Shown here: piece after piece, positions 1 through 37,768 of the stretch | Layout: every line of letters starts with the position of its first letter | How positions within the stretch are numbered: position 1 is the first letter of the stretch | From: Chlorobiaceae bacterium | GTDB lineage: Bacteria > Bacteroidota > Chlorobiia > Chlorobiales > Chlorobiaceae | Assembly: GCA_013334925.1 (NCBI GenBank) | Contig: JAAXWP010000028.1 | Coordinates: 1-37,768 of the forward strand | Length of the DNA stretch: 37,768 bases | Direction: 5' to 3' | The notes under the pieces: generated by a model | Databases searched by the model: none | Told to the model about the DNA's origin: nothing | What the model saw: the letters and a program-made list of their open reading frames with translations, nothing else | Position numbers and translations under genes: made by a program

Positions 1-1
1 C

Positions 2-193
2 GACCTGGAGAGGAAGAGGGCAGGGTGTACGGATTGTTTCCTGTGTGTGCAGGAGTGCCCCCAGGAACCGGCAAAGGGAGGGGTGATCGAGTTGGGGAAA
101 TGCCAGAGTTGCACAAGATGCCTTGCGGTTTGCCCGATTGGCCGGGGAGACGCCTCAGTGCAGAGAGGCGTTCTGGAAACTTCGATGACCTGA
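2..193 (+). CDS. 4Fe-4S ferredoxin-type protein, C-terminal fragment (5' end outside window)
   Basis: The reading frame is open from base 2 to a TGA at 191-193 and gives the last 63 residues of a protein whose start lies off the window. Two cysteine clusters are visible, CTDCFLCVQECP and CQSCTRCLAVCP. Both have the CxxCxxCxxxCP spacing of a bacterial ferredoxin domain that binds two 4Fe-4S clusters. The fragment therefore probably transfers electrons. Whether the missing part is a membrane (NapH-like) or soluble oxidoreductase domain cannot be told. The gene converges on the DUF1232 gene, and a hairpin at 211-236 lies just after the stop. The family call is firm; the specific function is unknown. 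Confidence 0.75.
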   Translation, partial: DLERKRAGCTDCFLCVQECPQEPAKGGVIELGKCQSCTRCLAVCPIGRGDASVQRGVLETSMT

Positions 194-210
194 AGGCTTC
201 AACATCATCG

Positions 211-236
211 GCCTGACCATAATCGATCGGTCAGGC
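211..236. terminator. Hairpin between convergent genes, possible terminator
   Basis: An 8-bp perfect stem (GCCTGACC / GGTCAGGC) encloses a 10-nt loop, 17 bases after the stop of the ferredoxin-type gene. No T-run follows directly on either strand; TTTTT occurs only about 15 bases later on the plus strand. It may be a weak terminator or an mRNA 3'-end structure. The remainder of 194-365 shows nothing gene-like. Confidence 0.35.
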
Positions 237-365
237 GGCATATCGTTGGTTTTTACTGGAAAAGGTTCATGCGTGCTGTCGATATCCAGAGGTACAAGCT
301 GAAGAGGCTTCATGGGGGCTGAAGAAGAAGTCTCTGGCAAAAAAGGTCGGATTCCTGCAGAGAGG

Positions 366-824
366 TCACCTTTTATCGTTATCGCTGTCGGGCTCGATGA
401 CTGTCGATGAAATCGTGATGCTTGCGTTGCCTTCCGCCTGTGTTTTTTCCCATTCGATGAACCGTTCGAGGTCACCTGAAATGGAGGCGAGGATCGCGCC
501 AAGGATGGCCGCGTCATCGGTGAATCCGAGTAGCGGGATGAAATCTGGCAGGGCGTCTGCCGGTGATACGAAGTAAACGACTCCAGCAGTTATGAGCACC
601 AGGCTCTGCCAGGGAATGTCGCGGTATTCGCGTCGAACGGAGCTGCGAACCATCCTTAACGCAGCCTGGAGCTTGCCGGTCAGGCCTTTGCTTTCGATGG
701 GCGTTACACCGCCTGAGATCCGGCGCGTTGCCGTGTCGAGCAAGTGCAGGGTTTTCTTCCTGTCTTTCAGGAGCGCAAGCGCCTTCTGCCTGGCATGTTC
801 AAACGAAAAGTTCACCGGTTTCAT
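366..824 (-). CDS. DUF1232 (YkvA-like) membrane protein
   Basis: This is a 152-residue protein with the DUF1232 core: a hydrophobic stretch followed by the signature SPADALPDFIPLLGFTDDAA, at about residues 95-125, then a second hydrophobic segment. Family members are small membrane proteins of unknown biochemical role; YkvA of Bacillus subtilis is the usual reference. The N-terminal 90 residues are basic and probably cytoplasmic. The gene starts 18 bases after the rhomboid protease stop on the same strand, so the two are likely cotranscribed. Family assignment rests on the conserved motif. No function is inferred. Confidence 0.8.
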   Translation of the reverse strand: MKPVNFSFEHARQKALALLKDRKKTLHLLDTATRRISGGVTPIESKGLTGKLQAALRMVRSSVRREYRDIPWQSLVLITAGVVYFVSPADALPDFIPLLGFTDDAAILGAILASISGDLERFIEWEKTQAEGNASITISSTVIEPDSDNDKR

Positions 825-842
825 GGTGGCGTCCTCAATGAT

Positions 843-1673
843 TCATCGTTTACCGGCCCGCAACAGTTTTCTTTTCTCCTCGGAGGTCAGTGACTCGTAA
901 CCCCTGGTCGATATCTTGTCGAGAATCGCGTCGATCTCCTCTTCGGAGGCTTCCTCATGCTTGTTCCCGCCACCCTTGTAGAGGGCCGGTCCTTTCGGCT
1001 TGCCGGGTCCTTTCAGTTTCCTGAACCACTGGGCGACTGTCCATTCATTGCGCTTGTAGGTGATGTAGATGAAGCCGAAAAGCATACCGCCGAGGTGCGC
1101 AAAGTGGGCGATGTTGCTTCCGCTGCCCATCGATCTGGTTCCGAAGCCCGAAATGAATTCGATGAGCGCATAACCGGCGACAAAGTATTTCGCCTTGATG
1201 GGCAGGAGGAAGTAGAGATAGATCTCGCGGTCCGGGAACATCATGCCGAATGCCAGCAGAACGCCATAGATGGCTCCCGAGGCCCCGATGGTGGGATATG
1301 GCTCTCCCATGGTGGCGAAGATGTTTATGAACGCCGCACCGACGCCGCAGACGAAGTAGTAGATCGTGAAGTGCCTCGTTCCCCAGTAATTTTCGATTTC
1401 GGCTCCAAACATCCAGAGCGCGAGCATGTTGAAGAAGATATGGGCGAAGCCCCCGTGCATGAACATGTAGGTCAGTGGCTGCCAGAGATGGAAGCCGTAG
1501 CCTCCAGCCTTGTGCGAGCCGATGGGCCACAGTGCGCCGAGCGTCGTCAGCAGATCCCCGACAGGGCTGAGCTGCAGGAGAAAGACGGCAACGTTTGTGA
1601 TGATGATCGTTTTGATCGCCGGAGGCATCAGCTGAAATCCGCCGGGACTGTATCGCTGATCATAACTGCTCAT
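843..1673 (-). CDS. Rhomboid family intramembrane serine protease
   Basis: This polytopic membrane protein has all rhomboid landmarks. HGGFAHIFFN is the HxxxxHxxxN-type motif of TM2. GASGAIYG carries the catalytic Ser (residue 132 from the start used here), and HFAHLGG carries the catalytic His (193). It would cut transmembrane substrates within the membrane. The C-terminal tail is soluble, charged and probably cytoplasmic (EEIDAILDKI...LTSEEKRKLL), a tail type I associate with Chlorobi/Bacteroidetes rhomboids. The start at 1673 (MSSYDQ) was chosen because the ATG at 1703 adds only ten residues that do not look conserved. Neither start has a well-placed Shine-Dalgarno sequence, though a GGAG lies upstream of 1703. 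The substrate is unknown. Confidence 0.88.
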   Translation of the reverse strand: MSSYDQRYSPGGFQLMPPAIKTIIITNVAVFLLQLSPVGDLLTTLGALWPIGSHKAGGYGFHLWQPLTYMFMHGGFAHIFFNMLALWMFGAEIENYWGTRHFTIYYFVCGVGAAFINIFATMGEPYPTIGASGAIYGVLLAFGMMFPDREIYLYFLLPIKAKYFVAGYALIEFISGFGTRSMGSGSNIAHFAHLGGMLFGFIYITYKRNEWTVAQWFRKLKGPGKPKGPALYKGGGNKHEEASEEEIDAILDKISTRGYESLTSEEKRKLLRAGKR

Positions 1674-1753
1674 GTGCAGGTCGTTTGGTAGGAGTGCGCC
1701 CATCTTCCGGGCGCACCTCTCCTGTGTTTTTCGATGGTTCTGACTTCAGTCGT

Positions 1754-2953
1754 TCAGGCTTTGTCGTTCAACGCGGCAATGCCGGGGAGCTCCTTGCCTT
1801 CGAGGAATTCGAGGCTGGCTCCACCGCCGGTCGAGACGTGCGAAACCTCTCCGGCGAGTCCCGCCTTGGCGATTGCCGCTGCGGAATCACCACCACCAAT
1901 GATGGTGATGGCACCGGTTTTGGTCGTGTCGGCGAGTGCCTGAGCCATAGAGAAGGTGCCGCTGGCGAACTGGTCGATCTCGAAAACACCCATGGGGCCG
2001 TTCCAGAGGACGGTTTTGGCGCCGAGGATCTCCTTTGTGTAGACGTCGATCGTTTCAGGGCCGATGTCGAGGCCGATCATGCCATCGGTGATAGCGCTGA
2101 CCGGTTCGATACGGGAAGGCGTGTCGGCTGAAATTTCACTTGCAACCACCACGTCGCTCGGGAGGATCAGGCGGACGCCTTTTGCTTTTGCCTGTTCGAG
2201 GAGCGAAAGGGCGAGATCGAGTTTTTCGTTTTCGACCAGTGAATTGCCGACGTTCATGCCCTGTGCCTTGAAGAAGGTGAAGACCATGGCTCCGCCGACG
2301 AGAACCGTATCGACTTTCCCGAAAAGGTTTTCGAGCACATCGATCTTGCCGGAGATCTTCGACCCGCCGAGGATGGCCACGAAGGGGCGCTTTGCATTAT
2401 CGAGTGCCATGCCGAGGTAGTGCAGCTCTTTCTCGATGAGGAAACCGGCCACAGCCGTCTGGACATAGTGGGTGATGCCCTCGGTGGATGCATGGGCGCG
2501 GTGAGCGGTGCCGAACGCATCGTTCACGTAAATTTCGCCGAGAGAGGCCAGTTCCCTGGCGAAATCGGCATCGTTTGCCTCTTCCTGGGCATGGAAACGG
2601 AGATTCTCGAGCATGAGCACTTCACCATCCTGGAGCGCGAGTACCTGCTGCATCACCTCGTTGCCGATACAGTCCTTTGCCATGGCGACCGGTGTATCGA
2701 GAAGTTCTGACAGGCGTCTGGCGGCAGGGGCCAGCGAAAACTCAGGGTTGACCTTGCCTTTTGGCCTTCCGAGATGTGACATCAGGATCAGGCGACCGCC
2801 GGCTTCGAGCACCTTGCGGATCGACGGCAGCGCTTCGACGATGCGCTTGTCGTCGGTGATGTTCCTGTCCTGATCGAGCGGAACGTTGAAATCGACACGC
2901 ATCAGGACTCTTTTACCCTGAAGCGATATGTCAGACAAGGTCTTCTTCTGCAT
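1754..2953 (-). CDS. pgk: Phosphoglycerate kinase
   Basis: This 399-residue protein has the normal length for bacterial PGK, which interconverts 1,3-bisphosphoglycerate + ADP and 3-phosphoglycerate + ATP in the cytoplasm. Visible motifs include RVDFNVPLD near the N-terminus, the substrate-binding [23 protein letters not shown] in the hinge region, and the nucleotide-binding [11 protein letters not shown] followed by [14 protein letters not shown]. In an autotroph it would serve carbon flow around gluconeogenesis and glycogen. It lies downstream of mltG on the same strand with an 84-base gap that could hold its own promoter (a TTATATT-like -10 is visible on the minus strand), and about 50 bases upstream of the rhomboid gene's possible first start. 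Confidence 0.97.
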
Positions 2954-3037
2954 TTCCCTGGTGAAGTTGGTTAGTGAAAAAACATTGGTTCAACGAATAT
3001 AAGCATTCTCCGGTATCTCTTGCGCAACCACCGGGTC

Positions 3038-4075
3038 TCATGGACGGTTCGCATCGGTTCTCCGGTTCATGGTCTCCTGATATCTCCTGATGTTTTGTGC
3101 ATGGGCGGCGAGGGTTGTTGCAAATGAATGTCCTCCCTCTCCGTTGGCGACGAAATAGAGGAACCCGGTGCTCGCAGGTCTGAGTACCGCCATGATCGAG
3201 GGCGCTCCGGGATTGCAGATCGGCCCGGGAGGCATGCCCGCATGGCGGTAGGTGTTGTAGGGCGAGTCGATGTCGAGATCCTTGAAATAGAGTCGTCTTG
3301 CCGGTCCGGGTATGGCGTACTGTACGGTGGGGTCCGCCTGGAGACGCATGTTTTTTTTCAACCGGTTGAGATAGACGCTTGCGATGACCGGCTTTTCGCT
3401 GTCGATCGGGGTCTCGGCTTCAACGATGGATGCCATCGTCAGCAGCTCTGTTTCCGTCAGGCCGGCCTGTGCAGCCTCCCTTCGAAGGCTGTCCGCATAA
3501 TAGCTCCTGAAACGTCTCACCAGGAATCTGATCACCTCTTCTGGCGTGCTGGCCCATGGGAAATTATAGGTCCCGGGAAAAAGATATCCTTCGGTGCTCT
3601 GCCCGTGAATGCCGAGAGATGCGAGGAAGTGCCGGTCAGTGGTTGCGGCCATGAATGCCGTCGAATCGATGTCGAGGTTTGCCGATACGATGGCGGCGAT
3701 CTTCGACTGCTCGACGCCGTTCGGGATCATCACCCGGACTTCGTCCTGTGGACTGGTATGAAGATGCTGCAACAGCGCATAGGTGGAGAGCGTCACCGGA
3801 ACGGTGTATCTTCCCGGCTTGATTTTGTGCAGGTCCGGAAAGATGGTGCCGGCCACCAGAAGCGGCCATCTGAAGCGGATTACCCCGGCTTTCATCAGAT
3901 CGTCGACAATCCTGCTGAAGCCGGTTCCCCGGTGCACATTGACGGCGACAGATCGTCCGCCCCAGCGAGCGGAATTGATGCCGGGCATGAAGATGAACAG
4001 GGCAACAAAGAACACCATGGCAATCATGATCGCCTTCAGTGGTCTGAGCCGGCCGGGACGTGGTCGACGTGGCAT
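3038..4075 (-). CDS. mltG: Endolytic peptidoglycan transglycosylase MltG (YceG-like)
   Basis: The 345-residue protein has a basic N-terminus, one membrane anchor (about residues 14-32) and a periplasmic YceG domain. The catalytic glutamate lies in MASIVEAET (E219), matching the ASIVExET motif of E. coli MltG. The family's C-terminal motif FLYFVANGEGGHSF is present. MltG cuts nascent glycan strands inside the chain and so limits strand length. It is transcribed with the chorismate mutase gene (15-base gap) and lies on the opposite side of the divergent promoter from the wall-synthesis cluster, which fits a role linked to lipid II polymerisation. Confidence 0.93.
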   Translation of the reverse strand: MPRRPRPGRLRPLKAIMIAMVFFVALFIFMPGINSARWGGRSVAVNVHRGTGFSRIVDDLMKAGVIRFRWPLLVAGTIFPDLHKIKPGRYTVPVTLSTYALLQHLHTSPQDEVRVMIPNGVEQSKIAAIVSANLDIDSTAFMAATTDRHFLASLGIHGQSTEGYLFPGTYNFPWASTPEEVIRFLVRRFRSYYADSLRREAAQAGLTETELLTMASIVEAETPIDSEKPVIASVYLNRLKKNMRLQADPTVQYAIPGPARRLYFKDLDIDSPYNTYRHAGMPPGPICNPGAPSIMAVLRPASTGFLYFVANGEGGHSFATTLAAHAQNIRRYQETMNRRTDANRP

Positions 4076-4090
4076 TGGTGAAGAGGTACT

Positions 4091-4414
4091 TTAACGGGAA
4101 GAGAGGCTCTGCTGGCCTTTCCATTCATGCTGAAACAGCCGCGATTCGTTGAGGATGCAGTTGTAGATACGCTCGAGGGCGGTTCCCATGAGAGGGGTTT
4201 CGGCCATCGCGAGCACATTGCCGAGAACCTCTTTTTCACGCTCAGGCTGGAGAACGGTTTCGCCGATCCTTGATTTCACGGCGCTGATGTTTCCGGCATA
4301 GCGCAGCCGTTCACAGAGCAGTGCGGCCAGCTGCCGGTCAATGGCATCGATTTTTCCTCGCCACTCGTCAAGCTCGCGCCGGTGATCGTTATGATTGGTA
4401 CTTATGTCGGGCAT
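4091..4414 (-). CDS. Chorismate mutase, AroQ class
   Basis: A short all-helical protein (107 residues from the start at 4414) that matches the AroQ fold of the E. coli PheA N-terminal domain. Active-site residues can be placed: Arg in WRGKIDAIDRQL, Arg in LLCERLRYAG, Lys in SAVKSR, the Arg-Glu pair in QPEREKEVL, and the helix-3 Gln in NESRLFQ. It would convert chorismate to prephenate for Phe and Tyr synthesis. It is free-standing, with no prephenate dehydratase or dehydrogenase domain. An ATG at 4453 would add 13 residues. Neither start has a clear ribosome-binding site, so the start is uncertain. It lies between the NYN-domain gene and mltG on the same strand. Confidence 0.85.
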   Translation of the reverse strand: MPDISTNHNDHRRELDEWRGKIDAIDRQLAALLCERLRYAGNISAVKSRIGETVLQPEREKEVLGNVLAMAETPLMGTALERIYNCILNESRLFQHEWKGQQSLSSR

Positions 4415-4504
4415 GGTGCGCACTTCGGTTAAGGGTCTCTTGAAAAATACCATTCTACAATAATAAGAAATTGTCCGAAGAAAAATCGCCGGAGATTGAG
4501 CCGC

Positions 4505-5029
4505 TCAGCCCTCTCCGCCGAACAGTTTCATCCATTGGGCAACCTCCTTGTCGTCAAGAGGGAGGTGGCTCTCCTTTTTGCCGGCAGCGGTGGTCTGCTT
4601 TCCGGCAGAGCTACGGCCAGGGAGTGTCAGGAGGCCGAGTCTTGCGAGTTCGGATGCAAACGATTCCGAGCTTGTCCACGCGGCTCCCCAGGCGATGACG
4701 TGTTGCCGGATTTCGAGATCCGAGCTGACAACGGTCACCAGTCCGGCGCGTTTGCCAAGCGATCGGACGAGTTCTACGATCCTGCTGTCTGCGCTCATCT
4801 TCGTGCCGCTGAAGAGCACGTCGACCGCACTGCTGCTCAAGTGACCGCCAGGGCCGGCGCCGCCGTCATAGACTACCGTCACATGACGGCGGGTCGTCTT
4901 GCGATAAGCCGAGAGCAGGGTTTCGAGGCGTTCCCGGAGCGGAGCCATGGCGTTGCCTTTCTGTGGCTGCCAGAGCTTGTGGATAAGGTTGTAGCCGTCT
5001 ATGACGGTCTCTCGGCATGCTTTAGCCAT
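4505..5029 (-). CDS. NYN domain protein, YacP/Rae1-like (predicted RNase)
   Basis: From ATG 5029 the protein has 174 residues. It opens with VIDGYNLIH, the acidic N-terminal motif of NYN (PIN-like) nucleases. VTVVYDGG, a central segment with VLFSGTKMSADSRIVELV, and VVSSDLEIRQ follow, which is the YacP-type arrangement of metal-binding aspartates. YacP (Rae1) of Bacillus is a ribosome-associated mRNA endonuclease; the same role here is inference. The frame stays open upstream to 5233, but that extension would run through the mraZ promoter and operator and reads as non-coding, so 5029 is preferred. It is the first gene of the leftward run, divergent from mraZ. Confidence 0.82.
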   Translation of the reverse strand: MAKACRETVIDGYNLIHKLWQPQKGNAMAPLRERLETLLSAYRKTTRRHVTVVYDGGAGPGGHLSSSAVDVLFSGTKMSADSRIVELVRSLGKRAGLVTVVSSDLEIRQHVIAWGAAWTSSESFASELARLGLLTLPGRSSAGKQTTAAGKKESHLPLDDKEVAQWMKLFGGEG

Positions 5030-5076
5030 TCCGGTAGTGTTTGTGAGACTCGCGCAGGGGTTGCTTGCGAGGGAGA

Positions 5077-5110
5077 TTGTACCATTTTTTTTGGAATTCC
5101 GTTTTATATA
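5077..5110 (+). promoter_or_regulatory. Possible mraZ / dcw promoter
   Basis: An AT-rich stretch just upstream of the MraZ boxes contains TTGTAC (5077-5082) and TTTTATATA (5102-5110). The spacing of 19-22 bases is longer than ideal, so the assignment is weak. A start of transcription near 5115 would put the MraZ boxes directly in the initially transcribed region. Confidence 0.3.
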
Positions 5111-5117
5111 CATTAAT

Positions 5118-5142
5118 GTGGGGGAAAGTGGGAAAAAAGGGG
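5118..5142 (+). promoter_or_regulatory. MraZ operator (phased GTGGG boxes), overlapping the mraZ ribosome-binding site
   Basis: GTGGG occurs at 5118-5122 and 5128-5132, and a degenerate AGGGG at 5138-5142. The boxes repeat with a period of exactly 10 bp, the spacing of known MraZ operators (TGGG-type boxes separated by 5 bp). The third box is also the purine-rich Shine-Dalgarno sequence, ending 5 bases before the mraZ ATG at 5148. MraZ probably represses its own operon by binding here. Confidence 0.7.
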
Positions 5143-5147
5143 TGAAA

Positions 5148-5615
5148 ATGCCCGGATTCATCGGACGGGAACAGCACGCTGTCGATGAGAAAGGCCGGTT
5201 GCTCGTACCGGCTCGTTTTCGTCGAAGAATCATCCTTCAGGGTGATGTGGCCGAAGGCGCTTCCGCATGGCAACCCCCCGTACTTTATGTCCTTAAGGCC
5301 GACGACGGCTCACTCGAACTCTACGAGCCCTCCGTATGGGCCGAAAAGGAGCGACAACTGCTCAAGCTCTCCGATTTCAATCCTGAAGAACGTTTACTGA
5401 CCACTATGATCTATGCCAGGCTCGAGCAGGCGGAACTTGACCGTTCCGGCCGTATCGCCCTTTCGAGGGAGATGCTGGAGCATGCCGGCATCGACAGGGA
5501 TGCGGTCATCATCGGCGCAAATGTCAAGATGATCGTCTGGGATCCCGGACGGCTCGAGCGACTGCTTCAGGAAAACGCCGGCAGGTTCGCCCAGCTGGCA
5601 GGCCGGTACGTCTGA
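5148..5615 (+). CDS. mraZ: Transcriptional regulator MraZ
   Basis: This 155-residue protein is the first gene of the division/wall cluster. It has the two AbrB-like half-domains of MraZ, each marked by a D-x-x-GR signature: [14 protein letters not shown] at about 13-26 and [12 protein letters not shown] at about 98-109. MraZ forms a ring-shaped oligomer on the nucleoid and represses the dcw promoter. The start at 5148 follows the purine-rich AAAAAAGGGG and gives the conserved N-terminus [11 protein letters not shown] longer frame from 5001 would read through the operator. Phased GTGGG boxes at 5118-5142 indicate autoregulation. rsmH starts four bases after the stop. Confidence 0.95.
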
Positions 5616-5619
5616 AGCG

Positions 5620-6582
5620 ATGGAAGATTACGGATATCATGCACCGGTCCTTCCGGACGAGACGGTGTCGCTTCTGGTTACCGGACCGGGGATTTACATC
5701 GACGGAACTCTCGGTGGAGGCGGCCATTCTCTGCTGATCCTCGAATACCTGAAAACGCATTTTGAAGGCGAGCGCTCCCTGCTTGTCGGCATCGACCAGG
5801 ACAGTCACGCGCTCGATGCGGCAGAGAAGAAACTCTCCGCTTACCGGGAACGGACCACTTTTTTCAGGGGGAATTTCAGCACCGTCGGTGATGTGTCAAG
5901 GACAGTGCTCGGTGGTGAGGGCAAGGCGCTTCCCGTCATGGGCATCCTGCTCGATCTGGGGGTGTCGTCCTACCAGATCGACACTCCTGAGCGGGGATTC
6001 AGCTATCTCCGGAACGGCCCGCTGGACATGAGAATGGACCCTGACGGCCCGGTTTCGGCGGCCGATATCGTGAACGGGTACGAAGAGCGCGCGCTTGCGA
6101 GGGTGTTCCGCCGTTACGGCGAAGAGCCTCTGGGCGGCAGGATAGCCAAAGCTCTTGTGGCGGCAAGGGATCGTGAACCGATAACGACGACCGGTGAGCT
6201 GGCGGCGGTGGTCAAGGGGGCCTGCCCCAGGAAGGACCTGGCCATCAAAACGCTTTCGCGGGTCTATCAGGCCCTGCGGATCGAGGTCAACGACGAACTC
6301 GGGGTGCTTGAACGTGCTTTGGAAGATGGTTTTGCTTCGCTTTCTCCCGGCGGCAGGATGGCCGTCATCAGTTATCATTCGCTTGAAGACCGGATCGTGA
6401 AGAAGTTTTTCGCGAGTCTGGCAGCCGAGGATTGGGGTCCGAAAGGGCTTGCGATCAGAGAGCCGCTGGCTCCTGCAAAGGCTCTGCTGGTAACGAAAAA
6501 ACCGGTCCTGGCATCCCCGGAAGAGATTGAAAGGAATCCGAGATCAAGAAGTGCCCGTCTCAGAGTGGCTCAAAAACTATAG
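5620..6582 (+). CDS. rsmH: 16S rRNA (cytosine(1402)-N4)-methyltransferase RsmH (MraW)
   Basis: This SAM-dependent methyltransferase of 320 residues modifies N4 of C1402 in the 16S rRNA decoding region. Its SAM-binding glycine motif [10 protein letters not shown] lies at about residues 28-37, the NTP-like acidic motif GIDQDSHAL follows, and the family motifs [28 protein letters not shown] and [15 protein letters not shown] are all present. The C-terminus [12 protein letters not shown] is also typical. It follows mraZ by four bases, the usual dcw order, and is certainly cotranscribed with it. Confidence 0.97.
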
Positions 6583-6595
6583 AAGGAGGTACCCC

Positions 6596-7063
6596 ATGCC
6601 TGCCGTAAAAAAATTTGAACAATCGCTCACCGGCTTTGCCGGTAAAGCCGGAAAATTTTTCAGGGGCCGGAACCTCTCCGAACCGGATGAGATCGGGTTT
6701 GCTGGCGTCGACGTACTTGGCGACCGGCAACCGGGACTTTATTCTGAAGCGCCTGAGACCATGGGGGTTTCAAAGCCTCAGGAAGAGACCTTCGATATCG
6801 GCGCCATTTTGCGCCTCAGGACATTTTTGTACCTTATCGCGGCAACGGCGCTGTTCCTGTTTCAGATACACAATACCCTGACCATCAGGGAGCTGGCAAA
6901 GCAGAATGAACGGCTTCGCGAGCAGCTCAGGATCAGCACGAGCATCAGGACAGCGCAGGAACTCAAGGCCAGCGAGCTTCAGAGTATTCATAATATTTCA
7001 GGGTATGCCCAGGCTCTCGGTCTGAGCTCTTCGGCTGTTCCTCCGGTGGATATTGAGCATTGA
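6596..7063 (+). CDS. ftsL: FtsL-like cell division protein
   Basis: The 155-residue bitopic protein occupies the ftsL slot between rsmH and ftsI. A cytoplasmic N-terminus of about 70 residues is followed by a membrane segment (about 74-91) and then a periplasmic helix with heptad-like leucines (LTIRELAKQNERLREQLRI). That is the FtsL/DivIC coiled-coil layout, which links FtsQ to FtsW and FtsI. Sequence identity to E. coli FtsL is not obvious, so the call rests on topology and position. The start at 6596 follows a near-perfect Shine-Dalgarno sequence AAGGAGGT. An upstream ATG at 6527 lies inside rsmH and was rejected. Confidence 0.8.
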   Translation: MPAVKKFEQSLTGFAGKAGKFFRGRNLSEPDEIGFAGVDVLGDRQPGLYSEAPETMGVSKPQEETFDIGAILRLRTFLYLIAATALFLFQIHNTLTIRELAKQNERLREQLRISTSIRTAQELKASELQSIHNISGYAQALGLSSSAVPPVDIEH

Positions 7064-7088
7064 CAACGGGTCGACCTTGAATGATTTC

Positions 7089-9032
7089 ATGAACTGGCAA
7101 GCAGCAAAAAGGGGCAACACCGGCTCCGATGACCGGGAATTCGGAAAGCGCCTTGGCATCATGGGGCTCGTCATGGCCCTGTTTTTCGTGGCCATCGTCT
7201 TCAAGCTGCTCAGCATCCAGGTGTTCAACGTCAAGAAGTACAAGGCGATGGCGAGTCGCCAGTACGAGAGTATCGTGACCGAAAAGGCCCGCAGGGGAAG
7301 GATTTTCGACCGGAACGGACGACAGCTCGCCGAAAGTGTCGAAAGCATCTCGTTCTTCGCTGATCCACGTCGTGTCAAAAGACCGCAGGAGCTGGCGACC
7401 CGGCTTTCGAACCGTTTCGGAAAGAGTCGTGGCTACTACCTCAGGCTGCTTCAGACAAGGAAGCGCTTCGTCTGGCTCGAACGTAATGTTCCTGTCTCCA
7501 TAGCTGCCGAGCTCATGCCGGTGAAGATGGCTGGTTTCGGCTTCCGTCGCGAACAGCAGCGATACTATCTGAACACGGCGGCGCAGATCATCGGTTTCAC
7601 CGATCGTGATGACCGGGGAATCAGCGGTCTGGAGCTCCAGTTCAACAATGACCTCAAAGGGCGGGACGGCACCAGGATCTTCCAGCGATCTGCAACCGGT
7701 GAGCGCTATCCGGCCCCCGACGCCGACCAGATCCTGCCGCTGAGCGGAAGCGATGTCGAGCTGACCATCGATTCTGATATTCAGGGCATCGTCGAGGACG
7801 AGATCATGCAGGCAGTGATGAACTTCAAGGCAAAGGCTGCCGCCGGGATCGTCATGGACGTGCGGACCGGCGAGATCATCGCGATGGCCAACTACCCCTC
7901 CTTCGACATGAACCGCCGCACGTCGGTCAACAGTGAACAGATCAGGAATCGTGCCGTGACCGACATGTTCGAACCCGGTTCGACTTTCAAGATCGTGATG
8001 GCGGCAGCAGCGACGGAAACGCTGCGCTACAATGCCAACACCATCGTCGATGGCCACAATGGCGTCGTCCAGCTGTATGACCGGCGCATCGTCGATCACG
8101 AGGCGATGGGAAAGATCACCTTCAAGGAGGCGATCATGCAGTCGAGCAACGTGGTTGCAGCCACGACGGCCATGAAGATCGGGCCGGAGGCTTTCTACCG
8201 CTATGCCAGCAACTTCGGATTCGGGCGGAAGACCGGGGTCGGGCTCATGGGTGAATCGAGGGGTATACTGAAACCGATTCGGCAGTGGGACCGGACAACC
8301 CTGCCATGGATGGGTTATGGTTACCAGGTCATGGCAACACCGCTGCAGGTGCTTCAGGCGTATGCGACCATCGCCAACGACGGCGTTCGCATGCGGCCCT
8401 ATATCATCAGGAAGGTTGTGGATCGTGAAGGACAGCCCGTGAAGGAGGTCAAGCCTGAAAAGGTGGTCCAGGCGGTCAGTCCCGAGACAGCCAGGTATAT
8501 GGCAAGGGAGTATTTCCGGGCCGTTGTCGAAAAGGGCACGGGAACCTCTGCAGCAGTCGATGGCATCCCGGTGGCGGGCAAGACCGGTACCGCGCAGAAA
8601 TATACCGGAGCATACCAGGGTCAGCACACCTATCTGTCTACGTTCGTCGGATTTTTCCCGGCGGACAATCCCCAGTACGCAGCGATTGTCGTGGTCGATG
8701 AGCCACAGACGGCCTATTACGCCGCGGCTGTGGCCGCTCCGGTATTTTCCAGGATCTGTGGCCGCTCGATCGCCTGTTCGCGGGAGATGCAGCGGCGCCT
8801 GGCTTTGCGCTCGACGGTCAAGGCAAGTCTCGACCAGATCGTGACCATAGCGGTTCCCGAACTCAAGGGGCTGACCGGTCGGGAAGCCGAGCGCCTGCTC
8901 AAATGGAACGGGCTTGGCGTCGAATTTGCAGGCAGTCCCGACCAGCTGGTGCTCGCTCAGAGTGTCACTGCAGGTTCGAAAGTGCAGAAGGAGCAGGTGG
9001 TCCGACTGACCATGGCGCAACGACCCAGATGA
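7089..9032 (+). CDS. ftsI: Septal peptidoglycan transpeptidase FtsI (class B PBP) with one PASTA domain
   Basis: This class B penicillin-binding protein crosslinks septal peptidoglycan with FtsW. A short cytoplasmic tail and a membrane anchor (GIMGLVMALFFVAIVFKLL) precede the dimerisation domain with the RGRIFDRNG motif. The transpeptidase domain has all three active-site motifs: STFK (Ser codon at 7980), SSN and KTG in VAGKTGTAQ. A single PASTA domain follows at the C-terminus (VPELKGLTGREAERLL...). The layout resembles SpoVD more than E. coli FtsI, which has no PASTA. The start is uncertain: ATG 7089 is used, but TTG 7053, which overlaps ftsL by 11 bases, or TTG 7077 are possible, and none has a good ribosome-binding site. 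Confidence 0.95.
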   Translation: MNWQAAKRGNTGSDDREFGKRLGIMGLVMALFFVAIVFKLLSIQVFNVKKYKAMASRQYESIVTEKARRGRIFDRNGRQLAESVESISFFADPRRVKRPQELATRLSNRFGKSRGYYLRLLQTRKRFVWLERNVPVSIAAELMPVKMAGFGFRREQQRYYLNTAAQIIGFTDRDDRGISGLELQFNNDLKGRDGTRIFQRSATGERYPAPDADQILPLSGSDVELTIDSDIQGIVEDEIMQAVMNFKAKAAAGIVMDVRTGEIIAMANYPSFDMNRRTSVNSEQIRNRAVTDMFEPGSTFKIVMAAAATETLRYNANTIVDGHNGVVQLYDRRIVDHEAMGKITFKEAIMQSSNVVAATTAMKIGPEAFYRYASNFGFGRKTGVGLMGESRGILKPIRQWDRTTLPWMGYGYQVMATPLQVLQAYATIANDGVRMRPYIIRKVVDREGQPVKEVKPEKVVQAVSPETARYMAREYFRAVVEKGTGTSAAVDGIPVAGKTGTAQKYTGAYQGQHTYLSTFVGFFPADNPQYAAIVVVDEPQTAYYAAAVAAPVFSRICGRSIACSREMQRRLALRSTVKASLDQIVTIAVPELKGLTGREAERLLKWNGLGVEFAGSPDQLVLAQSVTAGSKVQKEQVVRLTMAQRPR

Positions 9033-9062
9033 AAATGAACTCTTGAACCACGGAATGTATCT

Positions 9063-10598
9063 ATGGCAATGGTGTTGCTGAAAGAGATCGAAAAAGCTAT
9101 TGGCGGCCTGATTGGCAGCCGGGGATCCGCTGTCGATCAGGATGCCGTCGTCACCATGGTGACCTGCAACTCCCGTGATGTCATTCCCGGTGCGCTGTTC
9201 GTTGCCGTAAGGGGATTCAAAACCGATGGGCACCGCTATATCCCGGGTGCGGCAGAGGCCGGCGCTGTGGCCGTTATCTGCGAGGAGTATCCCCTGGAGT
9301 GCAACCCCTCGGTCCGTTACCTGCTGGTGGACGATGCCCGGTCAGCGCTCTCCGATGCAGCGCTCGTGTTTTACGGCAACGCTTCTGACAATCTGACGAT
9401 CATCGGCGTGACGGGGACCAACGGCAAGACGACAACCTCGCGACTGATCACCTCGATGCTCAATTCGGCAGGGGTTCCTGCCGGTTATGTCGGTACGGGT
9501 CTCTGCCGGTTTGGCGGGCGAGATATCGTCCTCGATCGGACGACTCCGGAAGCGCACGAACTGCAGGCGCTTTTCCGACAGATGCTCGACGCGGGTTGTC
9601 GCGCTGTGGTCATGGAGGTCTCTTCGCATGCGCTCGTCCTGAAGCGGGTGCACGGGATCAGATTCAGGGCGGCAGTGTTCACGAACCTCACTCCCGAGCA
9701 TCTCGATTTTCATGAGTCGATGGAGGAGTACGCCGAGGCCAAACGGCTGCTCTTCGACCAGCTGACACCCGATGGTTTCGGCGTGGTCAATGCGGACGAT
9801 CCCCATGCGGGCTTCATGATGTCGAAACTGCCCCCGGAGCGTGTATTCTGCTGTTCGATCGATGGCGGTTCTGCCCCATGTCCGGAGGACCGGAGGGTAG
9901 ATGCCGGGATCTCCTCGATGAGCGTCGAGGGATCGCAGGCCGTGATCGGGTTCCGCAACGGGAGCTATCCGGTGACGGTGCCCCTGCCGGGTATCTTCAA
10001 TGTGATGAACCAGCTCGAGGCATTTGCCGTCGGCGTCGGACTCGGCATTCCTCTGCAGGAGGTGCTGCGGGGACTGGCGGGTTCCGATGCGGTCGAAGGG
10101 AGGATGGAGCGGATCTGGAGTTCTGACCGCAGCCGGTGTGCGGTGGTCGACTATGCCCACACGCCGGATGCCCTGCAGAAAGCCCTCGAAGCACTCAGGG
10201 CGATTACTCCCCCTGGCGCCGGTCTTACGGTGGTCTTCGGATGCGGCGGCAACCGCGACCGGCTGAAACGGCCGGAAATGGGACGGATCGCCGCCGATCT
10301 GGCTGACCGGGTCATCCTGACGTCGGACAACCCGCGGGACGAGGACCCCGATGCCATTCTCGACGAGATCGAGGCCGGCATGCCGGGACGGGCGCATCTG
10401 AGGGTCAGTGACCGGGCAGAAGCGATCCGCCGTGCGGTCGACGGTCTCGGGGATGGGGATATCCTGCTCGTGGCGGGCAAGGGACATGAAAAGTATCAGG
10501 AGGTTGCGGGAAAAAAACACTATTTCTCGGACCAGGACATTCTTGCCGAAAGCCTCGGCCAACGGGGAGTGAGCGGCAACGCAAAGGAGCATGCATGA
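9063..10598 (+). CDS. murE: UDP-MurNAc-L-Ala-D-Glu:meso-diaminopimelate ligase MurE
   Basis: This 511-residue Mur ligase adds the third stem-peptide residue in the cytoplasm. The ATP-binding GTNGKTTT lies at residues 118-125. The C-terminal DNPRDEDP (from residue 422) is the signature of enzymes that select meso-DAP rather than lysine, so the wall should be DAP type. The VVDYAHTPDAL and VFGCGGNRDRLKRPEM motifs support MurE over other Mur ligases. A second in-frame ATG two codons later (9069) is a possible start. The stop overlaps the murF start by four bases (ATGA). Confidence 0.97.
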   Translation: MAMVLLKEIEKAIGGLIGSRGSAVDQDAVVTMVTCNSRDVIPGALFVAVRGFKTDGHRYIPGAAEAGAVAVICEEYPLECNPSVRYLLVDDARSALSDAALVFYGNASDNLTIIGVTGTNGKTTTSRLITSMLNSAGVPAGYVGTGLCRFGGRDIVLDRTTPEAHELQALFRQMLDAGCRAVVMEVSSHALVLKRVHGIRFRAAVFTNLTPEHLDFHESMEEYAEAKRLLFDQLTPDGFGVVNADDPHAGFMMSKLPPERVFCCSIDGGSAPCPEDRRVDAGISSMSVEGSQAVIGFRNGSYPVTVPLPGIFNVMNQLEAFAVGVGLGIPLQEVLRGLAGSDAVEGRMERIWSSDRSRCAVVDYAHTPDALQKALEALRAITPPGAGLTVVFGCGGNRDRLKRPEMGRIAADLADRVILTSDNPRDEDPDAILDEIEAGMPGRAHLRVSDRAEAIRRAVDGLGDGDILLVAGKGHEKYQEVAGKKHYFSDQDILAESLGQRGVSGNAKEHA

Positions 10599-12010
10599 AA
10601 GGAGCGCTGATATACGAGGATTTTCGCAGGACCGGCCGCATCGTGGCTACTGATGTCGGTGAGGGGTATTCGATTGCCGACCCTGTCGTGGTGATCGACT
10701 CTCGGGAGGCCGTCGAGCATTCGGTGTTTGTCGCACTTCACGGCGAACGTACCGACGGTCATCGTTACGTGGGCGACGTGTTCGCCAGGGGGGCCGCGTG
10801 GGCGGTCGTGAGCGAGGGATGGTTCGCCGAGCACGGTCATGAATTCAGCGAGGCATCGTGCCGTTTCCTGGTGGTCGAGGATCCCGAAGCTGCCCTGCAG
10901 CAGCTGGCAACCTGCTACCGCGAACGTTTCGACATTCCGGTGATCGGCATCGGCGGCAGCAACGGCAAAACCACCACCAAGGAGATGGTCGCAGCCGTGC
11001 TTGGCGCGAAGTTTCGCGTTCACATGAGCCAGGGGAACCGCAACAATCACCTGGGCGTACCGCTGACACTCCTGCAGATGCGAAAGGATACCGGTATCGC
11101 GGTTGTCGAGATGGGAATCAACCATCCGGGAGAGATGGATTTTCTGGCACGGATCGCGCGACCCACCCATGGGCTCCTGACCAATATCGGACACGAGCAC
11201 CTCGAATTTTTCGGCAGCCTCGAAGGGGTCGCCGATGCCGAAGCGGAGCTGTTCCGCTACCTGGATGCCCATGATGGCACGGCGTTCGTCAACGTCGACG
11301 ACCATCGCCTCGAAGCTGCAGGCCGCGAGCTTGTCCGCAGGATCTCCTATGGAACCCTGCAGGGGTGCGACAACGAGTGGTGGGCCGAGGAGGTGTCGGG
11401 CGACCGGGTCGGCAGGGTCTCGTTCACCCTCTGTTCCCGGGATTGCAGGCAACCGGTCTCGATGCAGTTCATCGGCAGGCACAACGTCATCAATGCCATC
11501 GCCGCAGCAACCGTCGGGAGCCATTTCGGACTCACCCCTCCCGAGATCGCTTCCGCGCTGGGGGCACTCCAGCCTGCGAAAGGGTGGAAGCGCATGGAGC
11601 TGCTCGAAGGGGGTGGCATCGTCGTGCTGAACGATACCTACAATGCCAATCCGGACTCGGTACGCTTCGCGCTGGACACGCTTGGCGCGCTCGAGTGCAG
11701 CGGTCGCAAACTTGCCGTTATCGGAGACATGCTCGAGCTTGGCGATACCTCTGCAGTTGAACATGAGATCATCGGCAGGTATATTCAGCAGGTGCCGCTT
11801 GACGGAATCTGTTCCTATGGCGAGATGTCGAAACTGGTATGCCGTGAAGCCGGCGAGGTATGTCTCGGTCATTTCGACACGATGGAACGCCTGACCGAAT
11901 TTCTCAATGGCTATGTGAAAGCCGGAGATGCGGTGCTGTTCAAGGGTTCCCGGGGAATGCGGCTCGAAGTCGCAGCCGAATCGCTCATGAGAGCCAAATC
12001 ACAAGATTAA
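10595..12010 (+). CDS. murF: UDP-MurNAc-tripeptide:D-Ala-D-Ala ligase MurF
   Basis: MurF adds D-Ala-D-Ala to the UDP-MurNAc-tripeptide. The 471-residue protein has the ATP-binding GGSNGKTTTKEM at about 120-131, VVEMGINHPGEM, the family motif NDTYNANPDSV and VIGDMLELG. The length is normal. The start codon lies in the ATGA overlap with murE and follows AAAGGAG with five bases of spacing, so the two are translationally coupled. The D-Ala-D-Ala ligase that supplies its substrate is not encoded in this cluster. Confidence 0.97.
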   Translation: MKGALIYEDFRRTGRIVATDVGEGYSIADPVVVIDSREAVEHSVFVALHGERTDGHRYVGDVFARGAAWAVVSEGWFAEHGHEFSEASCRFLVVEDPEAALQQLATCYRERFDIPVIGIGGSNGKTTTKEMVAAVLGAKFRVHMSQGNRNNHLGVPLTLLQMRKDTGIAVVEMGINHPGEMDFLARIARPTHGLLTNIGHEHLEFFGSLEGVADAEAELFRYLDAHDGTAFVNVDDHRLEAAGRELVRRISYGTLQGCDNEWWAEEVSGDRVGRVSFTLCSRDCRQPVSMQFIGRHNVINAIAAATVGSHFGLTPPEIASALGALQPAKGWKRMELLEGGGIVVLNDTYNANPDSVRFALDTLGALECSGRKLAVIGDMLELGDTSAVEHEIIGRYIQQVPLDGICSYGEMSKLVCREAGEVCLGHFDTMERLTEFLNGYVKAGDAVLFKGSRGMRLEVAAESLMRAKSQD

Positions 12011-12018
12011 TCTGAAGT

Positions 12019-13125
12019 ATGCTCTATTATCTGCTCAAATATATCAAGGATGTGTTCAACCCGCCGGGCATGAGGGTCATCGAGTACCTGACCTTCCGGT
12101 CGAGTGCGGCGGCCATCACGGCGCTGCTGATCACCCTGCTCGCCGGGCCATGGTTCATCCGTTTCCTCAGGTCCCGCTTCATCGAGCCGGTCAAGGAGGA
12201 GGCTCCTCCGGAGCACAGGAAAAAACGTGATGTGCCGACCATGGGCGGGCTCCTGATCATCTTCGCGGTGGAGATTTCGACCATGCTCTGGGCCAAGCTC
12301 GACGACCCGCACGTCTGGCTCATCATGCTTGCGGTGTTCTGGATGGGTGTCATCGGCTTCATCGACGACTACCGGAAGGTGGTGCTGAAGATCAAGGGTG
12401 GCCTTGCCGGCAAATACAAGCTGATCGGCCAGGTGACGCTCGGCCTGGTGATCGGTGTCTATACCTGGCTCGACCCTGCTTTCGCCGTGCTGCTCTCCAA
12501 GACGACCGTTCCCTTCTTCAAGAAGCTCACGGTCGATTATGGCATTTTGTATATCCCGGTCGTGATTTTCATCATCACCGCCGTCTCCAACGCGGTCAAC
12601 CTGACCGACGGCCTCGACGGCCTCGCGGCAGGAACCTCCTCCATTGTCGTGTTCGCCCTCGGCGTGTTCGCCTATCTTGCCGGTAACGCGGTCTATGCCG
12701 GTTATCTCAGCATTCCTTTCATTCCCGGAGCCGGTGAGGTGGCCATCGTCTGCATGGCCATCGTCATGGCATGTGTCGGATTCCTCTGGTTCAACTCGAA
12801 TCCGGCGGAGGTGTTCATGGGCGATACGGGATCGCTCGCTCTCGGCAGCGCCATCGCCGTCATCGCGCTCATGATCAAGCAGGAGCTGCTCTTGCCGGTC
12901 CTTGCCGCCGTGTTCTTCCTGGAGACTCTGTCGGTCTCCCTGCAGGTGGCCTGGTTCAAGTTCACCCGCATGCGCTATGGTGAAGGGCGCAGGATTTTTC
13001 TCATGGCTCCGCTGCACCACCATTTCCAGATGAAGGGATGGCCCGAGCAGAAGATCGTCATCCGGTTCTGGATCGTGACGATACTGTTTTTCCTTGCAAG
13101 CCTCATGACCCTGAAACTCAGATAA
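12019..13125 (+). CDS. mraY: Phospho-MurNAc-pentapeptide transferase MraY
   Basis: An integral membrane enzyme of 368 residues that transfers phospho-MurNAc-pentapeptide onto undecaprenyl phosphate to make lipid I. About ten hydrophobic helices are visible. Family motifs are complete: DDYRKV with [10 protein letters not shown], the catalytic [26 protein letters not shown], and the cytoplasmic histidine loop [11 protein letters not shown]. It starts eight bases after murF and ends two bases before the murD GTG start. Confidence 0.97.
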
Positions 13126-13126
13126 C

Positions 13127-14524
13127 GTGAAACCGGAAGAACTACGTGGCAGAACGGTGTCGGTGATCGGCGCCGGAAAAAGCGGGCTCGCTGCTGCAGA
13201 GCTGCTCATGAAAGCGGGCGCCCGGCCCTTCGTGACCGAATTCGGCTCGATGAACCCGGATGCGAAAGCCACACTTGCCAGTGCAGGCATCCCTTTCGAG
13301 GATGGCGGGCATTCGGCCAGGATGTATGATGCCGATTTCTGCATCGTCAGCCCGGGGATTCCGCAGACGGCACCGGTGCTCATCGAACTCGAAAAACGGG
13401 GAATTCCGGTGTACAGCGAGATCGAGGCCGCCTCCTGGTTCTGCAGATCGAGAATTATCGCGATCACCGGCACGGACGGCAAGACCACGACGGCGACACT
13501 GATTCACCGGATCTGCCAGGCCGATGCCAGTTCCAGGGGCTACCGGACCTTCAGTGTCGGCAATATCGGCGTACCGTTCGCTTCGAAGGTGCTCGAAGCC
13601 GCACCGGGTGACCTCGTCGTGCTCGAACTCAGCAGCTACCAGCTCGAGCGTTGCGTCACATTCCGACCTGACGTTGCCGTTTTGACCAACATCACTCCGG
13701 ACCACATGGACCGCTATCGGGGCGATATCAACGCCTACGCGGCTGCCAAGTACCGGATTCATGCCAGGCAGGGCGCGGCTGATACCCTGATCTACAATTA
13801 TGACGACCCGATGCTGAAAGCCCATTTCGATGTGAGCGAGCCCTGGCCGTTCAACGTCGTGCGTTTCAGTCTCCGGGATTGCGGCACTCTGTCCGGATGC
13901 TCCTGCGTGACGGTACGCGACGGCTCCGTGGCGGTTCTGTCCGGAAGCGCCTCCGAGCCGGTCATCGCTGTCGATGAGTTCATCAAAGCGAGTTTCCGTG
14001 GCGATCATAACCTGTACAACGCCCTGGCTTCGGTGGCGGCGGCAAAGGCTGTCGGCATATCTGACGAGGCGATAAGGAAAGGTCTCGTGGAGTTCGGCGG
14101 AGTCGAGCACCGGCAGGAGTTTGCCGGATCTGCTTGCGGCCTCGAGTGGATCAACGACTCGAAGGCCACGAACATCAACGCGATGCGACAGGCGCTTCAG
14201 GCGGTGCCTCAGGGAATGGTGCTGATCGCGGGAGGGCGTGACAAGGGAAACGACTACGGTTCCGTGGCCGCCCTGGTCAGAGAGAAGGTTGCCTGCATCG
14301 TGGCCATCGGTGAGTCCAGGCAGAAGATTGCCGATGCGTTCGAAGGCATTGTCCCCGTCGAGACCGCCGACACGCTGAAGGAGGCCGTTGACAAAGCATC
14401 GAAAGTCGCTTCGCCGGGATCGACCGTACTCTTTTCGCCGGGGTGTTCGAGCTTCGATATGTTCAGGGATTTCGAGGACAGAGGGGAACAGTTCAAGCAA
14501 CTTGTCAGGGAGCTGGCATCATGA
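13127..14524 (+). CDS. murD: UDP-MurNAc-L-alanine:D-glutamate ligase MurD
   Basis: MurD adds D-Glu to UDP-MurNAc-L-Ala. The 465-residue protein has an N-terminal Rossmann-like domain (VIGAGKSGLAAAELL), the ATP site GTDGKTTT at about 115-122, ELSSYQLE, NITPDHMDRY, INDSKATN and the C-terminal SPGCSSFDMF. The start is a GTG directly after the mraY stop; a later ATG would remove the first strand of the nucleotide-binding fold. The stop overlaps the ftsW ATG by four bases. Confidence 0.96.
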   Translation: MKPEELRGRTVSVIGAGKSGLAAAELLMKAGARPFVTEFGSMNPDAKATLASAGIPFEDGGHSARMYDADFCIVSPGIPQTAPVLIELEKRGIPVYSEIEAASWFCRSRIIAITGTDGKTTTATLIHRICQADASSRGYRTFSVGNIGVPFASKVLEAAPGDLVVLELSSYQLERCVTFRPDVAVLTNITPDHMDRYRGDINAYAAAKYRIHARQGAADTLIYNYDDPMLKAHFDVSEPWPFNVVRFSLRDCGTLSGCSCVTVRDGSVAVLSGSASEPVIAVDEFIKASFRGDHNLYNALASVAAAKAVGISDEAIRKGLVEFGGVEHRQEFAGSACGLEWINDSKATNINAMRQALQAVPQGMVLIAGGRDKGNDYGSVAALVREKVACIVAIGESRQKIADAFEGIVPVETADTLKEAVDKASKVASPGSTVLFSPGCSSFDMFRDFEDRGEQFKQLVRELAS

Positions 14525-15726
14525 CTGAAACCGGAACGGCGGTGGCACCCGGGCTGCTCGAGGTGCCGGACACGACGAAGCAGGGGCGCGCCGACAGCGT
14601 GGCCGGCAAGCTGCTGCTCCTGATCGTCGCCCTGCTGATGTGCATCGGGATCATCGTTGTCTACAGCAGCGGTGCCGGGTGGGCCGAGGAGAAGTTCTCG
14701 GATCCCCAGTATTTCCTGTGGCGTCAGCTCACCTTTGCCGTGGCCGGTATCGCGCTCATCGTGCTGGTCGGAGCCGTCGATTACCATATTTTCATGAAGA
14801 CCAGCAAGATCGTGCTCTTCGTCAGTCTTGGACTCCTGGCGCTGCTGCTGTTGCTCAAGGTCGCTCACGTGATTCATGGCGCGGCGAGGTGGCTGGGATT
14901 CGGACCATTCAAGTTTCAGGCGTCCGATCTGGCAAAGTATGCCATCATCTTTCATTTTTCCCGGCTCATCAGCGAAAAACGGGAGTACATCAAGGAGCTT
15001 CACGACAGCTACTATCCTCTGCTGGTGCTGCTGCTGGCGGTTGTCGCTCTGGTCGCGCTGGAGCCGAACTTCAGTACCGCAACGCTCATCGCGCTCATCG
15101 GATTCAGTCTGATGTTCATCGGCGGAGTGAACGGCAAGCATCTCCTGTCGACCTTTTCGCTGCTCATCCCGATTGCCGCCGTGTTTGCCATCGCGGCACC
15201 ATACCGGGTCTACCGCCTGGCAACTTTCTTCAGCTCGGATCCAAAAGATATGAGCTATCAGGTGCGCCAGGCCTTGCTGGGGCTTGGTAACGGTGGTCTG
15301 CTTGGGCTCGGCATTGGCGCGAGCAAACAGCGGGAGCTTTATCTGCCGCTTTCGTATAACGATTTCGTTTTCGTCATCATCGGTGAGGAGTACGGGTTTG
15401 TCGGTGCCCTTGTGGTGCTGACGCTGTTCGCCGGCTTCTTCATCTGCGGGATCATCATTTCGAAGAACGCGCCAGACCTGTTCGGCCGTTTTGTTGCTGC
15501 AGGCATCACGATCGCCATCTCACTGTTCGCATTCATCAACATCGCCGTGGCCAGTCACCTGCTGCCGACGACCGGAGTTGCGCTGCCTTTCATCAGCTAT
15601 GGCGGGACGGCGCTGCTGTTCAATTCGCTCGGCGTGGGGGTCCTGGTCAGCATTTCCCGTTACAAGAGGCGTCACGAAGCGCTGGTGGCGGCGGCTCCTG
15701 CAGAAGCCGAAGGGAGGGAGCAGTGA
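14521..15726 (+). CDS. ftsW: Septal peptidoglycan polymerase FtsW (SEDS family)
   Basis: This 401-residue polytopic SEDS glycosyltransferase polymerises lipid II at the septum with FtsI. About ten membrane helices are visible. The C-terminal family motif [18 protein letters not shown], the acidic loop residue region [11 protein letters not shown], and the motif YRVYRL are present. A longer frame from 14443 exists, but the ATG at 14521 makes the standard ATGA overlap with murD and gives a normal cytoplasmic N-terminus. The end overlaps the murG GTG by four bases. Confidence 0.96.
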
Positions 15727-16817
15727 ACGTTCTCTTTGCAGGAGGTGGAACCGGAGGGCATCTCTATCCAGGTGTCGCCATGGCTGCCGAGCTTCAGAAA
15801 CGCGACCCGAAAACCGTGGTGTCGTTTGCCGGCACGGTCTCCGGTATCGAGTCCACCGAAGTGCCCCGGCTCGGGTACCGGATTCATCTGCTGCCGTCAA
15901 AAGGGTTGAAGCGGGGCCGTTCACTGCGCGACCTCATCGACAATATCGGTATCCTGACCGGTTTCGTTTCGACCGTGCTGCAGTCGATGAAGCTTATCAG
16001 GCGCGAAAATCCCGATGTGGTGGTCGGCACCGGCGGATTTGTCAGCGCACCGGTGCTTCTTGCCGCGCAGCTCATGGGGCGCAGGACGCTGATCCAGGAG
16101 CAGAACGCTTTTCCTGGCCTGACGACCCGTCTGCTTTCCCGCATGGCGACCGAAGTGCATCTCTCCTTCGAAGAGAGCCGCCGCTTTTTCGGTAACCGGA
16201 AGCAGTTGTTCGTGACCGGCAATCCGGCCCGCTCCTTTCCTCCGATGGATTCCGCCGAGGCGAGGCGCCGGTTCAGGCTCGATCCGTCTCTGCCGACCCT
16301 CCTGGTGTTCGGTGGAAGCCGGGGCGCACGATCGATCAACAACGGGGTGCTCGGGTTCGTGCCGGATCTCGACGGCAAGGTCAACCTGATCTGGCAGACC
16401 GGCTCGCTGGACTACGAGCGCGTCAGGGCTGCGCTGCCGGAAACCCGCACGGTATGGGTCGCTCCCTATATCGAGGAGATGGGGCCGGCATACGCGGCCG
16501 CCGATCTTGTGGTCTGCAGGGCGGGGGCCTCTACGCTCGCCGAACTTACCAATCTCGGCAAACCGTCCATCCTCGTGCCATATCCCTATGCGGCTGCCGA
16601 TCACCAGAAACACAACGCCATGGCCATGGTCAGGGCTGGCGCTGCGCTGATGATCGAGGACAGCGCTTTTGGCGGACAGGGGACGCTGCGGACGGTGCTC
16701 GATACACTCGGGAACCGTGAGCTGCTCGACCGCATGGGTAAAGCCGGCAGACAAGAGGGGCACCCTGGTGCCGCTTCAGAACTGGCGGCAAGAATCATCT
16801 CGCTTTCAAAACATTAA
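15723..16817 (+). CDS. murG: UDP-GlcNAc:undecaprenyl-PP-MurNAc-pentapeptide GlcNAc transferase MurG
   Basis: MurG converts lipid I to lipid II on the inner face of the membrane. This GT28 protein of 364 residues opens with the glycine loop [12 protein letters not shown]. The second glycine loop [11 protein letters not shown] lies at the start of the C-terminal domain. The donor-binding region shows [28 protein letters not shown]. The GTG start is in a GTGA overlap with ftsW. The next gene, murC, begins 13 bases after the stop. Confidence 0.97.
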
Positions 16818-16830
16818 GGAGTATTCATCG

Positions 16831-18249
16831 ATGGAACTGGGCAAAACGAAGAACGTGCATATCGTCGGTATCGGTGGAGCGGGCATGAGCGCCATTGCCG
16901 AACTGCTTCTGAAATCCGGTTTTTCGGTCAGCGGTTCCGACCTCTCTTCCAGTGAGGTGACCGAAAAACTGAAGGAGCACGGCGCCGTGGTCTATCAGGG
17001 GCATCAGGCCGAACAGGTAGGGACGAGCGATGTGGTGGTCTACTCTTCAGCCATTCGCCCTGAATCGAACGTGGAGATTCTCGCAGCCGAAAAACTGGGT
17101 ATCCCGGTTATCAAGCGGGACGAAATGCTTGGCGAGATGATGCGGTACAAATATGGTATCTGCGTCTCGGGAACCCATGGCAAGACAACCACCACGGCCA
17201 TGATCGCCACGATGCTCATCGATGCCGGCGAACATCCCACCGTCATGATCGGTGGTGTTTCCGACTACCTGAAGGGAAGCACTGTCGTGGGTGAGGACAA
17301 GTATATGGTGATCGAAGCCGATGAGTACGACCGGGCATTTCTCAAGCTCACCCCGACCATCGCCGTCGTCAACAGCCTCGAATCCGAACACATGGACACC
17401 TATGGCACCATGGACGAGCTTCGTTCGAGCTTCACCCAGTTTGCCAACAAGGTTCCGTTTTACGGACGGGTCATCTGCTGTGTCGACTGGCCTGAGGTCA
17501 GGCGCCTGGTTCCGAGGCTCAATCGCCGTTGCACCACGTTCGGCATAGAGGAGCCGGCTGACGTCATGGCTTCGGATATCGAGCTCGGGCAGTCCGGTTC
17601 CCGCTTTACGGTCCAGGCGTTCGGAACACGTTACGAAGATGTCCGGCTCACGGTTCCGGGACGGCACAACATCCTCAACTCGCTTGCAGCCTTTTCGACC
17701 GGTCTCGAACTCGGTCTCGAACCCGCACGCATCATAGCGGGGCTTGGCCGCTACACCGGTATGCGCCGCCGTTTCCAGATCAAGCACTCCGGCAGGGACG
17801 GGATGCTCGTCGTGGACGATTACGCCCATCATCCTTCAGAGGTCAAGGCCACGGTTCGTGCGGCACGCGAAGGGTGGAAGGAGCATCGCATCGTGGCCGT
17901 GTTCCAGCCCCATCTCTTCTCCCGGACGACGGAGTTCGCCGACGAGTTCGGCTGGGCCCTGTCGAGAGCCGATGTGATCTATGTTGCCGGTATCTATCCG
18001 TCCAGAGAGAAAGCGGCGGACTATCCCGGCATCACTGGTGAACTGGTTGCCGAGGCCGCCCGGAAGGCGGGTGCGAAACAGGTGGTCTATGTCGCCGATA
18101 AAGACGAACTGCCGACGGAGCTCAAGCCGTACGAGTCAGGAAAGAACCTGATCCTGTTCATGGGTGCAGGCGATATCACGCATACTGCAACCCGGTTCGC
18201 TGCTGAATGCGGCAGCGTTGGCGCGCAGGTCACTCCGGGAGCGCGATGA
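16831..18249 (+). CDS. murC: UDP-MurNAc:L-alanine ligase MurC
   Basis: MurC adds the first amino acid, L-Ala, to UDP-MurNAc. The 472-residue protein has the N-terminal motif [17 protein letters not shown], the ATP loop GTHGKTTTT at about 114-122, [10 protein letters not shown] and the C-terminal [13 protein letters not shown]. The ATG at 16831 was chosen because AAGGAG lies 11 bases upstream and the N-terminus matches the family; an open frame further upstream lies inside murG. The stop overlaps the murB ATG by four bases. Confidence 0.97.
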
Positions 18250-19193
18250 TCTCGACATCGGAGCTGTTTCGCCTGATCAGGGGGCCTATCGCGATAGCCG
18301 AGCCCCTCGGTCCCTATACCGGACTCCGTATCGGCGGAACGGCCGATTATTTCATAAAGCCTCGTGACCGGGATGATCTCTGCCGTGCCCATGGCTACTT
18401 CAGGAAGCATGGGTTTCCATTCTTCATTCTCGGGCGGGGCAGCAGACTGCTGGTGCATGAAAGCGGTTTCAGGGGAACGGTCATTTCGACGCAGTTTCTC
18501 GACCGGGTCGTGATCGAAGGTGACGCGGTCGAGGCTGATGCCGGGGTTCCGCTTCCCGTACTGCAGGAGCGGCTTTCCCGTTTGTCGCTCGGAGGTCTCG
18601 ACAACTTCGGTCATGGAGCCGGCACGGTAGGAGGTGCCCTGTGCAGGATCGACGGGACTGCCGATGGGGAGACTCCGGAGTACCTTGAATGGGTCGATGT
18701 GCTGCGAAACGGACGCATCAGACGGCTGCGAAACGGCGAGCTCCACTCCAGAATCGGAGCGAGGAACCTTGGGAGCGATGTCGTGCTCGGCGCCGGATTC
18801 AGGCTTCGAAGGATCTCCGTGAAGGAGCGGCATCAGGCAAAGGTTTCTCAGGTTCGTGAGGAGCTGAAAGAGTCTGGCGATTCCATCGGCCAGCCGGCGC
18901 TCTCAGGTCGGGTTTTCAGGGATCCCTGTCCGCCAGAAGGATCGTTGCCGGTATCCGCTGGCGCGTTGCTTTCTGCATGCGGTATCGAGGGTGCCCGGCG
19001 AGGAGGAGCATCTTTTGCAGCGTTCGATGCCAACCGCATCGTCAACGACGGGATGGCTACCTCTGCGGATGTGCTCGATCTGGTGCGTCTGGCAAAAGAA
19101 GCGGTACAGTCGAGATTTGGTGTCGATCTGGAACTTGAACTGGTTTTGGTAGGAAACAACATGAACGGAATTCATGCCCCTTTCAACCGATGA
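18246..19193 (+). CDS. murB: Divergent UDP-N-acetylenolpyruvoylglucosamine reductase (MurB family)
   Basis: The 315-residue protein has the MurB plan. A PCMH-type FAD domain opens it ([31 protein letters not shown], then GTVGGA). The C-terminal domain has [33 protein letters not shown] and LELEL. MurB reduces enolpyruvyl-UDP-GlcNAc to UDP-MurNAc, and the slot after murC is its normal place. Several normally conserved positions differ. The GSN of the FAD loop is GSR (R67). The NAGAYG segment after GTVGGA is absent ([10 protein letters not shown] instead). The GSxFKNP motif, whose Ser is the proton donor, reads GRVFRDP (R222). The family is clear; whether it is an active reductase is not. ATG 18246 is in an ATGA overlap with murC. 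Confidence 0.82.
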
Positions 19194-20109
19194 CATAACA
19201 CGGGAGGCTGGTGCATCCGCCCAGGACGAAGGTCAGGAGATGTCTGGAACGGGTTCCCGTACAGGCAAGGCTGGCCGCATCCTGAGGTCCCCTGCAGCCA
19301 TTGCGACCCTGCTGCTGTTGCTGATGGGTACCGTCACGGCGCTTGCCTGGTATGCCTCGGTGTGGAAACGCGAAGTCAAGGTGTCCCGGGTTGCGATCGG
19401 CGGGGTCAGTCTGCTGTCCCGGCAGAAACTCGAAAAATCGCTCTCTCCTCTGGTCGGAAGAAAGCTCGCCGAAGTCCGAGAAGAGGAGATCCGCAGACCC
19501 CTCGTTCCGGAGCCGTATATCAGGGAACTGCAGATCGTCAGGGAGCTCAATGGAACCATCAGGGTCACTGTCAGCGAACGTCAGCCATTCGCCATGACCG
19601 TTTTCCAGGGACGGCCGATGGTCATCGATACCGAAGGCATGCTGCTGCCCGATACGGGAGTCTCCGGCAGGTACCACCGGCTTCCGGTGATCTATGGTAT
19701 CGACAGGGCAGTTCCGGTCAGGGGAGGCATCTGGCGGATGCATTCGGATGACATACGGGTACTTCAGTCCATTATTTCCGCTTTTGCAGGATCCGGGTAT
19801 GCGGGATTGATGCTGCGGGAAATTCATCTTGCGCAAGGCAACCAATCATGGTTTATGGTGAGCGGCTCACCAATACGATTTATTCTTGGTAACGACGGGA
19901 ATTTTAAGGAAAAATTGAAAAAATTCGAGATATTCTGGCAAAAGGTCATTGCAAAAAAGGGTTTTGATTGCTATGAGTCGGTTGACCTCCGATTCCGGGA
20001 GAGAGTGTTCGCAAAAGAGCCTCAGATTGCGGGGGTCTCTCCGGTCCCTTCCGCACCTGCATCTGCAGCTACTGACTCGCTTCCGGTCCAGAAGACATTA
20101 CCCCGATGA
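19174..20109 (+). CDS. ftsQ: Cell division protein FtsQ/DivIB
   Basis: This 311-residue bitopic protein lies directly before ftsA. A cytoplasmic tail of about 40 residues precedes a membrane segment (SPAAIATLLLLLMGTVTALAWY). The periplasmic part opens with a POTRA-like domain (VSRVAIGGVSLLSRQKLEKSL...IRELQIVRELNGTIRVTVSERQPFA in successive strands and helices), then the beta domain with VIDTEGMLLP. FtsQ recruits FtsL and its partners to the divisome. It overlaps murB by 20 bases. An ATG at 19240 is an alternative start that would shorten the tail by 22 residues. The 3' third (from about 19880) is more AT-rich than its neighbours. Confidence 0.9.
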   Translation: MPLSTDDITREAGASAQDEGQEMSGTGSRTGKAGRILRSPAAIATLLLLLMGTVTALAWYASVWKREVKVSRVAIGGVSLLSRQKLEKSLSPLVGRKLAEVREEEIRRPLVPEPYIRELQIVRELNGTIRVTVSERQPFAMTVFQGRPMVIDTEGMLLPDTGVSGRYHRLPVIYGIDRAVPVRGGIWRMHSDDIRVLQSIISAFAGSGYAGLMLREIHLAQGNQSWFMVSGSPIRFILGNDGNFKEKLKKFEIFWQKVIAKKGFDCYESVDLRFRERVFAKEPQIAGVSPVPSAPASAATDSLPVQKTLPR

Positions 20110-20128
20110 ACTTCATTGAACAGGAACC

Positions 20129-21439
20129 ATGCTGAAAAGCGATATTGTAATAGGTCTCGATATCGGTACCACGAAGGTGTGCGTCGTTGTCGCCGAAAAG
20201 GATGATGTAGGCAAACTCAACGTTCTCGGTAAAGGACGTTCGAACTCCGACGGACTCCAGCGGGCGACGGTCGTGAACATCAACAAGACGGTGGACGCGA
20301 TCAAAAAGGCGGTTGCAGACGCCGAGAGGGAGTCATCCATCAAGATCAAGGGGGTTAACGTCGGAATCTCGGGGGCCCATGTACACTGCATCTACAGCAA
20401 CTCCGAAATCAGCGTCAACCAGTCCGGCATCGTCAACGAGTCGGATGTGAAGCGATTCCTCGAGAAAGCGAAAACCAACATCCGCTACCTCGACATCGAC
20501 CACGAAATCATCCATGTCATTCCGCAGGAGTTCATTGTGGATGACCAGGAGGGCGTGCTCGATCCGATCGGCATGGCCGGTACGACCATGCGGGGAAGCG
20601 CCTACATCGTCGTTGGTCTCCGCACGAAGATTCGCAACATCAAACAGTGCATCGAGAAGGCCGGTCTCGAGGTGAGCGCCATGACCTTCGAACCGGTGGC
20701 CTCCGGGCTGGCGGTCATGAAGGAGAGTGAGAAGAAGAGTGGCGTCGTGGTGATCGACATCGGCGGAGGGACTACCGAAGTGGCCATCTACATCGATGGC
20801 GCCATTCGCTACTCCGAGGTGATCAAGGTTGCGGCCAACGACGTGACTCACGATGTCGCCTACGGTGTCAAAGCCCTGAACGATGTGGCCGAGGAGGTCA
20901 AGATCCGCTATGGATGCGCTTTCGCCAAACTGCTTGCCGACGATGAGGAGATCCTGATCGAGGGTATTGAAGGCAGGCCGCGGAAGTCCTTCCCGAAGAG
21001 CTCGCTGACCGTGATCATCGAGGCTCGCATGATGGAGATCTTCGAGCTGGCCAGGGACATCATCAAGCGCTCCGGCTATTACGAGTACCTGAATGCCGGC
21101 GCGATCATCACCGGCGGGGGCTCGCTCCTGCCCGGCACCGAGGACCTCGCCAGGGAGGTGCTTGGACTCGACGTACGTACCGGTTACCCCGAAGGTGTGG
21201 CCGGAGGCATCCGGGATGCCGTCAACAACCCGATGTATGCGACTGTTATGGGTCTGGTGGCCCATTCGCTGCAGAACAATCTGTATCAGGATTACAATAT
21301 GATCGCCCCGCCGGTCAGAGATGCTGCATCCGAACCGGAGCCGGTTATGGAGCAGCCGTCTTCCGAGCAGGGCCCTGAATCTCCCCAGTCAGGCAAAAAG
21401 ATGTTCGACCGTCTGAAGAAGTTCTGGGACCAGTTATAA
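20129..21439 (+). CDS. ftsA: Cell division protein FtsA
   Basis: FtsA is an actin-like ATPase that tethers FtsZ to the membrane. The 436-residue protein has the phosphate-1 loop [13 protein letters not shown], the phosphate-2 loop [14 protein letters not shown] and the adenosine motif [10 protein letters not shown]. After a Pro/Glu-rich linker it ends in an amphipathic helix, [14 protein letters not shown], which is the membrane-targeting sequence expected of FtsA. The ATG at 20129 follows ACAGGA. ftsZ starts 40 bases after the stop. Confidence 0.97.
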
Positions 21440-21479
21440 CCAATACCATAACCGGCACGACCAAAAGGGAACCCATACC

Positions 21480-22766
21480 ATGGCATTTGAACTTGACCCG
21501 GGACTGTTCGACAGTGATCAGGGCGGTGGCGTCAGCATCAAGATTGTCGGCGTCGGTGGTTGCGGCGGTAATGCCGTGAACAATATGATGGACAGGAAGA
21601 TCAGCGGCACCGAGTTCGTCGTGTTCAACACTGACCGCCAGGCGTTACTGAACTCGAAGGCTCCCATCAGGGTTCAGATCGGCAAGAAGGCAACCAATGG
21701 CCTTGGGGCAGGAGCCGATCCGGCCAAGGGCCGGCAGGCAGCCGAGGACGACCGCGAGCTCATCGCCACCCAGCTGCGGGGCGCGGATCTGGTCTTCATC
21801 GCCGCAGGCATGGGTAAGGGGACCGGGACCGGAGCAGCCCCGATCGTGGCCTCGATCGCCCGGAACATGGGGATTCTCACCATTGGCGTGATCACCCGAC
21901 CCTTCAGTTTCGAGGGCCAGATCAAGGCCAGGATTGCCGACAGCGGTATAGCGGAACTCCGCAAGTATATCGATACGCTCATCGTGGTCGAAAACGAGAA
22001 GATTCTCAGTATCGCCGAGGAGGGGGTCAGTGCCACCGAGGCTTACAACATGGCCAACGATGTGCTCTATCGTGCCGTCAAGGGGATCGCCGACATCATC
22101 ACCCGACACGGCCATGTCAACGTCGACTTTGCCGACGTCAGGAGCATCATGCAGGGGGCAGGTGACGCGGTCATGGGATCGGCTGCGGTCGCCGGTGAGC
22201 GACGGGCACTCAAGGCTGCTTCCGACGCCATCAACAGCCCGCTCATGGACGGCGTCTCGATCCGGGGTGCCAAAGGCGTGCTGGTGAACATCACCGGCGA
22301 TGTCACCATGAGGGACATGTCGGACGCGATGAACTTCATCGAGGAGCAGGTTGGCAGCGAAGCGAAGATCATCAACGGATATGTCGACGAGCCCCAGGTT
22401 TCCGGCGAGATCCGTGTCACGGTGATCGTTACCGGTTTCAGCAGGAAAGAGCCTGGTGAAGAGCCCAGGACCACGGTACAGACCAATGTCCGTGAATCGA
22501 GGAGCCCGAAGCCAGCACCTTCACCCGGGACCGTCAGGCCGACGCAGACCGTTGGTTTTACCGAACCGACCGTCGAGGATCTGAGGATTCCGGCCTACAT
22601 CAGGAAACGCCTCTCCATCAATGAGCCTACCGAAAACTCGGGCGGACGGGGCCCCGTTATTCCCAAGCCGTTTACCCCCGCTTCCGGTGACGACGAACAG
22701 ATCCAGAAAGGGCAGCCGGATACCCCTGCATATCTTCGCCGGAAAAACGGTTCTCCGCTTCAGTAA
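21480..22766 (+). CDS. ftsZ: Cell division GTPase FtsZ
   Basis: FtsZ is the tubulin-like GTPase that forms the Z ring. In the 428-residue protein [11 protein letters not shown] begins at about residue 26, the tubulin signature [11 protein letters not shown] at 110-120, and the synergy (T7) loop region [11 protein letters not shown] follows. A Pro-rich linker of about 100 residues carries two motifs that resemble the C-terminal FtsA/ZipA-binding peptide: IPAYIRKR (370-377) and TPAYLRRK (415-422). The usual protein has one. The start follows AAAAGGGA. A strong terminator begins six bases after the stop, so ftsZ is the last gene of the operon. Confidence 0.98.
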
Positions 22767-22772
22767 CCTGTT

Positions 22773-22811
22773 ATCTCCCTTGCGGTTCTGGTCACCGGAA
22801 GGGAGATTTTT
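22773..22811 (+). terminator. Intrinsic terminator of the dcw operon
   Basis: A perfect 9-bp stem ATCTCCCTT / AAGGGAGAT has an inner CGGT/ACCG extension and is followed by TTTTT at 22807-22811. It begins six bases after the ftsZ stop and fits rho-independent termination. Confidence 0.85.
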
Positions 22812-22832
22812 CGCCTCGGGCCGGATCCTCTT

Positions 22833-22841
22833 TGCTATATT
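22833..22841 (+). promoter_or_regulatory. Possible extended -10 promoter for the CoA-transferase gene
   Basis: TGCTATATT lies between the ftsZ terminator and the CoA-transferase start and matches an extended -10 element (TGnTATAAT-like). No good -35 box is seen. The same nine bases GCTATATTA occur upstream of the SRP RNA. Confidence 0.35.
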
Positions 22842-22962
22842 ACTACACTGTTCATTGTTATCTGCAGATGCCGGCTGAAGCGGTGGTTTTGGGGCGTCCA
22901 CGGACGGGCCTCCATCAGGAATGCATTTGGCCGGTACGAAACGTTCAAAACAGGAGTGTTTC

Positions 22963-24255
22963 ATGCGTTATCGGACGATATCGGCCGAAGAGGCCGTGAT
23001 GGCAATCAAATCGGGTGACCGGGTGTTTCTCCAGACGGCTGCAGCGACGCCGAAACGCCTGATAGACGCGATGGTCAGCAGGGCAGCGGCACTGAGAAAC
23101 GTCGAGATCGTGAGTCTGCATACCGAAGGTGATGCGCCATACGTCAGGAAGGAGTACCGGGAAAGCTTTCGACTGAACGCCTTTTTTGTAGGCAAGAACG
23201 TCCGCCCGGCCGTTCAGTGCGGTGATGCGGATGCCATTCCCATATTTCTGAGCGATGTACCCTCACTATTCTACAACGACATCATGCCGCTCGACGTCGC
23301 GCTCGTGCACGTCTCCCCTCCGGATCGCCATGGTTACTGCTCGCTGGGTGTTTCTGTCGACGTGACAAGGGCAGCAGTCCACACCGCACGCCACGTGATC
23401 GCCCAGGTGAACCCGAACATGCCGCGAACTCATGGCGAAGGTCTGCTTCATGTCAGCAAGATCAGTGCACTGGTTGAGGTCGATGATCCGCTTCCGGAGG
23501 TTCCCGGGCATGCCCTGACCGAAACTGAGCGCCAGATCGGCCAGCATATCGCCTCGATCGTCGAGGATGGGGCAACCCTGCAGATGGGAATCGGAGCAAT
23601 CCCCGATGCCACCCTGGCAGCTCTCGGGGGGCATCGGGATCTTGGCATTCACTCCGAGATGTTTTCTGATGGCGTGGTCGACCTGGTCGAGAAAGGGGTC
23701 ATCAACGGCCGGTTCAAGAAAACACACAACGAGATCATCGTGGCCAGCTTCCTCATGGGTACCCGAAAGCTCTACGACTTCGTGGATGACAATCCTCTGG
23801 TCGAGATGTTCGGATCGGACTACATCAACGATACCCGGGAGATCAGGAAGAATCCGAAAGTCACGGCCATCAACAGTGCCATCGAGATCGACATGACCGG
23901 ACAGGTCTGCGCCGATTCGATCGGGGTGAGGCACTTTTCCGGCGTGGGTGGACAGATGGATTTCATTCGTGGAGCGGCACTCTCATCCGGCGGCAAGCCG
24001 ATCATCGCGCTACCGTCGGTCACGGCAAAGGGGGAGTCGAGGATCGTTCCGCAGCTCAGGCCCGGCGCAGGAGTAGTGACCACAAGGGCACATGCGCAGT
24101 ATGTGGTGACCGAGTATGGCATTGTCAATCTGTTTGGGCGGAATCTCCGGCAGCGCGTTGAAGCACTGGCCAGCATCGCCCACCCGGATTTCCGTGAAGA
24201 GATCCTGAGAGCGGGTCATGACCTCTATGGCCGAAGGAGCGACTGCACGGAGTGA
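22963..24255 (+). CDS. Acetyl-CoA hydrolase/CoA-transferase family (4-hydroxybutyrate CoA-transferase-like)
   Basis: This 430-residue class I CoA-transferase has the length and motifs of the AbfT/Cat2 group. The N-terminal domain shows VALVHVSPPDRHGYCSLG. The catalytic Glu lies in GIHSEMFSDG (E232), and the CoA-binding region shows GAGVVTTRAHAQYVVTEYG. It would move CoA between acyl groups, probably with acetate, succinate, butyrate or 4-hydroxybutyrate; the exact substrate cannot be read from sequence. An activation or salvage role for organic acids alongside the reductive TCA cycle is inference. The ATG at 22963 follows AGGAG with six bases of spacing and is preferred to the ATG at 22921. 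It has no operon partner. Confidence 0.88.
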   Translation: MRYRTISAEEAVMAIKSGDRVFLQTAAATPKRLIDAMVSRAAALRNVEIVSLHTEGDAPYVRKEYRESFRLNAFFVGKNVRPAVQCGDADAIPIFLSDVPSLFYNDIMPLDVALVHVSPPDRHGYCSLGVSVDVTRAAVHTARHVIAQVNPNMPRTHGEGLLHVSKISALVEVDDPLPEVPGHALTETERQIGQHIASIVEDGATLQMGIGAIPDATLAALGGHRDLGIHSEMFSDGVVDLVEKGVINGRFKKTHNEIIVASFLMGTRKLYDFVDDNPLVEMFGSDYINDTREIRKNPKVTAINSAIEIDMTGQVCADSIGVRHFSGVGGQMDFIRGAALSSGGKPIIALPSVTAKGESRIVPQLRPGAGVVTTRAHAQYVVTEYGIVNLFGRNLRQRVEALASIAHPDFREEILRAGHDLYGRRSDCTE

Positions 24256-24342
24256 CACCTGCCGTTCCGGCATGGTGGTATTGACTGTTGCACGGAAAAA
24301 ATCGTTATTTGAAGGTAAGGAGTTTGGGCTATAGCGTTTCAT

Positions 24343-24369
24343 GTCGCCCGGCCCTTGTCGCCGGGCGAC
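24343..24369 (+). promoter_or_regulatory. Strong hairpin in the leader of the duplicated mini-protein gene
   Basis: A perfect 10-bp GC-rich stem (GTCGCCCGGC / GCCGGGCGAC) with a 7-nt loop ends 18 bases before the ATG at 24388, just before AAAGGAGG. No T-run follows on the plus strand, so it is not a canonical terminator. It could end the CoA-transferase message weakly, protect its 3' end or affect translation of the next gene. GTCGCC recurs directly after the Shine-Dalgarno sequence (24382-24387) and could pair with the right arm instead. Confidence 0.5.
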
Positions 24370-24387
24370 AAAACAAAGGAGGTCGCC

Positions 24388-24597
24388 ATGTTATCGAGTC
24401 TGTCGAAACTCTCCCCGCAGCAGATCGAGGAGATCCGTTCCCTCGAACAGAAGCTTGGCAAGACGCTGCTTTCGTTTTCGAGTTACGATGTGGTCTCGGA
24501 AAATCTTTCGCCCGAGGAGCTGCAGATGCTCAAGGCGCTCGAGGAAAAGCTGGGAACCATGCTGATCGCAGTGCAGGAGTTCAGCAGGCAGACCTGA
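24388..24597 (+). CDS. Small hypothetical protein with an internal tandem duplication
   Basis: This is a 69-residue acidic, helical protein that I do not recognise. Residues 8-30 (LSPQQIEEIRSLEQKLGKTLLSF) and 40-62 (LSPEELQMLKALEEKLGTMLIAV) are two copies of one motif with a period of 32 residues. The motif has the look of a helix pair (LSPEEL cap, then a LExKLG turn). No signal peptide or membrane segment is present. Evidence that it is a real gene: a strong AAAGGAGGT ribosome-binding site seven bases from the ATG, and the repeat itself. Its last 17 bases overlap the convergent pgeF gene. Function unknown. Confidence 0.78.
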   Translation: MLSSLSKLSPQQIEEIRSLEQKLGKTLLSFSSYDVVSENLSPEELQMLKALEEKLGTMLIAVQEFSRQT

Positions 24598-25351
24598 CCC
24601 CGATGAGGCTGAGCATCCGGCCGGTCTGTCCGTGATCGCGGCGATAGGAGAAAAAGAGCTCCCGGTCGATCGATGAGCACCATGTTGAGCAGGTGATCTG
24701 AGCGTCCGGGATACCCGCTTTCCTGAGCTGAGTCCTGTTGGCAAGAGACAGGTCGAGCAGATATTTACCAGCTTCCCGTGACGATGGCCGCAGTAGTGGC
24801 GCATCGAACTTTTCGGCCACTTCCCGGCTGATTTCATACTGGCTGGCTGAAATGCCGGTCCCTACCCAGGCAAGGCAGGCTTCAGGACGTGTCCCATACG
24901 CTTCGGCCATGGCCTGTACCGTTTTCAGCACAATCTCTCCTGCCGTACCCTGCCAGCCGGCATGAGCGGCTCCGGAGGCCTTGTGCTCCGGGTCGTGGAT
25001 CAGTACCGGATAGCAGTCGGCGGTGACGATTCCCAGGAAGATGTCCGGCGTGGCGGTGATGAGTGCGTCAAACCCGCTCACCTTTCCGGATCGGTCGATG
25101 GTACAGATATCGGTGCCGTGGACCTGATCGGTGAGGACAATGCTTTCGACCGCGATGTTCAGGCTGTCGCAGAGTCGTTTCAGGTTCTCAATGACGCACT
25201 GCGTATCGTCCGCAGTGTGCAGACCGAGATTCATCGAATCGTAAGGGGGGACGCTGACGCCCCCCTTTCTGGTGGTCTGCAGGGCTACGAGCTCAGGGCA
25301 GCTCTGGAATATTTCGGGTCTGATCAGATACGGGGCTTCGGGGGATGGCAT
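24581..25351 (-). CDS. pgeF: Peptidoglycan editing factor PgeF / laccase-domain (YfiH) protein
   Basis: The 256-residue protein belongs to the YfiH/DUF152 family. Members bind zinc and act on purine nucleosides in vitro; in E. coli PgeF keeps wrongly loaded UDP-MurNAc derivatives out of the wall. The three metal-site residues are visible: His in DQVHGTDIC (H79), Cys in ADCYPVLIHD (C113) and His in AAHAGWQGT (H130). Length is normal. Its 3' end overlaps the mini-protein gene on the other strand by 17 bases. It follows the coiled-coil lipoprotein gene by 10 bases on the same strand, so the two are probably one transcript. Confidence 0.9.
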   Translation of the reverse strand: MPSPEAPYLIRPEIFQSCPELVALQTTRKGGVSVPPYDSMNLGLHTADDTQCVIENLKRLCDSLNIAVESIVLTDQVHGTDICTIDRSGKVSGFDALITATPDIFLGIVTADCYPVLIHDPEHKASGAAHAGWQGTAGEIVLKTVQAMAEAYGTRPEACLAWVGTGISASQYEISREVAEKFDAPLLRPSSREAGKYLLDLSLANRTQLRKAGIPDAQITCSTWCSSIDRELFFSYRRDHGQTGRMLSLIGVRSAC

Positions 25352-25361
25352 GAGGATTGGG

Positions 25362-26159
25362 TCATTTGTGGAGTTTGATGACCAGAATATGTGATGCCGA
25401 CCAGAACTGCTCCGGGCTGTTGATGTAGATGACCGAAGAGTCCGCCGATTTCCGGTTCGCTGCAGTGCGGCTCTCCTTAACCTTCGCGACCGTGTAGGTC
25501 TTGCGGTTGTGCAGGGTCAGGATGGTAAAGCTTCCCGCCTTGGCCGGTATGGATATGCGATTGGTTTTCAGCATGTTCACCCGGTTGAATTTTTTCAGCG
25601 GGATGTGACCGCTGAGACGCCACGAAGAGCCGAAGAGTCCGAACAGACCGCCATTTTTCTCGATAATTTTCCACTTGGCAAGACTGTCCTGTGGAGCGGC
25701 GAGCACATACCCGGTCTTCAGGCTGTCATGCAGCGCTGAGGCCAGATTGCCCGAATGGACCAGTGCGCGTTTCAGGCTGTCGATTTCACGCTCTTTCGCA
25801 TCGATGGTCTGCTCCAGACCGGTGATCTCCTGTTCGAGTTCCTCGATTCTGCGGCGGTTGAGGCCAAGCATTCTTTCCAGTGCCTGGAGTCTTGACCGAT
25901 TGTCGCTCATGACCGAATCGATCAGCTCGATGTTTCCTGTTATCCGGTTCTGGAGGCGGTAATTGTCGGCGATGCTGGTCAGCGATTCCGGTTGCCGGCT
26001 GGCTACCGAGATGATACCCTGCTTCTGATTGACCAGCTCGAGATTTCTGTTGATGGCTTTCAGGGTGCTGTCAGACTGCTCGCTCCCACCTTCCCTGCCT
26101 TGTTGACGGAATCCACAGGAAATGAGAAGTAAAAATGCAAGTATGAGCAGTTTACGCAT
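25362..26159 (-). CDS. Coiled-coil lipoprotein of unknown function
   Basis: The 265-residue protein starts with a lipoprotein signal: MRKLL, a hydrophobic stretch and the lipobox LLISC, with the lipidated Cys at residue 15. Residues of about 60-140 are rich in Glu, Arg, Leu and Ile with heptad-like spacing (RIEELEQEITGLEQTID, then KEREIDSLKRAL) and probably form a coiled coil. The C-terminal 100 residues are beta-like and basic (NRISIPAKAGSFTILTLH). The plan, an anchored lipoprotein with a rod and a small globular end, suggests an envelope role, but I do not recognise the family. It is transcribed with pgeF and divergently from galE. Confidence 0.75.
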   Translation of the reverse strand: MRKLLILAFLLLISCGFRQQGREGGSEQSDSTLKAINRNLELVNQKQGIISVASRQPESLTSIADNYRLQNRITGNIELIDSVMSDNRSRLQALERMLGLNRRRIEELEQEITGLEQTIDAKEREIDSLKRALVHSGNLASALHDSLKTGYVLAAPQDSLAKWKIIEKNGGLFGLFGSSWRLSGHIPLKKFNRVNMLKTNRISIPAKAGSFTILTLHNRKTYTVAKVKESRTAANRKSADSSVIYINSPEQFWSASHILVIKLHK

Positions 26160-26319
26160 GGATGGACACGATTGACACTGGTGGCCTTAAATGGGGATAA
26201 CGGAAAATAGGCTATTTTAGAAAACAGATGCAAGCCGTATGTGCGTAAGTATCGTTATTTTATATGTGCATTTATTTTAGTCCTTCTGCTTCAATCAACG
26301 ATACGACAGGGAACAGAAA

Positions 26320-27309
26320 ATGAAAATTCTCGTTATCGGTGGGGCTGGCTATATCGGGAGCCATGTCACACGGGAGTTCCTTGACCGGGGGTATCAGGTC
26401 ACGGTGTTCGACAATCTTTCTACCGGAAGGCGTGAAAATCTTTTCGCCGAGGCTGAGTTCGTCCAGGGGGACATCCATTGCGAAGAGGAGCTTGCAGGGG
26501 TCATGAATCGGGGTTTTGACGGTTGCGTGCATCTTGCGGCCCTGAAGGCGGCAGGAGTCTCCATGCAGCGGCCTGAAGAGTACTCCGTTGCCAACATCTG
26601 CGGTACGATCTCGGTGATCAACCAGGCGGTCAGAAGCGGTATCGGTTGCTTTCTGTTCTCCTCTTCGGCTGCGATATTCGGGACCCCCAAGTATCAGCCC
26701 ATCGACGAGGATCATCCCAAGGAACCCGAAAACTATTACGGATTCACCAAACTCGAGATCGAACGAATCCTGGAGTGGTACGACCGGCTGAAGGGACTTC
26801 GTTATGCGGCTGTCAGATATTTCAATGCGGCAGGGTTCGATGTCAGGGGCAGGATCAGGGGGCTCGAACGCAACCCGGAAAACCTGTTGCCTATCGTGAT
26901 GGAGGCCGCTCTTGGCGTCAGGTCTCAGCTGTCGGTGTTCGGCAACGACTATCCCACCCGTGACGGTACCTGCATCAGGGACTATGTGCATGTTTCCGAT
27001 CTGGCCGCCGCACATGTGAGTGCATTCGAGTATGTGATCAGAGAGGGCAGGAGCCTTGCGGTGAACCTCGGGAGCGAAAACGGGGTCTCCGTTCTCGAAA
27101 TGCTCGAACATGCCCGGAAGGTGACCGGCAGGCCCATTCCCGCCGTCATCGCACCCCGGCGTGAGGGTGATCCGCCCTGTCTTGTTGCGTCATCGGCAAA
27201 AGCAAGGGAGCTGCTTGGCTGGATTCCGAAATACAGCAGCCCCGAAACGCTGATCGACTCTACGTGGAAGGTGTACAGTGGTGTTTATGAAGAGACCGGC
27301 CATCTCTGA
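26320..27309 (+). CDS. galE: UDP-glucose 4-epimerase
   Basis: This short-chain dehydrogenase/reductase-fold epimerase of 329 residues interconverts UDP-glucose and UDP-galactose for lipopolysaccharide or capsule sugars. The NAD-binding GGAGYIGSH is at residues 7-15, and DNLSTG follows strand 2. The catalytic SSSAAIFG and YGFTK (Y140, K144) are present, as is the substrate loop RYFNAAG. An AGGGA ribosome-binding site precedes the ATG. The 160-base upstream gap is AT-rich and must hold divergent promoters for galE and the lipoprotein gene. The ATPase operon begins 55 bases downstream with no terminator visible, so read-through is possible. Confidence 0.93.
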   Translation: MKILVIGGAGYIGSHVTREFLDRGYQVTVFDNLSTGRRENLFAEAEFVQGDIHCEEELAGVMNRGFDGCVHLAALKAAGVSMQRPEEYSVANICGTISVINQAVRSGIGCFLFSSSAAIFGTPKYQPIDEDHPKEPENYYGFTKLEIERILEWYDRLKGLRYAAVRYFNAAGFDVRGRIRGLERNPENLLPIVMEAALGVRSQLSVFGNDYPTRDGTCIRDYVHVSDLAAAHVSAFEYVIREGRSLAVNLGSENGVSVLEMLEHARKVTGRPIPAVIAPRREGDPPCLVASSAKARELLGWIPKYSSPETLIDSTWKVYSGVYEETGHL

Positions 27310-27364
27310 CGCATTTTCGGCAATCTCGGGGTCGCAACCATGGAGTCAGAAGCGGAGGCAAGTC

Positions 27365-27628
27365 ATGTTAGACAATGACGGGAAAAAGGATAAATTCACA
27401 GACCAGTTCGGCAGGTCGGTCAGGGCAATGTCCGACTACTTCGGCATCGGACTGCAGATAGCGGCGAGCTTCGCTTTCTTCGTGTTTCTCGGATACTGGG
27501 CAGACACGAAGTTCGGTACTTCGCCGCTCCTGATGCTCGCGGGAGTGCTGGTTGGCATGGTCGGCATGGGTCTGGTACTCATGAAGACCGTCCAGAAAGC
27601 TGATCGTGAACGGAAGGGCCGGACTTAA
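27365..27628 (+). CDS. atpZ: AtpZ/AtpI-type F1Fo-ATPase accessory protein
   Basis: This 87-residue protein has two membrane helices (GLQIAASFAFFVFLGYWA and LLMLAGVLVGMVGMGLVLM) joined by a short DTKFGTSP loop, the pattern of the ATPase_gene1 (AtpZ) family. Such proteins precede atp operons; with AtpI they have been linked to Mg2+/Ca2+ transport and c-ring assembly. The ATG at 27365 follows GGAGG. A longer frame from 27278 would overlap galE and adds a non-conserved tail. It is the first gene of the ATPase membrane-sector operon. Confidence 0.85.
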   Translation: MLDNDGKKDKFTDQFGRSVRAMSDYFGIGLQIAASFAFFVFLGYWADTKFGTSPLLMLAGVLVGMVGMGLVLMKTVQKADRERKGRT

Positions 27629-27663
27629 AATCATTTCCCAAATCGTGAAAAGATAGCTCACTT

Positions 27664-28059
27664 ATGAAGCCCTTGTTTGATTTTCTGGTAAAGTTATTTA
27701 TCTTGTCCGTCATTTTATGGGGGGTTATCTATTGGGGTTATTCCAGATACCCGTTCGACATGCCATCGGTCTTCATTGCCTGGGTCATGGTCGCACTCAA
27801 CGCCCTGGTAGGTTACCTGCTCTTTGAATATGCATTTGACAAGGAATCGAAGATCTTCACGCTCGTAGTCTTCGGTGGAGTGACCCTGAGGCTTCTGGTC
27901 ATCATGGCTCTGGTGCTCGTCATCAATGTGCTCCACATGGTCAAGTCTATCGACTTCGTCGTATCCTTCATTTCCTTTTACTGCATTTATCTGGTGGTCG
28001 AGATTCTTGGCTACCAAAAGAAGAATCAACTGAAAAAAAACGCTGCAAGAAACGGATAA
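27664..28059 (+). CDS. AtpI-like four-helix membrane protein
   Basis: This 131-residue hydrophobic protein has four predicted membrane helices and a basic C-terminus ([15 protein letters not shown]). It sits between atpZ and atpB, where AtpI is encoded in many bacteria, and its size and topology fit AtpI, a c-ring assembly aid. No sequence motif proves this; the call rests on position and topology. It ends five bases before atpB. Confidence 0.65.
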
Positions 28060-28064
28060 TCGTC

Positions 28065-29123
28065 ATGCGAGTAAAAGCGATTTCAAGAATTCTGGCACTG
28101 GTAGTGCCTGTCCTTCTGAGCCTGAACAGCCATGCGTTCGCTGCTACTGGCCAGGATGAGGCCCAGGTCCATGAATCCGCCGCGGTGACTGCTCCTGCAG
28201 CTTCCGGAACTCTCGAAGCGCCTGTGGCTGGTGCTGCAACTGTCGAAGCCGGGGCCCACGAGGCGGCTGGTGCAGAGGGGCATGATGAGAAGCCCGGCGA
28301 TGTGATCATGCATCACATCCTTGACAACAAGATCTACCCGATCGAGCCTTTCGGTGAAATCCATCTTCCTGAAATCGCGGTAAAGCCTTTCGGTATCGAT
28401 ATCTCGGTCACCAAGCATGTCGTGATGATCTGGCTCGCTTCTGCGGTGCTGCTCGTTGTCGGACTGTCTGTCGGTGCCAGCTACAAGAGCCTGTCATCGA
28501 AAAAGGCTCCTAACGGCTTTGCCAACGTCATCGAGGCGCTTGTCGATTTCATCAGGACCGATGTGGCCAAGTCGAACATCGGCCATGGTTACGAGAAGTT
28601 CGTTCCTTTTCTCGTGACGGTATTCTTTTTCATCCTTATCTGTAACCTGCTCGGTCTGATTCCTTACGGCGCAACGGCAACCGGTAACATCAATGTCACC
28701 CTCACCCTTGCGGTGTTCACCTTCATCATCACCCAGGCGGCTGCGTTCAAGGCTCAGGGTGTGAAAGGTTATCTCGAGCATCTTACCGCAGGCACCCACT
28801 GGTCGCTCTGGATCATCATGGTTCCTATCGAGCTTATCGGTCAGTTCACCAAGCCCTTCGCACTGACCATCCGACTTTTCGCCAACATGACGGCAGGTCA
28901 CATCATCATCTACAGCCTTATCTTCATCGCCTTCATTCTGAAGAGCTATGTCGTCGCCATGGCTGTATCGGTGCCGTTCGCAATCTTCATCTACCTGCTC
29001 GAGCTGTTCGTTGCCTTCCTGCAGGCATTCGTCTTCACCATGCTGTCTGCTCTCTTCATCGGTCTGGCTACCGCACACGAGCATCATGAGGAAGGTCATG
29101 CATTCGAGGAGTCGCTGCACTGA
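28065..29123 (+). CDS. atpB: F1Fo ATP synthase subunit a
   Basis: Subunit a forms the half-channels next to the c ring. The 352-residue protein has the essential Arg in [14 protein letters not shown] (R270) and the preceding [12 protein letters not shown]. It is longer than E. coli subunit a (271) because of an N-terminal signal-like peptide ([19 protein letters not shown]) and a periplasmic extension of about 70 residues rich in Ala, Glu and His. The C-terminus is also His/Glu rich ([12 protein letters not shown]). Genes for subunits c, b and delta follow. Confidence 0.95.
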
Positions 29124-29183
29124 GCACTGGATGATGATTTAAAAAAGAAATTGTATCTTTAAGTTCTTGATTTTTTTCGAACC

Positions 29184-29197
29184 GCTACACGTGTAGC
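29184..29197. promoter_or_regulatory. 14-bp perfect palindrome upstream of atpE
   Basis: GCTACACGTGTAGC is its own reverse complement. It lies in the AT-rich 115-base gap between atpB and atpE, about 40 bases before the atpE start. A TTATAC at 29205-29210 nearby could be a -10 box, so it may be an operator. It could equally form an mRNA hairpin. Confidence 0.45.
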
Positions 29198-29238
29198 ATC
29201 CACCTTATACAAAAACAATAAACGGAGGCAATTCAAAG

Positions 29239-29460
29239 ATGGAAGGTTTGGGTTATTTAGGTGCTGGCATCGGCGCCGGTCTGGCAGTTATCGGTGCAGG
29301 TCTTGGTATCGGCAACATCGCTGCTTCCGCAGCAGAAGGTACTGCCCGTCAGCCTGAAGCAACGTCCGATATCCGTACCACGATGATCATCGCAGCTGCA
29401 CTTATCGAAGGTGTCGCACTGTTCGGTGAGGTTATCTGTGTGCTTCTCGCTCTGAAGTAA
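29239..29460 (+). CDS. atpE: F1Fo ATP synthase subunit c
   Basis: This 73-residue proteolipid has two helices. The first has the glycine-rich packing motif (GAGIGAGLAVIGAGLGIGN); the loop carries the conserved RQPE. In the second helix the ion-carrying carboxylate is E57 in AALIEGVALF. A second Glu (E64 in FGEVI) lies two turns further on, where other c subunits usually have a neutral residue. The residues that build a sodium site are not clearly present, so proton coupling is likelier. A GGAGG ribosome-binding site lies ten bases upstream. Confidence 0.96.
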   Translation: MEGLGYLGAGIGAGLAVIGAGLGIGNIAASAAEGTARQPEATSDIRTTMIIAAALIEGVALFGEVICVLLALK

Positions 29461-29482
29461 TACAGAACAGCCATAGCTTAGC

Positions 29483-29527
29483 CCGTCTGCAGCAACGCAA
29501 CCTTCTTTCAGGTCGTGCTGCAGGCGG
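29483..29527 (+). promoter_or_regulatory. Intercistronic hairpin between atpE and atpF
   Basis: A 12-bp stem (CCGTCTGCAGCA with TGCTGCAGGCGG, one G-U pair) closes a 21-base loop in the 97-base gap after atpE, followed by ATTTTAT. It resembles a partial terminator or 3'-end stabiliser. Either would raise c-subunit output relative to subunits b and delta, which fits the need for many c copies per complex. Confidence 0.6.
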
Positions 29528-29557
29528 ATTTTATCAATCTGTTAAAGAACAGCGTTC

Positions 29558-30085
29558 ATGCTAACGTCAGGGATCATTCTGCTCGAAGGCGGACTCCTCA
29601 CTCCGAATCCGGGACTTATCTTCTGGACAGCTATTTCTTTTCTCATCGTCATGCTCATCCTGAGCAAGTTCGCATGGGGACCGCTCGTTTCGATGCTCGA
29701 GGAGCGTGAAAAAGGTATTCAGTCAGCGATCGATCGCGCCCACTCCGCCAAGGACGAGGCTGAATCGATCCTGAAAAAGAACAGGGAGCTGCTCGCAAAG
29801 GCAGATGCAGAGGCAGATCGCATCATCAGGGAAGGCAAGGAGTATGCTGACAAGGTTCGCGCCGAGCTTACGGATAAAGCCCAGGCCGAAGCACAGAAGA
29901 TGATCGCCTCCGCCAAAGAAGAAATTGAAATGGAAAAGCGCCGCGCACTCGACGTGCTTCGGAACGAGGTCGCCGATATGGCGGTCAAGGGCGCTGAAAA
30001 AATCATCCGTACCTCGCTCGATGCCGAAAAGCAGAAAGCTGTGGTCGATGAAATGATCAAGGAATTAGCCGCATCGCGTAACTGA
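29558..30085 (+). CDS. atpF: F1Fo ATP synthase subunit b
   Basis: Subunit b is the peripheral stalk. The 175-residue protein has one N-terminal membrane helix ([17 protein letters not shown]) and a long charged helix rich in Ala, Glu and Lys ([18 protein letters not shown] opens it), as expected of the right-handed coiled-coil dimer. The conserved motif at the membrane exit is present. atpH starts 15 bases after the stop. No second b-type gene (b') is seen, so it is likely a homodimer. Confidence 0.95.
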
Positions 30086-30100
30086 ATAAACTCCGGAACT

Positions 30101-30646
30101 ATGTCAAGTGCAATCGCAAGCCGCCGTTACGCTTTGGCCCTCCTCGAGGTCGCTGCTGACGGTAATTTTCTGGAGACGGTTACCGAAGACCTGCAGAATA
30201 TCCAGGAAGTGATTTCGGGAAGCCATGACCTGCAGCTTGCCCTGAAGAGCCCGCTGGTCAAGGGTGATGCAAAGTCCCGAATCCTCGAGAACATTTTCGG
30301 AAGCCATGTCTGCGATAAGACGATGGTATTCCTGAAGCTCCTGGCTCACAAGAAGAGGGCAAATCTGCTCTCCGAAGTCGTCACCGAGTTCAATTCGCTC
30401 CTCGACGAACGCAACGGCTATCTCAATGCCGATGTGAAAAGTGCTGTCAAGCTGAGCGACGAGCAGGCCCGCGAACTGGTGAACGGTTTGTCTGTCAGGA
30501 CCGGAAAGAAAATTCGTGCGAAGATGTCTCTCGACGAGTCACTCATCGGAGGTTTCACCGTAAAGATCGGTGACACGATTCTGGACGGTAGTGTCAGCCA
30601 TCAGCTCCAGCTGCTCAAGAAATCGCTTTCCGCTGAAGCGGTCTGA
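30101..30646 (+). CDS. atpH: F1Fo ATP synthase subunit delta
   Basis: Subunit delta (OSCP-like) joins the stalk to the top of F1. The 181-residue protein has the N-terminal six-helix domain opening with ASRRYALALLEVA and the C-terminal signature KIRAKMSLDESLIGGFTVKIGD. It is the last gene of this operon. A terminator follows directly, and no alpha or gamma gene comes after it, unlike the E. coli operon; the F1 catalytic genes must lie elsewhere. Confidence 0.95.
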   Translation: MSSAIASRRYALALLEVAADGNFLETVTEDLQNIQEVISGSHDLQLALKSPLVKGDAKSRILENIFGSHVCDKTMVFLKLLAHKKRANLLSEVVTEFNSLLDERNGYLNADVKSAVKLSDEQARELVNGLSVRTGKKIRAKMSLDESLIGGFTVKIGDTILDGSVSHQLQLLKKSLSAEAV

Positions 30647-30667
30647 GACGGATACATCGATTATGTC

Positions 30668-30699
30668 GAAAAAGCCTGCCTTCGAGCAGGCTTTTTTTT
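30668..30699 (+). terminator. Intrinsic terminator of the ATPase operon
   Basis: A GCCTGC / GCAGGC stem, extended by A-T pairs, with loop CTTCGA is followed by eight T residues (30692-30699). It lies 22 bases after the atpH stop. The flanking A and T runs would make it work in both directions. Confidence 0.92.
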
Positions 30700-30719
30700 G
30701 TTATCGCCAACGGTTATAT

Positions 30720-30747
30720 TTGCCGCCAGTCTGAAAATTTGTATCAT
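30720..30747 (+). promoter_or_regulatory. Probable promoter of tRNA-Ala
   Basis: TTGCCG (30720-30725), a 16-base spacer and TATCAT (30742-30747) resemble a housekeeping promoter. Transcription would start near 30754, about ten bases before the tRNA. An inverted repeat TGTCA-gta-TGACA (30751-30763) lies over the predicted start. Confidence 0.5.
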
Positions 30748-30764
30748 ACATGTCAGTATGACAA

Positions 30765-30837
30765 GGGGCTTTAGCTCAGTTGGTAGAGCGTCTCGTTCGC
30801 AATGAGAAGGTCAGGGGTTCGACTCCCCTAAGCTCCA
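30765..30837 (+). tRNA. tRNA-Ala (anticodon CGC)
   Basis: The 73-base sequence folds as a full cloverleaf: acceptor GGGGCTT/AAGCTCC, D stem GCTC/GAGC, anticodon stem TCTCG/TGAGA with loop TTCGCAA, and T arm AGGGG-TTCGACT-CCCCT. The anticodon CGC reads GCG (Ala). The acceptor has the G3-U70 pair that is the identity element of tRNA-Ala, which supports the call independently. The 3' CCA is not encoded; ACAAG follows. It lies alone between the ATPase terminator and the BamD-like gene. Confidence 0.95.
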
Positions 30838-30993
30838 CAAGCTACCTTAGTCGGCTTCTTCTGAAATATCTCAGGGTGCTGACTTCGATCAGGCTCTGTC
30901 TGCGACTGAATCCGCCTGCAACAGAAATCACCTGCGAGCTGACCACGGTTTTCGCTCATTGCCTGCAGACGGAACCATAACCAGCCAACGATT

Positions 30994-31018
30994 GTGGCTA
31001 TGTGTGGCAACGTGTGGC
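30994..31018 (+). repeat. Three GTGGC boxes with 10-bp period upstream of the BamD-like gene
   Basis: GTGGC occurs at 30994, 31004 and 31014, spaced exactly 10 bp, 46 bases upstream of the first possible start of the BamD-like gene. The phasing resembles MraZ operators. It may be a regulatory site. Apart from it, the 226-base gap 30838-31063 shows nothing clear. Confidence 0.45.
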
Positions 31019-31063
31019 TGCACGACCGCAATCTCCCATTAACCCAGGCTCAATCACGAATTC

Positions 31064-31975
31064 ATGGCTCAATCGTTTTTCGGAATGCGGTTACGCGGTA
31101 TCCTGCCCGCAACACTCTCCATGACGCTGTTGTTTTCCGCATGCTCCTCATCAAAACCGTCTGCAAAAACGGTGGTTCTGACAGATGGAAAAGAGGAGAG
31201 CTACCGGCAGGCAATGGATGAGATGAAGAAAAGGCATTATGACCAGGCAGCCTTGAGGCTCGAAGCATTGATGTTCTCGACCAGGGCAACGCCACTGGAA
31301 GACAAGGTGCTTCATTCGCTTGGCGAAGCCTATTTCCAGTCAAAGCAGTACCTGCTGGCCTCAGAGATATACAATCGTCTCTTGCAGCAGACGCCTGACT
31401 CACCCTTTGTTCAGGACGCGCAGTTTCAGCTTGCCAGGTCTTATGAAAAGCTCTCCCCGATGTACGAACTTGACCAGGAGTACACGGTCAAGGCGATCAA
31501 TGAGTTTCGCATTTACCTCGATCAGTATCCGATGCAGGATTCGGAACAGATCAATAGTGATGTGGAGACCTACCGTGAACTGCTGAAACTGAAGCCGGAC
31601 AACGCCGAATATCGTGCAAAGTATGAAAGCGCCATGGCTGCCCTTGCCCAGCAGTCTCCAGCGAAGTACAGCATGTCGGCGATTCCTGTTCTCAGGGAGA
31701 AACTGGCACACAACAGATTCTCGATTGCCGTGCATTATGCACGTCTCAAGAAGTATCGTGCGGCATCGAATTTCTACGAACAGGTCGTTGACTCTTTTGC
31801 CGATACGGTGTGGAACGAACCGGCATGGCTCGGCAAGATCGATATGGCGGTAAAGCGTGGCAAATGGTTTGAAGCAAGGCAGGCTATCGAGCAGTACCAG
31901 CAGCTTTTCCCTGACAAGCACGACAAGGTCGATGCGACGTACAAAAAAGTACTGAAGAAATTTTCCACTCCCTGA
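31064..31975 (+). CDS. Outer membrane assembly lipoprotein, BamD/YfiO-like
   Basis: The 303-residue protein has a lipoprotein signal with lipobox LLFSAC and then TPR-like helical repeats: YRQAMDEMKKRHYDQAALRL, then the next repeat with GEAYFQSKQYLLASEIYNRL, later DAQFQLARSYEKL and FSIAVHYARLKKYRAASNFYEQV. This is the BamD layout. BamD holds the BAM complex that inserts outer membrane beta-barrels, so a Gram-negative envelope is implied. An insertion between the second and third repeats makes it longer than E. coli BamD (245). Start is 31064 or 31085; neither has a strong ribosome-binding site. nadD follows 14 bases later. Confidence 0.85.
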   Translation: MAQSFFGMRLRGILPATLSMTLLFSACSSSKPSAKTVVLTDGKEESYRQAMDEMKKRHYDQAALRLEALMFSTRATPLEDKVLHSLGEAYFQSKQYLLASEIYNRLLQQTPDSPFVQDAQFQLARSYEKLSPMYELDQEYTVKAINEFRIYLDQYPMQDSEQINSDVETYRELLKLKPDNAEYRAKYESAMAALAQQSPAKYSMSAIPVLREKLAHNRFSIAVHYARLKKYRAASNFYEQVVDSFADTVWNEPAWLGKIDMAVKRGKWFEARQAIEQYQQLFPDKHDKVDATYKKVLKKFSTP

Positions 31976-31989
31976 CGGAGTATGCTGCC

Positions 31990-32577
31990 GTGCGACTGGG
32001 TGTTTTCGGGGGGTCGTTCGATCCCCCGCACAACGGCCACCTTGCCCTTTGCCGCACAGCCAGGGAGCGTCTCGGGCTGTCGCACCTGATCATCTCAGTT
32101 TCCAACAATCCCTTCAAGACCGGAACCGATGCCCCGGATGCGCATCGGTTGCGCATGGCTGAGCTTCTCGCCAGAGAGATCGACCCTTCAGGCGCTTTTG
32201 CTGAAGTCAGCGACTGGGAACTTCAGCGCCCAGGCCCATCTTATACGATCGATCTCCTGCTTTATCTGCATGAATGCTATCCCACGGCGGAACTGATGCT
32301 CCTTGTTGGCGAGGACAGCTATCGCGACATGCCAAGGTGGAGATCACTCGGGGAGATACGTAAACTCAGCAGGATCATCGTTTTCGAGCGAAAGGCGGCA
32401 CATGATGGCGGGTTGACCCGGGAGCCTCTTCCACCTGCGGAGATCATCGAGCTCGATGTGCCGGTTTCAGCGACTGAAGTCAGACGTCGTCTGGAATGCG
32501 GGGAATCGGCGGCACATCTCGTGCCGCCATCGATAGCAGAGTACATCGCCCATCACGGGCTGTACCGGACTACATAG
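31990..32577 (+). CDS. nadD: Nicotinate-nucleotide adenylyltransferase
   Basis: NadD makes deamido-NAD from nicotinate mononucleotide and ATP. The 195-residue protein has the nucleotidyltransferase motif [11 protein letters not shown] at residues 7-17, the NadD-typical VSNNPFK and [13 protein letters not shown], and the C-terminal [10 protein letters not shown] (ISSTxIR-type) motif. The start is a GTG at 31990 with CGGAG nine bases upstream; the product then begins directly with the first beta strand. It is probably cotranscribed with the BamD-like gene. Its last eight bases overlap the convergent argS. Confidence 0.94.
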
Positions 32578-34225
32578 ACTCCGGCGCCGAAATGCCCAGG
32601 AGGGCGAAACCGTTACGCAGCACCTGGCGAACGCAGATGGAGAGTTCGAGGCGACCTGTACGCATCTGCTCGTCAGCCTTAAGAATCGGGCACTCCTGAT
32701 AGAACTTGTGGTAGAGTTCGGCAATGCCGTGCAGATATTCGACCATCTTCTGCGGTTCGAGGAACCTCAGGCAGGACTGGATGACTTCGGGATAGTCGAG
32801 CAGTGCCGAGGCAAGCTCGATCTCGACCGGTTCGACAAGCACCTCGAGGCTGTCGCCTTTTGCGGCATCAGCGTCAAATCCAAACTCTTTCGAGGCCATT
32901 CTCAGCAGGCTGCAGATCCTTGCATGCGCATACTGGAGGTAGAATACCGGATTGTCCTTTGACTGGCGTTTGGCGAGGTCGATGTCAAAATTGAGGTGTG
33001 AATCCTTGCTGCGCATGATGAAGAACAGCCTCGTGGCGTCTGCACCAACTTCGTCGATCAGATCATCGAGCAGATCTGCATTTCCCTTGCGGGTGGACAT
33101 CTTGATCGTCTGGCCGCCGACAGTCGTCGTGACGAACTGGTTGATGGCTACACGAATGCGCTCGGTATCATACCCCAGGATCTTCAGGGCTTCGGCAACG
33201 TCCGGATACTCGTCGATATGGTCAGCGCCGAAGATGTTGACGATCAGCGAATAGCCGCGTTCGAACTTGGTGACATGGTAGGCGATGTCTGGCAGGCGGT
33301 AGCTCGGATCGCCCGTCGATTTGATCAGCACCTTGTCCTTCTCCTGGCCGAGTCTGGTCGTCATGAACCAGGTCGCGTTCTCATGCCGGGAGATGAACCC
33401 TTTGGCATCGAGCGCGTCGATGACCGACTGGTTCGGTGAAGTGCCGTTATCACCGCTCTGGTAGAGGGTATGCTCGTTGAAGAAGGAGTCGTGATTGATC
33501 GAGAGTCTCGACAGCGTTTTCCTGATAGATGCGAAAATGATGCCTTCTGCCGTCTCCTTGAAGAGCGAGAGCCCTTCACTATTAGCGAGTTCGTCGCCGT
33601 GCTCGATGAAGAGTGTTTCGGCTATGTCCCTGATGTAGTCTCCCTGATAGTGGGTCTGCGGAAACTCTACGGAGAGGCCGCAGCGTTCGAGATAGCGGAA
33701 ACGTACCGATTCGGCGAGAATCTGCATCTGGCGACCGGCATCGTTGAAGTAGTACTCGCGGGTGACCTCGTAACCCTGCGTTGCAAGCAGGTTGGCAATG
33801 CAGTCTCCAAGCACGCCGCCGCGGCCACGGCCGACGGTCAACGGGCCGGTCGGGTTGGCGCTTACATACTCGACGATGGCTTTCTGTCCTTCGCCCACCG
33901 ATCTTCTGCCGAACGAGTCACCGGACACCAGCACTTCCCGGGCTGAGCGCATGACAAATGCCGGGTCGAGATGGAAGTTGACGAAACCAGGACCGGCAAC
34001 CTCGATTTTAACCACGGTGCTTTCAGGGAAAGACATGAGGCCGATGAGTTTGCCTGCAAGCTCTCGCGGATTCGTTTTCAGCTCTTTGGCGAGCAGAAAG
34101 GCGATATTGGTCGAAAAGTCGCCGAACTTCTTGTCGTTCGGTTTTTCGATCTGGATCTCCTTGTCGGTCTCTATGCCTGCAGAACGCAGGGCTCCCTGGA
34201 TGAAGGGAATGAAAAAATCTCGCAT
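32570..34225 (-). CDS. argS: Arginyl-tRNA synthetase
   Basis: This class I synthetase of 551 residues charges tRNA-Arg. The N-terminal Add-1 domain ([11 protein letters not shown]), the catalytic core opening with [12 protein letters not shown], the GADH motif, KMSTR (375-379) and a DALR-type anticodon domain with [14 protein letters not shown] are present. The HIGH signature reads TVGR (130-133), so both usual histidines are replaced. The reading frame is otherwise intact and of normal length, so the gene looks functional. It is the last gene of a trpS-HAD-argS run, six bases after the HAD stop. Confidence 0.95.
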
Positions 34226-34231
34226 CGTTTT

Positions 34232-34954
34232 TTACCTGAATGTCGTTGTTGATGAGCCGCCGGAAAGTCCGAGCAGCTCTTCCGGCCTCAGCCCGGAATA
34301 ATCATCGATGATCCTGATGACGTTGTCGAACACCTCGAACGCCTGCGGGGCGTTGGTCGTGGTTACGGCTACGCAGCGCATGCCCGCGGCTGCGGCGGCT
34401 TCGACCCCCGGAAGGGCGTCTTCGAAGACGATGCACGATTCCGGTGCTACGCCAAGCAGTTCGGCGGCGCGAAGGAATGTCTCGGGATGCGGTTTGCCAT
34501 GCGTGACCTGATGGGCCCCGACGACAGCCTGGAAGCGTGATTCGATGCCGAGAAGCCCGAGCACGTAGGCGATATTCTTCGGTCCGGCGCCCGTGCCGAT
34601 TCCGAGTTTTATGCCGCTTCCCGATGCGCTGTCGAGAAACTCTCCGAGACCGGTCATGGGCAGTATGGCTTCCCGGTTCATCACCCGGTAGAGAATATCC
34701 TTGAGCTCCGTGAGCCGTTCGGCGTCAGCGGGGGAGATCGACGGATCGAGAAAATAGCGGAGAACGTCAAGCCCCTTCATGCCGGCAGTCTCGACGAGGT
34801 AACGTTCCGGATCGAGCCCCTGCAGGCCGTAATCGGCGAACAGATCGACCCAGGACTGCGCGTGCATCCTCATGTTGTCGGTAAGCACGCCATCCATGTC
34901 AAAGATGAAGGCTTTCGGGTTCACGCCGATGTCCGTTGCCGATTGCCCCTTCAT
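34232..34954 (-). CDS. HAD superfamily hydrolase, beta-phosphoglucomutase-like
   Basis: The 240-residue protein has all four HAD motifs: FDMDGVLTDN with the nucleophile and acid Asp (D19, D21), the Thr of GIGTGAG, Lys in HGKPHPETF and the acidic VFEDALPGVEAA. The helical cap between motifs I and II is of the beta-phosphoglucomutase/phosphoglycolate phosphatase type. It likely removes phosphate from a small sugar phosphate or related metabolite; the substrate cannot be told. Its start overlaps the trpS stop by four bases (ATGA) and argS follows after six bases, so it is fixed in an operon with two tRNA synthetases. Confidence 0.87.
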   Translation of the reverse strand: MKGQSATDIGVNPKAFIFDMDGVLTDNMRMHAQSWVDLFADYGLQGLDPERYLVETAGMKGLDVLRYFLDPSISPADAERLTELKDILYRVMNREAILPMTGLGEFLDSASGSGIKLGIGTGAGPKNIAYVLGLLGIESRFQAVVGAHQVTHGKPHPETFLRAAELLGVAPESCIVFEDALPGVEAAAAAGMRCVAVTTTNAPQAFEVFDNVIRIIDDYSGLRPEELLGLSGGSSTTTFR

Positions 34955-35985
34955 GCGTCCAGCTCCCCGAGATGCATCGCCTGGCGAACCTCCGCCATGG
35001 TCTGTCCGGCGATCCGGCGGGCCCTGTTTTCGCCATCATGCAGGATCTGCTTCACCAGCTCAGGACGTGCTTCGTAATAGCGGCGCTTTTCGAGCATCGG
35101 CGCCAGTTCATCCGAGATCGCTGCCGAGCACATCTTCTTGCAGTCGACGCAGCCGAGCGAACCGGAACGGCATCCGGCCTCCACCGTCTCGACGGTATCG
35201 GGTGCGGAGAAGCGCTGATGGTAGCTGTAGACCGTGCACACCTCCGGACGTCCGGGATCGTTCCTGCGGACCTTCAGGGTGTCGGTCACGGCGTTGCGCA
35301 TCTTCGCCGAGATCTCCTCGGGTGTGTCGCTCAGGAAGATGGTGTTGCCGAGCGATTTGGACATTTTTGCCTTGCCGTCCAGCCCGACAAGTCGCGAAAA
35401 TTTCGTGACCTTGGGTGCCGGTTCCGGAAACACCTCGCCGATAGAGGGGTGCGGGAAATGGCTGTTGAACTTCCTGGCGATCTCTCGGGTGATCTCCACG
35501 TGAGGCAGCTGGTCTTCACCGACCGGAACGACGTTGCCCTTGTAGAGCAGGATGTCGGCCGCCTGCAGAACCGGATAGCCGAGGTGACCGTAGGACATGG
35601 CATCCATGTTCAGGTCGCGTACCTGCTCTTTCAGCGTCGGGTTGCGTTCGAGACGGGCCGTCGTGATCAGGTTCGAGAACACGAGGAACAGCTCGGCATG
35701 CTCCTTGACCTGGGACTGCCTGAATACCGGACTTTTTTCCGGATCGACGCCTGCTGCCAGCCAGTCGATGAGCATATCGATAGTATGGCTGTAAACGCTG
35801 CTGGTGTCGAGTGACGTGGTCAACGTATGGTAGTCGGCGATCAGGAAGCAGGTCTCGTAAGCTCTGGTGCCGTCAGGCTGCAGCAGGTTCTGCTGTTCAA
35901 TCCAGTTTTCGAGAGCTCCCGTATAGTGGCCAAGATGCAGTTTGCCGGTTGGCCGCATCCCGCTTAAAATCCTTTGTGTCGACAT
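34951..35985 (-). CDS. trpS: Tryptophanyl-tRNA synthetase
   Basis: This class I synthetase of 344 residues charges tRNA-Trp. The HIGH motif is TGKLHLGHYTGAL near the N-terminus, the KMSKS motif is intact (KMSKSLGN), and the typical SLGCVDCKK lies towards the C-terminus. The ATG at 35985 gives the conserved start MSTQRILSGMRPTG; an open frame to 36060 would add 25 non-conserved residues. It is the first gene of the leftward trpS-HAD-argS operon, and the upstream 190 bases also hold the divergent SRP RNA. Confidence 0.95.
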   Translation of the reverse strand: MSTQRILSGMRPTGKLHLGHYTGALENWIEQQNLLQPDGTRAYETCFLIADYHTLTTSLDTSSVYSHTIDMLIDWLAAGVDPEKSPVFRQSQVKEHAELFLVFSNLITTARLERNPTLKEQVRDLNMDAMSYGHLGYPVLQAADILLYKGNVVPVGEDQLPHVEITREIARKFNSHFPHPSIGEVFPEPAPKVTKFSRLVGLDGKAKMSKSLGNTIFLSDTPEEISAKMRNAVTDTLKVRRNDPGRPEVCTVYSYHQRFSAPDTVETVEAGCRSGSLGCVDCKKMCSAAISDELAPMLEKRRYYEARPELVKQILHDGENRARRIAGQTMAEVRQAMHLGELDA

Positions 35986-36087
35986 GTTGCCGTTTTTCGT
36001 GTCAGCCGTTACACCGTGCGTGTCAGCGGCCTCTGTGATGCATGTTTTCGAAGTTATCACAGTTGATACAAAGATAAAAGCAGAGTT

Positions 36088-36115
36088 TTGTTTTTTGTTT
36101 GGAGAACGCTATATT
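36088..36115 (+). promoter_or_regulatory. Possible promoter of the SRP RNA
   Basis: TTGTTT (36088-36093) and TATATT (36110-36115) with a 16-base spacer fit a housekeeping promoter. Initiation near 36122 would leave a 50-base 5' leader to be removed, so a closer but weaker promoter (TTGTTT 36123, GACAAT 36147) is also possible. Confidence 0.35.
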
Positions 36116-36172
36116 AGACGACTTGTTTTTAAATGCGTCTTGCGCAGACAATAAAAACAAAGCCAAAGTTTA

Positions 36173-36274
36173 GGAGAGTAAGTCCTATACAACATTCTCT
36201 TGCCCAACCATGTCAGGTCCGGAAGGAAGCAGCATCCGGCAATGTGAGTGTGTGATATAGTCAGCTTGCTCTCC
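36173..36274 (+). ncRNA. ffs: Signal recognition particle RNA, small bacterial (4.5S) type
   Basis: The region contains the near-invariant SRP domain IV core GTCAGGTCCGGAAGGAAGCA, with the GGAA tetraloop and symmetric and asymmetric internal loops that bind Ffh. The ends pair over ten bases (GGAGAGTAAG with CTTGCTCTCC, one G-U), giving a single hairpin of about 102 bases. A run of T (36275-36281) follows, so the outer stem also acts as terminator. No Alu domain is present, as in E. coli. The RNA directs inner membrane proteins to the translocon. Confidence 0.95.
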
Positions 36275-36339
36275 TTTTTTTATTTTCGATTTTTACCCGT
36301 AACCAGTTTACACGCAAAGCTAACGATACAGGAGCCACT

Positions 36340-37389
36340 ATGCAGAAAGATGTGAAGAAGGGCGAGTTTCTGAAGGAGCCGATCCAGCATATCGAGATCA
36401 AGAAACATAACGTCGTGCCGATGGTCGAACAGATGGCCGAGATGGCATTCCAGGCAAGGAACCTTGCCCGTGCCGCATCGATCGTCGACCTCATGCAGCA
36501 GGACAAGGAGTGTGCCGTCATCCTGACGCTTGCCGGTTCGCTCATCAGCGCAGGCCTCAAGCAGGTCATCATCGACATGCTCGACAACAACATGGTTGAT
36601 GTCATCGTCTCGACCGGCGCCAACATCGTCGACCAGGACTTCTTCGAAGCCCTCGGTTTCAAACATTACAAGGGCAGCCAGTTCGCCGACGACTCTGAAC
36701 TGCGCGAACTTGCCATCGACCGTATCTACGACACCTACATCGACGAGGATGACCTTCGCATCTGCGACGACACCACCGCCATCATCGCCAACTCGATGCA
36801 GCCCGGTGCCTACTCCTCGCGCGAGTTCATCGTCGAGATGGGCAAATACATCGAACAGAACGGCCACGACAGGAACTCCATCGTCTACAAGGCATACGAG
36901 AAGGGCGTGCCGATCTTCTGCCCGGCATTCTCCGACTGCTCCGCCGGTTTCGGCCTGGTGCACCACCAGTGGAACAACCCCGACCGCCACGTCTCCATCG
37001 ACTCGGTCAAGGACTTCCGCGAGCTCACCAAAATCAAGATCGAAAACGACAAGACCGGTATCTTCATGATCGGTGGCGGCGTGCCGAAGAACTTCACCCA
37101 GGATATCGTCGTGGCCGCCGAAGTGCTCGGTTACGAGGATGTTTCGATGCACACCTACGCCGTCCAGATCACGGTTGCCGACGAGCGCGATGGCGCCCTG
37201 TCCGGCTCGACCCTCAAGGAGGCCAGCTCCTGGGGCAAGGTGGACACCGTTTTCGAGCAGATGGTCTACGCCGAGGCAACCCTCGCCATGCCGCTGATCG
37301 CCGGCTATGCCTATCACAAGGGCAACTGGCAGGGCCGCGTCGCGAAGAACTTCAACGCCATGCTCGACGCAAAAACCGTCAACGCCTGA
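36340..37389 (+). CDS. Deoxyhypusine synthase-like protein (possible homospermidine synthase)
   Basis: This 349-residue protein belongs to the deoxyhypusine synthase family. The NAD-binding landmarks [14 protein letters not shown] and [15 protein letters not shown] are present, as is the catalytic Lys in SSWGKV (K300), matching the eukaryotic SWGKI. Bacteria lack eIF5A, so the usual substrate is missing. Bacterial members are known or thought to transfer the aminobutyl group of spermidine or putrescine to putrescine, giving homospermidine; this role here is inference. The start follows CAGGAG. The transaldolase gene starts 11 bases after the stop. Confidence 0.9.
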
Positions 37390-37400
37390 GGAGGCAACCT

Positions 37401-37768
37401 ATGAAATTTTTCATCGATACGGCCAGTCTCGACGAAATCCGCGCCGCAGCGGAACTCGGCGTACTCGACGGCGTCACGACCAATCCGTCGCTGATCGCAA
37501 AAATCGTCAAGGATCCTTCGAACTTCACCTACAGTGATTTCAAGGAGCATATTGCCAGGATCTGCGAAATCGTGGATGGACCCGTAAGTGCCGAAGTCAC
37601 GACGCTGAAGGCCGAGGAGATGATCGCCCAGGGCGAGGACCTGGCCGCGATCCACTCCAACGTGGTCGTCAAGTGCCCGCTGACCGTGGACGGTCTCAAA
37701 GCCATCCGGCACTTTTCGCAGCACGGCATCAGGACCAACGCCACGCTCGTCTTCTCGCCGAACCAGGC
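37401..37768 (+). CDS. tal: Transaldolase, short TalC/FSA-like type (3' end outside window)
   Basis: The frame runs off the window after about 122 residues of an expected 215-220. It opens with [16 protein letters not shown] and [11 protein letters not shown], typical of the short transaldolase/fructose-6-phosphate aldolase group. The Schiff-base Lys lies in VVVKCPLT (K91), and [10 protein letters not shown] follows. It would exchange dihydroxyacetone units between sugar phosphates in the pentose phosphate pathway. GAGGAGG lies seven bases before the ATG. Transaldolase and aldolase cannot be separated by this fragment alone, but transaldolase is the usual activity of this length class. Confidence 0.9.

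Follow-up and report, generated by a model that had tools for sequence, protein, structure and literature searches.

The MurB homologue encoded in the dcw cluster of this Chlorobiaceae bacterium, here called murB1, is probably a displaced native dcw MurB that no longer catalyzes the reaction and has been retained as a pseudoenzyme, with a second homologue elsewhere in the genome, MurB2, as the working enzyme. The gene lies in the window, the whole stretch of DNA that we analyzed (contig JAAXWP010000028.1 of assembly GCA_013334925.1, 37,768 nucleotides; all window features given here are on the + strand). Its intact open reading frame of 315 codons (18246..19193), whose 315-aa product is predicted to be non-catalytic, sits between murC (16831..18249) and ftsQ (19174..20109) in a standard dcw cluster. 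The stop codon of murC overlaps the start of murB1 by 4 nt (ATGA), and each of the nine murB1 loci in the window's genus preserves this overlap. On the 3' side, position 19174 is the listed ORF start of ftsQ, for which a later ATG at 19240 is a possible alternative. In relatives without murB1, ftsQ comes directly after murC.

A preliminary description of this DNA, made from the sequence, had called the protein clearly MurB-like, and both its domain matches (Pfam MurB_C, E 9e-17, and FAD_binding_4) and its predicted structure bear this out. The AlphaFold2 model adopts the MurB fold (pLDDT 83.7) and finds its best PDB fold match in S. aureus MurB (1hsk, TM 0.77); the alignment used as input contains active MurBs, and the model cannot judge FAD binding. 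Against the two main NCBIfam MurB equivalog models, murB1 stays under both cut-offs (167.7 versus 259 bits and 108 versus 144.5 bits), while dcw MurBs from sister families reach 306-323 bits with the NCBIfam model on which murB1 falls short.

We read the positions of the catalytic motifs from alignments with E. coli MurB and 16 dcw MurBs of other families. The FAD loop (GxGSN) keeps its glycines and has lost its Asn, which is replaced by R67 (18444..18446), so that GSN reads GSR. The NAGAYG segment is gone as well: I135-D140 (18648..18665) stands in its place, and the MNAGAYG of other MurBs corresponds to RIDGTAD. At the position of the proton donor, Ser229, murB1 carries R222 (18909..18911), which turns GSxFKNP into GRVFRDP. 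All three changes had been noticed beforehand and are confirmed by the alignment; the same description had named a Ser or Cys at the catalytic position as the observation that would speak against a loss, and it is R222 that aligns there. It had also read the YRxS motif as SRIG. The motif is indeed altered, but that reading is two residues out of register: the true counterpart is I170-G171-A172-R173, and the Arg of SRIG is not the catalytic one. I170-G171 (18753..18758) replaces the catalytic Tyr158-Arg159 (E. coli numbering), leaving Gly171 at the position of the catalytic Arg. The equivalent of Glu325, E298 (19137..19139), is retained in the window's murB1 within LELE.

Relatives at 50-68% identity have suffered losses of the same kind, and since these recur in genomes so divergent, they reflect neither sequencing error nor chance. 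Among eight complete murB1 proteins, the proton-donor position is occupied by Arg in four, Lys in two, Gly in one and Ser in one. The catalytic Arg survives in a single protein and is lost in seven, and the Glu325 position is retained in three and holds Gly or Asp in the other five. With Arg, Lys, Gly or Ser at the donor position, no substitute acid is conserved, which points to catalysis having been abandoned; losses this inconsistent are what the sequences of an abandoned active site would be expected to show, and not those of a site with a replacement acid. Of the two options offered by the preliminary description, that the lineage relies on another acid or that this homologue is non-catalytic and another MurB acts in its stead, the first is thus contradicted by the close relatives, in which the Arg and the Glu are variably lost too. 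In its widest form, this idea makes murB1 a still active MurB whose proton comes from another residue or from water. The MurB fold, the MurB_C domain and the retained E298 are compatible with it, but the changing donor position, the loss of the Arg in most proteins and of the Glu in more than half, the dispensability of murB1 and the universality of MurB2 described below together make it very unlikely. From the motif losses we infer that murB1 lacks reductase activity.

The second option, in which the work of a non-catalytic murB1 falls to another MurB, is supported by the rest of the genome (2.73 Mb, estimated at 100% completeness). The search for a second MurB with an intact motif, which had been suggested as a check, identifies MurB2 on contig C43 (L002:1459-3036; 526 aa). 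It is the single other MurB_C protein besides murB1, and the MurB_C search detected no third MurB in the genome. MurB2 shares only 28% identity with murB1 and carries the motifs GKGSNM, GYKHT, GSTFKN and LELE, with donor Ser and Glu intact. It scores above the cut-off of TIGR00179 (171.1 versus 144.5 bits) and below that of NF010480 (238.9 versus 259 bits). Its MurB domain is followed by a C-terminal domain of ~225 aa (L002:2359-3036) for which searches of Pfam and of PDB sequences gave no match and full-length fold comparison none that was useful. Across the MurB2 loci, the donor Ser is present in 60 of 60 and the Glu in all 13 that were aligned, and the position of the catalytic Arg is occupied by Lys in 60 of 60.

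MurB2 is found in all 65 Chlorobiaceae genomes with a completeness of at least 90%, and in most Chlorobiaceae genomes it is the only MurB_C protein. MurC is likewise present in 65 of 65, and murA is present in the window's genome. Because MurB2 is universal and mostly alone in a family in which MurC is also universal, it very probably supplies the reductase activity in Chlorobiaceae. Neither MurB2 nor murB1 has the full set of Arg, Ser and Glu and both occur in the window's genome, so that one could imagine a mixed complex in which murB1 supplies the residues missing from the Lys-type MurB2. We consider this exceedingly unlikely: murB1 itself is without the Arg, and a Lys-type MurB stands alone in most Chlorobiaceae and in all sampled Oligoflexia-type genomes. 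Two assemblies each contain two MurB2 copies (G181, contigs C10 and C99; G198, contigs C171 and C198). In one single-contig genome without murB1, MurB2 is seemingly split by a change of frame near residue 60-70 (G052:C1:1076033-1077596), possibly a sequencing error.

The two MurBs have different phylogenetic positions. In our tree, murB1 groups with the dcw MurBs of the sister families f2 and f3, and MurB2 nests among MurBs of Oligoflexia and Silvanigrellales. A scan of genome contigs recovered the full two-domain architecture of MurB2 in Silvanigrellales and its MurB part in Oligoflexales. The replacement of the catalytic Arg by Lys (GYK) is shared by nine of nine Oligoflexia-type homologues, each of which is the one MurB_C hit of its genome (genome completeness not given). 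The simplest reading is that MurB2 was transferred into an ancestor of the Chlorobiaceae, a direction that we infer from the nesting in a quick tree.

We scored the presence of murB1 in 69 murC-ftsQ intervals. The gene occurs in nine, all within the window's genus; eight copies are complete, and the ninth runs off the end of its contig. Three genomes from a different clade retain an in-place ORF of 181 aa that comprises domains I and II and lacks domain III. The remaining 57 intervals have no murB1, which shows that its role, if any, is not essential across the family. Trees of FtsA and MurC imply that murB1 was present ancestrally and was lost several times. One genome without the gene, G032, still holds, between murC and ftsQ, 29 nt from the 3' end of murB1 (L041:2496-2524, reverse strand; alignment score 48 against a shuffled maximum of 31). 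G032 alone exceeded all shuffled controls, and candidate scars in other relatives lacking murB1 were at or near chance. A 3.7-kb contig, G149:C12 (L042), carries a second murC-murB1 pair that closely resembles the one in G199; this contig is probably foreign sequence in the bin.

Where murB1 has survived, it is retained by purifying selection. It has an open reading frame in each of the nine loci, whose proteins are 50-68% identical to that of the window. dN/dS (NG86) is about 0.15-0.28 overall; restricted to residues 1-110, it is about 0.1 to 0.18. Most pairs have synonymous sites close to saturation, which makes these ratios approximate, and most weight lies on two close pairs that remain far from saturation: G149b/G199, with a dN/dS of 0.19, and G060/G075, the closest pair of remnants, with 0.048 (both NG86). 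The constraint is also distributed differently along the protein. Mean pairwise identities for domains I, II and III are 0.79, 0.57 and 0.60 in murB1, against 0.60, 0.67 and 0.77 in MurB2 and 0.55, 0.57 and 0.64 in the f2/f3 MurBs. Conservation in murB1 peaks in domain I and no longer in the catalytic domain III. In the window's gene, domain I spans residues 1-83 (18246..18494) and is the most constrained part, and domain III, the substrate and catalytic domain or MurB_C region (residues 216-303, 18891..19154), is relaxed relative to it. Several independent losses, one truncation in place, a deletion scar and the accumulated motif losses would also be seen if murB1 were a decaying, functionless relic, an ordinary pseudogene in progress. 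Open frames across such divergence, dN/dS far below 1 and a level of conservation in domain I above that of active MurBs disfavor pure decay, and we regard this explanation as unlikely.

A further protein family is an independent indication that the useful part is domain I. Most genomes of a second genus (g2; loci L115-L118 and L120-L125) encode a separate protein of ~84-86 aa (e.g., L120:1501-1758:-) that has no Pfam match above the cut-off and shows homology to residues 1-83 of murB1 along its entire length (hhalign E 6e-15). Compared with MurB2, the native dcw MurB line is the closer relative of this family. Its gene adjoins an acyltransferase gene (weak TIGR00530 match) and a second conserved gene at each of the nine distinct loci that we examined. 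We tentatively propose that, in green sulfur bacteria, domain I serves a non-catalytic function that has outlived the native MurB enzyme, with the domain preserved in the full-length pseudo-MurB, the 181-aa remnant and the ~84-aa protein; this is a possibility rather than an expectation. As a scaffold or regulator, the domain may connect division with MurC, MurB2 or the synthesis of the envelope.

We propose the following scenario for a displaced, non-catalytic murB1. The Chlorobiaceae would have acquired a MurB2 related to the MurB of Oligoflexia and Silvanigrellales, which would have taken over as the reductase that forms UDP-MurNAc. No longer needed for catalysis, murB1 may then have lost the catalytic Arg, the donor Ser and the NAGAYG loop, as well as the Glu in several genomes, and have been deleted or truncated in many lineages. 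The surviving copies, presumably translationally coupled to murC through the ATGA overlap, would have been kept by purifying selection as pseudoenzymes, with the constraint shifted to domain I. The most likely mechanism would be a non-catalytic role of domain I in binding or scaffolding, with MurC, MurB2 or another Mur or division protein as candidate partners. Naming MurC in particular is a guess, and a doubtful one, although MurC would be the first partner to test.

These results have several implications. Chlorobiales offer a graded natural series of what may follow when a foreign-type homologue displaces an essential cell-wall enzyme, in which the native gene is intact (sister families), non-catalytic but conserved, truncated to domains I-II, or deleted. 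The position of murB1 in the division cluster invites its annotation as the organism's MurB, while it is the Lys-type MurB2 that probably does the work. MurB2 in turn suggests that Lys can stand in for the catalytic Arg across a whole clade. Should domain I have a function in its own right, a hidden non-catalytic role of MurB is possible in other bacteria too.

According to one paper, murB has moved out of the dcw cluster in the FBC superphylum (PMC8871954), a statement qualified by the dcw murB genes that we find in other families of this phylum. One such MurB elsewhere in the phylum (L026; G039:C3:301896-302780) has Trp at the donor position (AGWIFKNP). Its genome contains a further MurB match, on contig C12, and this could be a parallel case. 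Among open-licence papers, we found no report of a MurB pseudoenzyme and nothing direct on paired murB genes or on dcw clusters of green sulfur bacteria.

Among known MurBs, the proton donor is Ser in type IIa and Cys in type IIb (PMC3689657). murB1 resembles the type II enzymes (S. aureus 1hsk, Listeria 3tx1) in fold, domain order and matches to FAD_binding_4 and MurB_C, but is without the catalytic Arg, the Ser or Cys donor, the NAGAYG loop and the Asn of GSN. By its murC-ftsQ position and by the tree, it is the orthologue of the dcw MurBs of the sister Chlorobiales families f2 and f3 (L010-L014, L021), which, unlike murB1, retain the catalytic motifs (with Cys as the donor in L021) and have domain III as their most conserved part. 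MurB2 and the Silvanigrellales MurB belong to the same MurB family and are the predicted carriers of activity; MurB2 differs from murB1 in its Lys for the catalytic Arg, its extra ~225-aa C-terminal domain and its clade. The closest general parallel is with pseudoenzymes, which, like murB1, combine a homologous fold and lost catalytic residues with continued purifying selection.
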